DNA of 64,000 nt from Streptomyces sp. NBC_01244 (lineage in GTDB: Bacteria > Actinomycetota > Actinomycetes > Streptomycetales > Streptomycetaceae): assembly GCF_035987325.1 (NCBI RefSeq), contig NZ_CP108488.1, positions 5,518,001 to 5,582,000 of the forward strand, read 5' to 3'. A program made the position numbers and the translations under genes. Within the stretch, counting starts at the first letter, position 1. Every line of letters begins with the position of its first letter. The notes below the pieces were generated by a model. The model ran no database searches. It worked only from the letters and a program-made list of their open reading frames with translations, and was not told where the DNA came from. Positions 1-64,000 of this stretch are shown here, in pieces.

Positions 1-786
1 GTCGAGGCCGGGGTCTCGGGGATCATGCTCTTCGGTGTTCCGGCCGACGAGAACAAGGACGCGCGGGGCACGGCGGGCACGGAGCCGGACGGGATCCTCC
101 AGGTCGCGATCCGCGACGTGAAGGCGGAGGTGGGGGACGATCTGGTGATCATGTCCGACCTGTGTCTGGACGAGTACACCGACCACGGCCACTGCGGTGT
201 CCTGGACGAGCACGGCCGCGTGGACAACGACGCGACGCTGGAGCGGTACGCCGAGATGGCGCAGGTCCAGGCCGACGCGGGCGTCCACGTGGTGGGGCCG
301 AGCGGGATGATGGACGGCCAGGTCGGCGTCATCCGCGACGCGCTGGACGAGACGGGCCACGAGGACGTCTCGATCCTCGCGTACACGGCCAAGTACTCCT
401 CCGCCTTCTACGGTCCCTTCCGCGAGGCCGTCGCGTCCTCGCTCCAGGGCGACCGCAAGAGCTACCAGCAGGACCCGGCGAACGCCCGGGAGTCGCTGCG
501 CGAGCTCGCCCTCGACCTGGAGGAGGGCGCCGACATGGTGATGGTCAAGCCGGCCGGGCCCTACCTGGACATCCTCTACCGGGTCGCGCAGGCGGTGGAC
601 GTCCCGGTGGCGGCGTACCAGATCAGCGGCGAGTTCGCGATGATCGAGGCGGCGGCGGAGAAGGGTTGGATCGAGCGCGACCGGGCCATCCTGGAGACCC
701 TGCTCGGCATCAAGCGGGCGGGCGCGGACACGATCCTGACGTACTGGGCGACGGAGGTCGCGCAGTGGCTGCGGGCTCAGCGGTAG
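1..786 (+). CDS. hemB: Delta-aminolevulinic acid dehydratase (porphobilinogen synthase), 5' truncated by the window edge
   Basis: HemB condenses two 5-aminolevulinate molecules into porphobilinogen in cytoplasmic tetrapyrrole synthesis. The frame is open from base 1, so the N-terminus lies outside the window and about 261 residues are visible. Both expected active-site lysines are present: one in AKYSSAFYGPFR (codon 391-393) and the Schiff-base lysine in MVKPAGPYLDI (codon 547-549). The metal loop reads DLCLDEYTDHGHCG, so the middle ligand of the usual three-cysteine zinc site is Asp while the two outer cysteines remain. The C-terminus, ending near WATEVAQWLRAQR, fits the family. hemL, the preceding step in the pathway, lies at 29.5 kb. 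Identity is very secure; the metal preference is uncertain. Confidence 0.97.
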   Translation, partial: VEAGVSGIMLFGVPADENKDARGTAGTEPDGILQVAIRDVKAEVGDDLVIMSDLCLDEYTDHGHCGVLDEHGRVDNDATLERYAEMAQVQADAGVHVVGPSGMMDGQVGVIRDALDETGHEDVSILAYTAKYSSAFYGPFREAVASSLQGDRKSYQQDPANARESLRELALDLEEGADMVMVKPAGPYLDILYRVAQAVDVPVAAYQISGEFAMIEAAAEKGWIERDRAILETLLGIKRAGADTILTYWATEVAQWLRAQR

Positions 787-888
787 GCCCGGGCGTTCGC
801 GATGCGCACGGCACCGGCGTTCCCGATTCGCACGGCGCTCCGGGCAGGCGCACCCTGGAGACAGGGTGACCCCTGGAGGTGATGGATC

Positions 889-1161
889 ATGTCCACGCTC
901 GTCGGGTGGCATGTAGAGCTCGAATTCACCGAGGAGGGCCACCGCACCAGTGCGGCGGCCCTGGTCAGACTCGGGGACGGCTCCGAGATACGGGCGCACG
1001 GCTACGCCATGCGTCACCCCTCCGACCCGGAGCAACTGCGGGTCGGGGAAGAGATCGCGGGCGCTCGCGCGCTCATGGACATCGCGTCCCAGATGTTGCA
1101 GAAGGCCCACACGGAGATCGACGCGGCGACGGGCAGGCACTCGTACCCGCTGACGCATTGA
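889..1161 (+). CDS. DUF1876 domain-containing protein
   Basis: A 90-residue protein that matches the actinobacterial DUF1876 family: a short N-terminal strand (GWHVELEF), a central T-x-A-A-A-L-V-R strand and a C-terminal helix ending near IDAATGRHSYPLTH. The family is small, cytosolic and of unknown function; its members are often said to resemble a dsRNA-binding-like alpha/beta fold, which I have not tested. The ATG lies six bases after a GGAGGTGATG stretch, a good ribosome binding site. The gene stands alone between hemB and a strong hairpin at 1175-1218. No catalytic residues are evident. Confidence 0.85.
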   Translation: MSTLVGWHVELEFTEEGHRTSAAALVRLGDGSEIRAHGYAMRHPSDPEQLRVGEEIAGARALMDIASQMLQKAHTEIDAATGRHSYPLTH

Positions 1162-1174
1162 CGTACAGGGATCC

Positions 1175-1218
1175 GGTCGCCGCGGCCCGTTCGTGTTCAT
1201 GGACGGGCCGCGGCGACC
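1175..1218. terminator. Bidirectional hairpin terminator
   Basis: A perfect 16-bp inverted repeat (1175-1190 and 1203-1218) with a 12-nt loop sits between the convergent stops of the DUF1876 gene (1161) and the ABC permease (1220). There is no U-tract, which is common for actinomycete terminators. Confidence 0.8.
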
Positions 1219-1219
1219 G

Positions 1220-2011
1220 CTACCGCGTCCGCCGTTCGAAGACGAAGGCCGCCAGGGTCACGGACACCGCACCGATGGCCGCGCACCAGGCCAGGGCCAC
1301 CCAGGGGGCGTCGCCCGCCGGCTGGGCCAGGAGCAGGGCCCGGAGGGACTCGATCACCGGGGTCAGCGGCTGGTGGTCGGCGAAGCCGTGGAGCCAGCCG
1401 GGCATGGTGTCGATGGGGACGAACGCGCTGGACGGGTACGGCAGGAACATCATCAGGAACGTGAAGCCGCCCGCCGCCTCCGGTGTGCTGGCGAGCAGCC
1501 CGAGCGTCGCGGCCAGCCACGAGATGGCGGTGATGTACGCGACCAGGAGCGCGGCCGCGGCCAGGTAGCCGCGCAGCGAGGCCTGGGGGCGGAAGCCGAT
1601 GGCGAGGGCGACCATCAGGACCAGGCTCGTGGACACGAGATTGCGCAGGACCGAGGCCGCGACGTGCCCGGCCAGGATCGGGGCGCCGCCGATGTCCAGG
1701 GACCGGAGGCGGTCGATCACGCCTTCCTTCATGTCGGTGGCGACGCTGACGGCGGTGCTCGCCGCGCCGAAGCCGGCGCAGAGCAGCATCGCTCCCGGGA
1801 CCACGTAGGTCACGTAGGCGGTCCCGGTGTCGATGGCTCCGCCGAAGAAGTAGACGAAGATGAGCATCAGCATGACCGGCAGCATCAACGCCGTGATCAG
1901 GACGTCCGGTTGGCGGCTGCTGATGCGCAGGCTGCGCCCGGCGAGGGTACGGGCCGCGACGGTCATTGTGGCGGTGGCGGTGGTGGTGGCGGTGGGCGCG
2001 GAAGTGGTCAC
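1220..2011 (-). CDS. ABC-2 type exporter permease, DrrB-like
   Basis: A 263-residue membrane subunit of an ABC exporter. It shows the DrrB/ABC-2 pattern of about six hydrophobic segments: LITALMLPVMLMLIFVYFF, a segment starting TYVVPGAMLLCAGFG, a third after MKEGVIDRLRSLDIG, and a C-terminal one before the basic end FERRTR. The conserved cytoplasmic stretch KEGVIDRLRS is typical of daunorubicin-resistance-type permeases. The GTG start (2009-2011) overlaps the ATPase TGA by four bases, so the two are translationally coupled. The substrate cannot be read from the sequence; a drug or lipid-like compound is likely for this family. A TetR gene divergent from the pair probably controls it. Confidence 0.9.
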   Translation of the reverse strand: MTTSAPTATTTATATMTVAARTLAGRSLRISSRQPDVLITALMLPVMLMLIFVYFFGGAIDTGTAYVTYVVPGAMLLCAGFGAASTAVSVATDMKEGVIDRLRSLDIGGAPILAGHVAASVLRNLVSTSLVLMVALAIGFRPQASLRGYLAAAALLVAYITAISWLAATLGLLASTPEAAGGFTFLMMFLPYPSSAFVPIDTMPGWLHGFADHQPLTPVIESLRALLLAQPAGDAPWVALAWCAAIGAVSVTLAAFVFERRTR

Positions 2012-2970
2012 GGAGCGGCTCCCGTCAGGGTGAGGAACACGTCGTCGAGGGTGGCGCCGCGGACCGAGAAGCGGTCCACGGCGGTGCGGTCCGGGTCGAG
2101 TGCGTCGAGCAGGGACCGGACGTGGGCGGCGCTGCCGTCGGTGGGCAGGCTGAGGCCGAGCTCCTCCGGCGCGAGGGTGAGGCCCTCCGCGACGGCCGCG
2201 GGTTCTCCCGCCGAGAGGCGGAGCGCGCGCGGGGTCAGGGCGTCGTAGGCGGCCCGGCTGGCGAGGGTCAGGTCGAGGCGGTGGCCCGCCACGCGGGACT
2301 TGAGCTCCGCGGGGGTGCCTTCGGCGGCGATCCGCCCGCCGGCCAGGACGGCCACGCGGTCGGCGAGCCGGTCGGCCTCCTCCAGGTACTGGGTGGTGAG
2401 CAGCACGCTGGTGCCGTCGGCGCGCAGTTCCCGTACGAGTTCCCACAGGTCCTGGCGGCTGCGCGGGTCGAGCCCGGAGGTGGGCTCGTCCAGGAAGATC
2501 ACTTCGGGCCGGGCGACCAGGCTCGCGGCGAGGTCGAGGCGGCGGCGCATACCGCCCGAGTAGCTCTTCGCCGTGCGCCCGCCGGCCTCGGCGAGCCCGA
2601 AGCGTTCCAGCAGCTCGTCGGCCCGTGCCCGGGCCGCGCGCGGCCGCATGCCGCGGAGCCGGCCCATCATGCGGAGGGTCTCGGCTCCGGTCTGGAGGTC
2701 GTCGACGGCCGCGAACTGCCCGGTGAGGCTGATGGAGCGGCGGACCAGGGCCCGCTCGGACGCGGTGTCGTGGCCCGCGACCCGGGCGGTGCCGGAGTCG
2801 GGCTCGGTGAGGGTGGCGAGGATCCGGACGGTGGTGGTCTTCCCGGCGCCGTTGGGGCCGAGGAGGGCGAGGACGCTGCCGCGCGGGACGGCGAGGTCGA
2901 TGCCGTCGAGGACGCGCAGGGCGCCGTAGGACTTGGTCAGGGCAGTGGCGTGGATGCCGAAGTCGTCCAT
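2008..2970 (-). CDS. ABC exporter ATP-binding protein, DrrA-like
   Basis: A 320-residue nucleotide-binding subunit that drives the coupled permease. Walker A is GPNGAGKTT near residues 38-46, the Q-loop follows SLTGQ, the signature is YSGGMRRRLDLA and Walker B is VIFLDEPTSGLD. The switch position reads TTQYLEEAD, with Gln where many ABC proteins have His, as in the DrrA subfamily. The C-terminal domain ends GATLDDVFLTLTG, the usual DrrA tail. I start the protein at MDDFG (ATG 2968-2970). Longer readings would run through the operator region and the start of the divergent regulator. Likely function is drug efflux or self-resistance; the substrate is unknown. Confidence 0.92.
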   Translation of the reverse strand: MDDFGIHATALTKSYGALRVLDGIDLAVPRGSVLALLGPNGAGKTTTVRILATLTEPDSGTARVAGHDTASERALVRRSISLTGQFAAVDDLQTGAETLRMMGRLRGMRPRAARARADELLERFGLAEAGGRTAKSYSGGMRRRLDLAASLVARPEVIFLDEPTSGLDPRSRQDLWELVRELRADGTSVLLTTQYLEEADRLADRVAVLAGGRIAAEGTPAELKSRVAGHRLDLTLASRAAYDALTPRALRLSAGEPAAVAEGLTLAPEELGLSLPTDGSAAHVRSLLDALDPDRTAVDRFSVRGATLDDVFLTLTGAAP

Positions 2971-2987
2971 GCCGGACTCCGTTCTAT

Positions 2988-3033
2988 GTTCTGCGTATGG
3001 GTTACGCGCCATTGCGTAAGTAATACACAGAAC
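2988..3033. promoter_or_regulatory. Nested inverted repeats, probable TetR operator
   Basis: Between the divergent ABC and TetR genes lie two nested dyads. The inner is TTACGC-N6-GCGTAA (3002-3019), a perfect 6-bp repeat. The outer pairs 2988-2998 with 3023-3033 at 10 of 11 positions (GTTCTGCGTAT against ATACACAGAAC). This AT-richer patch is where promoters for both directions must sit, so it is a natural site for autoregulation by the adjacent TetR protein. Inferred, not shown. Confidence 0.6.
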
Positions 3034-3082
3034 TAGGATGTGCGTCAACGACTCATGACGGACGGTGGAGGAGGGAGCGGCG

Positions 3083-3844
3083 ATGGCGAACGAACCGGAA
3101 GACGACGGCACCGGGCTCCCGGCGAGCCTGGCGATGGCCTGGGGCCTGCGCGAACGCCCCGGCAAGGGCCCGCGCCCCACCCTCACCCTCCAGCGGATCG
3201 TGGACGCGGCGGTGGCGCTCGCCGCCACGGAGGGCATGGACGCCGTCTCCATGGGCCGGGTGGCCAAAGAGCTCGGCGTCTCGACGATGTCCCTCTACCG
3301 GTACGTCACGGCGAAGGAAGAGCTCTACATCCTGATGGCCGACGCGGGTGTCGGCGCCCCGCCGGCCCCCTCCGGGGTTGCGGGCTGGCGGGAGCTGCTG
3401 ACCGAATGGGCGTACGCGCAGCGGGCCGTCCTGATGGCCAACTCCTGGATCGTGCGCATCCCGCTCACCGGGGCGCCCGTCAGCCCCAACCAGCTCGCCT
3501 GGATGGAACGCGGGCTCGCGGCGATGACCGGGACCGCCCTGAGGGAGGGCGAGAAGGTCTCGGCGATCATCCTGATCGGCGGCCTCGTGCGGAACGAGGC
3601 GACGATGGTCGCGGACATGATGGACGCCATCGTGAAGTCAGGCGTCGCACCGGACCAGGTACTGGGCCGCTACGTACGCACCCTGCGGGTGATGACCGGC
3701 CCGGACACGCACCCGGCGGTGACGCGCCTGCTGGAGTCCGACGCGTTCTCGGGCGCCGACGAGCCGGACTTCCAGTTCCGCTTCGGCCTGGACCGCATCC
3801 TGGACGGCCTGGCGGCGCTGATCAGCGAGCGGTCCACTCCGTGA
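3083..3844 (+). CDS. TetR/AcrR family transcriptional regulator
   Basis: A 253-residue repressor-type protein. The N-terminal DNA-binding domain covers roughly residues 35-85, with the helix-turn-helix VSMGRVAKELGVSTMSLYRYV. The C-terminal ligand-binding domain belongs to the larger class often found beside DrrAB transporters. ATG 3083 follows GGAGGAGGGAGCGGCG, a strong ribosome site, and is preferred over the GTG at 3065. It is divergent from the ABC pair with the palindromic site between them, which points to substrate-responsive derepression of the exporter. Its last 23 bases overlap the antisense DUF397 gene. Confidence 0.93.
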   Translation: MANEPEDDGTGLPASLAMAWGLRERPGKGPRPTLTLQRIVDAAVALAATEGMDAVSMGRVAKELGVSTMSLYRYVTAKEELYILMADAGVGAPPAPSGVAGWRELLTEWAYAQRAVLMANSWIVRIPLTGAPVSPNQLAWMERGLAAMTGTALREGEKVSAIILIGGLVRNEATMVADMMDAIVKSGVAPDQVLGRYVRTLRVMTGPDTHPAVTRLLESDAFSGADEPDFQFRFGLDRILDGLAALISERSTP

Positions 3845-4067
3845 GGGTGGCCCAGGCGGCGGGGGTCAGGTCCAGCACGGGGCCGTTCTGGACCTTCGAG
3901 TCGCGGACGTGGACCGTGTGTGCGCAGGCCGCGACCTCGACGCACTGACCGCCTTCGCTGCCGCTGTATGAGGACTTCCGCCAGGCGACGGCCACTTCCA
4001 GGCAGGCGCCGCCTTCGCTGCCGCTGTAGCTGGACTTGAACCACGTCAGTGCGGTGGTGGCGCTCAT
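3822..4067 (-). CDS. DUF397 protein with an internal half-domain duplication
   Basis: An 81-residue DUF397 protein. Members usually have about 60-70 residues with one W-F/R-K-S-S-Y-S motif. Here the motif occurs twice, as WFKSSYSGSEGGACLEVA and WRKSSYSGSEGGQCVEVA, followed by the usual HVRDSK and the C-terminal PAAWATLTEW. DUF397 proteins act with the neighbouring XRE/DUF5753 protein in streptomycete developmental and antibiotic regulation (the whiJ/abaA-type arrangement). Biochemically they are poorly understood. The ATG overlaps the XRE stop as ATGA, so the two are coupled. The 3' end overlaps the TetR gene by 23 bases. Confidence 0.88.
   Translation of the reverse strand: MSATTALTWFKSSYSGSEGGACLEVAVAWRKSSYSGSEGGQCVEVAACAHTVHVRDSKVQNGPVLDLTPAAWATLTEWTAR
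3949..4028. repeat. 60-bp tandem duplication inside the DUF397 gene
   Basis: An identical 20-bp core occurs at 3949-3968 and again exactly 60 bp later at 4009-4028, with weaker similarity continuing downstream of each copy. It encodes the doubled KSSYSGSEGG motif. The spacing is 20 codons, so the frame is kept. Confidence 0.85.
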
Positions 4068-4888
4068 GTCTCTCCTAGCAGGCGGTCCAACAGGCCCCGT
4101 GTCTGCTCGGTGTTGAGGGCCTGAGTCCGCAGCATCGCATACTTGCGCGCCAGGATGCTGACCTCATCGGGAGCCGAGACCAGCTGACTGCCGCGCTGGC
4201 TTTCGGTGTAGCCGTGGAGCTGGTGATCCTGGGCTTCCAGGAGCGTGAACGGGCCGTCGAGTCCGGCGTGCGAGGTGCGCCCCAGAGGCATCACCTGAAG
4301 GCTCAGGTCCGGCAGATCGGTGCACTCGCGCAAGTGGCGCAGCTGCTCCGCGTGCACCTCGTCACCACCGATCCGGTCCCGCAGGACGGCTTCCCAGATG
4401 ACGAAGCTCAGCGTCGGAGGAGTCTCGCGGCGCAGGATCACCTTCCGGGCGACGCGCAACGCGGTCAGTGACTCGATCTCCGCTTCCGGGTGGGCAGGTA
4501 CCCGGCAGGTGATGACTGCCCGGGCGTAGTTCTCCGTCTGGAGCAGGCCCGGTACGACCTGGTTGTCGAACCAGGAGAGCGCGATCGCGCCGTCCTCCAG
4601 CCTCAGGTACTCCTCCGCCCACGGCGGAGGGCCGTCCACGGAAGGCATCCCGTGGGCCGCTACGGTCAGAATCCCCGGCAGCCCCAGATGCAGATCCATC
4701 AGCTCCGCGACGTTCGGCATCAGCGCGCGGCGGCCCTGCTCGATGGAGGCGATGGTCTCCGCGTCCAGATTGACCAGCTCTCCGAGCTGTTTTTGGGTCA
4801 GGTTCTTGGCTACTCGTGCGGCGGCCACCATCTGCCCCACCATCTTCATGGTGGTCGCGTTGGGCCGTGCGCGCTTCTTCGGTGGCAT
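4064..4888 (-). CDS. XRE-family regulator with DUF5753 domain
   Basis: About 274 residues. The N-terminal helix-turn-helix (roughly 20-75) contains KNLTQKQLGELVNLDAETIAS, and the rest is a DUF5753 domain with markers VVPGLLQTENYARAVI, RQ-type strands LSFVIWEAVLRD and QVMPLGRTSHAGLDGPF. These proteins are the DNA-binding partners of DUF397 proteins in the whiJ-like paralogous sets of Streptomyces. ATG 4888 is preferred because GGGGAG lies about eight bases upstream; a GTG at 4909 is possible. It is divergent from the ATP-binding gene, across a long dyad at 4929-4960 that may be its operator. Confidence 0.93.
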   Translation of the reverse strand: MPPKKRARPNATTMKMVGQMVAAARVAKNLTQKQLGELVNLDAETIASIEQGRRALMPNVAELMDLHLGLPGILTVAAHGMPSVDGPPPWAEEYLRLEDGAIALSWFDNQVVPGLLQTENYARAVITCRVPAHPEAEIESLTALRVARKVILRRETPPTLSFVIWEAVLRDRIGGDEVHAEQLRHLRECTDLPDLSLQVMPLGRTSHAGLDGPFTLLEAQDHQLHGYTESQRGSQLVSAPDEVSILARKYAMLRTQALNTEQTRGLLDRLLGET

Positions 4889-4928
4889 GACAGCGAACTC
4901 CCCACCCACGTGCGTGGACTACCCCGCT

Positions 4929-4960
4929 CCGACCCGTACTCAACAAGGAGTACGGGTCGG
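4929..4960. promoter_or_regulatory. Perfect 13-bp dyad between the XRE and ATPase genes
   Basis: Arms 4929-4941 and 4948-4960 are perfect complements (CCGACCCGTACTC and its inverse) around a 6-nt spacer. It lies 41 bp upstream of the XRE start and 18 bp upstream of the ATPase GTG, where an operator or shared promoter element would be. Likely bound by the XRE protein (inference). Confidence 0.65.
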
Positions 4961-4977
4961 CGCAGAGTTCCACGCTA

Positions 4978-5397
4978 GTGACTGCCCGCGACGATCGAGG
5001 GGTGAATCTGCATACTCAACCCGCCCTGGTCCAGGAGCGTCTCTACCTGCGCTCACCCCAAACCATCGGCGCCGCACGCCACTTCACACGTGACACCTTG
5101 GAGGTGTGGGGGCGGCTCGACCGTCACGAGGACGTGTTGCTCTGCGTGAGCGAGCTGGCGACCAACGCGCTGCGGTACGGGGTCCCGCGCGGGCGGGGCT
5201 ATCTGCTGCGGCTGCTCACCTACGACGGGACCGTCCGCGTCGAGGTGCACGACAGCGGGCCCGGGCTGTCGCGGATCCGGGAGCGGACGGCCGGGCGCGG
5301 GTTGCTCCTCGTGGGGGCGCTGGCCGATGCGTGGGGGGTGCTGCCGCGGGCTCCCGGGAAGGTCGTCTGGTGCGAATTCCGGGGGCTCGGCTGCTAG
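4978..5397 (+). CDS. ATP-binding protein, anti-sigma-factor-like (SpoIIAB/RsbW-type HATPase_c)
   Basis: A 139-residue single-domain GHKL ATPase. The N box is VSELATNALRYG, the G1 box is VEVHDSGPGL and the G2 box is GRGLLLVGALADAWGV. Streptomyces chromosomes carry many such proteins. Some are anti-sigma kinases; most are uncharacterised and often lie beside XRE/DUF397 pairs, as here. The start is uncertain: GTG 4978 has no clear ribosome site, and GTG 5002 is a second choice. It is divergent from the XRE gene and upstream of the membrane/STAND pair, 36 bp away, so it could be co-transcribed with them. Confidence 0.88.
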   Translation: MTARDDRGVNLHTQPALVQERLYLRSPQTIGAARHFTRDTLEVWGRLDRHEDVLLCVSELATNALRYGVPRGRGYLLRLLTYDGTVRVEVHDSGPGLSRIRERTAGRGLLLVGALADAWGVLPRAPGKVVWCEFRGLGC

Positions 5398-5433
5398 CTT
5401 CGGCTCTCGGGAAAGTTCGGCCGAGGGGGATCA

Positions 5434-5814
5434 ATGTCGGTGCCGCTGCGGTGGGTTGTGGTCGTCGGGGGGACGGGGATCGCCTTCCTGATCGGGTTCC
5501 GGCTGGGGGTGTGGGACCCCTTCGGCTGGCTGCCGGAGAAGGACTCCGACCGGGTGTCGGCGGCCGCCGGATTCGGCGGGGCCATCGCCGCGGTGTGCGC
5601 GCTGGTCGGCGGCTGGTGGGCCGGTGGCGGCGGGGAGGGCGGGAACTCCCTGCGGCAGCGCGCCCGCGCCTCCGGCACCAGCCGGGTCACGCAGACCGGC
5701 GGCGGCGGCTCCGGCCCGGTGGACCAGCGGGCGCGCGCCGACGGGGACTCCCGCGTACAGCAGACGGCCGCCGGCGGCGGTGAGCAGCAGCCGGATCCGG
5801 ATCCGGCTCCGTGA
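5434..5814 (+). CDS. Small two-helix membrane protein with two copies of a QRARA-x-G motif
   Basis: A 126-residue protein I do not recognise as a named family. Hydrophobic segments lie at about residues 7-24 and 44-62, followed by a Gly-rich cytosolic-type tail. The tail carries two copies of one motif: QRARASGTSRVTQ (about 75-87) and QRARADGDSRVQQ (about 99-111), each followed by a Gly/Ala-rich patch. The next gene's N-terminus carries a third copy. The stop TGA overlaps the GTG of that gene (GTGA), so the two are coupled. The layout of membrane domain plus repeated short motif, paired with a STAND protein bearing the same motif, resembles effector/sensor pairs that signal through amyloid-type motifs. 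This is inference. Confidence 0.8.
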   Translation: MSVPLRWVVVVGGTGIAFLIGFRLGVWDPFGWLPEKDSDRVSAAAGFGGAIAAVCALVGGWWAGGGGEGGNSLRQRARASGTSRVTQTGGGGSGPVDQRARADGDSRVQQTAAGGGEQQPDPDPAP

Positions 5815-8411
5815 ACGCCGAGCAGCGGGCGCGGGCCGAGGGGCAGGCACGGATCACGCAGGTGACGGTGGCGGGGGACTACGTCACCCACGCGCCGTCC
5901 GAGGGTCCCGTAACCCCGGCCGCACCGGGGCTGCCCGCTCCGCCCGACGCGCTCGTGGGGCGGGACGGCCCGGTCAAGGCGCTGACGGACCTGCTCGACG
6001 AGGGCGGCGGCGGGGCTCCGGTGACCGTTGTGGCGGGGCTGCCGGGGGTCGGCAAGAGTGCGCTGGCCGTGGCGACGGCCCATCGGGCGGTGGAGTACGG
6101 GTGGTTCGAGGAACGGGTGTTCTTCCTCCAGCTGCACGGCTACGCCCCGAACGACGCGGTGAGCGGGGCGCAGGCGGTGCGCGAGATGCTGCGCCGTCTC
6201 GGGGTCGGGGACGCGGACGTGCCGCCGTCGCCGGACGGGCAGGTGGCGCTGTACCGGGCCCGGCTGGCCTCGCTGGCGCGGGCGGGGCAGCGGGTGCTGA
6301 TCGTCGCGGACGACGCCGGGGCGGTGTCCCAGGTGCAGGACCTCGTACCGCCGGACGGCACGCACCGGCTACTGGTGACCTCGCGGCACCGGCTGGTCGC
6401 GCCGGGGTTCGCCGCGCGGGTGGTCGTCCTGGACGAGCTGGCGGTGGAACCCGCGGCGGAACTGGTCGCGGGCGCGCTGCTGCGGACCTGGCCGGAGGAT
6501 CCGCGGCCGGCGCGGGAGCCGGAGGCGCTGGCGCGGATCGCGGATCTGTGCGGGCGGCTGCCGCTGGCCCTGACGGTGGCGGGGGCGCTGCTGGCGGGTG
6601 ATCCCGGGCTGGCGGCGGGCGAGTTGGCGCGGCAACTGGCCGAGGCGAGGACCCGGCTGGAGAAGCTGCACATCGACGGTGACGTGCCGGTCGGGGTTCG
6701 GGCCGCCTTCGACCTCTCGTACGCGAGGCTTCCGGCGGACCAGGCGAGGATCTTCCGGCTGCTGACGGTGGTGCCGGGGACGGACTGCTCCACACTGTTC
6801 GCCCACCTGGCCACCTGCGAAGGCGAGCCGGGACCGGGGGGCTTCGCGGAGACGGCCGCTGAGCTGCGGCCCGCGCTGGCAGCGCTCGTACGGGCCAGCC
6901 TGCTGGCGGAGCAGCCGGTCGGCTCGGGGCGGTGGCGGATGCACGACCTGGTGCGGCTCTACGCGCGGGAGCGCGGGGAGGAGCATGCGGAAGAGGACGG
7001 CCGGGAGGCCGTGATCGACCAGCTCCTGAAGGGTCTGATCGAGGCCGCCGCACGCGCCGCGCAGGCCCTCGGGATCCAGCGCGGTCCGGCCGCGACCGGG
7101 GACCTGCCGTCCATGGCCGAGGCGGCGCACTGGTTCGAGGCCGAACGGGCCGTACTGGTGGCCACCGTGGTCTTCGCGGCCGACAGCGGCCGCAGCGTGC
7201 TCGGCGCCGGACTGTACAACCACGTGACCGGCTACCTGGCGGCCTACGGATACCTGGAGAACGCCCTGCTGCTGGAGCGCAGCATGGTGGAGGGGGCCGG
7301 GCGGCACGGCGATCCGGGGGTTCTCGCCGACGCGCTGTGCAACCTGAGTGCCGTTCTTCTGTGCTTCACCACGCGGCGCCTCGTGGGCGAAGCGGCCGAG
7401 TGCTTGAAGGCCGCTCTCGAGACGTTCCGCGCGGTGGGAAACCGGGCGGGGGAAGCCAGGGCGATGAATCTCCTGGGGACCGTGCTGGAGCGGCAGGGCC
7501 GGTTCGAGGAGGCGACGGTGATCCTCGTGGAGGCCCTGGCGCTCCTCCAGGAGCTGGACATGCCGACCGAGCAGTGGCCGATGCTGGGCGGTCTCGGGGG
7601 CAACCTGGAGAGGCTGGAGCGGTGGGACGAGGCCGTGGCCGTGTACCGGGCGGCCGTCACGCTGTTGGAGGAGGTCGGCAACCCCAACTGGACCGTGATG
7701 ATGCTGGGGTCGCTCGGGGGCGCGCTGTGGCGGACCGGGGAGCGCGAGGAGGCCATGGCCGTGCATTCGGAGGCGCTCGCCCTGAGCAGGGAGGCGGGCA
7801 ACAGGTCGGAGACCGGCCGGCTGCTCCTGCGCGTGAGCGAGTCACTGCTCGAGGACGGCAGGACGGAGGAGGCCCGGGCCCTCTGCGAGGAGGCCGCCGG
7901 GCTGTTCGCGGAGATCGGCCAGGAGTCCGGTCAGGCGCTGGCGCTGTTCTCACTGGCGTGCGTCCAGGAGCAGGAGGGCCTGGTGACCGAGCAACTGGAG
8001 GCACTGGAGCGGGCCGTCGTGCTCTTCGTCCGGGTGGGGGACGAGGACAACACGGTCAGGGCGGTCACGGCGATGGCCAACACCCTGACGCGGGTCGGCG
8101 GTACGGCTGAGGGCGCAAGGGCCTTCGACATGCTGGCGGAGGCGTGCGAGGCGGTGGGTCTTGCGGAGTCGGCCGCCGAGGCCCGCGGGGCCGCGGCGGA
8201 GCTCCGCCGGCCGGCGGACGGGGGCGTGACGCCGGACGGGGGCGTGACGCCGGACGGGGACGTGGCGCCGGACGGGGACGTGACGCCGGCCTGGGACGTG
8301 ACGCCGGCCTGGGGCGCCGCCGAGGCGGCGGAGCCCGTTACGGATCCGGGGGCCGCCGGGGTCCCCGGCAGCGCCCCCCGGCAGCGCTGGCGGGACCGCT
8401 TCAGGCGCTGA
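5811..8411 (+). CDS. NB-ARC/TPR STAND protein (NLR-like) with an N-terminal shared motif
   Basis: An 866-residue signal-transducing NTPase. Residues 5-18 are the motif QRARAEGQARITQV, matching the two copies in the upstream membrane protein. The NB-ARC domain spans about 48-390: Walker A GLPGVGKSA (76-84), Walker B-like RVLIVADDA, the RNBS-type LLVTSRHRLV, GRLPLALTVAGALL (GxP) and an MHD motif WRMHDLVRLYARE. TPR-like helical repeats fill about 410-800. The tail (from about residue 803) has a six-residue DGGVTP-type repeat. NB-ARC proteins oligomerise on ligand binding; bacterial members include immune sensors and regulators. There is no SARP DNA-binding domain at the N-terminus, so it is not an AfsR-type activator. 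The role is inferred; the domain calls are strong. Confidence 0.93.
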   Translation: MNAEQRARAEGQARITQVTVAGDYVTHAPSEGPVTPAAPGLPAPPDALVGRDGPVKALTDLLDEGGGGAPVTVVAGLPGVGKSALAVATAHRAVEYGWFEERVFFLQLHGYAPNDAVSGAQAVREMLRRLGVGDADVPPSPDGQVALYRARLASLARAGQRVLIVADDAGAVSQVQDLVPPDGTHRLLVTSRHRLVAPGFAARVVVLDELAVEPAAELVAGALLRTWPEDPRPAREPEALARIADLCGRLPLALTVAGALLAGDPGLAAGELARQLAEARTRLEKLHIDGDVPVGVRAAFDLSYARLPADQARIFRLLTVVPGTDCSTLFAHLATCEGEPGPGGFAETAAELRPALAALVRASLLAEQPVGSGRWRMHDLVRLYARERGEEHAEEDGREAVIDQLLKGLIEAAARAAQALGIQRGPAATGDLPSMAEAAHWFEAERAVLVATVVFAADSGRSVLGAGLYNHVTGYLAAYGYLENALLLERSMVEGAGRHGDPGVLADALCNLSAVLLCFTTRRLVGEAAECLKAALETFRAVGNRAGEARAMNLLGTVLERQGRFEEATVILVEALALLQELDMPTEQWPMLGGLGGNLERLERWDEAVAVYRAAVTLLEEVGNPNWTVMMLGSLGGALWRTGEREEAMAVHSEALALSREAGNRSETGRLLLRVSESLLEDGRTEEARALCEEAAGLFAEIGQESGQALALFSLACVQEQEGLVTEQLEALERAVVLFVRVGDEDNTVRAVTAMANTLTRVGGTAEGARAFDMLAEACEAVGLAESAAEARGAAAELRRPADGGVTPDGGVTPDGDVAPDGDVTPAWDVTPAWGAAEAAEPVTDPGAAGVPGSAPRQRWRDRFRR
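8217..8306 (+). repeat. 18-bp in-frame tandem repeat in the STAND C-terminus
   Basis: Five 18-bp units (8217-8234 and onward) encode DGGVTP, DGGVTP, DGDVAP, DGDVTP and AWDVTP. The first two are identical in DNA, so expansion is recent. It forms an acidic, proline-spaced tail after the TPR region. Confidence 0.85.
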
Positions 8412-8847
8412 CCCGGTCCGCCAGGCGGGCCATCGCGACCCGCAGCTCCCGTTCCGCGCCCACGGGCACGATCGCCGCGCGGCCCGGGACGCGTACGCCG
8501 CCCGTCAGGGCCACCCGGGTGCCGCCGTCGGGGGTCGGGGCGGCGGCCATGCCGATGATCAGGAAGCGGCTCTGGAGCCAGCACCAGCCGGGGCGCAGGA
8601 CGCCGCGGAAGTGGGCCCGCAGGCCGTACTTGCTGCGGGCCAGGGCCTCCACGCGGTCGCCGGATACATGGAGCACGCGCACGGTGCGCATGTCCGGCTG
8701 GAAGCGGCCGAACTCGCCCTCCAGGTCCGACATCACCGCCCAGACCGTCTCCAGGGGGGCGGGGAGAATCGCTTCGACCACCCGGGCTCCCGGAACGCCG
8801 GCCGCCATGATGCGCAGGCGGGCGATCGGATCCAGTTCGTACGTCAT
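8401..8847 (-). CDS. SRPBCC family protein
   Basis: A 148-residue START/SRPBCC-type protein with the expected start AILPAPLETVWAVMSDLEGEFGRF and a C-terminal helix (ELRVAMARLADRV) that closes a hydrophobic pocket. Members bind or transform lipids and polyketides; none of that can be specified here. ATG 8845-8847 overlaps the sigma factor's TGA as ATGA, so it is the last gene of a three-gene coupled operon (DUF3995, sigma, SRPBCC). Its 3' end overlaps the convergent STAND gene by 11 bases. Confidence 0.85.
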   Translation of the reverse strand: MTYELDPIARLRIMAAGVPGARVVEAILPAPLETVWAVMSDLEGEFGRFQPDMRTVRVLHVSGDRVEALARSKYGLRAHFRGVLRPGWCWLQSRFLIIGMAAAPTPDGGTRVALTGGVRVPGRAAIVPVGAERELRVAMARLADRVSA

Positions 8848-9398
8848 GAGGACCACGCCTTCCGGAAGCTCGTACGGGCCCGGTGCAGCCGGGACTTGGC
8901 GGTGCCCGGCGGGACGCCGAGCAGGGCGGCGGCGGACTCCTCGTCGAGGCCTTCGACGTCGCGGAGTACGAGGACGGCCCGGTGGGCCGGCGAGAGGCGG
9001 GCCAGGACGTCCTCGATGTCGGTGGCCAGCTGCGGGTCGTCCCGGGCGGGTACGTCGGCCAGTTCGGCCGGGCGGTCGCGGGCGGCGCGCCGGGCGGTGC
9101 GGACCGCCTCGCGGACCGCGATGGACCGGACCCAGCCGTACAGGGTCTCCGGGTCACGGAGGGCGCGGAGCGACCGGAAGACGCGGAGCAGGGCCTCCTG
9201 CGTGGCGTCCGGGCCGTCCGCGAGGGCGATCGGGTGGCAGATCCGCGCGATGTACGGGATCAGGTGGTCGAGGAGGTCGTGGAGCGCGAGGGTGTCGCCG
9301 CCCCGGGCCGCGCGCGCGAGGGCGACCCCGCGGTCGCGGGCGGCGGGGGTGAGGGGGCCCGCGGCGGGGCGGCCGGCCACGGAGTCCACCGGCCTCAC
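8844..9398 (-). CDS. RNA polymerase sigma factor, ECF-type (sigma-70 family)
   Basis: About 184 residues with only regions 2 and 4. Region 2 includes IPYIARICHPIALADGPDAT and the -10-recognition part LYGWVRSIAVREAVRTARR. Region 4 includes LARLSPAHRAVLVLRDVEG and the helix-turn-helix ESAAALLGVPPGTAKSRLHR. The GTG start at 9396-9398 overlaps the DUF3995 stop (GTGA), which decides the start; GTG 9389 is an alternative. No separate anti-sigma gene is adjacent, but the upstream membrane protein and downstream SRPBCC protein are coupled to it and may regulate or be regulated by it. Confidence 0.9.
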   Translation of the reverse strand: MRPVDSVAGRPAAGPLTPAARDRGVALARAARGGDTLALHDLLDHLIPYIARICHPIALADGPDATQEALLRVFRSLRALRDPETLYGWVRSIAVREAVRTARRAARDRPAELADVPARDDPQLATDIEDVLARLSPAHRAVLVLRDVEGLDEESAAALLGVPPGTAKSRLHRARTSFRKAWSS

Positions 9399-9829
9399 CG
9401 GGCCCGCGCCAGCCGGGCAGCCGCCCAGCCGAAGCCGAGGCAGGCGGGGGTGTAGAGCGCGAGGTTGAGGGCGCGGAAGGGGCCGTCCGCCGGGCTGTCG
9501 AGGAGGCCGGCGGCCCAGCCCAGGCCCGCGAGGCCCCGTACGGCCAGCCCGGCGGCGACGGCGGCCGTCACCAGGCGGGCGGGCCGCCCTCCCCGGCCGT
9601 GCGCGTGCGCGAGCACGGCGGCGGCGCCGGTCAGGGTGAGCGCGGCGAGCGGCAGGACGACGGGCGGGCCGAAGGACACCTCGGAGCCGAGCACGGCCAG
9701 GGACAGGGTCCGCTCGTCGGGGGCGGGCCAGGTCAGGCCGGTGGCCCAGTACAGGTGGACCAGCCCGTCGGCGGCGAGCAGCGCGGCGAGCGCGCGCCCG
9801 GTGCGACGCCTGCGTGTCGGGTCCTTCAT
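9395..9829 (-). CDS. DUF3995 family membrane protein
   Basis: A 144-residue integral membrane protein with about four hydrophobic segments: ALAALLAADGLVHLYWATG, VVLPLAALTLTGAAAVLAHA, LVTAAVAAGLAVRGLAGLGW and the last near FGWAAARLARA. The pattern W-A-T-G-L-T-W-P near residue 30 is typical of DUF3995. Function is unknown. The ATG follows GAGGGGGCACACC, a good ribosome site. It is first in the coupled operon with the sigma factor, so a role as membrane sensor or anti-sigma-like partner is possible but unproven. Confidence 0.85.
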   Translation of the reverse strand: MKDPTRRRRTGRALAALLAADGLVHLYWATGLTWPAPDERTLSLAVLGSEVSFGPPVVLPLAALTLTGAAAVLAHAHGRGGRPARLVTAAVAAGLAVRGLAGLGWAAGLLDSPADGPFRALNLALYTPACLGFGWAAARLARAR

Positions 9830-9941
9830 GGTGTGCCCCCTCGGTGGTGGAACGCTCCGGCAACGATCCGGCACACAGAGGAGGGGGCCCACAGGGGAAA
9901 CGTTCCCTGTGAGCCCCGTCACGCACGTCGCAGGACGCCCG

Positions 9942-10745
9942 TCAGTCGACGATCTCCGGGCGGGCCTTGATCACCGCGAAGACCGCGCCCTGCGGGTCCG
10001 CCAGTACGGCCATGCGGCCGGCCGCCATGTCGAAGGCCGGGGCCATGACGGAGCCTCCGGCGCGGGTGGCGGCGGCCTGGATCTCGTCGACGTCGTCGGC
10101 GCTGAAGTACGGGATCCAGTTCGGCGGGGTGCCCGGCGGAAGGTCCTTCAGGTCCATCATTCCGGCCACCGCGCGGCCGCCGACCTGGAACTCCGTGTAC
10201 CCCGCGGCATCCGGCATCTCGGAGGTGGCCGTGGTGACGGGGAGGACGGCGCCGTAGAACGCTCTCGCGGCGGGGACGTCGCCGGTGCTCAGCTCGTTCC
10301 AGATGAGCGCGCCGTGCTCGTTGACGATGCCCGCACCGTCGAAGGTGCCGGCCTGCCACAGGCCGACGACGGCGCCGGTCGGGTCGACGATGACGGCCAT
10401 CCGCCCGAGGTCCATGACGCCCATCGCGCCCATCATGACCGTGCCGCCCGCGTCGGTGACGGACTTCAGGGTGGCGTCGAGGGAGTCCGTGGCCAGGTAC
10501 GTGGTCCACACGGTCGGGGGCATCGGGTCGGGGACGGTGCCGTCCGGGTTCATCGCCTTCATGATCCCGGCGACGGGCTTGCCCTTGAGGGTGCAGACGG
10601 AGTACCCGCCGGTCTCGGGCGGGCCGATCTCGCCCTGCCAGCCGAAGAGGTCGGCGTAGAAGTCGATGGCGGCCTGCTGGTCGGGAACCATCAGGTCGAT
10701 CCAGCAGGGGGTGCCGGGCTTGTAGGGGCCGTTCATGTCGGGCAC
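9942..10745 (-). CDS. Two-domain VOC (glyoxalase-like) protein
   Basis: About 267 residues with two tandem vicinal-oxygen-chelate modules. The first begins GTPCWIDLMVPDQQAAIDFYAD and the second begins with IWNELSTGDVPAARAFYGAV. Each has the C-terminal D-P-x-G-A strand (VIVDPTGAVVGLW, VLADPQGAVFAVI). Such two-module proteins are common in actinomycetes and are usually annotated as hydroxylase-like or glyoxalase/bleomycin-resistance proteins; no substrate can be assigned. The start is GTG 10745 (GGAGG five bases upstream) or ATG 10736, which would give 264 residues. It stands alone, divergent from the small RHH gene. Confidence 0.88.
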   Translation of the reverse strand: MPDMNGPYKPGTPCWIDLMVPDQQAAIDFYADLFGWQGEIGPPETGGYSVCTLKGKPVAGIMKAMNPDGTVPDPMPPTVWTTYLATDSLDATLKSVTDAGGTVMMGAMGVMDLGRMAVIVDPTGAVVGLWQAGTFDGAGIVNEHGALIWNELSTGDVPAARAFYGAVLPVTTATSEMPDAAGYTEFQVGGRAVAGMMDLKDLPPGTPPNWIPYFSADDVDEIQAAATRAGGSVMAPAFDMAAGRMAVLADPQGAVFAVIKARPEIVD

Positions 10746-10889
10746 GGGGCCCTCCGTCGGGGTGGGTAGGGGTTGGACGGCCCGTCCCCTACCCGGCCGG
10801 GGTGGCCGGAATCGGACCGTACGGGTGAACCGGCCGGAGGGGACGCGATATCCGCCGACGGAACGTCGCCCGGGTGCCAGGCTTGCCGC

Positions 10890-11090
10890 ATGGCCGACTT
10901 GAGTGTCCGTGGAGTGTCCGAGGAAGTGCTCGCCGAGCTGAAAGCACGGGCCGCCCGCAACGGCCAGTCGCTGCACGACTACGCGCGGACCGTGCTGGAG
11001 GACGTGGCCAGGATGACTTCAGTGCAGGACGCGCTTGCCCGCGATGAACGAGGCGAGGTCGGTCACGTCGAGCACCCGCACGGCTTCTGA
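10890..11090 (+). CDS. Ribbon-helix-helix antitoxin-like protein (FitA/VapB type), C-terminally altered
   Basis: A 66-residue protein starting MADLSVRGVSEEVLAELKARAA, a clear ribbon-helix-helix fold of the FitA/VapB kind, with the helix NGQSLHDYARTVLEDVA. In intact systems a C-terminal arm follows that plugs a PIN toxin's active site. Here the last 24 residues (from about 11019) lie antisense to the end of the PIN toxin gene on the other strand and do not look like such an arm. No toxin gene follows on the + strand. It is probably an orphan or decayed antitoxin that may still bind DNA. Confidence 0.7.
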   Translation: MADLSVRGVSEEVLAELKARAARNGQSLHDYARTVLEDVARMTSVQDALARDERGEVGHVEHPHGF

Positions 11091-11519
11091 GGCGCCCGGC
11101 AGGGCATCCCGGTAGGCCGAGATGTCTCGGGGGTCGGAGGTGACGATGACGGCATGCGGATGCCTGGCGGCGATCACGACGGCGAGTGCGTCCACGGCGT
11201 CGGGCCGCTTTTCGGCCGGGATCGCGGCTGAGGCGAGGATCCGGCCGGCTCGCTTGGCGTCGTCCTCCACGTGACCGGCCAGGCACACGCCGCACGACAG
11301 CGCCGCGGAGGAACGTACGCCGAACACCGTGCACTGGGGGACGGCGCGGGTCAGGGGGGTCCACTGACCCGGGCGCCAGGCCTGCGCCAGCACGGGCAGC
11401 GGCACGACGGGAGGATGGCCCTGTTCGGTCAGGTACTGGTGCAGGCGCCTGGCGTGCTGTTCGGCACGGTCCAGCGCAACCAGCATGCCGGTGTCGTACA
11501 CGAAGACGGGATCGCTCAC
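11019..11519 (-). CDS. PIN domain ribonuclease toxin (VapC-like)
   Basis: A 166-residue PIN protein. Expected acidic positions are visible: FVYDTGMLVALDRAE at the N-terminus, PDAVDALAVVIA in the middle and VTSDPRDIS near the C-terminus. The second conserved position reads VLAQAW, with Gln rather than Glu. GTG 11517-11519 overlaps the upstream antitoxin stop by four bases (GTGA), the normal antitoxin-toxin order and coupling. It probably cleaves tRNA or other RNA when free. The last 72 bases run antisense to the RHH gene at 10890-11090. Confidence 0.88.
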   Translation of the reverse strand: MSDPVFVYDTGMLVALDRAEQHARRLHQYLTEQGHPPVVPLPVLAQAWRPGQWTPLTRAVPQCTVFGVRSSAALSCGVCLAGHVEDDAKRAGRILASAAIPAEKRPDAVDALAVVIAARHPHAVIVTSDPRDISAYRDALPGASEAVRVLDVTDLASFIAGKRVLH

Positions 11520-11818
11520 GCGGCGGAGTCCCGCGCCTCGGGCGCGAGGGCCTGGGCGATACCCGCCCGTACGGCGGCCATGTCGGCCTCGTCGAACTCC
11601 TCGCCCTGGCCCTGCGGCGGAGCCATCGCCTCGGTCGCCGCGATGTCCGCGTCGATGTCGGCGAAGCGGCGAGCGACGAGGATGTCCTCGTCGATCTGCC
11701 TCAGGACGGCAGCCGTGACGTAGGAGGAGACGTCGATCCCCATCGCGTCGGCATGCTCTTTCACTCTCGTGCGCAGCGCCGCGTCCATGCTGATGCTGAA
11801 CCGCTCCTTGGGGGCCAT
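11516..11818 (-). CDS. Antitoxin of the PIN toxin (CopG/RHH-like)
   Basis: A 100-residue protein. The N-terminus APKERFSISMDAALRTRVKEHA, followed by MGIDVSSYVTAAVLRQI, fits a ribbon-helix-helix DNA-binding domain. The acidic C-terminal half (FADIDADIAATEAMAPP onward) would be the toxin-binding arm. It is coupled directly to the PIN gene by a GTGA overlap. Autoregulation of the pair is expected for the class, but I saw no clear operator palindrome in the short gap to argS. Confidence 0.82.
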   Translation of the reverse strand: MAPKERFSISMDAALRTRVKEHADAMGIDVSSYVTAAVLRQIDEDILVARRFADIDADIAATEAMAPPQGQGEEFDEADMAAVRAGIAQALAPEARDSAA

Positions 11819-11921
11819 GAAGCGAGCGTAGCACGGCGTGTTACGGCTTGTTGGGGGAACGCAGCGGCCCCCGTCTCCCGGTGGGGGAGGCGGGGGCCGC
11901 CGGTGCGACGTGGTCCCGGGG

Positions 11922-13715
11922 TCAGAGCTTTTCGGGGGTGCGGATGCCGAGGAGGGACATGCCCTTGCTGAGGGTGCGGGCGGTCAGGTCGCAGAGGAAC
12001 AGACGGTTCTCGCCGACGACGAGCTCGGGCTCGGGCTTCACGACCGGGCACTGCTCGTAGAACGTCGCGAACAGCGAGGACAGCTGGTAGAGGTACGCGG
12101 CCACCTTGTGCGGGGCGTGCTCCGCGGCCGCCTCGGCGATGAGTTCGCCGAAGTGGTCCAGGTGCAGGCCCAGCGCGCGCTCGGCCGGCGCCAGCTCCAG
12201 CTCCGGGTGCGCGACCGGCTTGCGGTCGCCCGCCTCGCCCGCCTTGCGCAGGATCGACTTGATGCGGGCGTACGCGTACTGGAGGTACACGGACGTGTCA
12301 CCGGTCAGCGAGACCATCTGGTCCAGGTCGAACTTGTAGTCGCGCGAGGCCGAGGTGGACAGGTCCGCGTACTTCACGGCGCCGATGCCCACGTACTGAC
12401 CGTTCTCGACGATCTCTTCCTCGCTCAGACCGATCTTCTCGGCCTTCTCCCGGACGACGGCCGTGGCCCGGTCGACGGCCTCGTCGAGGAGGTCCACCAG
12501 CCGTACCGTCTCGCCCTCACGGGTCTTGAACGGCTTGCCGTCCTTGCCCAGCACGGTGCCGAAGGCCAGCTGCACGGCCTTGGTGTCCTCGTTCAGCCAG
12601 CCGGCGCGGCGGGCCGTCTCGAAGACCATCTTGAAGTGCAGGGACTGCCGCGCGTCGACCACGTAGATCAACTCGGTCGCGCCCAGCTCGCTCACCCGGT
12701 CCCGGATCGCCGAGAGGTCGGTCGCGGCGTAGCCGAAGCCGCCGTCGGACTTCTGGACGATCAGCGGGGTCGGGTTGCCGTCCTGGCCCTTGACGTCGTC
12801 GAAGAAGACGCAGAGCGCGCCGTTGGAACGGACGGCGACGCCCGAGTCCTCCAGCAGCTTGCAGGTCTCCACCAGCATGTCGTTGTAGCCGGACTCGCCG
12901 ATGACGTCGGGGTCCTGGATGTCCATGTCCAGCTTGTTGAAGACGGAGTAGAAGTAGATCTTCGACTCGTCCACGAACCGCTGCCACAGGGCGAGGGTCT
13001 CCGGCTCGCCGGCCTGGAGGTCGACCACCCGGGCCCGCGCCCGCGTCTTGAACTCCTCGTCGGAGTCGAAGAGCGTGCGCGAGGCCTTGTAGAGGCGGTT
13101 CAGGTTGGACATGGCCTCCTCGCCGGAGACCTCGCCGCCGTCGGCGCTCTCGGAGGACTTGTGGTCCAGCTCGTGCGGGTGCTCCAGCAGGTACTGGATG
13201 AGCATGCCGAACTGCGTGCCCCAGTCGCCGATGTGGTGACGCCGGACCACCTTCTCACCGGTGAACTCCAGGATCTCCACCATCGCCGCGCCGATCACGG
13301 CGGACCTGAGGTGGCCGACGTGCATCTCCTTGGCCACGTTCGGCTGCGCGTAGTCGATCACCGTCGTACCCGGCTTCGCCGCGAGCGGCACGCCGAGACG
13401 GTCGTCCGCGGCGCGGGCCGCCAGGGTCTCCACGATCGCCCGGTCGGTGATGGTGATGTTGAGGAAGCCGGGACCCGAGACCTCGATCTCCTGGATCAGG
13501 CCGGCGGTGTCGATGCCCTCGACCACGGTCGTCGCCAGCTCGCGCGGGTTGGCCTTGGCCTTCTTCGCGAGCGCCAGGATGCCGTTGGCCTGGAAGTCGG
13601 CCCGGTCGCTTCGTCGCAGCAGCGGGTCGCTCGCACCGGCATCCGGCAGGGCGGAGGCGAGTGCGTCGGCGACGCGCTGGTTGACGGAGGAAGCGAGGGA
13701 AGGGACCGAGGCCAT
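11922..13715 (-). CDS. argS: Arginyl-tRNA synthetase
   Basis: A 597-residue class I synthetase that charges tRNA-Arg in the cytoplasm. The HIGH motif appears as HVGH in [15 protein letters not shown]. The N-terminal additional domain (residues 1-110) starts [19 protein letters not shown], and the KMSK-equivalent region is [17 protein letters not shown]. The C-terminal DALR anticodon-binding domain begins near [12 protein letters not shown] and ends [12 protein letters not shown]. Length is normal. It is divergent from lysS, with about 210 bp between them; I see no T-box or other riboswitch there. Confidence 0.98.
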
Positions 13716-13925
13716 GAGCTGCCGTTCCTGTGAGGTCGTGCCGATGCGTGCACTGGGGTTTCGGTTGGGGTTTCAGACAAGGACCGAGTATCCCACGCGG
13801 GGGCTGTCCACATCCCGGGATATACGGGGTAGTGGGCCGGGCCGATAACCCTCCGAAACCGCAGAGCGCTCCCTTCCGTCTGGGAGAATGGCGAGAAGCC
13901 AGCATTCGAGATAGAAGGACGTGTC

Positions 13926-15665
13926 GTGGCTCAGAGCGCGCAGAGCAGCACCGAGACCGACTGGGTCTCCCGTTTCGCGGACGAGGTCATCGCCGAGGCG
14001 GAGCGCCGAGCCCCCGGTAAAACGATCGTCGTCGCGTCAGGCCTGTCCCCCTCCGGCCCGATCCACCTGGGCAACCTCCGCGAGGTCATGACCCCGCACC
14101 TGGTCGCGGACGAGATCCGCCGCCGGGGCCACGAGGTCCGCCACCTCATCTCCTGGGACGACTACGACCGGTACCGCAAGGTCCCCAAGGGCATCCCCGG
14201 CGTCACCGAGGAGTCGCACGCGCAGCACATCGGCCGCCCGCTGACCGCCGTGCCCGCCCCCGAGGGATCCGCGTACCCGAACTGGTCCGAGCACTTCAAG
14301 GCCGCCATGGTCGAGGCGCTGGCCGAGCTGGGCGTCGAGTACGACCCGATCAGCCAGACCGAGCAGTACACCGCCGGTACCTACCGCGAGCAGGTGCTGT
14401 TCGCGATGAAGCACCGCGGCGACATCGACGCGATCCTCGACCAGTACCGGACCAAGGGGAAGCCCGGCGGCAAGAAGCCGCAGCAGAAGCAGGTCGACGA
14501 GGCCGAGCTGGAAGCCGCCGAGGGCTCGGGCGCGGCCGCCGAGGACGACGGCAGCGCGGAGGGTACGGAGTACTTCCCGTACAAGCCGTACTGCGCCGAG
14601 TGCGGCAAGGACTTCACCACGGTGACGTCCTACGACGACGAGACCACCGAGCTGACCTACGTCTGCACCGAGGACGCGTTCACCGAGACGGTCAAGCTCA
14701 GCGAGTTCAACCGCGGCAAGCTGGTCTGGAAGGTCGACTGGCCCATGCGCTGGGCCTACGAGGGCGTGATCTTCGAGCCCTCCGGCGTCGACCACTCCTC
14801 GCCCGGCTCCTCCTTCCAGGTCGGCGGCCAGATCGTCGGCATCTTCGGCGGCGAGCAGCCGATCGGACCGATGTACGCCTTCGTCGGCATCAGCGGCATG
14901 GCCAAGATGTCCTCCAGCAAGGGCGGGGTCCCGACCCCGGCCGACGCGCTGAAGATCATGGAGCCGCAGCTGCTGCGCTGGCTCTACGCCCGCCGCAAGC
15001 CCAACCAGTCCTTCAAGATCGCCTTCGACCAGGAGATCCAGCGGCTCTACGACGAGTGGGACAAGCTGGAGGCCAAGGTCGCCGACGGCTCCGTGCTGCC
15101 CGCCGACGCCGCCGCCCACGCCCGCGCCGTACGCGTCGCCTCGCACGAGCTGCCGCGCACCCCGCGCCCGCTGGCCTACCGGACGCTCGCCTCGGTGGCG
15201 GACATCACCGCCGGACACGACGAGCAGACCCTGCGGATCCTGAGCGACCTGGAGCCGGAGCGGCCGCTGACCTCGCTCGACGAGGTGCGCCCGCGCCTGG
15301 ACCGCGCCGAGAACTGGATCACCACCCAGGTCCCCGCCGACCAGCGGACGCTGGTGCGCGAGGAGGCCGACGTAGAGCTCCTGTCCTCCCTGGACGACGA
15401 GGGGCGCGAGTCCCTGCGCCGCCTCGTCGACGGGCTCGACTCGCACTGGTCCCTCGACGGCCTCACCACGCTCGTCTACGGCGTGCCGAAGGTGATGGCC
15501 GGCCTCGAGCCGGACGCCAAGCCGACGCCGGAACTCAAGGTCGCGCAGCGCACGTTCTTCGCACTGCTCTACCGGCTCCTCGTGACCCGGGAGACCGGGC
15601 CGCGCCTGCCCACGCTGCTGCTCGCGGTGGGGGCGGAGCGGGTGCGCAAGCTGCTCGCCGCCTGA
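13926..15665 (+). CDS. lysS: Lysyl-tRNA synthetase, class I
   Basis: A 579-residue class I (archaeal-type) lysyl-tRNA synthetase, the form used by streptomycetes. The HIGH motif is HLGN in SGLSPSGPIHLGNLREVMTP and the KMSKS motif is MAKMSSSKG at about residue 325. A zinc-ribbon insertion CAECGKDF appears in the middle. The GTG at 13926 follows AGAAGGA. An Ala/Glu-rich insert (KPQQKQVDEAELEAAEG) near residue 190 is lineage-typical low complexity. It ends before a strong terminator at 15688-15733. Confidence 0.96.
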   Translation: MAQSAQSSTETDWVSRFADEVIAEAERRAPGKTIVVASGLSPSGPIHLGNLREVMTPHLVADEIRRRGHEVRHLISWDDYDRYRKVPKGIPGVTEESHAQHIGRPLTAVPAPEGSAYPNWSEHFKAAMVEALAELGVEYDPISQTEQYTAGTYREQVLFAMKHRGDIDAILDQYRTKGKPGGKKPQQKQVDEAELEAAEGSGAAAEDDGSAEGTEYFPYKPYCAECGKDFTTVTSYDDETTELTYVCTEDAFTETVKLSEFNRGKLVWKVDWPMRWAYEGVIFEPSGVDHSSPGSSFQVGGQIVGIFGGEQPIGPMYAFVGISGMAKMSSSKGGVPTPADALKIMEPQLLRWLYARRKPNQSFKIAFDQEIQRLYDEWDKLEAKVADGSVLPADAAAHARAVRVASHELPRTPRPLAYRTLASVADITAGHDEQTLRILSDLEPERPLTSLDEVRPRLDRAENWITTQVPADQRTLVREEADVELLSSLDDEGRESLRRLVDGLDSHWSLDGLTTLVYGVPKVMAGLEPDAKPTPELKVAQRTFFALLYRLLVTRETGPRLPTLLLAVGAERVRKLLAA

Positions 15666-15687
15666 GGTTCCGCGTCCGCGTGACGTG

Positions 15688-15733
15688 AGAAGGGCCCGCA
15701 CCCCCCTGCTACTGAGGGGGTGCGGGCCCTTCT
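15688..15733. terminator. Bidirectional hairpin terminator
   Basis: A perfect 18-bp stem (15688-15705 with 15716-15733) and a 10-nt loop lie between the convergent stops of lysS and the DUF2637 gene. The right arm ends CCCTTCT, so it is most U-rich in the + direction. Confidence 0.9.
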
Positions 15734-15754
15734 GCTGCCCGTACGAGTACGGGG

Positions 15755-17137
15755 CTACGCGATGTGCTCGCTCTCCAGGTCGCGCTGGTAGCGCTGCTTC
15801 AGCTCCGGCATCAGGCGGCGGATCATCGACGCGCTGCGCGGGTGCACGATCCCGTGACGGTCCGAGAGGTGTATGTCCACCTGCTCCGGGGTCGGGAAGC
15901 CGGAGAACTCGTCGATGTAGGCGCGGAAGACCTCGTACGCGGCCTCCGCGAACTTCACGTCGTCGATGTTCGCTTCGGCTTCGGCTTCCGCTTCGGCCTG
16001 GGCCTGGGCCCCTGCCCCTGCCTCCGGGAGAGGGGCCTCCTCCTGGCGGGGACCCGGTATCGGCAGCTCCTGCTGCTGCGGCTCCTGCTCCGGGCCCGCC
16101 GGGGGCATGACCGGGGTCGGCTCCAGGCCCTCGACGTACTGCGGGTTGTAGCCGCCCTCGTACGCGGCCTGCGGCGCGCGGGGTGCCGCGAACCACGCGC
16201 TGTTGTGCGCGGCCGGCATCGCGGTCGGGTCCACCACGAAGGGCGCGGCGGGCTGCTGGTGCTGCGCGGCGTCGCCACCGGCCGACCCGTCGGCGCCGGC
16301 GTTGGTGCCGGCCTCGGTGTCCGGGCCGGCGGGGCCGAGGGCGGGAACACCCGGCGCCGTCGCCGCGGCCGGCTGCCGCGCGCCCTCGGCGCCCGCCGTG
16401 AGCGCCGGAGCCGTCGGATCGGCGGCCGGGGGCGGGGGGATGAGGAGGGGCTCGATGCCCGCCGCGGCCAGGCCCTCGGGGGCGGTCTGGGAGAGGGGGA
16501 CGCCTATGCGGGCGAGGCGCAGCGGCATCAGGGCTCCGACGGGGGCCTTGCGGCGCCAGGCGCGGCCGTAGCGCGCCTGCAGGCGGGCCTGGTAGATCAG
16601 GCGGTCCTGCTCCATGCCGACGGCCTGCTCGTAGGAGCGCAGTTCCCAGAGCTTCATCCGGCGCCACAGCTTGAAGGTGGGGACGGGGGACAGGAGCCAG
16701 CGGGTGAGGCGGACGCCTTCCATGTGCCGGTCCGCGGTGATGTCCGCGATCCGGCCGACCGCGTGGCGGGCGGCTTCCACGGTGACCACGAAGAGGATCG
16801 GGATCACCGCGTGCATGCCGACACCGAGCGGGTCGGGCCAGGCGGCCGCGCCGTTGAAGGCGATCGTCGCCGCCGTCAGCAGCCACGCCGTCTGACGCAG
16901 CAGCGGGAACGGGATCCGGATCCACGTCAGGAGCAGGTCCAGCGCGAGCAGGACGCAGATGCCCATGTCGATGCCGATCGGGAAGACCAGCGAGAAGGAA
17001 CCGAAGCCCTTCTTCAAGGCCAGGGCGCGCACGGCGGAGTACGAACCGGCGAATCCGATCCCCGCGATGACGACGGCTCCGGCGACCACGACACCGATCA
17101 ATATCCGGTGCGTACGAGTCAGCTGCATCGCGGCCAC
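15755..17137 (-). CDS. DUF2637 domain membrane protein
   Basis: A 460-residue protein. Four hydrophobic segments occupy the N-terminal 130 residues (IGVVVAGAVVIAGIGFAGSY, FPIGIDMGICVLLALDLLL, TAWLLTAATIAFNGAAAW, VIPILFVVTVEAARHA), as in DUF2637. A long proline/alanine/glutamine-rich linker with an EAEAEAEAEA run follows. The C-terminal 75 residues (AEAAYEVFRAYIDEFSGFP onward) look like a small helical, HTH-like DNA-binding module including QVDIHLSDRHGIVHP. DUF2637 proteins are frequent on Streptomyces plasmids and chromosomes; function is unknown. GTG 17137 has GGGAGGGG upstream; ATG 17128 is an alternative. Confidence 0.87.
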   Translation of the reverse strand: MAAMQLTRTHRILIGVVVAGAVVIAGIGFAGSYSAVRALALKKGFGSFSLVFPIGIDMGICVLLALDLLLTWIRIPFPLLRQTAWLLTAATIAFNGAAAWPDPLGVGMHAVIPILFVVTVEAARHAVGRIADITADRHMEGVRLTRWLLSPVPTFKLWRRMKLWELRSYEQAVGMEQDRLIYQARLQARYGRAWRRKAPVGALMPLRLARIGVPLSQTAPEGLAAAGIEPLLIPPPPAADPTAPALTAGAEGARQPAAATAPGVPALGPAGPDTEAGTNAGADGSAGGDAAQHQQPAAPFVVDPTAMPAAHNSAWFAAPRAPQAAYEGGYNPQYVEGLEPTPVMPPAGPEQEPQQQELPIPGPRQEEAPLPEAGAGAQAQAEAEAEAEANIDDVKFAEAAYEVFRAYIDEFSGFPTPEQVDIHLSDRHGIVHPRSASMIRRLMPELKQRYQRDLESEHIA

Positions 17138-17259
17138 CCGCGATCCCCTCCCCTTGTCGAGCTACGGCAGGGCACAGCGTACGCGCGTACGGGCAAGGGG
17201 GCGTCGGCGGTCCGGACCCGGGGCTTCCGGGCACCGGTCCGCCGACGGCGCGATGCGTT

Positions 17260-18069
17260 CTAGGAGTTCGAGGGAGAGGGCGAAGACGAGGGCGAAGCGG
17301 AGGCCGACTGCTCCGGCTGGGCCGACTGTTCCGGCTGCTTCGCCTCGTTGGCGGCCGCGACCGAGGCGACGGTCTCCTTCGTCGCCGCGATGGCGTCCTG
17401 GAGCAGCTTGGCCTGGTCCGGGGCGGCCGCGCCCTCGTAGGCCGTGCCGTTGTAGTCCAGGGTGATGACGACGTTGTGCGCGCGGGCGATGACCGACGTG
17501 TTGAAGAAGTCGCCGTCCTTCTTGGTGGTGAAGGTGACCGAGGTGGCCTGGTCGCCGATGCCGCCCGCCTCCTCCGGCTTCACGTTCTCCGCGCCCTCGA
17601 CGGCCTTCGCCTTCTCGACCTGCTTCGCGTACTCGTCCTCGGCGCGCTTGCTGCCGGTGCCGACGGAGGCGAGGGAGTCGTAGCGGACCAGGGAGATCGA
17701 GAGCCAGCGGTACTGCGAGCCCTTCAGACCGGCCTCGTCCAGACCGTTCCAGGTGCAGGTGGCACGGCTGGTGAGGTCGTTGGACTTGGCGGCGGTGCCG
17801 TTGGCGTCCTTCGCCTTCGGGACGATCGTCTCGATGGTCTTCGCGGCGACCGCCTTGCACGGCTCCGGCAGCGTGGCGTACACGGCCTTCTCCAGCGCCT
17901 CCTTGGAGGGCTTGGCGCTCGGCTCGGCGGACGAGGACGCTCCGGACTTCTTGCCGCTGCCGGCGCCCGACTTCTCGCCCGAGTCGGACGAGCAGCCGGC
18001 GACCGTGAGGATCACCGGGACGGCTGCGCAGGCGAGGACGCGGGTGAGGCGCGAGGCTGATCGGTGCAT
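17260..18069 (-). CDS. DUF3558-type lipoprotein
   Basis: A 269-residue secreted lipoprotein. The signal peptide LTRVLACAAVPVILTVAGC ends in a lipobox (TVAGC), so it is anchored to the outer face of the membrane. A Ser/Gly/Lys-rich linker follows, then a domain with paired cysteines (LPEPCKAV and ATCTWNG) as in actinobacterial DUF3558 proteins. The C-terminus is a Ser/Pro/Gln-rich tail. ATG 18069 follows GAAGGAATC. Its upstream neighbour on the same strand is a related lipoprotein, suggesting an old duplication. Function is unknown. Confidence 0.85.
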   Translation of the reverse strand: MHRSASRLTRVLACAAVPVILTVAGCSSDSGEKSGAGSGKKSGASSSAEPSAKPSKEALEKAVYATLPEPCKAVAAKTIETIVPKAKDANGTAAKSNDLTSRATCTWNGLDEAGLKGSQYRWLSISLVRYDSLASVGTGSKRAEDEYAKQVEKAKAVEGAENVKPEEAGGIGDQATSVTFTTKKDGDFFNTSVIARAHNVVITLDYNGTAYEGAAAPDQAKLLQDAIAATKETVASVAAANEAKQPEQSAQPEQSASASPSSSPSPSNS

Positions 18070-18216
18070 GATTCCTTCAGACGTTGTGGGTCTTCGTGCG
18101 GGCTCGTTCGGTCCCTCTTGCGGGCGCGGGACCCGAGCAACCGTAGCCCGACCCGGCGCCCGGCTGCTGTGCGCGCCGTCACGACGGCCCCGCACGCCCC
18201 CCTGGGGCGGGACCGG

Positions 18217-19107
18217 CTAGTCGTCGAACCGCTCCACGAGGGCCTGCGCCAACTGCCGTGCCCTGTCCTGGGTTTCACCGCTGGGCGGGACCGTGCCGGG
18301 GAGCGCGGGCTGGATGCTGTACTCCACGGTGACGATGACATTCGAGGTACGGAACACAATGCGGACCGTGCGCGCCTGCGCGGCGGTGGCCCCGGCCGCG
18401 GCGAGCTTGTCCTCGAGGAAGGCCTCGTCGCCGAGCCCTTCGAGGGCGCGGGAGCCGAGCTCGGGCGGGGCGGACGGGCTGGTGGAGGGGCTGGCGGACG
18501 CACCGGGGCTCGTGCTCGCACCGGGGCTGGTGCCGGCGCTCGTACTCGGCGTCGCACCGGGGGCCCCGGGTGTCGGGGCCCCGGACCCGGACCCGGACCC
18601 GGACCCGGACGGGGTCGGCGTCGGGCTCGCCGACGGCCCAGGGATGGGCAGGTTGGCGGCGGTGAGCTTGCGGCCGTAGACCTGCCGCGCCTTGTCGTCG
18701 TCGCTCGTGGTGGCCCGGTCGTACGAGACCACGCGCTCGAAGCCCACCGACAGCAGCCGGGTCTCGGCCGGCGTCTGCGAGGTCCAGCGGCAGCCGACGC
18801 GCCGGTCGGCGTCGTACGAGGCGTCCGCGACCCCGGCGTAGAGCGCTTCGAGGGCCTCGGGGGCGAGGCCGTCGGCGGCCGGGAGCATGGCCTTGACCTT
18901 CTTGGGATCGGCGGCCTTGCAGGGCATGGGCAGGCTGCGGTACTTGCCGGGCTGCGCACCCGTACCGGCGTTCGCACCGGGCTTCGCGTCGCTGTCGGTT
19001 CCGATTCCGGCGCCGCCGTCGGTGCAGGCGGTGAGGCCGGCCGCGAGGGCGGTGAGCATCGCGATGGCTGGCAGGACTCCACGTACTCGTACCGTCTTGC
19101 GCTGCAC
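18217..19107 (-). CDS. DUF3558-like lipoprotein, paralogue of the preceding one
   Basis: A 296-residue lipoprotein. The signal LPAIAMLTALAAGLTAC carries a lipobox (LTAC). Like its neighbour it has a Cys before a Lys-rich helix (LPMPCKAAD) and a later VGCRWTS motif. It differs by a long Pro/Ser/Gly/Thr linker (about residues 150-205) made of short Ser-Pro repeats, which separates the two halves of the domain. The C-terminal strand VRIVFRTSNVIVTVEYS aligns with VIARAHNVVITLDYN of the other. GTG 19107 is supported by GAAGGGAG upstream. Function is unknown. Confidence 0.82.
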   Translation of the reverse strand: MQRKTVRVRGVLPAIAMLTALAAGLTACTDGGAGIGTDSDAKPGANAGTGAQPGKYRSLPMPCKAADPKKVKAMLPAADGLAPEALEALYAGVADASYDADRRVGCRWTSQTPAETRLLSVGFERVVSYDRATTSDDDKARQVYGRKLTAANLPIPGPSASPTPTPSGSGSGSGSGAPTPGAPGATPSTSAGTSPGASTSPGASASPSTSPSAPPELGSRALEGLGDEAFLEDKLAAAGATAAQARTVRIVFRTSNVIVTVEYSIQPALPGTVPPSGETQDRARQLAQALVERFDD

Positions 19108-19278
19108 GTTCCACCGGCTCCCTTCGGGAAAATGCGTTGCCGCGGCTGGGGCGCGGATGGACACAATGTCTATCGCACACGCTGGTGCCGGCGCCGGTCT
19201 CATGTCGTATTTGAGGCCATGAGCGAGGCTTTTTGCGTTAAGAGACTTTTGTGGTGTTGACGGGGTGTTGAGGGTGAA

Positions 19279-20472
19279 ATGTCATACGTAGAAGTACCCG
19301 GGGCGAAGGTTCCCATCCGGATGTGGACCGACCCGGCGTCGGTCGAGGACAGCGCGATGCGCCAGCTCCAGAACACCGCGGGCCTTCCCTGGATCAAGGG
19401 CCTCGCCGTCATGCCGGACGTGCACTACGGCAAGGGTGCGACGGTCGGCTCGGTCATCGCCATGAAGGACGCGGTCTGCCCGGCGGCGGTGGGCGTGGAC
19501 ATCGGCTGCGGCATGTCGGCGGTCAAGACCTCGCTGACCGCGAACGACCTCCCGGGGGACCTGTCGGGGCTGCGCTCGCAGATCGAGAAGGCGATCCCGG
19601 TGGGGGCGGGGATGCACCGGGAGGCGGTGGATCCGGGGCGGTTGTACGGGTTCTCTGTGGAGGGGTTCGCGGATCTGTGGAAGCGGTTCGACTACATCAG
19701 CGATGCGGTCAAATTCAGGCGTGAACGCGCCACGAAGCAGATCGGAACGCTCGGATCCGGCAACCACTTCATCGAATTCTGTCTCGATGAGTCGGGTTCG
19801 GTCTGGCTGATGCTGCACTCCGGCTCGCGGAACATCGGGAACGAGTTGGCGGACTTCCACATCGGCGTGGCCAGAGGGCTCTCGCACAACCAGGGCCTGG
19901 TCGACCGGGACCTCGCGGTGTTCCTCGCGGCGACCCCGGAGATGCAGGACTACCGCAACGACCTCTTCTGGGCTCAGGAGTACGCGAAGTTCAACCGCGC
20001 CGCGATGATGAGCCTGTTCAAGGAGGTCGTCCGCAAGGAGTTCCGCAAGGCCAAGGTCTCCTTCGAGCAGGAGATCAGCTGCCACCACAACTACGTGGCG
20101 GAGGAGCGGTACGACGGCATGGACCTACTGGTCACCCGGAAGGGCGCGATCCGCGCCGGCAGCGGTGACTACGGGATCATCCCCGGCTCCATGGGCACGG
20201 GCTCGTACATCGTGAAGGGTCTCGGCAACGAGAAGTCCTTCAACTCGGCCTCGCACGGCGCGGGTCGGAAGATGAGCCGGACGGCGGCGAAGAAGAGGTT
20301 CTCGGCGCGCGACCTGGCGGAGCAGACCAAGGGCGTGGAGTGCCGCAAGGACTCGGGCGTCGTGGACGAGATCCCGGGCGCGTACAAGTCGATCGAGCAG
20401 GTCATCGACCAGCAGACGGATCTCGTTCAGGTCGTGGCCAAGCTGAAGCAGGTCATCTGCGTCAAGGGCTGA
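19279..20472 (+). CDS. rtcB: RtcB-type RNA-splicing ligase
   Basis: A 397-residue RtcB that joins RNA 2',3'-cyclic phosphate (or 3'-phosphate) ends to 5'-OH ends using GTP and Mn2+. All signature motifs are present: MPDVHYGKG, GVDIGCGM (metal Cys), GTLGSGNHF and LHSGSR (metal His), CHHNYV, GSMGT and NSASHGAGRKMSR, which holds the guanylylated histidine. Length is close to the E. coli enzyme. No RtcA, RtcR or archease gene is adjacent. ATG 19279 is preceded by TGAGGGTGAA. The 170 bp upstream are AT-richer than surroundings and probably hold its promoter. Confidence 0.96.
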   Translation: MSYVEVPGAKVPIRMWTDPASVEDSAMRQLQNTAGLPWIKGLAVMPDVHYGKGATVGSVIAMKDAVCPAAVGVDIGCGMSAVKTSLTANDLPGDLSGLRSQIEKAIPVGAGMHREAVDPGRLYGFSVEGFADLWKRFDYISDAVKFRRERATKQIGTLGSGNHFIEFCLDESGSVWLMLHSGSRNIGNELADFHIGVARGLSHNQGLVDRDLAVFLAATPEMQDYRNDLFWAQEYAKFNRAAMMSLFKEVVRKEFRKAKVSFEQEISCHHNYVAEERYDGMDLLVTRKGAIRAGSGDYGIIPGSMGTGSYIVKGLGNEKSFNSASHGAGRKMSRTAAKKRFSARDLAEQTKGVECRKDSGVVDEIPGAYKSIEQVIDQQTDLVQVVAKLKQVICVKG

Positions 20473-20502
20473 GGCCCGCGCCGAACTGACGGGGGAGCGC
20501 AA

Positions 20503-20530
20503 AGGCCCGGACCGTGGGCGGTTCGGGCCT
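20503..20530. terminator. Bidirectional hairpin between rtcB and Uma2
   Basis: Arms 20503-20514 and 20519-20530 form a 12-bp stem with one G-U pair around a 4-nt loop, placed between the two convergent stops. Confidence 0.75.
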
Positions 20531-20546
20531 CGGCCGGTCCGGGTGG

Positions 20547-21119
20547 TCAGTCGAGAAGCATGTCCACCGGCAGTTCGAGGGTGACCCCGAGGTAGTCGGG
20601 GAGGGGGAGCGTCATGCCGCGCTTGAAGGTTCTGCGCAAGCGGTAGCAGGTGGCGCGAGGGTCCGTGTAGATCACGACTTCGTCGTGCTGGCGGTCGGCG
20701 ATGACGTAGACCGGGACATCGGCCCGGGCGTAGCTCTCCACCTTGGTGCCGAGGTCATCGGCCCAGTTCGAGGAGGTGACCTCAAGGATCATGCGGAAGG
20801 CGTCAGGTCGGTAGCAGTTCTTCGTCACCTTGTGGTCCAGGAAGTCGGCTTCGACGAGTGAGAAGTCCGGGACCGCGTAGTCGTCCTCGCCGGTGGGCAG
20901 CCAGATGCCGATGCCCTGGAGGAATTCCAGGCCTGCCTCCGCGGCCCCGGCCTCGTGGAAGGCCACGGTGAGCCGGGTCAGGGTCCGGGCGTGCCTGCCG
21001 TCCGCAGGTGGTGTCACGGTGAGCCTCCCGTGGAGAATCTCCACTCGGTGTCCGGGAAGCTCCCTGGAGAGTCGATCGGCGGCCTCCGCGATCGTGGTCT
21101 CGTGCTGTATCACGGCCAT
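20547..21119 (-). CDS. Uma2 family protein (DUF820, PD-(D/E)XK nuclease fold)
   Basis: A 190-residue Uma2 protein. The PD-(D/E)XK-like catalytic positions are in AVPDFSLVEADF, RMILEVTSSNWADD and GTKVESYARADVPVYVIAD. Streptomycetes carry many copies; the biological role is unknown. The ATG at 21119 is chosen because AGGAGG lies seven bases upstream; a start further upstream is less likely. A second copy lies at 44.3 kb in this window. It stands alone after rtcB on the opposite strand. Confidence 0.9.
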   Translation of the reverse strand: MAVIQHETTIAEAADRLSRELPGHRVEILHGRLTVTPPADGRHARTLTRLTVAFHEAGAAEAGLEFLQGIGIWLPTGEDDYAVPDFSLVEADFLDHKVTKNCYRPDAFRMILEVTSSNWADDLGTKVESYARADVPVYVIADRQHDEVVIYTDPRATCYRLRRTFKRGMTLPLPDYLGVTLELPVDMLLD

Positions 21120-21296
21120 AGCTTCCTCCTTTTCGTGGCTCACGCTTCCGGAGCGTAGTCTCGCGCGCCGACATTTCGCTCGACTTCACCCGTACGGGCA
21201 CATCCGGCCCGCCGGCCCGCCGGAGTCGTCAACTCCGTTAAGGGGCAGTCGGATTCGGCCGGAGGAAGTCGCCGTCCGGGGTCTTGACGCTGGGAG

Positions 21297-21310
21297 TTGG
21301 TCTAGACCAA
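21297..21310. promoter_or_regulatory. Perfect 14-bp palindrome matching the DasR-responsive element
   Basis: TTGGTCTAGACCAA is a perfect palindrome whose core TGGTCTAGACCA matches the known DasR (GntR family) operator of the GlcNAc/chitin regulon. It ends 10 bp before the ATG of the deacetylase gene and follows a TTGACG (21284-21289). The motif match is seen; the binding is inferred. Confidence 0.75.
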
Positions 21311-21320
21311 GGTGTGCCGC

Positions 21321-22043
21321 ATGTGGAGATCCCGTGCGGTTCTTGCCGCGCTCGCGTCGTTGTCGCTCACCGTTGGTGCCGCTCAGGCAGCCGATGCCGT
21401 CGGGGCCGAGGCCGCCGCTCCGGCCGTTGCCGCGGCCTCGCGGGCCGTGGGGCTGCCGCCCGTGGTGTCGCACGTGCCGACCGCGGAGAAGGTCGTGTTC
21501 ATCACCATCGACGACGGCTGGGCGCACGATCCGGCCGTTGCCCGGACGCTTGTCGACCAGCGGGTGCCCGCGTCGCTGTTCCTGCTGCCGGGGGCGTACT
21601 CGTACGACGCCCAGTACTTCACCGGACTCGTCGCGCAGGGGCGGTCGGTGAACGTGGAGAACCACACCGTCAATCACCCTGATCTGACGTCGCTCGACGC
21701 CGCCGGCAAGGACGCCGAGGTGTGCGGGGCAGGGGAGCAGGCCGCCGCGGCGTTCGGGCGGGAGCCGAAGCTGCTGCGGCCGCCGTACGGGGCCGTCAAC
21801 GACGACGTGCGGCTGGCCGCGAAGGCGTGCGGGGTCAAGGCGCTGATCACGTGGACGCACGACTTCACGACGTGGGGCGAGACGCCGGCCACGCCGCAGC
21901 TGAAGGCCGGCGACATCGTGCTGCTGCACTTCACGCCGACGCTCGGCGCGGACCTGAAGCGGGCCCTGGACGCGGCGAAGGCCGCCGGGCTGAAGCCGGC
22001 GGCCTTGATGCCGCACCTGAAGAGCGCCGGGCTGGTGCCGTAG
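21321..22043 (+). CDS. Secreted polysaccharide deacetylase (NodB-homology, CE4)
   Basis: A 240-residue exported protein. The signal peptide SRAVLAALASLSLTVGAAQA is followed by a NodB domain: TIDDGW (motif 1, usual catalytic Asp-Asp pair), ENHTVNHPDL (His-x3-His metal site) and RPPYGAVNDD (motif 3). A HTHDFTTW stretch and DIVLLHFTP complete the barrel. Such enzymes remove N-acetyl groups from chitin, peptidoglycan or related polymers. A DasR-type site directly upstream favours a chitin/GlcNAc role. ATG 21321 is chosen; GTG 21312 would add three residues. Confidence 0.9.
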   Translation: MWRSRAVLAALASLSLTVGAAQAADAVGAEAAAPAVAAASRAVGLPPVVSHVPTAEKVVFITIDDGWAHDPAVARTLVDQRVPASLFLLPGAYSYDAQYFTGLVAQGRSVNVENHTVNHPDLTSLDAAGKDAEVCGAGEQAAAAFGREPKLLRPPYGAVNDDVRLAAKACGVKALITWTHDFTTWGETPATPQLKAGDIVLLHFTPTLGADLKRALDAAKAAGLKPAALMPHLKSAGLVP

Positions 22044-22056
22044 CCCGCTCTACGGG

Positions 22057-22818
22057 TTACAGCTCGCGGTGGAGCTTCGTGTTCGAGGCCTGGGCTCGGG
22101 GGCGGACCACCAGGAGGTCGATGTTGACGTGGCTGGGACGGGTCACCGCCCAGGTGATGGTGTCGGCCACGTCGTCGGCGGAGAGGGGCTCGGCCACGCC
22201 GGCGTAGACCTTCTCCGCCCGCTCGACGTCGCCGCCGAAGCGGGTCTTCGCGAACTCCTCGGTCTTGACCATGCCCGGGGCGACCTCGATGACGCGGACG
22301 GGCTGGCCGACGATCTCCAGGCGGAGGGTCTCGGCGAGGACGCGGGCGCCGTTCTTGGCGGCCACGTAGCCGGCGCCGCCCTCGTAGGTGGAGTGGCCGG
22401 CGGTGGAGGAGAGGACGACCACCGTGCCGTCGCCCGAGGCGGTCAGGGCCGGCAGCAGGGCCTGGGTGACGTTGAGCGTGCCGATGACGTTGACCTCGTA
22501 CATCGTGCGCCAGTCGGCGGGGTCGCCGGTGGCGACGGGGTCGGCTCCGAGGGCGCCGCCGGCGTTGTTGACGAGCACGTCGCAGCGCTGGAGCGAGGCG
22601 GCGAGGGCGTCGACGGCGGCACGGTCGGTGACGTCGAGGGCGTGGGCGGTCGCCTCGTGGCCGGCGGCCGTGATCTCGGCGGCGAGGGCCTCGATGCGGT
22701 CCTTGCGGCGGGCGGTGAGGACGACGTGGTAGCCGGCCTCGGCGAGCTGCCGGGCGGTGGCCGCGCCGATGCCGCTGCTCGCACCGGTGACTACGGCGGT
22801 TCGGGTGGCCGTGCTCAT
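22057..22818 (-). CDS. SDR family NAD(P)-dependent oxidoreductase
   Basis: A 253-residue short-chain dehydrogenase. The cofactor motif TGASSGIG is at about residues 11-18, followed by NNAG, the serine region VVLSSTAGHS and the active-site YVAAK. The Arg-rich loop TARRKDRI after the second strand suggests NADP(H). The family includes clavaldehyde-dehydrogenase-like and YdfG-like enzymes. The substrate is unknown. A GAGGAG ribosome site precedes the ATG at 22818. It stands alone. Confidence 0.93.
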   Translation of the reverse strand: MSTATRTAVVTGASSGIGAATARQLAEAGYHVVLTARRKDRIEALAAEITAAGHEATAHALDVTDRAAVDALAASLQRCDVLVNNAGGALGADPVATGDPADWRTMYEVNVIGTLNVTQALLPALTASGDGTVVVLSSTAGHSTYEGGAGYVAAKNGARVLAETLRLEIVGQPVRVIEVAPGMVKTEEFAKTRFGGDVERAEKVYAGVAEPLSADDVADTITWAVTRPSHVNIDLLVVRPRAQASNTKLHREL

Positions 22819-23027
22819 GCTGGCTCCTCGTGCGTTCGTCTGTTCGTACGGGTGGGTACTGGCCAGCATAGGCCGGTCGCCGTGCAGGTCACCGGCCGCG
22901 CGGGGCGTACGTGGGCCGGAGGCGAAGAGGGCGGCGGAACGGGCGAATGAGCGAACGGGGAGGAGGGCTCGCCCACGTTCGTGTGATGGTCCGACCATCG
23001 GGTGGGCGGGAGAGCTAGCGTCCGCGC

Positions 23028-23567
23028 GTGGAGGTGGTCGCGGTGCGCCGAGGTGCCGTACGGAGTGTGGTGATGGCCGGGCTGCTGGTGCTGCTCGGCG
23101 GGCTGGGGAGCGGTGTGGGGAACGCCCTCGCCGGGGCAGGGGCAGGGGCAGGGGCAGGGGCCGAGGCGGGTGCCGGGCCCGAGGCCGAGGCGGATGTGGC
23201 CTATCACGGGCGGGTCGCCCTGACCGGGAACCGGCTGCGGATCCTGCTGGTCCCGGAGAACGAGGGGCCGTCCGCCGTGGCGAACGCGACCGTACGGCTG
23301 GGCCTGTCGGCCGACCTCGCGGGCCGCCAGGAGCTGGCGGAGGGCTGCGCGCGGGCCGGGCTGCGCGAGGTGGTGTGCGAGACCGGGGAGCTGCCGCTGC
23401 ACGGGCGGGGGCGGCACATCGGGCTGGCGCTGCGGCTGAAGGAGCCGGCCGCGGAGGTGGTGGTGCGGGTCGACACCTGGTGGAACGGCGGCGCGACCGA
23501 CCGGAACCACGCCAACAACGAGCACGTGGTGCTGGCTCTGGACACGGGGGACACGTACGCGTTCTGA
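23028..23567 (+). CDS. Secreted protein of unknown function
   Basis: A 179-residue protein I do not recognise. An N-terminal signal peptide (VVMAGLLVLLGGLGSGVGNALAG) is followed by a low-complexity [13 protein letters not shown] linker encoded by a GGGGCA repeat (about 23128-23160). The rest is a beta-rich domain with NRLRILLVPENEGPSAVANA, two cysteines (EGCARAG and VVCETGE, likely a disulphide) and a C-terminal NHANNEHVVLALDTG. This looks like an Ig-like/DUF11-type extracellular domain. GTG 23028 or GTG 23043 may be the start. It ends within a 16-bp tandem repeat. Confidence 0.7.
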   Translation: MEVVAVRRGAVRSVVMAGLLVLLGGLGSGVGNALAGAGAGAGAGAEAGAGPEAEADVAYHGRVALTGNRLRILLVPENEGPSAVANATVRLGLSADLAGRQELAEGCARAGLREVVCETGELPLHGRGRHIGLALRLKEPAAEVVVRVDTWWNGGATDRNHANNEHVVLALDTGDTYAF

Positions 23568-23674
23568 CCGGGACGTGCTCTGACCGGACGCGGTCTGGCC
23601 CGTCTGCGGTCTGGCCCGTCTGTGTTCCGACCCGGCCGCGTTCCGACCCGGCCGCGTTCCGACCCGTACGCGTT
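23564..23674. repeat. 16-bp degenerate tandem repeat beginning at a stop codon
   Basis: Seven units of about 16 bp (starts 23564, 23580, 23595, 23611, 23627, 23643, 23659) fill most of the gap between two convergent genes. The first unit contains the TGA of the upstream gene. Units 5 and 6 are identical. No promoter or gene is visible inside. Confidence 0.85.
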
Positions 23675-23729
23675 CGTACGCGTACGGGTCCTGCCGCCGG
23701 GGCGCGAGAGTGAGCGTGAGGGCCCGCGG

Positions 23730-24479
23730 CTACGGGGTGCCGACGCCGCCGAACTCGGCCACGGCCTCGTCGACGATCCGCTCCAGCCGGGCGTGGTGGG
23801 CGCCGCGCCAGTAGACGCGCTCGCAGTCGGCGCACTGGGCGAAGACCTCGTACGAGCGCTGCGTGCCGCTCTCCAGCCGGTCGCCGACGCTGTCCTTGTC
23901 GGCCTCGCGCAGGGTGCCGTTGCAGGCGGTGCAGCGGGTCCACGGCGCGAGGGCCGGGGCGAACCGGCCCAGGATGTCGCGGACCTGTTCGTCGGGGTTG
24001 TCGCTGTAGACGTACGCGCCGGCGAACAGCTCGCGGCGGCGCAGCAGTCCGCGGTCGCGGGAGAGCAGGACGCGCTGCTCGGCGGCGGAGCGGGTGGCCA
24101 GGGCCGGGTCGCCGATGTCCTCGTTCTCGTACGCCGCGTCGACGCCCAGCAGTCGCAGGCGGCGGGCGAGGGTGCCGAGGTGGACGTCGAGGAGGAAGCG
24201 CAGCGGCGTGGTCCGGGGGACGCCGGGGAGGTGCTGCGGGCGGTCGACGCCGAAGACCTCCACGGATTCGCCGGCCCGGGGCACGTGGGCGAGGGGCGTC
24301 TCGGCGCCGTCGACGAGGATCCGGCCGACTTCGGTGAGGGGGACGCCGGCCGATTCGACGACGTGGCCGAGGCTGGAGACGCCGTCGGTGGTGGTCGGCA
24401 CGCGGGCGCCGCGGCGCGCGGGCGCGGCGAACACGTGCAGTTCGGGGGCGAGGGTGAGCTGAATGCCGGGTCCGTTCAC
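23730..24479 (-). CDS. Mut7-C RNase-domain protein with ubiquitin-like N-terminus and zinc ribbon
   Basis: A 249-residue protein. Residues 1-90 look like a ubiquitin/MoaD-like beta-grasp segment (TLAPELHVFAAP to GESVEVFGV). A Mut7-C PIN-like domain follows: RFLLDVHLGTLARRLRLLG with the acidic DVHLG position, YENEDIGDPAL and VLLSRDRGLLRR. A zinc ribbon then carries two CxxC pairs: TRCTACNG and AQCADCERVYW. This is the standard Mut7-C domain order. Likely an RNase, but its substrate is not known. The GTG at 24479 is the only start that keeps the N-terminal domain; the ribosome site is weak. Confidence 0.88.
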   Translation of the reverse strand: MNGPGIQLTLAPELHVFAAPARRGARVPTTTDGVSSLGHVVESAGVPLTEVGRILVDGAETPLAHVPRAGESVEVFGVDRPQHLPGVPRTTPLRFLLDVHLGTLARRLRLLGVDAAYENEDIGDPALATRSAAEQRVLLSRDRGLLRRRELFAGAYVYSDNPDEQVRDILGRFAPALAPWTRCTACNGTLREADKDSVGDRLESGTQRSYEVFAQCADCERVYWRGAHHARLERIVDEAVAEFGGVGTP

Positions 24480-24547
24480 GAGGCCAGCATGCCATCGCGG
24501 GGCTGGGGTCGGCGGGCGATTTACGGGGCCGCGCACGCAGGGCCCCG

Positions 24548-24973
24548 CTAGGAGTCCATCGCCGCCGCGGTGGCGGCGTCGTGCAGCTCGCGATGGGCGT
24601 TGACCTCGTCGAAGTGGTTCTCGGCCCACTCCTTCACGGAGCTGAGCAGGCAGCCGAGGTTGCCGCCGAGGTCGGTGAGCCGGTAGTCGACGCGGACCGG
24701 GACGGTGGGCGTGACGGTGCGGGCGACGAGGCCGTCGCGCTCCAGGGAGCGCAGGGTCTGGGTCAGCATCTTCTGGCTGACGCCGGGGATCCTGCGGCCG
24801 AGCTCGCTGTAGCGCATGGTGCGGTCCTCGGCCTGGGCGAGCGCGCTGACGATGAGGCCGACCCACTTGTCGCTGATGCGGGCCAGGAGCTGGCTGGTGG
24901 GGCACTCCTTGAGGAAGGCGTCGTATGCCTCGCGGGCCTCTTCGCGGCGGGCCTCGGCGGTACGGGTGGCCAT
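24548..24973 (-). CDS. HxlR family transcriptional regulator
   Basis: A 141-residue winged-helix protein. The HxlR signature is visible: CPTSQLLARISDKWVGLIV, MRYSELGRRIPGVSQKMLTQ and LRSLERDGLVARTVTPTVPVRVDY. Members often sense electrophiles or quinones through the conserved N-terminal Cys (here C in KECPTSQ). It is divergent from a quinone oxidoreductase gene, the classic arrangement in which it represses that gene. ATG 24973 is used. Confidence 0.94.
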   Translation of the reverse strand: MATRTAEARREEAREAYDAFLKECPTSQLLARISDKWVGLIVSALAQAEDRTMRYSELGRRIPGVSQKMLTQTLRSLERDGLVARTVTPTVPVRVDYRLTDLGGNLGCLLSSVKEWAENHFDEVNAHRELHDAATAAAMDS

Positions 24974-25026
24974 GGGTGCCCCACTTCCGGGTCGGGTACG
25001 CACTCCGAGGTACGTACTTACGATTC

Positions 25027-25039
25027 GAGAGTAACTCTC
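25027..25039. promoter_or_regulatory. GAGAG-TAA-CTCTC dyad in the HxlR/oxidoreductase gap
   Basis: A perfect 5-bp inverted repeat with a 3-nt spacer lies in the AT-richest part of the 133-bp divergent intergenic region. It is a reasonable HxlR operator candidate; short dyads of this size also arise by chance. Confidence 0.45.
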
Positions 25040-25106
25040 CCTAGGTTAGTTCTCACCGGAAACACCGGAAGAAAACGAACGAGCGAGCGAACCTGCGGAA
25101 GAGGCG

Positions 25107-26021
25107 ATGGCGATGAGCACGACGATGCTGGCGGCAGTGACCGAAGGCTTCGGCGGCCCCGAGCGGATCGAGGTCGTACGGGTGCCGATCCCGCGGCCGG
25201 GCGCCGGGCAGGTCCGCGTACGGGTCCGGGCGGCCGGCCTGAACCCGGTCGACGGCGCGGTACGGGCCGGGGTCTTCGGTGGCGAGGGGCAGCGGCTCGG
25301 CTTCGGGTGGGACGTGGCGGGCGAGATCGACGAGCTCGGCGCGGACGTGGCCGGCTGGGCGGTGTCCGACCGGGTGGTCGGCCTGCACTACGGGCCGGTC
25401 AAGCCGCTCGGTACGCACGCGGAGTACGCGGTGCTCGACGCGTCGGCGCTCGCTCCGGCTCCGGTCACGGTCGACCAGGTCACGGCGGCCGCGCTGCCGC
25501 TGAGCGGCCTGACCGCCGCCCGTGCGGTGGACCTCCTGGAACTCCCGGCCGGGGCCGCGGTCCTGGTCACCGGCGCGGCGGGGGCGGTCGGCGGCCTCGC
25601 GGTCCAGCTGGCGGCGCGGGCCGGCTACGTGGTGACGGCCCTGGCGGGACCCGGTGACGAGGCACTCGTACGGTCCCTGGGCGCGGCCCACTTCGTCCCG
25701 CGCGGCGCGGCTCCGGCCGCCGCGGTGGACGGCGTCGTGGATACGGCGGTCCTCGGCGGTCCGGCCCTGGCCTTCGTCCGCGACGGCGGCACCTACGTCG
25801 GCCTGATTCCCCACGCGGCCCCGGCGGCGGAGCGGGGCGTCCGCGTGGTGGAGCAGGAGGTCGCGGCGGACGGCGCGCACCTGGCCCGCCTGGTGAAGCT
25901 GGTCGACACGGGTGACCTGACGCTCAGGGTGGCGCGCACCTTCCCCCTGGCGGAGGCCCCCAAGGCCCACGCCCACCTCGCGGACCCGGGCACGCGCGGC
26001 CGCATCGTCCTGACGGCCTGA
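25107..26021 (+). CDS. NADP-dependent quinone-type oxidoreductase (MDR superfamily)
   Basis: A 304-residue zinc-free medium-chain dehydrogenase/reductase. The N-terminal GroES-like half includes MLAAVTEGFGGPERIEVV and AAGLNPVDGAVRAG. The Rossmann motif VTGAAGAVGGLAVQLA is near residue 155. No zinc-binding cysteine set is present, which fits quinone oxidoreductase (QOR-type). It probably reduces quinones or enals using NADPH, under control of the divergent HxlR protein. ATG 25107 follows GGAAGAGGCG; ATG 25113 is a close alternative. Confidence 0.93.
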   Translation: MAMSTTMLAAVTEGFGGPERIEVVRVPIPRPGAGQVRVRVRAAGLNPVDGAVRAGVFGGEGQRLGFGWDVAGEIDELGADVAGWAVSDRVVGLHYGPVKPLGTHAEYAVLDASALAPAPVTVDQVTAAALPLSGLTAARAVDLLELPAGAAVLVTGAAGAVGGLAVQLAARAGYVVTALAGPGDEALVRSLGAAHFVPRGAAPAAAVDGVVDTAVLGGPALAFVRDGGTYVGLIPHAAPAAERGVRVVEQEVAADGAHLARLVKLVDTGDLTLRVARTFPLAEAPKAHAHLADPGTRGRIVLTA

Positions 26022-26111
26022 GGCCGCGGCCCGGCGGCCGGGGCCGGGCCCGGCGCCGCACTGGGCAGCGCCGGGGCCCAGGACCCGTGCACGCGGGTGC
26101 CGTATCGGTGC

Positions 26112-28640
26112 CTAGTACAGGCCCTTGTAGATCTGCCAGCCGGTGGCGATCTTCACGCGGCTGCCGAAGGTGCCCTTGCCGGTGCCGGGGATCCGCCAGA
26201 TGACGCCGGAGGTGTCCCGGGCCAGGAGGTCGGCGCGGCCGTCGCCGTTCAGGTCACCTGCGGCGACCACGGAGTTGTACGTCGAGCCCCAGCTGTCGGC
26301 GATCTTCACCGGCGCGGCGAAGCCGCCCTTGCCGTTGCCGTTCATGCGCCACAGCCGGTTGGACTTGTCCTGGAGGACCAGGTCGCCGAACCGGTCGCCG
26401 TTGAGGTCGCCGGCGCCGAGGATCTTCTTGTAGCCCTTGTACGAGCCGGGGATCTGTACGCGCGGTGCGAGGAGGCCGTCCTTGGCGCGGGCGTACCGGT
26501 ACAGGGCGCCGGTCGAGGCGTTGCGGGCGACGAGTTCTGCCGGGCCGCCGCCGGCGACGTCGCCGGGGGAGGTCAGCACGTCGTACTGGTTCCAGCCTCC
26601 GCCGATGAGCGTCTTTGGGGTCTTGGGCGTGAAGGTACTGCCCGGGTTGGCGGTGTAACGGCGGAGCTCACCCTGGGAATTGCGGATCAGCAGGTCGTTG
26701 GTGAGGTCGAGGGCCGGTCCCTTGACCGGGATGGGCAGGGTGCCGGCGGGCCAGCCGTAGCCGGTGCCGGTGCCCTTGAAGGCGCCGGTGGCGCGGTCCC
26801 CGTAGATCGAGCGGATGCCGCCGTTGGTGGTCATGACGAGCGCGTCGCCGATGCCGTCGGGCTTGCCGGAGGCGCTGCCCTGGTCACGCAAGGCGGAGGC
26901 GCCGTTGTAGACGGTGACCGTGCCGGTGGCCAGGGTCTGCTCACTGGCGTCCCCGGGCATCGACGTGGCCTTGAGGGTCCACTTCACGGGGCCGCTGGGG
27001 GTGTGGGTGGTCCCGTCGTCCCCGTAGCCGTCCCAGATCACCGAGGGGCTCAGCGTCGTGCCGCCCTTGATGGTGCGCCGGAAGGCCCCGGTGGCCTCGG
27101 TGAAGGTCAGGGTCCAGGAGTAGACGGGTCGGCTGAGCCGCCACTGGGGGCGCCAGGTGTCGGACCAGTGGTCGTACAGCGACGGGACGTCGGCGCTACG
27201 GACCGTCAGGGGTGCGTTCGTGGTGTGGGCGCTGCGGAGGCCGTAGATCTCGCTCTCGCCGCCCATGTCCCAGGTGGCGGTCGCCTGGCCGTCCGGCCCC
27301 GCTGCGATCCGGCCGTCCACGTTGTCGGCGCCTTGCGAGCCCCACAGCAGGGTGCCGCCCGACCACACGCCGTCCTTGAGGCGTGCCTGGTGCAGCTGCT
27401 CGCCGCCGCCTTGCCACAGGGCCCTGACAGTGCCGTCCTTGCCGACGGCGGCGTCCTCGAAGACCGCCCCGTGCTCCGGGGACGAGAGGGTGGTCACGCG
27501 GGACCACTTGCCGTCCGTGTGGTTCAGCGTGGCGGATGCCACGCGGTGATCGCGGTCGCCCCCCTCGGTCCAAACCAGGGACACGTCGCCGTCGGGCTCG
27601 ACCAGCGGCTCGGAGGTCGACGTCCACGGGCTCGTGCCGACCCTGAGGTCCGCCGCACGTCGCCAGTCGGCCTTCGCGTCGGGCACGACGGCAGTGTGGA
27701 GCAGCCGGTCGTTCTCGCCCTTGAGCTGCTCGGTCCACGTCAGGGCCACGGCGCGGCCGGCGCCGCCGGCCAGTCGGGGTTCGCCCAGAACGGTGACGGA
27801 GTCCGCGACCGGAACGGGCGCCGTCCAGCCGGCCGAGCCGGCCGGGCGGGTGGACGTACGGATGCTGGAGCCGCCGTTCTCCTTCAGCTGGCGGAAGGCG
27901 ACCACGGGTGTGCCGTCGGAGTCGACGGTGGCCTCGGGCCGTTCGGCCCCGGGGTCGTCGTCCGCGGCGGCGTTGCTCACCTGGGCTGCGGCGGACCACG
28001 TGCCGTCGGGGGTGCGGGTGGCCGCCCAGACGGAAGACTCGGTGCCGTAGGTCTTGCGCTGCTGCCAGGTGAGGGCGACGGTGCCGTCGGCGCCGGCGGC
28101 CAGGTCGGGTTTCGTCGGGACGAGCCTCTTGTCCAGGTCGAAGAGGGTGGTGGGCGCCGACCACGTGCCGTTCTGCAGGGTGGAGGTGACGAGCCGGAGC
28201 GGCACCTTGCCCCACTGGGCGGGATCCGCGACGTCCGGGTACTCGGTCCACGCGGCGACCACGTCACCGCCCACGAGGGTGAGGGTGGCCTGTCCCTTCC
28301 ACTCGGCCGACGAGGACAGCTGCTTCGGGGTCTCCCAGGTGTCTTCGCCGGCCGGGCGCACGGCTGCCTGGAGCACGGGCCGCCACGATCCGGAGATGAG
28401 GGCGTCCTGGTAGAAGAGCACCACCGCGGAGCCGTCGTCCCGCTGGACGAGTCCCTGCGTGTACGGGTCGACCCGCACCTTGGAGACGGTCGACCAGGTG
28501 GTCCACGGCGGCAGGTCCGCCGCGTGGGCGGTGCCGGCCAGTGCCGGGGCGGTGCCGGCCATGACGGCGGCGACGACCAGCGCGGACAGGCCGCGGCGGC
28601 GCGGGCCGCGTGCGGGACGGACGGAAGCAGGCAGGTGCAC
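26112..28640 (-). CDS. Large secreted FG-GAP/VCBS repeat protein
   Basis: An 842-residue exported protein. The signal peptide runs through the RRRGLSALVVAAVMAGTAPALAG region to about residue 45. The central part (50-450) is built of repeated beta strands with WSAP and DGTV motifs, like a sialidase or beta-propeller fold. The C-terminal third has FG-GAP/VCBS-type repeats with Ca-binding-like loops: LNGDRFGDLVLQDKSN and LNGDGRADLLARDTSG. Such proteins are usually extracellular adhesion or polymer-binding proteins; no catalytic motif is seen. GTG 28640 has GGGGGA upstream. A shorter relative lies at 49.7-51.8 kb on the other strand. Confidence 0.88.
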   Translation of the reverse strand: MHLPASVRPARGPRRRGLSALVVAAVMAGTAPALAGTAHAADLPPWTTWSTVSKVRVDPYTQGLVQRDDGSAVVLFYQDALISGSWRPVLQAAVRPAGEDTWETPKQLSSSAEWKGQATLTLVGGDVVAAWTEYPDVADPAQWGKVPLRLVTSTLQNGTWSAPTTLFDLDKRLVPTKPDLAAGADGTVALTWQQRKTYGTESSVWAATRTPDGTWSAAAQVSNAAADDDPGAERPEATVDSDGTPVVAFRQLKENGGSSIRTSTRPAGSAGWTAPVPVADSVTVLGEPRLAGGAGRAVALTWTEQLKGENDRLLHTAVVPDAKADWRRAADLRVGTSPWTSTSEPLVEPDGDVSLVWTEGGDRDHRVASATLNHTDGKWSRVTTLSSPEHGAVFEDAAVGKDGTVRALWQGGGEQLHQARLKDGVWSGGTLLWGSQGADNVDGRIAAGPDGQATATWDMGGESEIYGLRSAHTTNAPLTVRSADVPSLYDHWSDTWRPQWRLSRPVYSWTLTFTEATGAFRRTIKGGTTLSPSVIWDGYGDDGTTHTPSGPVKWTLKATSMPGDASEQTLATGTVTVYNGASALRDQGSASGKPDGIGDALVMTTNGGIRSIYGDRATGAFKGTGTGYGWPAGTLPIPVKGPALDLTNDLLIRNSQGELRRYTANPGSTFTPKTPKTLIGGGWNQYDVLTSPGDVAGGGPAELVARNASTGALYRYARAKDGLLAPRVQIPGSYKGYKKILGAGDLNGDRFGDLVLQDKSNRLWRMNGNGKGGFAAPVKIADSWGSTYNSVVAAGDLNGDGRADLLARDTSGVIWRIPGTGKGTFGSRVKIATGWQIYKGLY

Positions 28641-28689
28641 GGATCCCCCAGGGTGCGAAAACGCGTTACTCGCAGGGGAGACACACGAA

Positions 28690-28703
28690 AACCCCGCGGG
28701 GTT
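28690..28703. terminator. AACCCCGCGGGGTT palindrome between two same-strand genes
   Basis: A perfect 14-bp palindrome lies in the 152-bp gap upstream of the FG-GAP gene and downstream of the 28793-29389 gene. It could be a terminator hairpin for the latter or an operator for the former; there is no spacer for a loop other than the four central bases. Confidence 0.4.
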
Positions 28704-28792
28704 GTACTGCCTGGGCGATTGCCTGCGCCGCGGACGGGAGGCCCTCGCAGAGGGCCGCCCACCGGGCCGCCCGCAGGGGGTGAATGGCCGGA

Positions 28793-29389
28793 TCAGGGCC
28801 AGACGAGGCAGTACGGCTGGTGCCCCGCCTCGTGCAGCCGATGGCTGAAATCCTGCCATTCGTGGAGCAGCTGGTAGACGTTGAAGGCGTCGCGGGGGCC
28901 GCCGCGGTCGGGGACCGTGGACCAGATGAAGGCGGCGGCGCCGACCGATTCCTCGCCGATGCCGCGCAGCGGGTCGACGACGGTCATCGGGAGTTTCACG
29001 ACGGCGTAGTCGGGGTGGAGGACGACCAGTTCCAGCGGGGGCACCTTGTGCAGGGGTATGCCCTCGATGCCGGTCAGGACCATCGCGGCGACGGTTTCCG
29101 GCTTGATCTTGCTGAACATGCCGCCCATGCCGAGCTCGTCGCCGCCGAGCTCCTCCGGCCGCATCGTCACCGGGACGCGCGCGGCCGTGGCCCCGTCGGG
29201 GGCGCCGAAGTACTTGTACGTCACGCCCATGCCGCGGCCCCTGGGGAGGCCGTCGGGGTCCTGCGTGGGGCCCGGTACGTGTTCTGCCGCGTCCGTGGCG
29301 CGACGGCGGTGCTTGCCGCGGCGACGTTCCCGGGCGCGCTGCGGGTCCAGGCCGTCCGTGCCCTCGCCCGGTCCACCACCGCGTTGCAT
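28793..29389 (-). CDS. Conserved hypothetical protein next to hemL
   Basis: A 198-residue protein I do not assign to a named family. The first 50 residues are charged and Arg-rich, probably disordered. The conserved-looking part starts at [20 protein letters not shown] and includes [40 protein letters not shown] and the C-terminal [22 protein letters not shown] 29389 has GGAG five bases upstream. A shorter start at MGVTYK (29230, 145 aa) is also possible. It is divergent from hemL. Confidence 0.75.
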
Positions 29390-29523
29390 ATCTCCACCCG
29401 ACGTGTCTTGCCTGCCCCGGCCCCGTGACCCCCGCCACGCAGCCTGATCATCATGGCAGTGACCTCCCCCGGGGCGGCGCGGTGAAACGCCCGTCCGCAA
29501 GTCAGTCGCGGCCTGATGAGACC

Positions 29524-30846
29524 ATGGCTGGTGTGAGCTACCCGTACCCGTATGAAGCCAAAGTCTCGCAGACTCTCTTTGACCGCGCGTCCCTCGTGAC
29601 GCCTGGCGGCGTGAACTCTCCCGTGCGCGCCTTCCGCGCCGTGGGCGGAACGCCCAGGTTCATGGTGTCCGGTACCGGTCCGTACCTGACCGATGCCGAC
29701 GGGCGCGAGTACGTCGACCTCGTCTGCTCGTGGGGGCCGATGATCCTCGGCCACGCCCACCCGGCCGTGGTGGAGGCCATCCAGGCCGCCGTCGTCCGCG
29801 GCACCTCCTTCGGTACCCCCGGTGAGGGGGAGGTCGCGCTCGCCGAGGAGATCGTCGCGCGGATCGAGCCCGTGGAGCAGGTCCGCCTGGTGTCCTCCGG
29901 GACCGAGGCGACCATGTCCGCGATCCGCCTCGCCCGCGGGTTCACCGGCCGCGCCAAGATCGTGAAGTTCGCCGGCTGCTACCACGGGCACGTGGACTCG
30001 CTGCTGGCCGCGGCCGGATCCGGGCTCGCGACCTTCGCGCTGCCGGACACCCCCGGCGTGACGGGCGCGCAGGCCGGGGACACGATCGTGCTCCCCTACA
30101 ACGATCTGGAATCGGTCCGGGCGGCCTTCGCCGCGCACCCGGGCGAGATCGCCTGTGTGATCACCGAGGCCGCGCCCGGCAACATGGGCGTCGTGACCCC
30201 GGGGGAGGGCTTCAACCAGGGGCTCGCCGACCTGTGCCGGGCGAACGGCGCCCTGTACATCTCCGACGAGGTCATGACGGGTTTCCGTACCTCGCGCGCC
30301 GGCTGGTACGGCGTGGACGGGGTCAAGCCCGACCTGATGACCTTCGGCAAGGTCATGGGCGGCGGCTTCCCGGCCGCGGCGTTCGGCGGCCGTGCGGACG
30401 TCATGGGCCACCTGGCTCCCGCCGGTCCCGTCTACCAGGCGGGCACGCTGTCCGGTAACCCGATCGCGACGGCCGCGGGTCTGGCGCAGCTGCGGCTGCT
30501 CGACGAGGCGGCGTACGAGAAGGTCGACGCGGTGTCGCTCCAGATCCAGGGGCTGGTCACCGAGGCGCTCACCAAGGCGGGCGTCGCGCACCGGCTGCAG
30601 ACCGCCTCCAACATGTTCTCGGTGTTCTTCACCGAGGGCGAGGTCCGCAACTACGACGACGCGAAGAAGCAGGAAGCCTTCCGCTTCAACGGCTTCTTCC
30701 ACTCGATGCTGGCGCAGGGCGTCTACCTGCCGCCGTCGGCGTTCGAGTCGTGGTTCGTGTCCACCTCCCACGACGACAAGGCGATCGAGCGCATCGCGGC
30801 CGCCCTGCCGGCCGCCGCCCGGGCCGCCGCGGAGGCCACCGCATGA
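29524..30846 (+). CDS. hemL: Glutamate-1-semialdehyde 2,1-aminomutase
   Basis: A 440-residue PLP enzyme that converts glutamate-1-semialdehyde to 5-aminolevulinate, the substrate of HemB. Family markers are [14 protein letters not shown] start ([18 protein letters not shown]), [33 protein letters not shown] (phosphate binding), [12 protein letters not shown] and the catalytic lysine in [19 protein letters not shown]. Length is normal. ATG 29524 is used; GTG 29533 is possible. Its last codon overlaps the phosphatase ATG (ATGA), so the pair is coupled. Confidence 0.97.
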
Positions 30847-31583
30847 GCGCCGGAACGAGCGGCGGAACGAGCGCCGGAACGGGTGCCGGAGGCAGTGCCC
30901 CTGCCGAGGGCAACGAGATCACCGTCGTCCACGTGGTCCGCCACGGCGAGGTGCACAACCCGGACGGGGTCCTCTACGGCCGCCGCGCCGGCTACCACCT
31001 CTCCGAGCTGGGCCGCAAGATGGCGGACCGGGTCGCGGAGCACCTGGAGAACCGGGACGTGACGTACGTCGTGGCCTCCCCGCTGGAGCGGGCCCAGGAG
31101 ACGGCCGCGCCGATCGCCAAGTCGCACGGGCTGGACCTCGCGACCGACGGCCGCCTCCTCGAGGCGGGCAACGTCTTCGAGGGCAAGACCTTCGGGGTCG
31201 GGGACGGCGCGCTGCGCAGGCCCGAGAACTGGAAGCACCTGACGAACCCGTTCAAGCCGTCCTGGGGCGAGCCGTACGTCGAGCAGGTCGTGCGGATGAT
31301 GAGCGCGATCGAGTCCGCCCGTGACGCGGCCCGCGGCCACGAGGCGGTGGCGGTCAGCCACCAGCTCCCGATCTGGATCGTACGGAGCTTCGCGGAGAAG
31401 CGGCGGCTGTGGCACGACCCGCGCCGCCGCCAGTGCACGCTGGCCTCGCTGACCTCGTTCACGTACCAGGGCGACAGGCTGGTGTCGGTGGGCTACAGCG
31501 AGCCGGCCCGGGACCTGGTCCCGGCGCACCTCCTCGCGGGGGCGAAGCCGGTGAAGGGCAAGTCCAAGGCGTTCGGGGCGTAA
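30843..31583 (+). CDS. Histidine phosphatase family protein (phosphoglycerate-mutase-like)
   Basis: A 246-residue branch-1 histidine phosphatase. The catalytic RHG is in [15 protein letters not shown], and the second His is in [13 protein letters not shown]. Between them are [18 protein letters not shown] and [13 protein letters not shown], typical of the phosphoglycerate mutase fold. The first 20 residues are a Gly/Ser/Ala-rich leader. It is coupled to hemL by ATGA, an arrangement common in actinomycetes. The substrate is not known. Confidence 0.92.
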
Positions 31584-31610
31584 GCCCCGGCAGGACGACG
31601 GTACGGATTG

Positions 31611-31642
31611 CCGGGCCCGGCCCCCCTGGGGGGCGGGCCCGG
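31611..31642. terminator. GC hairpin terminator after the hemL operon
   Basis: A 9-bp outer stem (31611-31619 with 31634-31642, CCGGGCCCG) plus a C-run/G-run inner stem forms a very stable hairpin 27 bp after the phosphatase stop. It is followed by two copies of a 17-bp repeat (about 31674-31707). Confidence 0.8.
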
Positions 31643-31807
31643 AGTCATGAGCCCGGGGCGCAGCCCGGTTCGAGGCGCATTCCGGTTCGAGGCGCAACCC
31701 CTCGGGGCGTGCCCGTTTGGTCAAGACTCTGCCTAATTTCATACAAGTTGCCGGACGTGGCCGTGTCGCCTCTCGACATCGCCGAAATGTCCGTTTGTAT
31801 GAATTGC

Positions 31808-33049
31808 ATGAGCGATATGCGCGGCTTCAGCCGAAGGGGAGTACTCGGACTCGGACTTGGAGCCGCCGCGGCGGCCGGCATCGCCGGCTGCAGCGTCGGC
31901 GGCCCGTCCGGCACGGGCAACCCGGGCCCGGCCAATCCGACGGGCACCGCCCCGCCCACCGGCCCGGTGGTCAAGCCCATCGGTGACGGATCCACCGCCG
32001 ACACCGGGCCGCAGCCACACCAGCCGGCCGCCCCCGTACCCCTCCAGCCGGGCGAGACCCCGCCGCAGTTCGTGGTGTTCAGCTGGGACGGCGCGGGCGA
32101 GATCGGCAACGGCCTCTTCCCCCGGTTCCTCAAGCTCGCCAAGGACCACGGCGCGGCGATGACCTTCTTCCTCTCGGGCATCTACCTGCTCCCCGAGTCG
32201 AAGAAGAGCCTCTACAAGCCCCCGAACAACCCCGTCGGCGCCTCCGACATCGGGTACCTCAAGGACGAGAACGTCCGCAACACCCTCACGTACGTGCGCG
32301 AGGCCTGGCTCGACGGCCACGAGATAGGCACCCACTTCAACGGGCACTTCTGCGGCGGCTCCGGCTCGGTCGGCAAGTGGACCCCCGAGGACTGGCGGAG
32401 CGAGATCGACCAGGCCGTGTCCTTCGTCACCAACTGGCGCACCAACACCGGCTGGACCGACCTCGAACCGCTGCCCTTCGACTACCGCAAGGAGCTGGTC
32501 GGCGCCCGCACCCCCTGCCTGCTCGGCCAGGACAACCTGCTGCCGACCGCGCAGAAGCTGGGCTGGCGCTACGACTCCAGCTCGCCCGGCGGCCTCCAGC
32601 AGTGGCCGGTCAAGCGCGGGGGCCTGTGGGACCTGCCGCTGCAGTCGCTCCCGTTCCCGGGGCACTCCTTCGAGGTGCTGTCGATGGACTACAACATCCT
32701 CGCGAACCAGTCGAAGAACACCACCAAGGGCGTCCCGTCCAACTACCCGGCCTGGCGCACCCAGGCCACCGCCGCCTACCTCGGCGGCTTCAAGCGGGCC
32801 TACGAGACCAACCGCGCGCCCCTGTTCATCGGCAACCACTTCGAGGAGTGGAACGGCGGCATCTACATGGACGCCGTCGAGGAGTCCCTCAAGGGCATGG
32901 CGGACAAAAAGGACGTACGCCTCGTATCCTTCCGGCAGTTCGCCGACTGGCTGGACGTCCAGGACTCGAGCGTTCTGGCCAAGCTGCGCACCCTCGGACC
33001 CGGCCAGTCGCCGACCGGTGGCTGGGGCACGTATCTCACCGGCGCCTGA
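31808..33049 (+). CDS. Tat-exported lipoprotein with a NodB-like deacetylase fold
   Basis: About 413 residues. The signal FSRRGVLGLGLGAAAAAGIAGC has a twin-arginine motif and a lipobox (IAGC), so it is a Tat lipoprotein. A Pro/Gly/Thr-rich linker follows, then a divergent polysaccharide-deacetylase-like domain with FVVFSWDGAGE (motif-1-like), AMTFFLSGIYLL, HEIGTHFNGHFC (His-x3-His-like) and RTPCLLGQDN. The first catalytic Asp pair is reduced to a single DG, so activity is uncertain. Starts at 31787, 31799, 31808 and 31817 are in frame and none has a good ribosome site. It lies just upstream of the cytochrome c maturation operon. Confidence 0.85.
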   Translation: MSDMRGFSRRGVLGLGLGAAAAAGIAGCSVGGPSGTGNPGPANPTGTAPPTGPVVKPIGDGSTADTGPQPHQPAAPVPLQPGETPPQFVVFSWDGAGEIGNGLFPRFLKLAKDHGAAMTFFLSGIYLLPESKKSLYKPPNNPVGASDIGYLKDENVRNTLTYVREAWLDGHEIGTHFNGHFCGGSGSVGKWTPEDWRSEIDQAVSFVTNWRTNTGWTDLEPLPFDYRKELVGARTPCLLGQDNLLPTAQKLGWRYDSSSPGGLQQWPVKRGGLWDLPLQSLPFPGHSFEVLSMDYNILANQSKNTTKGVPSNYPAWRTQATAAYLGGFKRAYETNRAPLFIGNHFEEWNGGIYMDAVEESLKGMADKKDVRLVSFRQFADWLDVQDSSVLAKLRTLGPGQSPTGGWGTYLTGA

Positions 33050-33116
33050 CCAGCGGCTTAGCACACCCCCCGGGGGGCGCGGAAGATCCGCAAACCGCAC
33101 ATGCGAAACTTTTCAC

Positions 33117-33743
33117 ATGAGCTTTAGCCGCGTCCCTCGGAGCCGCTCGATCAGCGGCCGCGCCACCCTGCTGACCGTGGTGACCCTCACCGGCGCCCTC
33201 ACCCTCACGGCATGCGGGGACGACGGCGGCAAGCCCTCCGGTTCCGCCGGGGGCAACTACGTGACGGGCTCCAGCGGCATCTCCACCGTCGCCAAGGCCG
33301 ACCGCACCGACGCCCCCAAGCTCGACGGGGAGACGGTGGACGGCAAGACCCTGGACACCACCACCCTCAAGGGCAAGGTCGTCGTCCTCAACGTCTGGGG
33401 CTCCTGGTGCCCGCCGTGCCGGGCCGAGGCCCCGTCGTTCGCGAAAGTCGCCAAGGAACTGGAGGCGGCCGGCCAGCCGGTCGCCTTCGTCGGCATCAAC
33501 ACCCGCGACAACACCAAGCAGAACGCGGCCTCCTTCGAAGAGGACTACGGAATCACCTACCCGAGCCTCTTCGACCCGGACGGCAAGCTGATGCTCCGGT
33601 TCCCCAAGGGCACGCTCAACCCGAACGCCATTCCCTCCACGCTCGTCCTCGACAAGGACGGCAAGATCGCCGCCCGAACCCTGGCCGCGCTCAGCGAGGC
33701 GAAGCTGCGCTCGATGATCGACCCGCTGCTCGCGGAGAAGTGA
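33117..33743 (+). CDS. TlpA/ResA-like thiol-disulfide lipoprotein
   Basis: A 208-residue membrane-anchored thioredoxin-fold protein. The signal TLLTVVTLTGALTLTAC ends in a lipobox (LTAC). The TlpA domain has the active site WGSWCPPCRAEAPSF, followed by VGINTRDNTKQNAASFEEDY and the cis-Pro region AIPSTLVLD. It would reduce apocytochrome c cysteines using electrons supplied by CcdA, encoded immediately downstream. It is the first gene of the ccs operon; five bases separate it from the ccdA GTG. Confidence 0.93.
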   Translation: MSFSRVPRSRSISGRATLLTVVTLTGALTLTACGDDGGKPSGSAGGNYVTGSSGISTVAKADRTDAPKLDGETVDGKTLDTTTLKGKVVVLNVWGSWCPPCRAEAPSFAKVAKELEAAGQPVAFVGINTRDNTKQNAASFEEDYGITYPSLFDPDGKLMLRFPKGTLNPNAIPSTLVLDKDGKIAARTLAALSEAKLRSMIDPLLAEK

Positions 33744-33747
33744 CCCC

Positions 33748-34551
33748 GTGGTCACCGAGCTCTCCGCGCTCTCCGCGCTCTCCGAGACCGTGCTCGCCGC
33801 CGAATCGACCGGCGTGAACACGACCGTCCTCAACGGCGGCCTGCTCCTGGCCCTGCCGATCTCGCTGCTCGCCGGGCTGATCTCCTTCTTCTCGCCCTGC
33901 GTGCTGCCGCTGGTCCCCGGCTACCTCTCCTACGTGACCGGCGTCGGCGGAGCCGACCTCGCCGAGGCCCGGCGCGGCCGGATGCTGGGCGGCGCGACCC
34001 TGTTCGTCCTCGGCTTCACGGCCGTGTTCACCTCGACCGGCGCGCTGTTCGGCTTCTTCGGGCGGACCCTCAACTCCAACAAGGACCTCATCTCGCAGGT
34101 GCTCGGCGGTCTGGTGATCCTGCTCGGCCTGTTCTTCATGGGCGCGATCCCCGGTCTGACGATGCGGGAGTTCCGCTTCCACAAGAAGCCGGCGGTGGGC
34201 CTGATCGGCGCGCCCGTACTCGGCGTGCTCTTCGGCCTCGGCTGGACCCCCTGCATGGGCCCGACCCTCGCCGCCGTCGGCACCCTCTCCATCGACCAGG
34301 CGACAGCGGGCCGCGGGGCGCTGCTGACCGTGGTCTTCTGTCTGGGGCTGGGGCTGCCGTTCATCGCCACGGCCCTCGCCTTCCGCAAGGCGCTGGGCGC
34401 CTTCGGCTGGGTGAAGAAGCACTATGCGTGGGTCATGCGGATCGGCGGCGGCATGCTGATCCTGACCGGCCTGCTGCTCGTCACAGGAATGTGGAGCAGC
34501 ATCGTCAGCGAGATGCAGAGCTGGACCAACGGCTTCACGGTGGGGATCTGA
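33748..34551 (+). CDS. ccdA: Cytochrome c biogenesis protein CcdA
   Basis: A 267-residue membrane protein with six hydrophobic segments that passes reducing equivalents from cytoplasmic thioredoxin to the outside thiol lipoprotein. The two conserved cysteines lie in FFSPCVLPLVPGYLSY and LGWTPCMGPTLAAVG, the DsbD/CcdA hallmark. A short N-terminal extension (about 30 residues) precedes the first helix. The GTG at 33748 is four bases after the preceding stop. It is followed by resB after 13 bp. Confidence 0.96.
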   Translation: MVTELSALSALSETVLAAESTGVNTTVLNGGLLLALPISLLAGLISFFSPCVLPLVPGYLSYVTGVGGADLAEARRGRMLGGATLFVLGFTAVFTSTGALFGFFGRTLNSNKDLISQVLGGLVILLGLFFMGAIPGLTMREFRFHKKPAVGLIGAPVLGVLFGLGWTPCMGPTLAAVGTLSIDQATAGRGALLTVVFCLGLGLPFIATALAFRKALGAFGWVKKHYAWVMRIGGGMLILTGLLLVTGMWSSIVSEMQSWTNGFTVGI

Positions 34552-34564
34552 GGACTACACGGAC

Positions 34565-36364
34565 ATGAGTACGACCGACAAGGCGTCCACCGAGGCGCCG
34601 CACGATGCCCCGGAGTCCGAGGATTCCGCTTCCGCCGACGTCTCGGCCGAATCCTCCGCGGAAGCCTCCGCCGAGGCCGCGGCCGGCGCGCAGCTGTCCA
34701 CCGCCCCCCTGGAGGACGCCCCCGGCGGCCCCGTGGGCATCGGGGTGCTCGGCTGGGCCCGCTGGTTCTGGCGGCAGCTCACCTCCATGCGGGTGGCGCT
34801 GATCCTGCTCTTCATGCTGTCGCTGGCGTCCATCCCCGGCTCGCTGGTCCCGCAGAACCAGGTCGACCTGATGAAGGTCGCCGCCTGGAAGAAGGAGCAC
34901 GCCTCCTGGGTGGGAGTCGCCGAGAAGCTCCAGCTCTTCGACGTCTACAGCTCGGTGTGGTTCTCCGCGATCTACCTGCTGCTGTTCATCTCGCTGATCG
35001 GCTGCATCCTGCCGCGTTCCTGGCAGTTCGTCGGACAGCTCACCGGCCGGCCGCCGGCCGCGCCCAAGCGGCTGAAGCGGATGCCCGCGTACACGACGTG
35101 GCGCACGGACAGCTCCCCGGACGAGGTGCTCGCCACCGCGCACGGTCTGCTCGGCCGCCGCCGCTTCCGTACGGAGACCGGCGCGGGATCGGTCGCGGCC
35201 GAGAAGGGCTACCTGCGCGAGGCCGGGAACCTGATCTTCCACGTGGCGCTGATCGTCATGCTGATCGCCTTCGCCTGGGGCCAGTACTTCAAGTCCGAGG
35301 GCGGCAAGCTCGTCCTGCGCGGCAAGGGCTTCTCGAACACGCTCACCCAGTACGACGACTTCAAGGCCGGCGGCCTCTTCGACCCCGACGACCTGCCGCC
35401 CTTCTCCTTCACCCTGGACAAGTTCGACGCCACCTTCGAGCGGACGGGCCCGCAGAAGGGCACCCCGCGGGACTTCAAGGCGTACGTCACCTTCAGCGAC
35501 GGCGCGCACGGCAAGCCGGAGAAGCGCGAGATCCAGGTCAACAAGCCGCTGGAGGTGGACGGCTCCAAGGTCTACCTGCTCGGCCACGGCTACGCGCCGG
35601 TCATCTCGGTGACCGACTCCACCGGCAAGGTGGTCTACAAGGACGCCGTGCCGATGCTGCCGCAGGACGGCAACCTGACCTCCACCGGCGCCGTCAAGGT
35701 CACCGACGGCTACAAGGACAAGGACGGGAAGAAGACGCAGCTCGGCTTCGCCGCGATGTTCGTTCCGACCTTCGCGGGCGCCGGCCAGGGCACGATGTTC
35801 TCGCAGTTCCCGGAGCTGGACTTCCCGGCGCTCGCGCTGAACGCGTGGCACGGCAGCCTCGGGGTGGACTCGGGCCTGCCGCAGAACGTGTACCAGCTGG
35901 ACACCTCCAAGATGGAGCAGTTCAAGACCGAGGACGGCCAGCCGCTCGCGAAGCGGATGCTGCCCGGGGAGACCATGGAACTGCCCGGCGGCCAGGGCAC
36001 CGTGAAGTTCGAGGGCATCGAGCGCTGGGCGACCTTCTCGATCACCCACCAGCCCGGCAGCGGCCTCGCCCTCGCGGGCGCCGTCGCCGCCATCGCCGGA
36101 CTCGCGGGCTCCCTCTTCATCCAGCGCCGCCGGATCTGGGTGCGCGCGTTCCGCGGCAAGGACGGCGTGACCGTCGTCGAGATGGCGGGCCTCGGCCGCA
36201 GCGAGTCCGCCAAGCTCCCCGAGGAGCTGGCGGCCCTGGCCGGCGCGCTCCACGAACAGGCGCCCACGGCGGCGCCCCCGCCGGCCGCCGCCGATACCGC
36301 ACCAGAATCCGACCCTGCAGAACCTGCCGAAGAAGCCGAAGAAGTCGAAGGGGAGCGCGCGTGA
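34565..36364 (+). CDS. resB: Cytochrome c biogenesis protein ResB
   Basis: A 599-residue ResB (Ccs1) protein, half of the System II cytochrome c synthetase that moves heme across the membrane and attaches it. The acidic Ala/Ser/Glu N-terminus is disordered. Helices follow at about 75-95 (MRVALILLFMLSLASIPGSL), 135-155 (YLLLFISLIGCILP) and 220-240, then a large extracytoplasmic domain and a last helix (LALAGAVAAIAGLAGSLFI). The motif SIPGSLVPQ is typical. A Glu/Ala-rich C-terminal tail follows. Its TGA overlaps the ccsB start. Confidence 0.96.
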   Translation: MSTTDKASTEAPHDAPESEDSASADVSAESSAEASAEAAAGAQLSTAPLEDAPGGPVGIGVLGWARWFWRQLTSMRVALILLFMLSLASIPGSLVPQNQVDLMKVAAWKKEHASWVGVAEKLQLFDVYSSVWFSAIYLLLFISLIGCILPRSWQFVGQLTGRPPAAPKRLKRMPAYTTWRTDSSPDEVLATAHGLLGRRRFRTETGAGSVAAEKGYLREAGNLIFHVALIVMLIAFAWGQYFKSEGGKLVLRGKGFSNTLTQYDDFKAGGLFDPDDLPPFSFTLDKFDATFERTGPQKGTPRDFKAYVTFSDGAHGKPEKREIQVNKPLEVDGSKVYLLGHGYAPVISVTDSTGKVVYKDAVPMLPQDGNLTSTGAVKVTDGYKDKDGKKTQLGFAAMFVPTFAGAGQGTMFSQFPELDFPALALNAWHGSLGVDSGLPQNVYQLDTSKMEQFKTEDGQPLAKRMLPGETMELPGGQGTVKFEGIERWATFSITHQPGSGLALAGAVAAIAGLAGSLFIQRRRIWVRAFRGKDGVTVVEMAGLGRSESAKLPEELAALAGALHEQAPTAAPPPAAADTAPESDPAEPAEEAEEVEGERA

Positions 36365-37455
36365 TGCAGCTCGCGGCCGCAGCCAACGAGAGTCTGGCTC
36401 ACCTCAGCAACAACCTGATCTACGCGTCCATGGCGGTCTACACCCTCGCCTTCTTCGCCCACATCGCCGAGTGGATCTTCGGCAGCCGCAGCAAGGTGGC
36501 CCGTACGGCCGCCGCGCTCACCCGGTCCGGGGACGCCTCCGCGGCCGAGGCCGCCGCTCCCGCCGTCCAGGTGCGGGGCAAGGCCGGTACCGCCGTCCTC
36601 GACAAGCCCAAGGTGGTCACGCGCAGCGCCGCCGGCACCCGTGACGTCCCGGACGGCCCCGGCGCGGCCGGCGGCACCGTCCAGGGCGACCTGTACGGGC
36701 GCATCGCGATCTCGCTGACCACCCTCGGCTTCCTGCTCGCGGCGGGCGGGGTCGGCGCCCGCGCGATGTCCGTGGAGCGCGCCCCCTGGGGCAACATGTA
36801 CGAGTTCTCGATCACCTTCTCCACGGTGGCCGTCGGCGCGTACCTGCTGCTCCTCGCGCTGAAGAAGAACGTCCGCTGGCTCGGCCTGTTCCTGGTCACC
36901 ACGGTCCTGCTCGACCTGGGCATCGCCACCACGGTGCTCTACACCGACAGCGACCAGCTGGTCCCCGCGCTGAAGTCGTACTGGCTGCTGATCCATGTCT
37001 CCACCGCGATCATCTGCGGTGCGGTCTTCTACATCGGCGCGGCCGGCGCGGTCATGTACCTCTTCCGCGACTCCTACGAGGCGAAGCTCGCGCGCGGCGG
37101 CAAGCCGGGCAAGTTCGCCACCTCGGTCTGGGAGCGCTTCCCGTCGGCGGCCTCGCTCGACAAGTTCTCGTACCGCATCAACGCGGCCGTCTTCCCGCTG
37201 TGGACCTTCACGATCATCGCGGGCGCGATCTGGGCCGGCGACGCGTGGGGCCGCTACTGGGGCTGGGACCCCAAGGAGGTCTGGTCCTTCGTGACCTGGG
37301 TGGCGTACGCCTGCTACCTGCACGCCCGTGCCACCGCCGGCTGGAAGGGCCGCAAGGCCGCGTACCTCGCGCTCTTCGCGTTCGCCTGCTGGATCTGGAA
37401 CTACTACGGCGTGAACATCCTGCTGAGCGGCAAGCACTCGTACGCGGGCGTCTGA
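36364..37455 (+). CDS. ccsB: Cytochrome c biogenesis protein CcsB (CcsA family)
   Basis: A 363-residue multi-pass protein, the other half of the System II heme-lyase. The tryptophan-rich heme-handling motif is WGRYWGWDPKEVWSFVTW near residue 295. Conserved histidines appear in YWLLIHVSTAII and in the first segment YTLAFFAHIAEW. ATG 36364 overlaps the resB TGA by one base; GTG 36361 is equally possible. A linker of about 60 Ala/Arg-rich residues separates helices 1 and 2. It ends before a 20-bp-stem terminator. Confidence 0.95.
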   Translation: MQLAAAANESLAHLSNNLIYASMAVYTLAFFAHIAEWIFGSRSKVARTAAALTRSGDASAAEAAAPAVQVRGKAGTAVLDKPKVVTRSAAGTRDVPDGPGAAGGTVQGDLYGRIAISLTTLGFLLAAGGVGARAMSVERAPWGNMYEFSITFSTVAVGAYLLLLALKKNVRWLGLFLVTTVLLDLGIATTVLYTDSDQLVPALKSYWLLIHVSTAIICGAVFYIGAAGAVMYLFRDSYEAKLARGGKPGKFATSVWERFPSAASLDKFSYRINAAVFPLWTFTIIAGAIWAGDAWGRYWGWDPKEVWSFVTWVAYACYLHARATAGWKGRKAAYLALFAFACWIWNYYGVNILLSGKHSYAGV

Positions 37456-37466
37456 CCCCGTCGGAC

Positions 37467-37520
37467 GGAACACAGGAGGGGCCGGGCAGCCGAAAGGCGG
37501 CCCGGCCCCTCCTGTGTTCC
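37467..37520. terminator. Strong bidirectional terminator after ccsB
   Basis: A perfect 20-bp stem (37467-37486 with 37501-37520) with a 14-nt loop that itself holds a GCC-GAAA-GGC mini-stem. It lies between the convergent ccsB and MarR stops. Confidence 0.9.
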
Positions 37521-37527
37521 CTCCCCG

Positions 37528-38004
37528 TCACCAGGCGGGGCGCAGCGGCGGGAGGGGGCCGTCCCCGTTCAGGGTGCGCACCAGGCGGCCCAGTTCGGCG
37601 CGCAGCGCGCCGAGGTCGACGCTGCCGCGGCCGAGTTCGGCCTCCAGCTCGTGCAGGACCCGTCCGGCGGCCCCCAGGTGGGCGGTCGCGGCCTCCGTGA
37701 GGACCACCAGCTTGCGCCGGCCGCCCTCGGGGTGCGGGGTGCGGCGCAGGTAGCCGCGCCGCTCCAGGTCGTCGACGAGTTGCCCGGCGGCCTGCTTGGT
37801 CACCCCGAGCCGCTCGGCGAGCTCGGTGGCGGTGGCGCCGGAGGTCCCCAGGGCCTGGAAGGCCATGCCGTGCAGGGGGCGCAGGCCGTCGGCGTACCCG
37901 GCTTCGTCGAGGCGGCGGGTGAACTCGCCGAGCAGGAGCTGGAAGCCGAGGCCGAGCAGGAAGGTCAGCTCGATGTCGGGTCCGGCGTTCTCGTGGATGG
38001 TCAC
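37528..38004 (-). CDS. MarR family transcriptional regulator
   Basis: About 158 residues. The winged helix includes ATELAERLGVTKQAAGQLVDDLERRGYL and the wing RTPHPEGGRRKLVVLTE, as in MarR. GTG 38004 is used; longer readings would run into the palindrome at 38023-38068. It is divergent from a cupin gene with a 46-nt perfect dyad between them, so autoregulation and control of the cupin gene are likely. Confidence 0.9.
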   Translation of the reverse strand: MTIHENAGPDIELTFLLGLGFQLLLGEFTRRLDEAGYADGLRPLHGMAFQALGTSGATATELAERLGVTKQAAGQLVDDLERRGYLRRTPHPEGGRRKLVVLTEAATAHLGAAGRVLHELEAELGRGSVDLGALRAELGRLVRTLNGDGPLPPLRPAW

Positions 38005-38022
38005 GGAAACATGGTGACACAC

Positions 38023-38068
38023 GTGAGTCAAGCTGCTTTACTCATCTGAGTAAAGCAGCTTGACTCAC
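38023..38068. promoter_or_regulatory. 46-nt perfect palindrome between MarR and cupin genes
   Basis: Arms 38023-38044 and 38047-38068 are exact inverse complements over 22 bp, with a 2-nt centre (TC). It starts 18 bp upstream of the MarR GTG and ends 29 bp before the cupin GTG. It also contains TTTACTCA-TC-TGAGTAAA at the centre. Very probably the operator of the MarR protein (inference). Confidence 0.85.
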
Positions 38069-38097
38069 TCGCCTGCCCCGGAAGCGAAGGAATCGCC

Positions 38098-38469
38098 GTG
38101 CGCGTCATCACCCCGTCCCCCGACCACGTCACCACCACCCCGAACGCGACCATGACCGGCTTCGCCTCCCCCAGCCGGGGCAGCGCCGAACTGAGCACCT
38201 GGCACGCCGCCATCCCTGCCGGAATCACCGGCCCCGAGCACTCCGTCAGCCGCGAGCAGGTCTGGACGGTCACCGTCGGCGCCCTGGACGTCACCTGCGG
38301 CGGCCGCACCGAGAAGGTCGCCGCGGGCGAGGCCGTGGTGCTACCCCCGGACGTCCTGCGCCACGTCCACGCCCTGGCGGACACCGAGGTGTACGTCGCC
38401 ATGCGCGCCGACGGCCTCGTCTCCGTCCCCGGCACCGAGGGCACCCGCCCCCTGCCCTGGGCGGTGTGA
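38098..38469 (+). CDS. Cupin domain protein
   Basis: A 123-residue single-cupin protein. Strand pattern and metal-type residues are in HAAIPAGITGPEHSVSREQV (motif 1 region), followed by VTCGGRTEKVAAGEAVVLP and DVLRHVHALAD (motif 2 His). It is a small cytoplasmic beta-barrel, with unknown substrate. GTG 38098 follows GAAGGAATC. It is divergent from the MarR gene across the 46-nt palindrome. Its last 129 bases are overlapped on the other strand by the MFS gene's 3' end. Confidence 0.87.
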   Translation: MRVITPSPDHVTTTPNATMTGFASPSRGSAELSTWHAAIPAGITGPEHSVSREQVWTVTVGALDVTCGGRTEKVAAGEAVVLPPDVLRHVHALADTEVYVAMRADGLVSVPGTEGTRPLPWAV

Positions 38470-39822
38470 GCCTCGCCGGAGCCCCGGCAGGCTGACGGCC
38501 GCGGCCACCAGGACCGCCGCGAAGGGGACGAGCAGCGCCGCCCGGTACCCCGCTGGTGTGACGGGGTCGGCGGCGCCGGCCGCCACCCCCGTCACACCGG
38601 CCAGCCCGAGCGCCGCGCCGAACTGGAACGCCGTGTAGAGGAGACCGCCCGCCAGGCCCTGCTCCTCCTCCGCGACCCCCTCGGTGGCGACGATGGTCAG
38701 CGGCCCGTAGACCAGGGCGAAGGCCAGGCCGAGCAGGATCAGGCCCGGCAGCATCAGCAGGTAGGGCCAGTCGGCGCCCAGCGGCAGGAACAGCCCGTAC
38801 GCCAGCGCCGCCAGCAGCAGGCCGCCGAAGATCAGCCGGCCGTTCCCGTACCGCGCCACCAGCTTCGGCACCACGGTCGGCGAGAGGACCGCGTCGATCC
38901 CGATCACCAGCATCGCGAGGCTGGTCTGGAGCGTGGACCAGCCGCGCAGTTCCTGGAGGTAGAGCACCACCAGGAACTGGAAGCCGAAGAACGCGGCAGA
39001 GAACAGCAGCGCCGCCGCATTGGCCCGCAGCAGCCCGGGCGAGCGCAGGATCCCGAGCCGGACCAGGGGCTCCGCCGTGCGCCGCTCGACGAGGGCGAAC
39101 GCCCCGAGCAGGGCCAGCCCCGCCACCGCGGGCAGCGCCGCGAGCTCCTCCACACCGAGGACGAGCAGGACGACGCCCGCGGTCACGAGCACCCCGCCCC
39201 ACACGTCGATCCGGCCCCGGCCCCGGCGCGCGCCCGGTTCGCCATCGGCGGCCTTCGGTACGAAGGTCAGCGCGCCCGCCAGGATCAGCGCGGCCAGTGC
39301 CACGGGAGCGAAGAACACCCAGCGCCAGCCCACCGAGGCGAGCAGCCCGCCCGCGACCAGCCCGACGGAGAACCCGGCCGCCGCCGTGCCCGAGTACACG
39401 AGCAGCGCCTTCTCGCGCTGGGGGCCCTCGTCGAAGCCGGTGGTGATGATGGACAGGCCCGCCGGGGTCATGAAGGCGGCGGCGACCCCGGTCACGAAGC
39501 GGGCGGCGATCAGCTGCCAGCCCTCGGTGGCGAGTCCGCCGAGCCCGGAGAAGAGCAGGAACACCGTCAGCCAGCCGATGAACATCCGGCGGCGTCCGAA
39601 GAGATCGGCCGCACGGCCGCCGAGCAGCATGAAGCCGCCGTAGCCGAGCACGTAGGCGCTCATCACCCACTGGAGCGTGCCGGTTTCGAGGCCGAGGTCG
39701 GCGCGGATGGACGGCAGGGCCACGTTCAGCATCGCGACGTCGATGCCTTCGAGGAAGATGGCGCCGCACAGGACGAGCAGGACGCCGAGTCGGCGCCCGC
39801 GGATGGAATGGAGGGAGTCCAC
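38341..39822 (-). CDS. MFS transporter (14-TM DHA2-type), C-terminus running into antisense of the cupin gene
   Basis: A 493-residue exporter. Motif A-like LGGRAADLFGRRRMFI is near residue 70, and motif C-like TGVAAAFMTPAGLSIITTG follows. About 14 hydrophobic segments are seen, so it is DHA2-like, a proton-driven drug or metabolite efflux pump. The last 42 residues (after LPGLRRGS) are not hydrophobic and read from the antisense strand of the cupin gene, suggesting loss of the original stop. GTG 39822 is used. It is divergent from a LysR gene, which probably controls it. Confidence 0.9.
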   Translation of the reverse strand: MDSLHSIRGRRLGVLLVLCGAIFLEGIDVAMLNVALPSIRADLGLETGTLQWVMSAYVLGYGGFMLLGGRAADLFGRRRMFIGWLTVFLLFSGLGGLATEGWQLIAARFVTGVAAAFMTPAGLSIITTGFDEGPQREKALLVYSGTAAAGFSVGLVAGGLLASVGWRWVFFAPVALAALILAGALTFVPKAADGEPGARRGRGRIDVWGGVLVTAGVVLLVLGVEELAALPAVAGLALLGAFALVERRTAEPLVRLGILRSPGLLRANAAALLFSAAFFGFQFLVVLYLQELRGWSTLQTSLAMLVIGIDAVLSPTVVPKLVARYGNGRLIFGGLLLAALAYGLFLPLGADWPYLLMLPGLILLGLAFALVYGPLTIVATEGVAEEEQGLAGGLLYTAFQFGAALGLAGVTGVAAGAADPVTPAGYRAALLVPFAAVLVAAAVSLPGLRRGSHRPGQGAGALGAGDGDEAVGAHGDVHLGVRQGVDVAQDVRG

Positions 39823-39933
39823 GGAAGGACCTCGCAGGATGGAGGGAGGGAAGAGCGGGAAGTTGCCGGCTCAACCACCCTCGCCCGCCACCCGTACGGG
39901 AACAACGCCGAAGACCTCAACGTTCGTTCAGCC

Positions 39934-40845
39934 ATGCTTACCGATCGCGATGAGCTGGACTGCTTCCTGATCCTGGCCGAGGAACTGCACTTCGGCCGCA
40001 CCGCCGAGCGCATGCTGCTCTCCCGGGCCCGCGTCAGCCAGCTCGTGCAGCGCCTCGAGCGGCGCGTCGGCGCCCGGCTCTTCCTGCGTACCAGCCGCAG
40101 CGTCGCCCTCACCTCGCTCGGCGCCCAGCTCCGCGCCGACCTGGAACCCCACCACCGCGGCATCGCCGCCGCCCTGGACCGGGCCGCCGCGACGGCCCGC
40201 GCCGCGGACGGGGTGCTGCACGTCGGCTTCACCACCCCGCCCGCCGGTGAACTCGTCCTGCGCGCCGCGCAGGCCCTGCGCAGCACGCACCCCGGCATCA
40301 CCGTCGAGGTGTGCGAGGTGCCGCTCTCCGACCCGTACGGGCAACTGCGCGGCGGGGCCTTCGACGTGGCCTTCGCCGAGTTCCCGGTGCGCGAACCCGA
40401 TCTGGGGGAGGGGCCGGCGCTGTTCACCGAGGCGCGGGCGCTGGCCGTGTCGGCAGGGCATCCGCTGGCCGCACGGGACTCCGTGACGCTGGAGGAACTG
40501 GCGGGGGTCGCACTGCTGGGCGTCGCCGGGGACCTGCCCGCGTACCTGCGCGAACACCAGGCTCCGGCGCGCACCCCGGCCGGGCGACCGATCCGGCGCG
40601 GCCCGGAGGTGACGAACCTCCAGGAGGCCCTGATGCTGGTCGCCGCCGGCCGGGGCGCCCTGCTGACATCGGCTCACGCCGCGGCCTACCACGCCCGGCC
40701 CGGGGTCACCCACGTCCCCGTGGCCGACGCCGAGCCGGTCGGGTACGGGCTGGTCTGGCGCGCGGGTGAGGACACCGGGGCCGTACGGGCCTTCGCGCAG
40801 GCGGCGCAGCGGGCGGCGGCACGGGCGGGCGCCGCAGCCCCGTAG
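39934..40845 (+). CDS. LysR family transcriptional regulator
   Basis: A 303-residue LTTR. The N-terminal helix-turn-helix spans HFGRTAERMLLSRARVSQLVQRLE, and the effector-binding domain begins at GVLHVGFTTPPAG. It is divergent from the MFS pump with 111 bp between starts, the usual arrangement for LysR control of a neighbour. ATG 39934 is chosen. The stop TAG lies inside a 15-bp tandem repeat. Confidence 0.93.
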   Translation: MLTDRDELDCFLILAEELHFGRTAERMLLSRARVSQLVQRLERRVGARLFLRTSRSVALTSLGAQLRADLEPHHRGIAAALDRAAATARAADGVLHVGFTTPPAGELVLRAAQALRSTHPGITVEVCEVPLSDPYGQLRGGAFDVAFAEFPVREPDLGEGPALFTEARALAVSAGHPLAARDSVTLEELAGVALLGVAGDLPAYLREHQAPARTPAGRPIRRGPEVTNLQEALMLVAAGRGALLTSAHAAAYHARPGVTHVPVADAEPVGYGLVWRAGEDTGAVRAFAQAAQRAAARAGAAAP

Positions 40846-40898
40846 GACCAGGTCCCGTAGGACCAGGTCCCTGAGGGCCCGGTCCCGGAGGGCCCTAC
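40839..40898. repeat. 15-bp tandem repeat spanning two convergent stop codons
   Basis: Four 15-bp units (40839-40853, 40854-40868, 40869-40883, 40884-40898). The first two are identical and the others diverged. The LysR TAG (40843-40845) is in unit 1 and the stop of the opposite gene (40895-40897) is in unit 4. No strong hairpin terminator other than this repeat is visible. Confidence 0.8.
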
Positions 40899-41194
40899 TC
40901 CTTGTCCTTCTCCTTCTCGTCCCGCTCCTCGCGCAGGGACTTCAGGAACTCCGGGTTGTCGTCGGGCGCCACCCACGTCCGGCGGCCCGGGCGCGGCCGG
41001 CCCGCGCCGCCGGGCACCCGCTTCTTGCCGGCGAAGAGCCACACGATCGGACCGACGATCGAGAAGAGCAGGATGATCAGGACCCAGACGACCTTCGGAA
41101 GGTGCTTGACCTCTTCTTCCGGCGTGTTCAGGCAGTCGATGAAGGTGTAGATGGTCAGCGCGATGATCAGCAGGAACGGCAGATAGCGCAGCAC
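40895..41194 (-). CDS. PLDc_N domain membrane protein
   Basis: A 99-residue protein with two transmembrane segments, LPFLLIIALTIYTFIDCL (about 5-22) and VVWVLIILLFSIVGPIVWLF (about 35-54). The pattern I-x-D-C and the G-P-I-x-W-L-F-x-G-K-K end match the PLDc N-terminal domain family, short proteins named after the N-terminus of phospholipase-D-like cardiolipin synthases. The C-terminal half is basic, then Glu/Lys-rich. No catalytic domain is present. It starts at GTG 41194. Confidence 0.88.
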   Translation of the reverse strand: MLRYLPFLLIIALTIYTFIDCLNTPEEEVKHLPKVVWVLIILLFSIVGPIVWLFAGKKRVPGGAGRPRPGRRTWVAPDDNPEFLKSLREERDEKEKDKE

Positions 41195-41311
41195 GGTGTG
41201 GGACCGACCCCCAGAAGAACGGTGCGGGCCGGGCAGGCCCGCCGTGGACTCTTCCAGGGTAGAGGGCCCGCCGCGGTTCGGGCTCTGAGCGGGGATGCCA
41301 CAATTGCCCGC

Positions 41312-42769
41312 ATGGCTTACGACGATCTCCGCTCGCTGCTCCGGGCCCTCGAGCGGGAGGGCGACCTCAAGCGCATCAAGGCCGAAGTGGACCCGTACCT
41401 AGAGGTCGGGGAGATCGTCGACAGAGTGAACAAGGCGGGCGGGCCCGCGCTGCTCTTCGAGAACGTCAAGGGCTCGGCGATGCCGCTGGCCATGAACGTC
41501 TTCGGCACCGACCGGCGGCTGCTGAAGGCCCTCGGGCTGAAGTCGTACGCCGAGATCAGCGAGAAGATCGGCGGCCTGCTCAAGCCGGAGCTGCCCCAGG
41601 GCTTCATCGGTGTCCGCGAGGCCTTCGGCAAGCTCGGCTCGATGGTGCACGTGCCGCCGAAGAAGGTGAAGGGCGATTCCGCGCCCGTCCAGGAGGTCGT
41701 CCTCACCGGCGACGACGTGGACCTGGACCAGCTGCCGGCCCTCTTCACCTGGCCCAAGGACGGCGGGTCCTTCTTCAACCTCGGCCTGACGCACACCAAG
41801 CACCCGGAGACGGGCGTGCGCAACCTCGGCCTGTACCGCCTCCAGCGCCACGACAAGCGCACCATCGGCATGCACTGGCAGATCCACAAGGACAGCCGCA
41901 ACCACTACGCGGTGGCCGCGGCGCGCGGTGAGCGGCTGCCGGTCGCGATCGCCTTCGGCTGCCCGCCGGCCGTGACGTACGCGTCGACCGCGCCGCTGCC
42001 GGGCGACATCGACGAGTACCTCTTCGCCGGGTTCGTGGCGGGCAAGCGGATCGAGATGGTGGACTGCAAGACGGTCCCGCTCCAGGTCCCGGCCAACGCC
42101 GAGGTGGTCATCGAGGGCTGGCTGGAGCCGGGGGAGACGCTCCCCGAGGGCCCCTTCGGCGACCACACCGGCTTCTACACCCCGCAGGAGCCGTTCCCCG
42201 CGCTGACCATCGACTGCGTGACGATGCGCAAGCGTCCGCTGATCCAGTCGATCGTCGTCGGCCGGCCGCCGACGGAGGACGGTCCGCTGGGGCGTGCGAC
42301 GGAGCGTTTCTTCCTCCCGCTCCTCAAGATCATCGTCCCGGACATCGTGGACTACCACCTTCCCGAGTCGGGCGGCTTCCACAACTGCGCGATCGTCTCG
42401 ATCGACAAGAAGTACCCGAAGCACGCACAGAAGGTCATGCACGCCATCTGGGGCGCGCACATGATGTCGCTGACCAAGCTGATCATCGTGGTGGACAAGG
42501 ACTGCGACGTCCACGACCTCCACGAGGTGTCCTGGCGGGCGCTCGGCAATACGGACTACGCCCGCGACCTCACCGTCGTGGAGGGCCCGGTGGACCACCT
42601 GGACCACGCCTCCTACCAGCAGTTCTGGGGCGGCAAGGCGGGCATCGACGCCACGAAGAAGCTGCCGACGGAGGGTTACACCCGCGACGGCGGCTGGCCT
42701 GACATGGTCGAGTCCGACCCCGCGACCGCGGCCCTGGTCGACAGCCGCTGGAAGGAGTACGGCCTGTGA
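41312..42769 (+). CDS. UbiD family decarboxylase, menaquinone (futalosine pathway) type
   Basis: A 485-residue prenylated-FMN-dependent decarboxylase. Family motifs include GGPALLFENVKGSAMPLAMN, GLYRLQRHDKRTIGMHWQIHKD, the conserved E-x-P-F-G-D-H stretch (LPEGPFGDHTGFYTPQEPFP) and DCVTMRKRPLIQSIVVG. Next to mqnP, UbiX and mqnE it is most likely the decarboxylase that acts late in futalosine-dependent menaquinone synthesis. ATG 41312 has no clear ribosome site, but CACAAT lies seven bases upstream, so the transcript may be leaderless. The next gene's GTG overlaps its TGA. Confidence 0.94.
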   Translation: MAYDDLRSLLRALEREGDLKRIKAEVDPYLEVGEIVDRVNKAGGPALLFENVKGSAMPLAMNVFGTDRRLLKALGLKSYAEISEKIGGLLKPELPQGFIGVREAFGKLGSMVHVPPKKVKGDSAPVQEVVLTGDDVDLDQLPALFTWPKDGGSFFNLGLTHTKHPETGVRNLGLYRLQRHDKRTIGMHWQIHKDSRNHYAVAAARGERLPVAIAFGCPPAVTYASTAPLPGDIDEYLFAGFVAGKRIEMVDCKTVPLQVPANAEVVIEGWLEPGETLPEGPFGDHTGFYTPQEPFPALTIDCVTMRKRPLIQSIVVGRPPTEDGPLGRATERFFLPLLKIIVPDIVDYHLPESGGFHNCAIVSIDKKYPKHAQKVMHAIWGAHMMSLTKLIIVVDKDCDVHDLHEVSWRALGNTDYARDLTVVEGPVDHLDHASYQQFWGGKAGIDATKKLPTEGYTRDGGWPDMVESDPATAALVDSRWKEYGL

Positions 42770-43233
42770 GCGACATCGAGACGGGTGGCCCCGCCCTCTT
42801 CATCGGCACGGACACGGTCTACGTGGCCCTGGTGCGCCCGGAACTCGACCCGGCCGACCCCGGCGTCCGCGAGGCCGCCGCGGAGGCGGGTGTCAGCCCC
42901 GAGGAGTTCGCGGGGCCCGGCAACGTGTGGGCGCTGATGCTCGACGAGGACGGCGAGGGCGACGGCTTCGAGCTGCCCGGCGCGCGGGACATCGAGGCGG
43001 ACGACTTCGCGGAACAGCTCCAGCGCGCCCTGGCGACGGGCGAGCCGTTCACCGCGGAGGCCGGGAACTTCCTGCGCCTGGAGGCCCGCCCGTCCGGCGC
43101 CGCCTGCGCGGTCACCGCGCACGTCACCCCGCCCGAGGGTCACGACGCCGGCCCCTGGACCCTGGAACTCGGCGCGCTCCCCACGGTGGAGCTGCTGGCC
43201 GACCTCGAAGACTTCCGGAGAACCCTCGTATGA
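42766..43233 (+). CDS. Unknown small protein coupled between UbiD and MqnP
   Basis: A 155-residue, very acidic protein I do not recognise. Visible features are the start ETGGPALFIGTDTVYVALV, an acidic stretch (MLDEDGEGDGFELPGARDIE), LQRALATGEPFTAEAGNFL and a C-terminal helix VELLADLEDFRRTLV. It has no cysteines beyond one, no signal peptide and no membrane segment. It is joined by GTGA and ATGA overlaps to UbiD upstream and mqnP downstream, so it is part of the same translational unit. A role in menaquinone assembly is possible but unsupported by motif. Confidence 0.8.
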   Translation: MSDIETGGPALFIGTDTVYVALVRPELDPADPGVREAAAEAGVSPEEFAGPGNVWALMLDEDGEGDGFELPGARDIEADDFAEQLQRALATGEPFTAEAGNFLRLEARPSGAACAVTAHVTPPEGHDAGPWTLELGALPTVELLADLEDFRRTLV

Positions 43234-44153
43234 CATCCGCAGCCGAAGGGGTCCTCGGATCCGGGCCCGCGCCGCAGGCCAGTGGGAAGGTCAAGGCCTT
43301 CCTGCGGCTCGTGATGATCGAGCACTCGGTCTTCGCGCTGCCCTTCGCGTACATCGCCGCGCTGACCGCCATGTTCACGCTCGACGAGCGGATGCACTGG
43401 GGCAAGCTGCTGCTCGTCACCGTCTGCATGGTGGGGCTGCGGACCTTCGCGATGGCCGCCAACCGGATCATCGACCGGGAGATCGACGCGCGGAACCCGC
43501 GGACCGCCGGGCGCGAGCTGGTGACGGGCGCCGTCTCGGTCCGCTCCGCCTGGACCGGGGCCGGGATCGCCTTGGCCGTCTTCCTCGGGTCGGCGGCGCT
43601 GCTGAACCCGCTCTGCCTGATGCTGGCGCCGGTCGCCGTCGTACCGATGGTGGTGTACCCGTACGGGAAGAGGTTCACGAACTTCCCCCACGCCATCCTC
43701 GGCATCGCTCAGGCGATGGGCCCGGTCGGGGCCTGGATCGCGATCACCGGCGAGTGGTCCTGGGACGCGGTGATCCTCGGCCTCGCGGTGGGCGTGTGGA
43801 TCGGCGGCTTCGACCTGATCTTCGCCTGCCAGGACGTGGCCGCGGACCGCGCGGAGGGCGTCAAGTCCGTCCCGGCCCGCTACGGCATCCCGGCCGCCCT
43901 GTGGGGCGCGCGCGGCGCGCACGTCGTGACCACGGGCCTGCTGGCCTGGTACGCGGTGGCGACGGACGCGGGCTGGCTGTTCTGGCTCGGCCTGCTGATC
44001 GTCGTGGCCGCCTTCGTCTACGAGCACACCATCGTCACCCCGCACGACCTGTCCCGCCTGAACCGCGCCTTCTTCACGGTGAACGGCTTCATCGGCATGG
44101 CCCTGTTCGTGTGCGCGCTGCTCGACCTGGTGGTGCGGGGGCTGTCGCTGTAA
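43230..44153 (+). CDS. mqnP: Menaquinone biosynthesis prenyltransferase MqnP (UbiA superfamily)
   Basis: A 307-residue multi-pass prenyltransferase that attaches the polyprenyl tail to the naphthoate-type precursor of menaquinone in the futalosine route. The two Asp-rich Mg2+/prenyl diphosphate motifs are NRIIDREIDARN and CQDVAADRAEG. About eight transmembrane helices are seen, starting with FALPFAYIAALTAMF. The membrane location and the neighbourhood (UbiD, UbiX, MqnE) support the assignment. ATG 43230 overlaps the preceding stop (ATGA). Confidence 0.94.
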   Translation: MTSAAEGVLGSGPAPQASGKVKAFLRLVMIEHSVFALPFAYIAALTAMFTLDERMHWGKLLLVTVCMVGLRTFAMAANRIIDREIDARNPRTAGRELVTGAVSVRSAWTGAGIALAVFLGSAALLNPLCLMLAPVAVVPMVVYPYGKRFTNFPHAILGIAQAMGPVGAWIAITGEWSWDAVILGLAVGVWIGGFDLIFACQDVAADRAEGVKSVPARYGIPAALWGARGAHVVTTGLLAWYAVATDAGWLFWLGLLIVVAAFVYEHTIVTPHDLSRLNRAFFTVNGFIGMALFVCALLDLVVRGLSL

Positions 44154-44249
44154 CTCGATCGTGCGTGCCCTGCCGGAACCGGCGGTTCGTGCCCTGCCCC
44201 GGTGGCTAGCGTGCGGCATACCATCGAGTGCATGGACAGGGAGGCCGAC

Positions 44250-44816
44250 GTGACCGTCTCGGAGACCGAGCGCCTGCACTCACAGCTCAGCCGGTTCGAG
44301 GACATGTTCCCCGGTTACCGGATGGAGATTGTCGAGGGCGCCATCGTGATGAGTCCGCTGAAGCCGCACCACGCCAGGACCATCCGGTTGCTGTGGAACA
44401 CGCTGGAAGACCAGATTCCGCCGGAGTGGGGGTTCATCAGCGACGTAGCCGTTCCCTTCGACGGCGACAACGAGTTCTGCCCCGACCTCGCCGTCATCCC
44501 CGCCGTGGAGGCGGACAAGAACCTCAGCGCCTACCCGCCTGACCTCGTGGAACTCGCCATCGAGGTCGTCTCCCCGAGCAGCGTGCGCAACGACTACGAG
44601 GTCAAGGACCGGGCCTACGCCCGGCGCGGCATCCCGCATTACCTGATCTTCGACCCGTACAAGGCGCAGTGCACGACGCTGTGGAATCCGGGGCCCGACG
44701 GCTACCGGGGCCGGGACGTGATCCCGTACGGGGAGACGGTCACCGTGGAGACCGGCATCGGGAAGGTCTCCGTGGATACGGCCGAGCTCCCCGTGGACCC
44801 CGGCACCGCCGCCTAA
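44250..44816 (+). CDS. Uma2 family protein (second copy in the window)
   Basis: A 188-residue Uma2/DUF820 protein. Catalytic-type residues of the PD-(D/E)XK fold are in EFCPDLAVIPAV, VELAIEVVSPSSVRNDYEVKD and RRGIPHYLIFDPY. GTG 44250 is preferred over ATG 44232 because AGGGAGG sits eight bases upstream. It lies inside the menaquinone gene region with a VOC gene and a rhomboid gene, apparently as an insertion. It differs clearly from the copy at 20.5-21.1 kb, so it is not a recent duplicate. Confidence 0.9.
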   Translation: MTVSETERLHSQLSRFEDMFPGYRMEIVEGAIVMSPLKPHHARTIRLLWNTLEDQIPPEWGFISDVAVPFDGDNEFCPDLAVIPAVEADKNLSAYPPDLVELAIEVVSPSSVRNDYEVKDRAYARRGIPHYLIFDPYKAQCTTLWNPGPDGYRGRDVIPYGETVTVETGIGKVSVDTAELPVDPGTAA

Positions 44817-44911
44817 GGGCCCGCCCCTCGGAAGTGAATCCACGGCGGACGCGGCCGGGGTGGCGGGCGTGGCGTCGGGATGTGTGCGGGTTGCCGGGTG
44901 ATGATGGCGCG

Positions 44912-45547
44912 GTGCGACTTGATCACGTGTCCTATGCGGTGGCCCGCGACAGCTTCGTCTCGACCGTCCAGTGGATCGGGTCGGCCCTGGGCGCCGGGTT
45001 CGTCGACGGGGGCGTTCACCCGCGATTCGGCACCCGCAATTTCATTCTCCCGCTGAGCGGCGGCACCTATGTCGAGGTCGTCACCACGCTCGACCATCCC
45101 GCCGCCGACCGCGCACCCTTCGGCCAGGCGGTCGCGCGCCGCGCCGCCGAGGGCGGCGGCTGGCTCGGTTGGGTGGTCTCCGTCGACGACATCGCCCCGG
45201 TCGAGGCCCGCCTCGGCCGCACCTCGGCCGAGGGCCACCGTGTCCGCCCCGACGGATTCGACCTGAGGTGGAAGCAGATCGGTCTGCTGGAGCTGATGGA
45301 GGACCCGCAACTGCCCTACTTCCTTCAGTGGGCGGTCCCCCTCGAGGAGCGCCCGAGCGCCGACCCGCGCACCTCCACCACCATCCACGGGGTCTCGATC
45401 GCCGGCGACGCCGCCTCCATCGCCGAATTCCTCGGCGAACCGGCCGACCACCCCCTCGAGCAGATCGACGTCACCTGGGTCGAGGACGAGGAACCGGGTC
45501 TGGTCTCGGTCGAGTTCGCCACCGCCCGCGGCCCCGTCACGATCTGA
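44912..45547 (+). CDS. VOC family protein (glyoxalase-like domain)
   Basis: A 211-residue protein starting VRLDHVSYAVARDSFVSTV, the usual first strand and helix of a VOC/glyoxalase-like domain. Conserved metal-type residues are His in LDHVSYA and Glu in YVEVVTTLDHP. Later features are VVSVDDIAPVEARLG, PYFLQWAVPLEERPS and HGVSIAGDAASIAEF, the start of the second half. GTG 44912 is the best start, with only a weak ribosome site. Substrate is unknown. Confidence 0.82.
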   Translation: MRLDHVSYAVARDSFVSTVQWIGSALGAGFVDGGVHPRFGTRNFILPLSGGTYVEVVTTLDHPAADRAPFGQAVARRAAEGGGWLGWVVSVDDIAPVEARLGRTSAEGHRVRPDGFDLRWKQIGLLELMEDPQLPYFLQWAVPLEERPSADPRTSTTIHGVSIAGDAASIAEFLGEPADHPLEQIDVTWVEDEEPGLVSVEFATARGPVTI

Positions 45548-45593
45548 CCGGGGCCCGACCGTCCTACGGGAGCAGCCGGCCGGGGTTTCCCGG

Positions 45594-46214
45594 CTAGAGC
45601 GCCGCCACCTCCGGCCGCGGCCGGGCAACCGTGGCGACCGCCGCGCCGGCCAGGAGGCCGAAGAGGTGGGCCTGCCAGCTGACCACCGAGTCCGTGGGGA
45701 GGGCTCCGGCCAGGAAGGTCGTGCCCCAGACGGCGGCGATGACGACGGCGACCGCGACGCCCAGCGGGCTGCGTTCCACGAAGCCGCGGATCAGCAGGTA
45801 GCCGAAGAGGCCGAAGATCAGGCCCGAGGCGCCCGCCGTGATGCTGTGGGGCGGGGAGATCAGCCAGACGGCGAAGCCGTCGGCCAGGACGATGGCCGCG
45901 CAGACGGCCAGGAAGCGGCCGATGCCGCTCAGCGCGGTGACGAAGCCGAGGACCAGCAGCGGGACGCTGTTGGAGGCGACGTGGTCGAAGCCGAAGTGCA
46001 GGAAGGGCGCCAGGGGTATCCCGCTCAGGCCGTCGGCGTCCCGCGCGGTGATCCCGTAGGAGTCGAGCGCGTGGCCCGTGGCGTGGTCGACGGCCTCGAT
46101 CAGCCACAGCAGCGCCACCCAGCCCAGCATCAGCTTCGCGGCGGCCACGGCCCGGCCCGTCCGGGTCCAGGCGAAGGAGCCCGTACCGCCCGGGTGTGTA
46201 CTGCTTCCGCTCAT
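45594..46214 (-). CDS. Rhomboid family intramembrane serine protease
   Basis: A 206-residue polytopic protein. The catalytic serine is in TAGASGLIFGLFGYLLI (GxSG in a transmembrane helix) and the histidine is in WQAHLFGLLAGAAVA. The loop HFGFDHVASNSVPLLVLG holds the upstream His/Asn pair of the family. Six transmembrane helices are plausible. Its substrate is unknown. It is divergent from the UbiX gene and opposite to the surrounding menaquinone genes. Confidence 0.92.
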   Translation of the reverse strand: MSGSSTHPGGTGSFAWTRTGRAVAAAKLMLGWVALLWLIEAVDHATGHALDSYGITARDADGLSGIPLAPFLHFGFDHVASNSVPLLVLGFVTALSGIGRFLAVCAAIVLADGFAVWLISPPHSITAGASGLIFGLFGYLLIRGFVERSPLGVAVAVVIAAVWGTTFLAGALPTDSVVSWQAHLFGLLAGAAVATVARPRPEVAAL

Positions 46215-46299
46215 GACGACCCCTCCGCCGTGTCCACCCCTTGAACGTGCGGACACCTTAACCAGTGCCCGTCGGCGGTGGCCGGATAGTCTCGGAGGT

Positions 46300-46986
46300 A
46301 TGACTGAGGGCAAGCGCACCCCGTGGGTGGTCGGGGTTTCCGGGGCGTCCGGGACGCCGTACGCGGCCGCGGTGATCCGTGGGCTGCTGGCGGCGGGCGA
46401 GGGCGTGGACCTGGTGGTGAGCCGGGCGTCCAGGCTGACCCTGCTGGACGAGACGGGGATCGCCTTCCGCGACGCGCACTGGCGGGACGACCTGGGCGAA
46501 TGGCTGGAGCGGGGCGCCGACGGCAAGCCCGCGACGTATCCGCGCCCGGAACTGGACGGCGTGCGCTACTGGCCCGCGGGCGACCTGGCGGCCGGGCCGA
46601 GCAGCGGCTCGTACCCGGTCAAGGGGATGCTGATCGTGCCGGCGTCCACGGCCTGTGTGGCCGGGGTGGCGCTCGGGCTGTCGAAGGACCTGCTCCAGCG
46701 GGTCGCGAGCGTGACGCTCAAGGAGCGGCGCCGGCTGGTGGTGACGGTGCGGGAGACCCCGCTGAGCGGGCAGACGCTGAAGCATCTGGTGAGCCTGGAC
46801 GAGGCGGGCGCAGTGGTGCTGCCCGCCTCTCCGGCGTTCTACGCGGGTGCGACGCACATCCAGGATCTGGTGGACTTCGTCGCGGGGCGGGTGCTCGACG
46901 CGGCAGGGGTGCCGCACGGGCTGTACCGCCGGTGGGAGGGGGAGCTCGGTGGCTCCCGCCCCCGGGAGGCAAGCGGTGGCGCTTAG
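46300..46986 (+). CDS. ubiX: UbiX family flavin prenyltransferase
   Basis: A 228-residue enzyme that makes prenylated FMN, the cofactor of UbiD decarboxylases. Family motifs are VVGVSGASGTPYAAAVIRGL, PASTACVAGVALGLSKDLLQRVA and RRLVVTVRETPLSGQTLKHL. It would supply the cofactor for the UbiD-like enzyme 3.5 kb upstream. GGAGG lies only one base before the ATG, too close for normal initiation; a TAGTCT around eight bases upstream suggests a leaderless transcript. Its stop overlaps the small antisense gene by four bases. Confidence 0.95.
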   Translation: MTEGKRTPWVVGVSGASGTPYAAAVIRGLLAAGEGVDLVVSRASRLTLLDETGIAFRDAHWRDDLGEWLERGADGKPATYPRPELDGVRYWPAGDLAAGPSSGSYPVKGMLIVPASTACVAGVALGLSKDLLQRVASVTLKERRRLVVTVRETPLSGQTLKHLVSLDEAGAVVLPASPAFYAGATHIQDLVDFVAGRVLDAAGVPHGLYRRWEGELGGSRPREASGGA

Positions 46987-47117
46987 GCCTTCTTGGCGCG
47001 TCCCGGCTTACGGGTCTTGTCGACGCGGTGTGCGGCGGCGGGCTGGTCGGTGCGGGATCGGTTGGCCAGCTCTTGGAGCTGTCGCATGTGCGCGTAGGCC
47101 ATCTCGATCGTGTACAC
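46983..47117 (-). CDS. Small conserved-looking basic protein
   Basis: A 44-residue protein starting VYTIEMAYAHMRQLQELANR and ending with a Lys/Arg-rich tail KTRKPGRAKKA. A good ribosome site (AGGAG) lies nine bases before the GTG at 47117. Similar short basic proteins with the same N-terminal helix are common in Streptomyces genomes, as far as I recall, and have no known function. It is divergent from the Lrp gene with two dyads between the starts, and its stop overlaps the UbiX stop. Confidence 0.65.
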   Translation of the reverse strand: MYTIEMAYAHMRQLQELANRSRTDQPAAAHRVDKTRKPGRAKKA

Positions 47118-47140
47118 GGTGAACCACTCCTGAAAATCGT

Positions 47141-47188
47141 CAGATCATCTTTGATCTGTTGAAAGATTCACAGGGTGTCGACCCTGTG
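47141..47188. promoter_or_regulatory. Two perfect dyads upstream of the Lrp gene
   Basis: CAGATCA-N4-TGATCTG (47141-47158) and CACAGGGT-N4-ACCCTGTG (47169-47188) lie side by side in the AT-rich divergent region. Both are perfect, with 7- and 8-bp arms. Lrp/AsnC proteins often bind such repeats, so these are candidate autoregulatory sites controlling Lrp and the small protein (inference). Confidence 0.6.
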
Positions 47189-47229
47189 CGCCTTTGATTC
47201 TATACGTAAACTTGAGGGAATGCCGAATA

Positions 47230-47703
47230 ATGGAAGGTTCCAGGTACATGGACGCGGTGGACAAGCAGCTCATCCAGGCACTTCGTGAGAACGGACGCGC
47301 CTCGTACGCCGAGCTGGGCCGGCTCGTGGGCCTCTCCGGCCCCAGCGTCACCGACCGGATCAACCGGCTGGAGACGGCCGGAGTCATCACCGGGTACCGC
47401 GCGACCGTGGACGCGGCCTCGCTCGGCCTCGGCGTCACGGCGCTGATCGGCATCTCGCTGTCCGACGCCGCGGACCACGAGGACGTGGCCCGCCGGCTGC
47501 GCGACCTCTCGGAGATCGAGGACTGCTGGTTCATCGCCGGCGACGACTCGTACATGCTCAAGGTCCGCGCCGGCGACGTGGACGGGCTGGAGCGGATCAT
47601 CCGCAAGCTCTCCAGCACCAAGGGCGTCTCGCGCACCCGTACGACGATCGTGCTCTCCACCAAGTGGGAGAACCGGGTCGGGGGCCTGCCGGAGGAAGCC
47701 TGA
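47230..47703 (+). CDS. Lrp/AsnC family transcriptional regulator
   Basis: A 157-residue Lrp-type protein. The helix-turn-helix is ASYAELGRLVGLSGPSVTDRINRLE, and the C-terminal RAM/effector domain includes VTALIGISLSDAADHEDV and DDSYMLKVRAGDVDGL. It is followed 59 bp later by mqnE on the same strand, so it may regulate menaquinone genes, as an Lrp gene sits at this place in other streptomycetes. Start: ATG 47230 or ATG 47248. Confidence 0.93.
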   Translation: MEGSRYMDAVDKQLIQALRENGRASYAELGRLVGLSGPSVTDRINRLETAGVITGYRATVDAASLGLGVTALIGISLSDAADHEDVARRLRDLSEIEDCWFIAGDDSYMLKVRAGDVDGLERIIRKLSSTKGVSRTRTTIVLSTKWENRVGGLPEEA

Positions 47704-47762
47704 GGGCGCTGAGAGTACGGTTGGGGCGCGGTTGTGAATGACGACAGATGGAGAGGACCGGC

Positions 47763-48926
47763 ATGGACGCTGGGCTCAAGCGTGAGCTGGAGGACAAGGT
47801 TCGCTCCGGCGAGCGGCTGACCCGTGAGGACGGCATCGCCCTCTACGAGTCGGACGACCTGGCCTGGCTCGGCGGCCTCGCCCACGAGGTGCGCACGCGC
47901 AAGAACGGCGACGTCGTCCACTTCAACGTCAACCGCCACCTCAACATGACCAACGTGTGCACGGCCTCGTGCGCGTACTGCTCGTTCCAGCGCAAGCCGG
48001 GCGAGAAGGACGCGTACACGATGCGCATCGAGGAAGCCGTTCGCCTGGCCAAGAGCATGGAGAACGAGAGCCTCACCGAGCTGCACATCGTCAACGGCCT
48101 GCACCCCAGCCTGCCGTGGCGGTACTACCCGCGCTCGCTCTCCGCACTGAAGGAGGCACTGCCGAACGTCTCGCTGAAGGCGTTCACGGCGACGGAGATC
48201 CACCACTTCGAGACGATCTCCGGCATGTCGGCCTCCGACATCCTGGACGAGCTGATCGAGGCCGGTCTGGAGTCCCTCACCGGCGGCGGTGCGGAGATCT
48301 TCGACTGGGAGGTCCGCCAGCACATCGTCGACCACCGCACCCACTGGGAAGACTGGTCGCGCATCCACCGCCTCGCGCACTCCAAGGGCCTCAAGACCCC
48401 GGCGACGATGCTCTACGGGCACATCGAGGAGCCGCGCCACCGCGTGGACCACGTGCTCCGGCTGCGCGAACTGCAGGACGAGACCGGCGGTTTCCAGGTC
48501 TTCATCCCGCTGCGCTACCAGCACGACTTCGTGGACATGAAGGACGGCAAGGTACGCAACAAGCTCCAGGCGCGCACGACGATGGCGACGGGCGCCGAGG
48601 CGCTGAAGACCTTCGCGGTCTCCCGCCTGCTCTTCGACAACGTCCCGCACGTGAAGGTCTTCTGGGTGATGCACGGCGTGCAGACGGCGCAGCTCGCCCT
48701 CCAGCACGGCGCGGACGACATGGACGGCTCGGTCGTCGAGTACAAGATCACGCACGACGCGGACAACTACGGCACCCCGAACAAGCTGGGTCGCGAGGAC
48801 CTGCTGGAACTGATCCGCGAGGCGGGCTTCCGCCCGGTCGAGCGCAACACGCGCTACGAGATCATCCGCGAGTACCCCGGCCCGGACGCGGAACTCCGCG
48901 AGACGCCGCAGGCGATGCGGGTCTGA
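47763..48926 (+). CDS. mqnE: Aminofutalosine synthase MqnE (radical SAM)
   Basis: A 387-residue radical SAM enzyme that makes aminofutalosine, joining a SAM-derived adenosyl group to 3-[(1-carboxyvinyl)oxy]benzoate. The iron-sulfur motif is CTASCAYCSF (CxxxCxxC) near residue 65. Family stretches include LHIVNGLHPSLPWRYYP, TGGGAEIFDWEVRQHI and the C-terminal DADNYGTPNKLGREDLLELI. ATG 47763 follows GGAGAGGAC. It is the first step of the futalosine route, linking this locus with mqnP/UbiD/UbiX. Its TGA begins a 20-bp tandem repeat. Confidence 0.96.
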   Translation: MDAGLKRELEDKVRSGERLTREDGIALYESDDLAWLGGLAHEVRTRKNGDVVHFNVNRHLNMTNVCTASCAYCSFQRKPGEKDAYTMRIEEAVRLAKSMENESLTELHIVNGLHPSLPWRYYPRSLSALKEALPNVSLKAFTATEIHHFETISGMSASDILDELIEAGLESLTGGGAEIFDWEVRQHIVDHRTHWEDWSRIHRLAHSKGLKTPATMLYGHIEEPRHRVDHVLRLRELQDETGGFQVFIPLRYQHDFVDMKDGKVRNKLQARTTMATGAEALKTFAVSRLLFDNVPHVKVFWVMHGVQTAQLALQHGADDMDGSVVEYKITHDADNYGTPNKLGREDLLELIREAGFRPVERNTRYEIIREYPGPDAELRETPQAMRV

Positions 48927-48990
48927 CGTCCGGCTCGTCGGTCTGGCGTCCGGCTCATCGGCCTGACGCCGGGCTCGCCGGTCTGATGCC
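48921..48990. repeat. 20-bp tandem repeat starting at the mqnE stop codon
   Basis: Three and a half units (48921-48940, 48941-48960, 48961-48980, then half a unit). Each contains CTGACG or a variant; the first TGA is the mqnE stop. It ends directly at a hairpin terminator. Confidence 0.8.
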
Positions 48991-48993
48991 TTG

Positions 48994-49032
48994 GGCCCCG
49001 GTCCTCCCCCTCGGGGGCGGCCGGGGCCTTTT
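48994..49032 (+). terminator. Hairpin terminator with T-tract after mqnE
   Basis: Outer arms GGCCCCGG (48994-49001) and CCGGGGCC (49021-49028), an inner C-run/G-run pair, and a TTTT stretch at 49029-49032, rare in this GC-rich DNA. Likely rho-independent. Confidence 0.85.
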
Positions 49033-49060
49033 GCGTACTCCGGTCAGTAATAGCTAATCT
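49031..49060 (+). promoter_or_regulatory. Probable promoter for a leaderless GNAT transcript
   Basis: TTGCGT (49031-49036) and TAATCT (49055-49060) are separated by 18 bp and the -10 ends six bases before the ATG at 49067, so the transcript may start at the ATG. It overlaps the T-tract of the preceding terminator. Confidence 0.55.
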
Positions 49061-49066
49061 AGCCCT

Positions 49067-49591
49067 ATGGTCCTTACCTTCACCTTCGATCCGGTCGTCG
49101 GCCCCGCCCTGGCCGAAGACTTCGCCGCGCTCTGGACCGAGGTGTCCAATGCCGGCGGGGCGGTGGGCTTCGTGCCGCCCGTCACCGTCGAGGACATCCG
49201 CCCCGAGGTGGACAAGCACCTCGCCGCGGCCTGCGAGGGCCGCAGCCGCCTGCTCGTCGGACGCGACGCCACCGGGCGGGTGCGCGCCACCGCCGTCATC
49301 GCCCCCAACCAGCACCGGCTGCAGAAGCACTGGGTCTGGGTCTACACCGTCATGGTCGACCCCGCCCTCCAGGGTCACGGCGCCGGCCGCGCACTGATGG
49401 AGGCCGTCGCGGACGCCGCCCGCACGATGGAGGGCATCGAGGCGATCCGCCTCGGCTGCCGGGGCGGGCTGGGCCTGGAGCACTTCTACGCCGCCTGCGG
49501 CTACAAGGAGGTCGGCCGGGTCCCCGGCGCCATCCGGGTGGCCCCGGGCGACGACCGTGACGACATCACGCTGCTGCTGCCGCTGCACTAG
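49067..49591 (+). CDS. GNAT family N-acetyltransferase
   Basis: A 174-residue acetyltransferase. The acetyl-CoA-binding motif A is YTVMVDPALQGHGAGRALM (QGHGAG pyrophosphate loop), and motif B is ILEHFY-like LGLEHFYAACGYKEVG. The substrate is unknown. There is no ribosome site; the promoter layout suggests leaderless translation. It stands alone after the mqnE terminator. Confidence 0.92.
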   Translation: MVLTFTFDPVVGPALAEDFAALWTEVSNAGGAVGFVPPVTVEDIRPEVDKHLAAACEGRSRLLVGRDATGRVRATAVIAPNQHRLQKHWVWVYTVMVDPALQGHGAGRALMEAVADAARTMEGIEAIRLGCRGGLGLEHFYAACGYKEVGRVPGAIRVAPGDDRDDITLLLPLH

Positions 49592-49707
49592 AGCCGAGGG
49601 ATCGCGTACGTCGGGACGATCTTGGTTGCTATACGCTGCGCGTGATCTGTTCGAACAGTCCGGCGTATCCGGGCCACCGGATCCGCTTTGCCCGGGGGGG
49701 CATTCCC

Positions 49708-51849
49708 ATGACTTCGTATTCCCGCGCGCTGCTAGGCATCGCGCTCACTCCCGTACTCGCCCTGGCGGCCGCGGCGCCGGTCGCCGCCCAGACCGCCACC
49801 GCGACGGCGGCCGACACCGCCCCGGCCGCCGCCGCGGCGCGTACGCCGGGCCCGTGGGGCGCCGGCGCCCTGCACGCCGCGAACCCCAACCCCGGCTCCG
49901 CCTCGGGCGGGCTGAACGCCCTGGTGGCGGCGGGGAACGGCGCCCTCGTCTCCCTCACCGGCGACGGGCTCTCCCGTTCCACCCGGATCCGGCCCGCGGG
50001 CAGCACCGGCTGGCTCGCCCCGCGGGCCTGGCCGGACGCCGGAGGGTCCAACACCGAGCTGGTCTCGCTCGGCGACGGCTCGGTGCGCCTGGCCTGGCGG
50101 GCCAAGCGGGCCGACGACCACGACAACTACTGGCTGAAGGTGGCCACCCTCGCGCCCGGCGCGACCGCCTTCTCCGAGCCCGAGTTCGTCGCCGCGGTCC
50201 CCGAGAAGGGCTACCACCACCTGGCGGCGGCCCCCGACGGCCGGCTGGTCGCGGTGTGGTCGGTCTTCGGCGTCGTGAAGGCCGCCGAGAAGGCCGGCCC
50301 GCAGGGCGTGTGGACCGCTCCGGCCGCCCTCAACGAGCAGCCGCCGTCCGGCAGCCGGGAGATCTACGCCATGGACCTGGCGGTCGCCAAGGACGGCACC
50401 GCCCTGCTGGTGTGGCAGTGGCAGGCGAGCAAGGCCGTCGTCGCCCTGGAGAAGGCCCCCGGCGCGGCCGCCTGGACCACCGTCAAGGACTTCCCGGTCC
50501 CGGGCGGGACCCTGGCGCGCCCGAAGGTGTTCGCCGAACCGCAGGGCGGCTTCGACCTGTTCTACAACAGCAACGATGACCTCCTGCACACGCGCCGGAC
50601 CGCCGGCGCCACGCAGTGGAGCGCCCCGTCGACCGCCGCCAGGTCCGGCAGCACGTCCGGGATGGCGGAGCCCGTCCACCTGCCGGGCGGCGACCTCTTC
50701 GTCGCCGGCTCCAACTCGGCCCCCTGGTACGGGGTGCGCTCGGCCGCCACCGGGAAATGGCAGCAGAACCTCCAGTTCTTCTCCCTGCACGAGAAGGTGC
50801 GCGGGGTCGCCGCGGCCGGGACCTCGGGCGGCACGGTCACGGTGACCTGGCGGGAGGGGTACTCGTACGAGGAGTACACGATGGCCGCCGTCTTCAAGAA
50901 CGGCATCTGGTCCGCCCCGCGGCGGCTGAGCACGGCGGGCGCCCGGTTCACCGGGCCGCCCCAGGTGGCCGCCGACGCGCTCGGCCGGCCCGTCGCGCTG
51001 TGGGACGAGTACAAGCGGTCCGAGACGAACAGCGCCGTCCTGAACGGTGCCTACGAGGCCACCACCACCAGCCGCGCGCTGCCCAAGTGGCGTGACCACA
51101 CGGACGACGGCAAGGCCGACCTGTTCGGCCTGGGCGGCACCGGGCTGAAGGTGTACGCGGGCGACGCGACGAAGCTGACCGCGGGGCCGCGCGCGATCAC
51201 CTGGGCGTCGGTGGACACGCAGGTGCTGCCGTTCGGCGACCTCGACGGCGACGGCTGCAACGACGTGTTCGTCCGCTTCCCGAAGGGCGAGGCCCGGGTC
51301 TACCCGACGATCTGCGGCGGGCTGCCCAACCTGCAGTCGCTCCACGTCACGGTCTCCTCGGACTGGAGCGCGTACGACCAGGTCCTCTCGCCCGGCGACG
51401 TGACGGGCGACGGCCGCGCCGACCTGCTGACCCGGTCCGCCTCGACCGGGAAGCTGTACGTGTACGCGAACAACGGCGCGGGCGGCTTCAAGGCCCGCAC
51501 GCTCGCCGGCTCCGGCTTCGGCGGGTACAAGAAGCTGATCGCCGCCGGGGACCTCGACGGCGACGGCAAGACCGACCTGCTGGCCCTCGACGCGTCGAAC
51601 GAGCTGTGGCGGTTCAACGGGACCGGCGCCGGCACCTTCGTGCCCCGGTCCCTGGTCTTCAAGGACTGGGGCACCACCTACAAGGACGTGGTCGGCGGGC
51701 TCGACCTGTCCGGGGACGGCCGGGCCGACCTGATCTCGCTCGACAAGGACGGCCGCGCCTGGCTGAACCGGGGCAACGGCCGGGGCGGCTTCGACAACCG
51801 GTCGCAGGTCGGCAAGGCCACGAACTGGTCGGGCATCCGCATCTCCTAG
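49708..51849 (+). CDS. Secreted FG-GAP/VCBS repeat protein, shorter relative of the one at 26.1 kb
   Basis: A 713-residue exported protein. The signal peptide is SRALLGIALTPVLALAAAAP with an Ala-rich cut site. The N-terminal 450 residues form repeated beta blades with DGSVRLAW and DGRLVAVW-like motifs. The C-terminal 250 residues hold FG-GAP-like repeats with Asp-rich loops: DLDGDGCNDVFVRF, VTGDGRADLLTRS, DLDGDGKTDLLALD and LSGDGRADLISLD. It parallels the 842-residue protein at 26.1-28.6 kb, so they are probably paralogues. GTG or other starts further up are unlikely, since a G-run (GGGGGGG) lies before ATG 49708. Function is unknown; extracellular binding is likely. Confidence 0.87.
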   Translation: MTSYSRALLGIALTPVLALAAAAPVAAQTATATAADTAPAAAAARTPGPWGAGALHAANPNPGSASGGLNALVAAGNGALVSLTGDGLSRSTRIRPAGSTGWLAPRAWPDAGGSNTELVSLGDGSVRLAWRAKRADDHDNYWLKVATLAPGATAFSEPEFVAAVPEKGYHHLAAAPDGRLVAVWSVFGVVKAAEKAGPQGVWTAPAALNEQPPSGSREIYAMDLAVAKDGTALLVWQWQASKAVVALEKAPGAAAWTTVKDFPVPGGTLARPKVFAEPQGGFDLFYNSNDDLLHTRRTAGATQWSAPSTAARSGSTSGMAEPVHLPGGDLFVAGSNSAPWYGVRSAATGKWQQNLQFFSLHEKVRGVAAAGTSGGTVTVTWREGYSYEEYTMAAVFKNGIWSAPRRLSTAGARFTGPPQVAADALGRPVALWDEYKRSETNSAVLNGAYEATTTSRALPKWRDHTDDGKADLFGLGGTGLKVYAGDATKLTAGPRAITWASVDTQVLPFGDLDGDGCNDVFVRFPKGEARVYPTICGGLPNLQSLHVTVSSDWSAYDQVLSPGDVTGDGRADLLTRSASTGKLYVYANNGAGGFKARTLAGSGFGGYKKLIAAGDLDGDGKTDLLALDASNELWRFNGTGAGTFVPRSLVFKDWGTTYKDVVGGLDLSGDGRADLISLDKDGRAWLNRGNGRGGFDNRSQVGKATNWSGIRIS

Positions 51850-51974
51850 CGGCGCGGGTCCGGGGGGCCGACTTCACGTCCGTCGAAGCCCCCCGGCGCC
51901 CTTGTCCGTGGCACGGGCGTGCTTCACTGGACGGGCACGTACCGCCATAGGACGACGAGAGAGAAGGGGTCACC

Positions 51975-52286
51975 GTGTCCCTCAAGCCGAGCGCGACGAT
52001 CCGTTACACCGCGATGCGCCTGGGGATCTTCGTCGGGTGCCTCGTCCTCGTCGCCGGTCTGGTCCGGCTGGGCTGGGTGCCCTCCGGTCTCGGTGACGCC
52101 AACCCCGCCTGGGTCGTGCTGCTCGCCCTCGTGCTCTCCGCTCCGCTCTCCTTCATCCTGCTGCGCAAGCAGCGCGACGAGATGTCCGCGGTCATCGCCG
52201 GACGCGTCGCGGGCGCGAAGGACAAGCTCGCGGCGAACCGCAGCCAGGAGGACGACGCGGTCGACGAGGCCGCGCGCGCCAGTTAG
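51975..52286 (+). CDS. DUF4229 family membrane protein
   Basis: A 103-residue protein with two transmembrane helices (LGIFVGCLVLVAGLVRLGWV and WVVLLALVLSAPLSFILL), followed by a basic stretch KQRDEMSAVIAGRVAGAK and an acidic tail. The YTAMRLGIF start and the SFILLRKQRDE junction match DUF4229. Function unknown. GTG 51975 follows GAAGGGG. It is the gene just before the Cys leader region. Confidence 0.85.
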   Translation: MSLKPSATIRYTAMRLGIFVGCLVLVAGLVRLGWVPSGLGDANPAWVVLLALVLSAPLSFILLRKQRDEMSAVIAGRVAGAKDKLAANRSQEDDAVDEAARAS

Positions 52287-52411
52287 CTTCATCACACACC
52301 GAAATGCCTCGGCCCGGGTTCGTCACCCGTGACGCCGGGGCTTTCGGCGTTTTCCGGGGGGTTTGCAGGGGTTTTCCGCCTGCGGTGGGCCGGTTGACCC
52401 AAAGGGAGGCT

Positions 52412-52441
52412 TTGAGATTCCCAAAGGTGAAGTGTTAGCGT
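52412..52441 (+). promoter_or_regulatory. Probable promoter of the Cys leader/symporter transcript
   Basis: TTGAGA (52412-52417) and TAGCGT (52436-52441) with an 18-bp spacer, in an AT-richer patch. The -10 ends seven bases before ATG 52449, so the leader peptide may be leaderless. Confidence 0.55.
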
Positions 52442-52448
52442 GTTCAAC

Positions 52449-52556
52449 ATGTTGACGACAGCCGCGCACCAGATGACCCCGAGCGTTCCGCTCGTGGCGC
52501 GCCTGCACGTCGACCTCTGCCGCCGCGCGTCCGCGGCCTGTTGCTGTTGTCGCTGA
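52449..52556 (+). CDS. Polycysteine leader peptide, candidate cysteine attenuator
   Basis: A 35-residue peptide (27 if started at ATG 52473). It contains ARLHVDLCRRASA followed by four consecutive Cys codons and Arg before TGA 52554-52556. The HVDL-x-R-x-S/A-A-x-C pattern resembles the small leader peptides that precede sulfur and cysteine genes in actinomycetes, in which ribosome stalling at Cys codons controls downstream expression. Between the stop and the symporter GTG there is a C/G-rich stretch with possible stems (52578-52582/52618-52622 and 52596-52600/52613-52617). The peptide is visible; the attenuation is inferred. Confidence 0.7.
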   Translation: MLTTAAHQMTPSVPLVARLHVDLCRRASAACCCCR

Positions 52557-52677
52557 GTCCCGCGACCAGCCCTGGCACAGCAGCGGTCCCGCCCGCCCGG
52601 CTCTTGGCTTTTCCGGGTGCTGCCGCACCGCACCACCACCCCACCGCAGAAACCGCAGAACCACCCGGAGAGTGTCC

Positions 52678-54060
52678 GTGTCCGCGTCACCGCAGACCCC
52701 TGCCGCCGAGGCCCCCGCCCCGGCGAAGAAGTCCTCCTCGTTCAAGTTCCCCTTCTGGGCCCAGATCGTCACCGGCCTCGTGCTCGGCGTACTGCTCGGC
52801 TGGGTCTCCCGCAGTCAGGAGATCAGCTGGCTCGGTACGACCCTGGAGCAGATAGGCGACATATTCGTCCAGCTCCTGAAGCTGGCCGTCGCCCCGCTCG
52901 TCTTCTTCGCCATCCTGGTGTCGATCACCAACCTCCGGAAGGTGAACAACGCCGCGCGGCTCGCCTCGCGCACGCTGCTCTGGTTCATGATCACGTCGCT
53001 GATCGCGGTGGCCATCGGCCTCGCCATCGGCCTGCTCACCAACCCGGGCTCCGGCACCGGCCTCACCCCGCAGGACGGCAAGCTGCCGAAGCGCGAAGGG
53101 TCCTGGCTGGACTTCCTGACCGGCATCGTGCCGACCGACATCATCACGCCGTTCACCGAGCTGAACGTCCTGCAGATCGTCTTCCTCGCCGCCGTCGCCG
53201 GCATCGCCGCCCTCCAGCTCGGCACCAAGGCCCAGCCGGTCCTGAACCTCGCCGAGTCCGTGCTGGAGCTGCTCCAGAAGGCCCTGTGGTGGGTCATCCG
53301 CCTCGCCCCGATCGGCACCGTCGGTCTGATCGGCACCGCGATCGCCACGTACGGCTGGGACCTGCTCGGCAAGTACGCCACCTTCACGGTGGACGTGTAC
53401 GTCGGCTCCGCGCTCGTGATGTTCGGCGTCTACCCGCTGCTCCTGTGGACCGTCGCCAAGGTCAACCCGATCCAGTTCTTCAAGGGCGCCTGGCCCGCCA
53501 TCCAGCTGGCCTTCGTCTCCCGCTCCTCGGTCGGCACCATGCCGGTCACCCAGAAGGTCACCGAGCGCCTCGGCGTCCCGAAGGAGTACGCCTCCTTCGC
53601 CGTCCCGTTCGGCGCGACCACGAAGATGGACGGCTGCGCCGCGATCTACCCGGCGCTCGCCGCGATCTTCATCGCCGAGATCTTCGGCGTACAGCTCGGC
53701 ATCACCGACTACCTGCTGATCGCCTTCGTCTCGGTCATCGGCTCCGCCGCGACGGCCGGCCTGACGGGCGCCACGGTCATGCTGACCCTGACCCTCTCCA
53801 CGCTGGGCCTCCCGCTGGAGGGAGTGGGCCTGCTGATGGCGATCGACCCGATCCTGGACATGATGCGCACCGCCACCAACGTGGCCGGCCAGGCGCTGGT
53901 CCCGGTCATCGTCGCGGCCCGCGAGGGCATCCTGGACAAGGTGGCCTACGCCACCGCCTCCTCGTCCCTCCTGGACGAGCCGGCCCAGGCCCCGGCCGAG
54001 GTCCCGGCCCAGTCCGACTCCTCGGACGCCGACCCGGCGAAGGCCCTCGTCACCGCCTGA
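52678..54060 (+). CDS. DAACS-family sodium/proton-coupled symporter, likely cystine or amino-acid/dicarboxylate transporter
   Basis: A 460-residue secondary transporter of the dicarboxylate/amino acid:cation symporter family (GltT/DctA/TcyP fold). Motifs are SRSSVGTMPVT (hairpin 1 serine region), FGATTKMDGCA (the NMDGT-like loop), a TNVAGQALVPVIV stretch in helix 8 and eight or more hydrophobic segments. A polycysteine leader upstream suggests cystine or cysteine as substrate; the family alone does not decide. GTG 52678 is preferred over GTG 52672 because GGAG lies seven bases upstream. It ends in an acidic, Ala/Asp-rich tail. Confidence 0.92.
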   Translation: MSASPQTPAAEAPAPAKKSSSFKFPFWAQIVTGLVLGVLLGWVSRSQEISWLGTTLEQIGDIFVQLLKLAVAPLVFFAILVSITNLRKVNNAARLASRTLLWFMITSLIAVAIGLAIGLLTNPGSGTGLTPQDGKLPKREGSWLDFLTGIVPTDIITPFTELNVLQIVFLAAVAGIAALQLGTKAQPVLNLAESVLELLQKALWWVIRLAPIGTVGLIGTAIATYGWDLLGKYATFTVDVYVGSALVMFGVYPLLLWTVAKVNPIQFFKGAWPAIQLAFVSRSSVGTMPVTQKVTERLGVPKEYASFAVPFGATTKMDGCAAIYPALAAIFIAEIFGVQLGITDYLLIAFVSVIGSAATAGLTGATVMLTLTLSTLGLPLEGVGLLMAIDPILDMMRTATNVAGQALVPVIVAAREGILDKVAYATASSSLLDEPAQAPAEVPAQSDSSDADPAKALVTA

Positions 54061-54080
54061 GCCCCGCCGCCGCCCAACCG

Positions 54081-54116
54081 CCGCAGCCCTCGCCCCCGTC
54101 CGGGCGGGGGCTGCGG
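54081..54116. terminator. Hairpin terminator between symporter and methyltransferase
   Basis: CCGCAGCC (54081-54088) pairs with GGCTGCGG (54109-54116), enclosing a second C-run/G-run stem, between the convergent stops at 54060 and 54122. Confidence 0.75.
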
Positions 54117-54121
54117 CCATG

Positions 54122-54700
54122 TCAGGCCGCCCGTACCGCCATCAGCAGTCCGCTCGCCCAGGCCAGGCGCACGCACCGGAAGTCCTCGCGCGCGTCCAGC
54201 TCGGCCAGGAGGCGTTCGACGGCGGCCTCGTGGTCCTGTGGCCGGCCGGGCTGGGGGAGGAGGTCGTCGATCAGGTAGGTCCCGCCGGGAGCCACCAGTT
54301 CCAGGGCCCGGTCGAGGTGCGTGAACTTGCCCGGCCAGGTGTCCGCGAAGACCAGGTCGAAGGGCGCCCCGTCGAAGTCCTCCAGCCACCCTCCGCCGTC
54401 CCCGGCCACGAAGGTCACCCGCGGGTCGGCGCCCAGCTGTTCCCGGGCGATGGCCTGGACGGTGGCGTCGAGCTCGACGGTGGTCAGGCGGGAGGCCCGG
54501 TCCATACCGCTGAGCAGCCAGGCGGCGCCCTCGCCCGCACCGGTGCCGAGTTCCAGGATCCGGCCCCCGGGCCGGCCGGCGGCGAGCGCCGCCAGGAGGC
54601 TGCCCGTACGGTCCTCGCAGGACAGGGTGAAGCCCGCGGCGGCCGCCTTGGCGCGCAACGCGGGCAGGTCGGAAGGGAGTTGGTGCGGAGTGTCGTCCAT
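54122..54700 (-). CDS. Class I SAM-dependent methyltransferase, O-methyltransferase-like
   Basis: A 192-residue methyltransferase. SAM motif I is RILELGTGAGEGAAWLL, the acidic end of strand 2 is LTTVELDATVQ, motif II is FVAGDGGGWLEDF and motif III is FDLVFADTWPGKFTHLDRAL, which resembles catechol-type O-methyltransferases. The substrate is unknown. It is convergent with the symporter and divergent from the DUF6461 gene. Confidence 0.88.
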   Translation of the reverse strand: MDDTPHQLPSDLPALRAKAAAAGFTLSCEDRTGSLLAALAAGRPGGRILELGTGAGEGAAWLLSGMDRASRLTTVELDATVQAIAREQLGADPRVTFVAGDGGGWLEDFDGAPFDLVFADTWPGKFTHLDRALELVAPGGTYLIDDLLPQPGRPQDHEAAVERLLAELDAREDFRCVRLAWASGLLMAVRAA

Positions 54701-54781
54701 GCGGAGATCATCCGAGGGCCGCGATCCCCGGGCAAGGCGATTCCCGGTGCGTTGTCAGTGGGCGCGGGAAGAATGGGCCGC

Positions 54782-55459
54782 ATGACCGCAGCCGCAGCAG
54801 CTTCCCCCGCACCGGCCACCGCAGCCGAATACAGCTGGATACGGGCCTCGCCCTCGCTGTTCGCGTACGCGCTGGAGGGCGGGTACACCCTGACGCTGGT
54901 GCGGGGCCTCTCGCCCGTGGAGGTGCTGGAGGTGGTGGAGGCCGAGCCGCAGGACGTGTGCGAGGGGTTCCAGGGCCTCGTCTTCGAGCACACGGAGCTC
55001 CTCGACGCCTACGGGTACTCGCCCGACTCCTTCCTCGCGGGCGCCTTCACCGTGCCGGGCGAGGGAGGCGACTGGACCCTGGTGCTGGAGTTCGGCGGAG
55101 ACGTGGGGACGCGGCCGCGGTTCATGGAGGCCTTGTCCGCCGGGTCGCGCGCCGTCTCGCACACGAGCAATGGGGGGAAGCCCATGGACTTCTTCCACTG
55201 GTACGAGGACGGCGAGTTGAGGACGACCTTCGAATACCCGGCGGACCGCACCGGCAGCACCCCCGACGCGCTGAACGCGGTGATGAGCGAGCTCGGCCTG
55301 AACCCGACGGGCGACCCGGAGCCCGATGTCGACGAGAAGGCGGCGGTGTTCGCGCTCGCCGAGCGGCTCACGGGCGTCCGGGTGACCGAGGAACTGCTGC
55401 GGGACGCCGAGTACGTCACCGGAGAGGTGCGGGAGGAACTGCCGCCGCACCTGCTCTGA
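54782..55459 (+). CDS. DUF6461-like protein
   Basis: A 225-residue protein. After an Ala-rich start, the domain opens YSWIRASPSLFAYALEGGYTL and continues GLSPVEVLEVVEAEPQDVC and WTLVLEFGGDVGTRPRFM, which matches the actinobacterial DUF6461 pattern as I recall it. It has no signal peptide, membrane segment or catalytic motif that I recognise. Most DUF6461 proteins are scattered, lineage-specific and of unknown function. ATG 54782 has no strong ribosome site. Confidence 0.75.
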   Translation: MTAAAAASPAPATAAEYSWIRASPSLFAYALEGGYTLTLVRGLSPVEVLEVVEAEPQDVCEGFQGLVFEHTELLDAYGYSPDSFLAGAFTVPGEGGDWTLVLEFGGDVGTRPRFMEALSAGSRAVSHTSNGGKPMDFFHWYEDGELRTTFEYPADRTGSTPDALNAVMSELGLNPTGDPEPDVDEKAAVFALAERLTGVRVTEELLRDAEYVTGEVREELPPHLL

Positions 55460-55468
55460 CGGCGCGGG

Positions 55469-55684
55469 TCAGCCGCTGGGCTGGGTGGCGAAGAGTTCGA
55501 GGTGCCCGCACCGGGGGCAGCGGGCGGCCTCGACGCGGTAGCGCTTCTTGCCCTTGCGGCTGAAGGCGCCCGTGGGCATCGCGCCCTCCACCCACCGGGT
55601 GAACCCGCTGGGGCTGGTGATGTCGTCCAGGAGGCCCTTCTCGAGGCCGGTGGCGGAGCACTGGGTACACGTGACTATGTCCAT
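55469..55684 (-). CDS. Small zinc-ribbon-like protein
   Basis: A 71-residue protein with two CxxC pairs: VTCTQCSATGLE near the N-terminus and ARCPRCGHLELF near the C-terminus. The middle includes SPSGFTRWVEGAMPTGAFS. It is most likely a structural zinc-ribbon protein. No partner is adjacent; the DUF6461 gene is convergent. Function unknown. Confidence 0.8.
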   Translation of the reverse strand: MDIVTCTQCSATGLEKGLLDDITSPSGFTRWVEGAMPTGAFSRKGKKRYRVEAARCPRCGHLELFATQPSG

Positions 55685-55731
55685 GCGCGGAGTCTAGGAA
55701 CGAAGCCGCGGAAGGGTCGCCTTCGGTTCGG

Positions 55732-55926
55732 TCAGCCGTGGGACGACGCGCGCGCGACGAACCCGGCCCAGGCGCGGGGCGCGAAGGCGAGGTGGGGCTG
55801 GTGGAGGTCCTTGGAGTCGCGGACGTGGATCGTGGTGGGGGTGTGGGCCACCTCGACGCAGGAGTCGCCTTCGCTGCCGTCGCTGTAGCTGCTCTTGAAC
55901 CAGTGCAGTTCGGGGTGGCGGGTCAC
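55732..55926 (-). CDS. DUF397 protein (second of two tandem copies)
   Basis: A 64-residue DUF397 protein: HPELHWFKSSYSDGSEGDSC, EVAHTPTTIHVRDSK and the C-terminal FAPRAWAGFV. GTG 55926 overlaps the stop of the preceding DUF397 gene (GTGA). It is a tandem paralogue of that gene (about two-thirds identical by eye). DUF397 proteins work with XRE/DUF5753 partners in streptomycete regulation. Confidence 0.9.
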   Translation of the reverse strand: MTRHPELHWFKSSYSDGSEGDSCVEVAHTPTTIHVRDSKDLHQPHLAFAPRAWAGFVARASSHG

Positions 55927-56108
55927 GACGCGTGCTCCAGGAAGTCGGCCCAGGCATGGGGGGCGAAGGTGATGTGGGGCAGGCGAAGATCTTTGGAGTC
56001 GCGGACGTGGATCGTGGCGGGGGTGGTGGCCACCTCGACGCAGTCGTTGCCGTCGCTGCTGTCGCTGTAGCTGCTCTTGAACCAGTGCAGCTCGGGATCG
56101 TGGATCAT
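55923..56108 (-). CDS. DUF397 protein (first of two tandem copies)
   Basis: A 61-residue DUF397 protein: HDPELHWFKSSYSDSSDGND, CVEVATTPATIHVRDSKDLR and FAPHAWADFLEHAS. ATG 56108 overlaps the XRE TGA (ATGA), so XRE, DUF397 and DUF397 form one coupled unit. Confidence 0.9.
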   Translation of the reverse strand: MIHDPELHWFKSSYSDSSDGNDCVEVATTPATIHVRDSKDLRLPHITFAPHAWADFLEHAS

Positions 56109-56962
56109 GTCTCTCCCAGTAGTTCCTCGACGAAGGCCAGCGACTTCCGTGGCGTGAGCGCCTGAGCTCGGATGATGCCATAGCGCAGTTCGAGGATCCG
56201 GAGCTGTTTCGGGTCCGAGACGGGTCGCCCGTAGAAGGCGCCGTCCGATCGGCCCACGGCTGTGCCGTCCTCGAACTTCAGCACCTGGATTCGCCCCGCC
56301 ATGCCTGCGTGCTCCTCGACGTCGGTCGGCATCACTTGGAACTCGACGTTCGGCAACTGGGCCACCTCCAGTACGCGTTCGAGCTGTCGGCGCAAGACCA
56401 TTGTCCCTCCGATGGGGCGCGCGAGCGTGACCGCTTCTTGGACGAAGCTGAGCGTCGGAGCGGGAGACCGATCGAAGATCGACTGGCGTGCCATCCGGGC
56501 CGCCAACATGCGTTCCGTCTCGTCCGGCGTGTAGACGGGCCGCCATGTGCGGAACAGGGCCCGTGTGTACTCCGGTGTCTGCAGCAGCCCGTGGACGTTG
56601 TGGTTGTTGTACGTACTGATCTCGACGGCCCGACCCTCCAGCTTCGCCAGGTCGCGGACCTTCTTCGGGTAGCGGACCTGCTCCATGTCCGCCTTCATCG
56701 CCGCGATCTTCCCGCCCGCCCGCAGCGCCTCGTCCGCCCTGTCCAGGTATTCGGGGCGGGGGATCCGTTTGCCCCCTTCGACCTTGCGGACCAGGTCCTC
56801 GCCGTAGCCGATCTCCGTGCCGAAGTCGCCGGCGCGGATGCCCGCCTCCTCGCGCCACGCCTTGAGCTGGCGGCCGAGCGCGGCCAGGACCGCGACCCCC
56901 TGCTCGTCGTCGGGATCGACGTCCCAGCCGGCGTCTTCCGTACCGTCGTTGTCCACGCTCAT
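56105..56962 (-). CDS. XRE-family regulator with DUF5753 domain (second module)
   Basis: A 285-residue protein. The helix-turn-helix region is LGRQLKAWREEAGIRAGDFG followed by TEIGYGEDLVRKVEGGKR. The DUF5753 domain contains NNHNVHGLLQTPEYTRALFR, SFVQEAVTLARPIGG and EFQVMPTDVEEHAGMAGR. It parallels the protein at 4.1-4.9 kb (same architecture, clearly different sequence). It is divergent from an ATP-binding protein gene, as in the first module. An array of CCGGAC repeats lies in the gap. Confidence 0.93.
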   Translation of the reverse strand: MSVDNDGTEDAGWDVDPDDEQGVAVLAALGRQLKAWREEAGIRAGDFGTEIGYGEDLVRKVEGGKRIPRPEYLDRADEALRAGGKIAAMKADMEQVRYPKKVRDLAKLEGRAVEISTYNNHNVHGLLQTPEYTRALFRTWRPVYTPDETERMLAARMARQSIFDRSPAPTLSFVQEAVTLARPIGGTMVLRRQLERVLEVAQLPNVEFQVMPTDVEEHAGMAGRIQVLKFEDGTAVGRSDGAFYGRPVSDPKQLRILELRYGIIRAQALTPRKSLAFVEELLGET

Positions 56963-57013
56963 GCGTGCCCCACCTTCAACGCACCGATTTCCTCAGCGCT
57001 CTGTTCCCGAGGC

Positions 57014-57065
57014 CCGGACGGGACAGGCGCGACAGCACCGGACAACGACCGGACAGAAGCCGGAC
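57014..57065. repeat. CCGGAC direct repeats at helical spacing
   Basis: CCGGAC occurs at 57014, 57038, 57049 and 57060. The last three are exactly 11 bp apart, placing them on one face of the helix, between the divergent XRE and ATPase starts. A binding array for the XRE protein is possible; in GC-rich DNA chance cannot be excluded. Confidence 0.45.
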
Positions 57066-57117
57066 GCTCGGGCGGTTCCACTGTTCACGGTACGCAGGCA
57101 CCACCACGCTCGGTGAC

Positions 57118-57555
57118 ATGAATACGCACATCCGTGACTCCGCGCTCCAGTTCACCGCTCGGCTCGCCGCCACGCCCCTCGGCGCGCGCCAGGCCCGGCG
57201 GCTCGCCGTCGAGACGCTCACCGGGTGGGGGCTGACCTCCGAGGGGCCCGCGCTCATCGTGGCCGAGCTGGCTGCCAACGCGGTCACCCACGGCCGGGTG
57301 CCCGGTCGGGACTTCCGGATCGGGCTCGCCCTCGTCGGCGGGGTGCTGCGGATCGAGGTGATGGATACGCGGGGTGACCGGGTCCCGGGAATCCGGGACG
57401 CGGGTGGGTGCGCGGAGGGCGGGCGGGGGCTGGTGCTGGTCGATGCGATCGCGGACCGGTGGGGCGTGGAACTCGGGCTGCCACCGCTCAAGGTGGTCTG
57501 GGCGGAGGTGGGGATGGGGATGGCGCGAGGGCCTGCGCAGGTGGCCCTGGGGTGA
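57118..57555 (+). CDS. ATP-binding protein, anti-sigma-factor-like (second module)
   Basis: A 145-residue GHKL-type ATPase. The N box is IVAELAANAVTHGRVPGR, the G1 box is IEVMDTRGDRVPG and the G2 box is GGRGLVLVDAIADRWGVE. It matches the arrangement of the module at 3.8-5.4 kb. These proteins are probably phosphorylation- or ATP-switch regulators, but no sigma factor is next to it. ATG 57118 follows CTCGGTGAC, a modest ribosome site. Confidence 0.9.
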   Translation: MNTHIRDSALQFTARLAATPLGARQARRLAVETLTGWGLTSEGPALIVAELAANAVTHGRVPGRDFRIGLALVGGVLRIEVMDTRGDRVPGIRDAGGCAEGGRGLVLVDAIADRWGVELGLPPLKVVWAEVGMGMARGPAQVALG

Positions 57556-57605
57556 GGTGTTCGAGCCGGATAGGCTGCCCCGAAATCAGGGACGGGGGAG
57601 TCGTG

Positions 57606-58088
57606 GTGGATCGACGGAAGTGGATCGTGGCGGCGGCGGGCATGGCGGTTCTGCCCATCTGGTGGGTCATGCGCCAGGGGGCCGACGCGAGTGAGGGCCC
57701 GTCCGAGGCCGAGGTGGAATGGCGTACGGATACCGCACCGTTGGAGCAGGCGTTCCCGCTGCTCGGCCCGCTCACGAATGCCCAGTGGGTGAGCAGCCGG
57801 GACGATGACAGGACCCTGCCGTCCCCGGAGTTGGTGATCTCGGGCTTCTGCCGGCTGGGGCCGGGCAAGCTGGCCGAGCTGACGGCGGCCCACGCCTTCG
57901 TTTCCGAGGGGCCGGCCGATGACTTCTCCTCGTGGTTCGAGAGGCCGCTCGTGGGCGAGGGACCGAAGGATCCGCAGTGGATCCGGTTGCAGGAGCTCGA
58001 CCGCGACGGCAGCGGCTACACCACCAACCTGTGGTTCGACCGCGGCGGCGACACCGTCCGCTTCTGGGCGCTCAACCCGTACGGCTGA
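57606..58088 (+). CDS. Membrane-anchored or secreted protein of unknown function
   Basis: A 160-residue protein with an N-terminal hydrophobic segment (WIVAAAGMAVLPIWWVM) after a basic DRRK start, acting as signal or anchor. The remainder is an extracytoplasmic domain containing VISGFCRLGPGKLAELTAAH, WFERPLVGEGPKDPQWIRL and DRGGDTVRFWALNPYG. I recognise no family. GTG 57606 is chosen for GGGGAG spacing; GTG 57603 is close. It stands alone after the ATPase gene on the same strand (50 bp). Confidence 0.72.
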   Translation: MDRRKWIVAAAGMAVLPIWWVMRQGADASEGPSEAEVEWRTDTAPLEQAFPLLGPLTNAQWVSSRDDDRTLPSPELVISGFCRLGPGKLAELTAAHAFVSEGPADDFSSWFERPLVGEGPKDPQWIRLQELDRDGSGYTTNLWFDRGGDTVRFWALNPYG

Positions 58089-58351
58089 GGAACCGGGTCG
58101 CGGCGAGCCGGGATCCGGTCAGGCCGGACACAACCCCTTGGAAAGACCAGGTGAAACCAACCAAACCCACCCCTCCGGCTCCCCGTCGCGGCGCCGTCAC
58201 TCGCATGGGTGAACTGTGCCAACTCGGCTGGATTTTGGGAGGGTTGCCGGGCATATGCTCGCCCCACACAACCTCAGACATGAGACGACCCCCGCCGGGA
58301 CTGCAATCCCGAACGAGGGTCTGACCAAAGTAGGAAGCTACTACCTTCCCC

Positions 58352-59338
<987 letters not shown>

Positions 59339-59364
59339 CCGGGGTGAAGCCGCCGAAGTAGGTC

Positions 59365-59952
59365 TCAGGCCTCCCGGGCCGCCTGTTCCAGGCGGGCGTG
59401 GTGGGTCTGCCACCAGCTCGGGTCGGCCTCGGGGAGGCCGGGGTTGGTGGGCTGCATGCCCGTGGTGCCGTCCAGTAGTTCGCGGAGGATGTCGGCGTGG
59501 CCGGCGTGCCGGTGGGTGTCGGAGACGACGCGGATCACGGCGTGGTGCAGGGAGACCTTGTTGTTGTCGCTCGGCCACCACGGGACCGTGCCGAGCGTGT
59601 CCAGGGGGAGTGCCTCGATCGTCGCGTCCGCGTGGGCCCACGCGCGGTGGTAGAGGCCGACGATGTCCGCGCGTGACTGGTCGGCGGTGGCCCACATGTC
59701 CGCGTTGGGTTCGGCGTCCGGCGCGACCCAGGGGAGGGGTTCGCCGGACGGGCGGGCGAAGGTGTCGCCGAGGTAGCCCAGCTCCGTGGTGGCCGCGTGC
59801 TTCACCAGGCCCAGGAGGTTGGTGCCGGTGGGCGTCAGGGGGCGGCGGGCGTCGTACTCCGAGAGGCCTTCCAGCTTCCAGAGGAGGGCTTCGCGGGCCG
59901 ACTGGAGGTAGAAGTGCAGCTCGGCCTTGGGGTTCGGGTCAGGGAAGGTCAT
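59365..59952 (-). CDS. DinB family protein
   Basis: A 195-residue DinB/DUF664-type helical bundle. The start ELHFYLQSAREALLWKLEGL, and LLGLVKHAATTELGYLGDTF with the first metal His, are typical. A later pair lies in VVSDTHRHAGHADILRELLD. Such proteins bind a divalent metal and include thiol-dependent transferases (mycothiol-dependent in actinomycetes). The substrate is unknown. ATG 59952 is used. Confidence 0.9.
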   Translation of the reverse strand: MTFPDPNPKAELHFYLQSAREALLWKLEGLSEYDARRPLTPTGTNLLGLVKHAATTELGYLGDTFARPSGEPLPWVAPDAEPNADMWATADQSRADIVGLYHRAWAHADATIEALPLDTLGTVPWWPSDNNKVSLHHAVIRVVSDTHRHAGHADILRELLDGTTGMQPTNPGLPEADPSWWQTHHARLEQAAREA

Positions 59953-60076
59953 GGGGGCAGTCTTCCCGACGGGTGATCTCCGGGAGCGAGCGCGGGAGCG
60001 TGAGTGCTTGGTGGGGGTGTGGGTGGCATGGCGTGGAGCAACGGTGAAAAGGCGGTCGCAGGGGTGTTCAGACGTG

Positions 60077-60106
60077 GTTACCGCTACGTAAATTACCGGC
60101 GGTAAC
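60077..60106. promoter_or_regulatory. Overlapping inverted repeats upstream of the acyl-CoA synthetase gene
   Basis: GTTACCGC (60077-60084) pairs with GCGGTAAC (60099-60106). Within this lies TTACCG-G-CGGTAA (60093-60105), a perfect dyad. The patch is AT-rich and 27 bp before the GTG. It is a good candidate for a TetR-type regulator of fatty-acid genes; the protein is not encoded nearby. Confidence 0.55.
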
Positions 60107-60132
60107 ACACCGTCCTGCCAGGGAGGCACGCC

Positions 60133-62031
60133 GTGACCGCCGAATCGAGCCTGGTGAGGGTCGGCAAGCCAGTCCAACCGCTCAAGCCCGTCGAGCCCGT
60201 CAAGACCGTGATCGAGGGGCGGGTCCGCGAGGTGTGGGTGCCGCCGCTGGCCCCGGTGCCGGTCCGCGGGTCCCTCGGGGACATCCCCTTCGACAATGCC
60301 CGGGAGGCGCCGCGCGATCCCGTACTCGCACGCAAGGAACGGGACGGGACCTGGCGGGACGTCACGGCCGCCGAGTTCGCCGCGGAGGTGCTCGCCGTCG
60401 CGAAGGGGCTGATCGCCGAGGGGCTGCGGCCCGGCGACCGGCTGGCCATCATGGCCAGGACCACCTACGAGTGGACCCTGCTGGACTTCGCGGGCTGGGC
60501 GGCCGGGCTGATCACCGTACCGGTCTACCCGACCTCCTCCGCGATCCAGGCGCGCTGGATCATCCAGGACTCGGGCGCCGTGGCCTGCGCCGTGGAGGAC
60601 ACCGTGCAGGCGCGGATCATCAGCTCGGAGCGGGCCAACCTGCCCTGGCTGCGCCACCTCTGGGAGTTCGACACGGGGGCCGTGGCCCGGCTGGTCAAGG
60701 CCGGGGAGCACGTGCCCGACGAGGTCGTGGCGGCCCGCCGGGCCGGGTGCGCGCCGGAGTCCGTGGCCACGCTGATCTACACCTCCGGGACGACGGGACA
60801 GCCCAAGGGGTGCGTGCTGACGCACGCCAACTTCTTCGCCGAGGTGGACAATTCGGTGGAGCTGCTGCACCCCGTCTTCAAGTCGGTGAGCAAGGACCCC
60901 GCCTCGACCCTGCTCTTCCTGCCGCTGTCGCACGTCTTCGGACGGATGGTGGCCGTCGGGTGCATGCGGGCACGGGTGAAGCTGGGCCACGCGCCGAGCA
61001 TCAGCAGCGAGGACCTCCTCGCGGACCTGGCCGGCTTCCGGCCGACCTTCCTGCTGGCGATCCCGTACGTCCTGGAGAAGGTCTACAACACGGCGCGGGC
61101 GACGGCCGAGAAGATGGGCCGGGCCTCCTCCTTCGACCGGGCGGCGCGGATCGCGCGCAGCCTCGGCGAGATCGCGGTCGTGGAGGGCAAGCGGCCGGGG
61201 CTGGGCCTGCGGATCGCCAGGGCCCTGTACGAACCGCTCGTCTACCGGCGGATCCGGGACGCGCTCGGTGGGCGCGTCCGGTACATCCTCAGCGGCGGCT
61301 CCCCGCTCGGCCGGCGCCTCGCCGCCTTCTACACGGGTGCGGGCATCGAGGTCTTCGAGGGCTACGGGCTCACGGAGACGACCGCGGCCGCGACCGTCAC
61401 CCCGCCGCTGCGGCCCCGGCTCGGCACGGTGGGGTGGCCGCTGCCGGGGACGGCGGTACGGATCGCGGACGACGGGGAGGTGCTGTTGCGGGGGCCGCAC
61501 GTGTTCGCGGGGTACTGGAACAGCGGCGTCGCGGTGGGCGGGGAGCAGTGGCTGTACACGGGGGACATCGGGGAGCTCGACGCGGACGGCTACCTGACGA
61601 TCACCGGGCGGAAGAAGGACGTGATCATCACCTCCGGCGGCAAGAACGTGGCCCCCGCGCCCCTGGAGGACTGGCTGCGGGCCCACCCGCTGGTGGGCCA
61701 GTGCATCGTGGTCGGCGACAACCGGCCCTACGTCACCGCGCTCATCACCCTGGAACCGGAGGGGCTCCACCACTGGCGGCAGATGCACAAGAAGGTGGGC
61801 GTGCCGATCAGGGAGCTGGTGGGGGACGAGGAACTGCGGGCGGACCTCCAACGGGCGGTGGACGAGGCCAACCGGCTGGTGTCGCGGGCGGAGTCGATCC
61901 GGCGGTTCGCGGTGCTGGCGGGGGACTTCACGGAGGAGCGGGGGCACTTGACGCCTTCGCTGAAGCTGAAGCGAGGCGTGATCCTGCGGGATTACGCGCG
62001 GGAGATCGACGCGCTGTACCGGTCCTCCTGA
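60133..62031 (+). CDS. AMP-dependent long-chain fatty-acid-CoA ligase (FadD-type)
   Basis: A 632-residue ANL enzyme that activates fatty acids through an acyl-AMP intermediate. Key motifs are LIYTSGTTGQPKGCVLTHAN (P-loop), GYGLTETTAAATVTPP (adenine-binding region), YTGDIGELDADGYLTITGRKKD (with the hinge) and the C-terminal lysine region LTPSLKLKRGVILRDY. The Pro/Val/Lys-rich start (KPVQPLKPVEPVKTV) is low complexity. GTG 60133 follows AGGGAGG. The stop begins a 7-bp tandem repeat. Several FadD-type paralogues are usual in streptomycetes, so a symbol is not given. Confidence 0.94.
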   Translation: MTAESSLVRVGKPVQPLKPVEPVKTVIEGRVREVWVPPLAPVPVRGSLGDIPFDNAREAPRDPVLARKERDGTWRDVTAAEFAAEVLAVAKGLIAEGLRPGDRLAIMARTTYEWTLLDFAGWAAGLITVPVYPTSSAIQARWIIQDSGAVACAVEDTVQARIISSERANLPWLRHLWEFDTGAVARLVKAGEHVPDEVVAARRAGCAPESVATLIYTSGTTGQPKGCVLTHANFFAEVDNSVELLHPVFKSVSKDPASTLLFLPLSHVFGRMVAVGCMRARVKLGHAPSISSEDLLADLAGFRPTFLLAIPYVLEKVYNTARATAEKMGRASSFDRAARIARSLGEIAVVEGKRPGLGLRIARALYEPLVYRRIRDALGGRVRYILSGGSPLGRRLAAFYTGAGIEVFEGYGLTETTAAATVTPPLRPRLGTVGWPLPGTAVRIADDGEVLLRGPHVFAGYWNSGVAVGGEQWLYTGDIGELDADGYLTITGRKKDVIITSGGKNVAPAPLEDWLRAHPLVGQCIVVGDNRPYVTALITLEPEGLHHWRQMHKKVGVPIRELVGDEELRADLQRAVDEANRLVSRAESIRRFAVLAGDFTEERGHLTPSLKLKRGVILRDYAREIDALYRSS

Positions 62032-62103
62032 GGCCTGAGGCCTGAGGCCTGAGGCCTGAGGTCCGAGGTCTGAGGCCTGAGGTCCGAGGCGCGAGGACCG
62101 AGG
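62027..62103. repeat. 7-bp tandem repeat (CCTGAGG)n containing the FadD stop
   Basis: Eleven heptamer units, the first five exact CCTGAGG (62027-62061), the rest one-base variants. Each exact unit contains TGA, so the 7-nt period puts a stop in all three frames in turn. The first TGA (62029-62031) is the gene's own stop. It fills half of the gap to the next gene. Confidence 0.9.
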
Positions 62104-62191
62104 TCCGTTCAGGCGGATGATCGGATCGGATCGCGGCGGTCGGGTCCGGCCGGTGTGCTGCCGGGCAGGGTGGACACCGAAAGGAGGCCTC

Positions 62192-63076
62192 GTGATCTCG
62201 GCACTCAACCGGCTGGTCGATCTCGTCGAGGAGCATCTGGTCGAGGAGCACCTCGGCGAGGAGCTCGACGTCCCCGGGCTGGCCGGGGAGCTCGGCACGA
62301 CCGAATACCACCTGCGCCGCATGTTCTCGTCGCTGACCGGCATGCCGCTGTCGGAGTACGTGCGCCGTCGCCGCATGACGGTGGCCGCCGCCGACGTGGT
62401 CCGGGGTGAGGACGATCTGTTGAGCATCGCCGTCCGGCACGGATACGGCTCGACGGAGGCGTTCGGACGGGCGTTCCGCGCCGTCCACGGCGCCGGCCTC
62501 AGCGACGTGCGCCGGGACGGAGGCCCCCTGCGCGCACAACCCCGGCTCAGGATCCGCCTGACCGTCGAAGGGAGCATCCCCATGGACACCCGCCTCATCG
62601 ACCGCCCCGCGTTCCGGCTGGTCGGACACGCGGCCCGCGTTCCGCTCATCCACCAGGGCGTCAACCCGCACATCCAGCAGCACATCACCGCACTGCCGCT
62701 CGCCGAGCACCTCCGGCTGAAGGCCCTCGGCGACACCGAGCCGGGGGGCCTGCTGCAGGTCTCCGACGACCTCGACCCCGACGGCACGGAGGGGAGCGAA
62801 CTGACCTACCTGCACGGAGTCGCCGTCTCCCGGTCCACGCCCGCCCCCGACGATCTCGACGCCATCGAGGTGCCGGCCGGCCGGTGGGCGGTCTTCCGCA
62901 CCGCCGGGCCGCATCCGCAGGCCCTGCAGACGGCCTGGGCCGCGACCGCGACCGACTGGTTCCCCTCCAACCCGTGGCGCCTGCGGCCCGGTCCCTCGAT
63001 CGTCGCGGTCCTCGACCGGGCGGAGGACTTCAGTACGGCGACCTGTGAGCTGTGGCTGCCCGTCGAACCGGCGTGA
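62192..63076 (+). CDS. AraC-family regulator with GyrI-like effector domain
   Basis: A 294-residue protein. The N-terminal AraC domain (about 1-110) includes LDVPGLAGELGTTEYHLRRMF and DDLLSIAVRHGYGSTEAFGRA, the two helix-turn-helix units. The C-terminal half (from about 130) is a GyrI-like/SOUL-type small-molecule binding domain: TRLIDRPAFRLVGHAARVPL and LDAIEVPAGRWAVFRTAG. This order is as in Rob/SoxS-like multidrug regulators. A strong ribosome site AAGGAGG precedes GTG 62192. Its stop begins an 8-bp repeat. Target genes are unknown. Confidence 0.92.
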   Translation: MISALNRLVDLVEEHLVEEHLGEELDVPGLAGELGTTEYHLRRMFSSLTGMPLSEYVRRRRMTVAAADVVRGEDDLLSIAVRHGYGSTEAFGRAFRAVHGAGLSDVRRDGGPLRAQPRLRIRLTVEGSIPMDTRLIDRPAFRLVGHAARVPLIHQGVNPHIQQHITALPLAEHLRLKALGDTEPGGLLQVSDDLDPDGTEGSELTYLHGVAVSRSTPAPDDLDAIEVPAGRWAVFRTAGPHPQALQTAWAATATDWFPSNPWRLRPGPSIVAVLDRAEDFSTATCELWLPVEPA

Positions 63077-63096
63077 CGGCGTGACGGCGTGACGGC
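63073..63096. repeat. 8-bp tandem repeat (GTGACGGC)3 at the AraC stop
   Basis: Three exact units 63073-63080, 63081-63088 and 63089-63096. The first TGA is the gene's stop. The 8-nt period again places TGA in all three frames. Confidence 0.85.
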
Positions 63097-63110
63097 GCGC
63101 GGCCAGTGCA

Positions 63111-63261
63111 CCGGCCGTACCGGCCGTCCCGGCCGTACCGGCCGTCCCGGCCGTACCGGCCGTCCCGGCCGTACCGGCCGTCCCGGCCGTACCGGCCGTC
63201 CCGGCCGTACCGGCCGTCCCGGCCGTACCGGCCGTCCCGGCCGTACCGGCCGTCCCGGCCG
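63111..63261. repeat. 18-bp minisatellite of alternating nonamers
   Basis: About 151 bp of alternating CCGGCCGTA and CCGGCCGTC units, nearly perfect, giving about eight 18-bp repeats. No start codon with a ribosome site precedes it on either strand, so I treat it as non-coding. The rest of the 385-bp gap from 63077 to 63461 (63262-63440) shows no gene, promoter or dyad that I can support. Confidence 0.9.
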
Positions 63262-63461
63262 GACGCCGTCACCCATGCGGCTCCCCGGGCGATCGCCGCT
63301 CGCGTCCCGTGCGGCCTGCCCCACGGGCCCGGCCCCGCAGGGCCGTCGGGGACCGGAGTGTGCGCGCGCCGCACCGACCGCGCCGCGGCGGCCGGAGCGG
63401 CGTCGGCAGCGCCTGCTTATCGTGAGCCGACCGGTCCGGGGGGTCGCCCGAGGAGGGTGCA

Positions 63462-64000
63462 GTGCACCGTGCCCGTGCCCGTTCCCGTTCCCGCTCCCGT
63501 GCCCGTTCACGTGTCGGCTCCCGTCCCCGCTCGCTTTCCCGGGCCCGTACCCGGATAGGCGCCGGGGTCCTCGGCACCGCTCTGGCCGGGGCCCTGCTCG
63601 CCGCCGTGCCCGGAGAGGTGTTGACGACCCCGGCGCCCGCCGCCAGGGGGATCCAGTGGGGCGCGTGCCCGGAGAAGCCCGTGCCCACCGGTATGCGGTG
63701 CGGAACCCTCACCGTGCCGCTCGATTACGAGGCCAAGGGCCAGGGCCGGCGTCAGGGCCAGGGCCAGGGCCAGGGCCAGGGCCAGGGGACGATCAGGATC
63801 GCCGTCGCCCGGCTTCCCGCCACCGGGCCCGCCGGCAAGCGGATCGGCTCCCTCGTGCTGAACTTCGGCGGTCCCGGTGCCCCCGGCGTCTCCGCCCTCG
63901 CCGCCGACCCCAACGCCTTCGCGGAGCTCAACAAGCGCTACGACCTCGTCGCCTTCGACCCCCGGGGCGTCGGGCACAGCGCCCCCGTCACCTGTGGCGG
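63462..64000 (+). CDS. Secreted alpha/beta hydrolase (tripeptidyl-aminopeptidase-like), 3' cut off by window edge
   Basis: The first 179 codons are visible. The GTG follows GAGGAGGGTGCA. The N-terminus is an unusually long Arg/Ser-rich stretch from a six-base repeat (HRARARSRSRSRARSRVG), then the signal peptide hydrophobic core GAGVLGTALAGALLAAVP. After a cysteine-containing segment (WGACPEKPVPTGMRCGTLTVP), a run of Gln-Gly repeats (about 63738-63787) interrupts the first strand region, and the oxyanion-hole motif LVLNFGGPGAPGVS and YDLVAFDPRGVGHSAPVTC follow. This is the usual start of the SlpD/SlpE or tripeptidyl aminopeptidase family. The catalytic triad lies beyond the window. Confidence 0.88.
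   Translation, partial: MHRARARSRSRSRARSRVGSRPRSLSRARTRIGAGVLGTALAGALLAAVPGEVLTTPAPAARGIQWGACPEKPVPTGMRCGTLTVPLDYEAKGQGRRQGQGQGQGQGQGTIRIAVARLPATGPAGKRIGSLVLNFGGPGAPGVSALAADPNAFAELNKRYDLVAFDPRGVGHSAPVTCG

What the first reader, a model, noticed from the sequence alone, without database searches (positions are those of the whole stretch)
5434..8411. STAND (NLR-like) protein coupled to a small membrane protein by a shared repeated motif
The 126-aa membrane protein carries two copies, and the 866-aa NB-ARC/TPR protein one N-terminal copy, of QRARA-x-G-x-(S/A)-R-(V/I)-(T/Q)-Q, and their genes overlap as GTGA. In fungal and bacterial NLR-like systems a short amyloid-type motif at the N-terminus of the STAND protein templates the same motif in an adjacent effector (RHIM-like/BASS-type signalling). 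Here the effector candidate would be a two-helix membrane protein with its motif duplicated in the tail, which would suggest ligand-triggered membrane disruption, perhaps an anti-phage cell-death system. The motif does not obviously match a named BASS family to my eye, so it may be new. The motif, overlap and domains are seen; the amyloid and immune roles are inferred.
Basis: partly seen in the sequence, partly recalled or inferred. Interest (0 to 1): 0.78.

Follow-up and report, generated by a model that had tools for sequence, protein, structure and literature searches.

The report
Membrane-hairpin partner of a bacterial NLR
A Streptomyces immune-receptor-like protein and a tiny two-helix membrane protein are encoded side by side and carry the same short sequence tag, which fits the receptor switching on the membrane protein by tag-to-tag contact, with a membrane hairpin standing where a different effector domain is usually found.

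Summary
In detail: the pattern QRARAxGx(S/A)R(V/I)(T/Q)Q occurs three times in the window's six frames, twice in the tail of a 126-aa two-helix membrane protein and once at the disordered N-terminus of an NB-ARC/TPR STAND protein; the genes overlap as GTGA. Among 45 hairpin loci with a motif tail, 40 adjoin a STAND gene with the same motif class. Cognate tails and receptors resemble each other more than mismatched ones (38 pairs, p=5e-5; one per clade, p=5e-5), but not within the window's close clade (p=0.15). The hairpin also occurs with a second motif class, matched in its receptor, and fused in front of NB-ARC without a detected motif.

The guess that the motif is new is not supported: in 150 Streptomyces genomes it sits mostly on Bell-like small proteins (42 of 56 places; hairpin 5), 30 of the 42 beside another motif-bearing ORF. 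It lacks the RHIM/BASS3 core. What looks unusual is the effector: a ~65-residue membrane hairpin in Bell's place. I read it as a variant of NLR amyloid signalling; amyloid, toxicity and anti-phage roles are inferred, not shown.

The parts
5434..5814 (+). Two-helix membrane-hairpin protein with two tail motif copies (effector candidate), 126 aa
   Evidence: ORF; 38 homologues; AF2; hydropathy
5440..5514 (+). Membrane helix 1 (residues 3-27)
   Evidence: AF2; hydropathy
5542..5622 (+). Membrane helix 2 (residues 37-63)
   Evidence: AF2; hydropathy
5647..5712 (+).
   Evidence: profile A4 E 2.4e-8 in own genome
5716..5784 (+).
   Evidence: profile A4 E 1.4e-5
5811..5814 (+). GTGA: GTG start of the STAND gene overlapping the TGA stop of the membrane-protein gene
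   Evidence: same 4-nt overlap in 20 of 38 pairs
5811..8411 (+). STAND (NB-ARC/TPR) protein, 866 aa
   Evidence: Pfam; AF2 mean pLDDT 82.9
5817..5891 (+).
   Evidence: profile A4 E 8.1e-5; residues 1-38 mostly pLDDT<50
5943..6980 (+). NB-ARC nucleotide-binding module (about residues 45-390)
   Evidence: Foldseek to Apaf-1, NRC1, CED-4
6036..6059 (+). P-loop GLPGVGKS of NB-ARC (residues 76-83)
   Evidence: G76, G79-K82 invariant in alignment A6
7113..8207 (+). TPR superhelix (about residues 435-799), presumed ligand sensor

Best explanation
A two-gene receptor/executioner cassette. The cytosolic STAND protein (TPR sensor, NB-ARC switch) oligomerises on an unknown trigger and clusters its N-terminal motif; that cluster nucleates the same motif, present in tandem in the cytosolic tail of the two-helix membrane protein; forced clustering of the hairpins disturbs the membrane and halts or kills the cell, probably as defence. 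Shown here: gene pair, shared motif, its co-diversification with the receptor across clades, its exchange as a class (A or B) across hairpins, and the covalently fused alternative. Inferred: that motif contact is physical and amyloid-like, that the hairpin is toxic when clustered, that the trigger is biotic. It works like Bell/BASS-NLR amyloid signalling with a different effector domain.
For: Pairing: 40 of 45 hairpin loci with a motif tail have an adjacent STAND gene with the same motif class (class judged by eye; an automatic call of receptor class from other loci's tails agreed in 35 of 38). Partners of the short-motif clade were checked by Pfam: NB-ARC and TPR in L042, L048-L052, L054, L055; L053 gives only weak STAND-like matches. 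Cross-protein similarity: cognate mean SW 61.7 vs 40.1 non-cognate, 34 of 38 above the 95th percentile of shuffled tails; one row per clade (14) 63.9 vs 41.0, p=5e-5; within class A p=5e-5, within class B p=8e-4. In clade L042, L048-L056 the A-to-Q span of the first tail copy is 9 residues (8 in L055) and so is that of the receptor in the 8 scored two-gene pairs other than L053 (11 there; L048 receptor unscored); in the other class A pairs where both sides could be scored it is 11 on both (the second tail copies of the short clade are 9 or 11). Fusion: nine proteins of 1318-1357 aa start with the hairpin and continue towards NB-ARC/TPR; hairpin homology to the window's type 97.7% by hhalign vs 0.7% or less for reversed controls; no detected motif (best E 0.063); seven of them placed next to two-gene motif pairs in the NB-ARC tree (99/92, midpoint-rooted). 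Effector exchange: two Bell-paired NLRs join the window's group of 15 hairpin-paired NLRs (98/91). N-terminal charge exceeds loop charge in 60 of 61 hairpins, fitting cytosolic ends.
Against: No amyloid, toxicity or phage test was possible. The tails are R/G-rich and lack the RHIM core. Seven of 55 hairpin loci have no motif tail, and five of the 45 motif-tailed ones lack a standard STAND partner (two non-STAND partners, one divergent motif-bearing neighbour, one with none found, one decayed). No PADLOC match beyond a generic TPR model and a line at E 0.3, no match in the phage or plasmid collections, and the window's flanks look like ordinary chromosome. AF2 of the hairpin is of moderate to low confidence.
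Confidence: 0.62

Rival explanations
1. Membrane anchor, not executioner: the hairpin is a passive tether that recruits or stores the STAND protein at the membrane through the motif, and the STAND protein itself signals.
For: Fusions put the hairpin directly on the STAND protein, as a tether would; no enzymatic domain is found in the hairpin protein.
Against: The hairpin occupies the position of the Bell-like proteins in gene pairs with the same motif, and no other effector domain is annotated in the window's STAND protein.
Confidence: 0.22
2. Homotypic but non-amyloid adaptor: the tags form a small soluble beta or coiled assembly (as with effector-associated domains), so that the wiring is as proposed but no templating occurs.
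For: The window's copies are arginine- and glycine-rich and lack the RHIM core (0 of 149); shared-domain pairing without amyloid is the EAD principle (passages of PMC7159879 and PMC8195603).
Against: The motif class is found C-terminally on Bell-like proteins and N-terminally on NLRs, the arrangement for which amyloid is proposed (passages of PMC7889193); the motif regions are predicted disordered.
Confidence: 0.3
3. Developmental or regulatory module of AfsR type without defence role.
For: The closest solved relative of the STAND core is AfsR (E 2.4e-106); the close clade keeps the locus beside the same HATPase gene (L026-L030) and in part beside the SRPBCC gene (L026, L027, L029), so the position is vertically stable there.
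Against: No SARP DNA-binding domain; patchy distribution, 50 of 392 Streptomyces genomes with any match to hairpin profile A2 (some of them motif-only); membrane partner.
Confidence: 0.12
4. Chance or compositional similarity of two R/G-rich disordered tails.
For: Both regions are of low complexity and GC-rich.
Against: Shuffle controls, the whole-genome search and cognate permutation tests.
Confidence: 0.02

Closest known systems
BASS / Bell-NLR amyloid signalling (Dyrka et al. 2020, J Mol Biol; not held; known here through passages of PMC7889193, PMC8086366, PMC9815663 and PMC12261475 and recall)
   Same: Adjacent or overlapping genes, same short motif at NLR N-terminus and effector C-terminus, motif sometimes repeated on the effector side, actinobacteria; the window's motif class is carried by Bell-like proteins in 42 of 56 places.
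   Different: The effector is a two-helix membrane hairpin; the Bell-like profile built here matches none of 62 hairpin effectors at E<=1 and hhalign hairpin vs Bell is 1.5% or less.
RHIM / PP / BASS3 motif
   Same: Short Q- and G-containing motif shared by receptor and executioner.
   Different: G-phi-Q-phi-G core absent in 149 of 149 copies; the printed BASS3 peptide VDLRDAKGVQVGDGNVQINRF (PMC8086366 section 13) does not resemble it.
AfsR (SARP-STAND-TPR regulator)
   Same: NB-ARC/TPR core, E 2.4e-106 to the solved chain.
   Different: No SARP domain; a disordered motif instead.
SLATT and other 2TM pore-forming effectors of conflict systems (passages of PMC7159879)
   Same: Small two-TM protein in a signalling operon.
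   Different: No SLATT line in the Pfam scan at E<=1; linked by a tail motif rather than by a predicted nucleotide signal.
Effector-associated domains (passages of PMC7159879 and PMC8195603)
   Same: Same element on the receptor-side protein and on a neighbouring effector protein.
   Different: A ~20-residue predicted-disordered motif, not a small helical domain.

Membership tests
STAND / NLR-type ATPase | P-loop NTPase of NB-ARC type plus repeat sensor | tested here: met
   Pfam NB-ARC 5.4e-6, TPR_12 1.3e-21; invariant P-loop; AF2 and Foldseek to Apaf-1, CED-4 and NRC NB-ARC, among many TPR proteins
BASS-type NLR signalling | Same short motif at NLR N-terminus and at C-terminus of an adjacent-gene effector | tested here: met
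BASS-type NLR signalling | Effector has a Bell domain | tested here: not met
   Bell-like HMM (built here from 12 loci; the name Bell for them is recall) finds none of 62 effectors; hhalign 0.1-1.5%
BASS-type NLR signalling | Motif matches a published BASS1-10 profile | not testable with these tools
   Dyrka 2020 not held, supplements not available; the motif class is shared with Bell-like proteins instead
BASS-type NLR signalling | Amyloid or prion behaviour | not testable with these tools
   needs experiments
BASS3 / RHIM | G-phi-Q-phi-G core | tested here: not met
   0 of 149 copies
AfsR | N-terminal SARP DNA-binding domain | tested here: not met
   no such Pfam match; NCBIfam AfsR 188.6 bits vs cut-off 1430
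FxSxx / HaaT RiPP-cluster TPR protein | Equivalog score cut-off | tested here: not met
   107.7 vs 300 and 241 vs 1125 bits
SLATT 2TM effector | SLATT profile match | tested here: not met
   the only Pfam line for the membrane protein at E<=1 is HET-S at E 0.99, below cut-off
Known anti-phage system in PADLOC | System-specific protein match | tested here: not met
   membrane protein: none; STAND protein: generic TPR model and C3a198 at E 0.3

The most novel reading that the evidence does not exclude
A new executioner class for bacterial amyloid-type NLR signalling: a ~65-residue two-helix membrane hairpin that is plugged into at least two different templating motif classes, exchanges with Bell-like effectors within one receptor lineage, and in a related lineage is wired covalently to the receptor with the motif discarded. 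This would show that the motif is a dispensable, swappable plug between receptor and executioner.
Probability: 0.5. Interest if true: 0.75.

Novelty: new variant of a known kind. Interest (0 to 1): 0.62.

Why it matters
If right, it separates the three parts of an NLR death pathway (sensor, plug, executioner) in nature's own recombination experiments: the same plug with a Bell-like domain or a hairpin, the same hairpin with plug A or B, and the hairpin with no plug but a fusion. That gives direct, small-gene tests of whether short homotypic motifs are what wires bacterial NLRs to membrane killing, with an executioner much smaller than MLKL/HeLo-type bundles.

Tried and rejected
Of 59 places fetched as hairpin loci, L043 and L044 (NuoJ-like by eye) and L080, L081, L082, L084 (motif matches without hairpin) were dropped. 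Dropped from the pair statistics: L047 (pair looks decayed), L004 (STAND gene cut short), L037 (STAND gene upstream), L033 and L062 (partner not STAND), L046 (divergent neighbour), L079 (no partner found). A first regex split of motif classes put L040 and L052 wrongly in class B; one search repeats it corrected. The automatic class call missed L027, L041 and L054 (35 of 38 right). Cognate matching inside the close clade is null; there, 23 of 29 pairs were matched by equal contig length (organism names agreeing where given), not by seen adjacency. The tree holds 64 rows: 37 hairpin-paired, 20 Bell-paired (of 30 with a motif-bearing neighbour) and 7 of 9 fusions; it is midpoint-rooted and has long branches (L140, L053, L032). 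A second two-helix hairpin with motif B (L161, L164, L165, L171) is not a detectable relative (below 1%). Literature searches listed no paper that I saw describing a two-helix hairpin effector of motif-bearing NLRs, but the key 2020 paper is not held and I read only passages of nine papers, so I cannot say it is unpublished.
Full report
What is there. The window lies in a 10-Mb genome; the homologues of the membrane protein that carry an organism name are from Streptomyces. It holds an ORF of 126 aa at 5434-5814 and one of 866 aa at 5811-8411, overlapping as GTGA. The small protein is a membrane hairpin (AF2 helices 3-27 and 37-63; hydropathy gives two segments in 60 of 61 family members) with a disordered tail that carries two motif copies. 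The large protein has a disordered N-terminus with one copy, an NB-ARC module with an invariant P-loop and a TPR superhelix; its fold neighbours include PH0952, Apaf-1, CED-4 and plant NRC proteins besides many TPR proteins, and its nearest solved relative by sequence is AfsR.

The motif is not chance. A looser form is over-represented in the right places against shuffles, and a profile of it finds in the whole genome only these three places at E<=1 (three of its sixteen rows come from the window; 150 of 428 first-look candidates were scored).

The hairpin is a family. Profile A1 matched 20 of 392 Streptomyces genomes (two of these, L043 and L044, are not relatives) and the wider profile A2 50 of 392 (the weakest are motif-only matches) and 10 of 345 genomes of the class, in 3 of 126 genera, the two outside the window's genus barely significant. 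I fetched 59 places and looked at them together with the four loci and the window. After removing six non-hairpins and counting duplicates once, 55 hairpin loci remain: 45 with a motif tail, 3 fused in front of an NB-ARC protein (L057, L058 with TPR, L083 with WD40; L083's hairpin match is weak, E 9e-4), 7 with neither. Of the 45, 40 lie next to a STAND gene with the same motif class (L037 with the STAND gene upstream, L004 with a truncated one); two have a non-STAND partner bearing the same motif (L033: DUF2690; L062: no convincing Pfam domain); L046 has a divergent motif-bearing neighbour, for L079 none was found, L047 looks decayed. In 20 of the 38 pairs used for statistics the genes overlap by four bases, and in 36 of 38 the first start codon lies between -11 and +30 of the stop.

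Two motif classes, matched in the pairs. Class A is the window's (QxAxASGxxRVxQxGGDQ in its fuller form); class B is ASGERSIAxGGNxSGxxSTGD. Of the 38 pairs 11 have class B and 27 class A on the effector side, and by eye the receptor agrees each time; an automatic call agreed in 35 of 38. Hairpins of A-tailed, B-tailed and fused proteins are homologous by profile comparison (96-98% from A to the others, 91-96% among B1, B2 and fusions; the short-motif group matches A at 96.7% but the others only at 8-49%; reversed controls 6% or less). These sets were collected with profile A2 or, for the fusions, from a locus that it found, so the A comparisons are not fully independent.

Co-diversification. 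Tail-to-receptor similarity is higher for true pairs than for mismatched pairs over 38 pairs and over one pair per clade, and in one clade the motif is two residues shorter in the first tail copy and in the receptor (exception L053). Inside the window's close clade, where sequences barely vary, there is no such signal.

Fusion. Nine proteins have the hairpin at the N-terminus of a 1318-1357-aa STAND/TPR protein. They show no A or B motif (best E 0.063; in the same search most of the short-motif pair proteins score, though two receptors, L052 and L054, fail too, and the L055 receptor is not listed), and the NB-ARC domains of seven of them group with those of nine two-gene pairs linked by the short class A motif (99/92). 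A covalent link thus seems to replace the motif, which is what one expects if the motif's job is to bring the two parts together.

The motif is not new, the effector may be. In 150 Streptomyces genomes class A gave 83 hits in 46 genomes, 56 places. Looking at all 56: 42 have an ORF with a ~100-residue helical, Bell-like domain before the motif, 5 have the hairpin (window, L027, L030, L041, L046), 9 neither. A second motif-bearing ORF was found next to 30 of the 42 (20 of these partners match the NLR profile, 10 do not), next to all 5 hairpins, and within 3 of the other 9; 18 places show only one motif-bearing ORF at E<=0.01. 'Bell' here is my recall of the family fitted to the description in PMC7889193 (passages), tested only with a profile built from 12 of these loci. 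In the NB-ARC tree two Bell-paired receptors join the window's group of 15 hairpin-paired ones (98/91), so the effector seems to have been exchanged while the motif stayed. Class B likewise occurs on helical-bundle proteins (L158, L162, L175 by eye), on this hairpin and on an unrelated hairpin.

How it most likely works. Ligand binding to the TPR domain, NB-ARC oligomerisation, clustering of N-terminal motifs, recruitment and templating of the tandem motifs in the hairpin tail, hairpin clustering, membrane damage. Only the pairing, the shared and co-varying motif and the exchangeability are shown; the rest follows by analogy with fungal HET-S/HELLP and bacterial Bell systems (passages of PMC7889193, PMC7885112, PMC8086366) and general knowledge of STAND proteins. 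The main rivals are a passive anchor and a non-amyloid homotypic contact. Amyloid nature is uncertain: the window's copies are more arginine-rich than the fuller class A motif and lack its D-Q end on the effector side.

What is known. The 2020 paper that defined BASS1-10 is not held. From passages in a later paper, BASS motifs occur mainly with Bell domains, also with CHAT and TIR domains. In the papers listed I saw no description of a two-helix hairpin in this role, but I read passages of only nine of them (one section of one). Verdict: a new variant of a known kind.

Noticed in passing
L033:5599-6330 (-): A hairpin with class A motif is followed by a motif + TM + DUF2690 protein instead of a STAND protein, so the motif may also wire a non-NLR membrane sensor.
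   Followed up: partly
L062:4254-5435 (-): A class B hairpin overlaps a 394-aa membrane protein that carries the class B motif but has no convincing Pfam domain.
   Followed up: partly
L161, L164, L165, L171: A second, unrelated small two-helix hairpin with two or three class B motif copies, suggesting that membrane hairpins were recruited to this signalling more than once.
   Followed up: partly
L041:6328-6870 (-): All three motif copies of the effector have lost the last conserved Q (VTL, VLL, IVI) while the adjacent receptor keeps it.
   Followed up: no
L134:3094-7584 (+): Two tandem motif-bearing NLR genes without a motif-bearing effector in the fetched stretch.
   Followed up: no
L059, L067, L069, L073: Hairpin followed by what looks like a third TM helix and an extracytoplasmic domain, without motif.
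   Followed up: no
window 8220-8315: The STAND protein ends in a low-complexity repeat (GGVTPDGGVTPDGDVAPDGDVTPAWDVTPAWG, residues 804-835) of unknown role, predicted disordered.
   Followed up: no
window 3822-5397: DUF397, HTH/DUF5753 and HATPase genes lie upstream; the HATPase is syntenic in the close clade (L026-L030) but was not found next to the more distant pairs examined, so it is probably not part of the system.
   Followed up: yes
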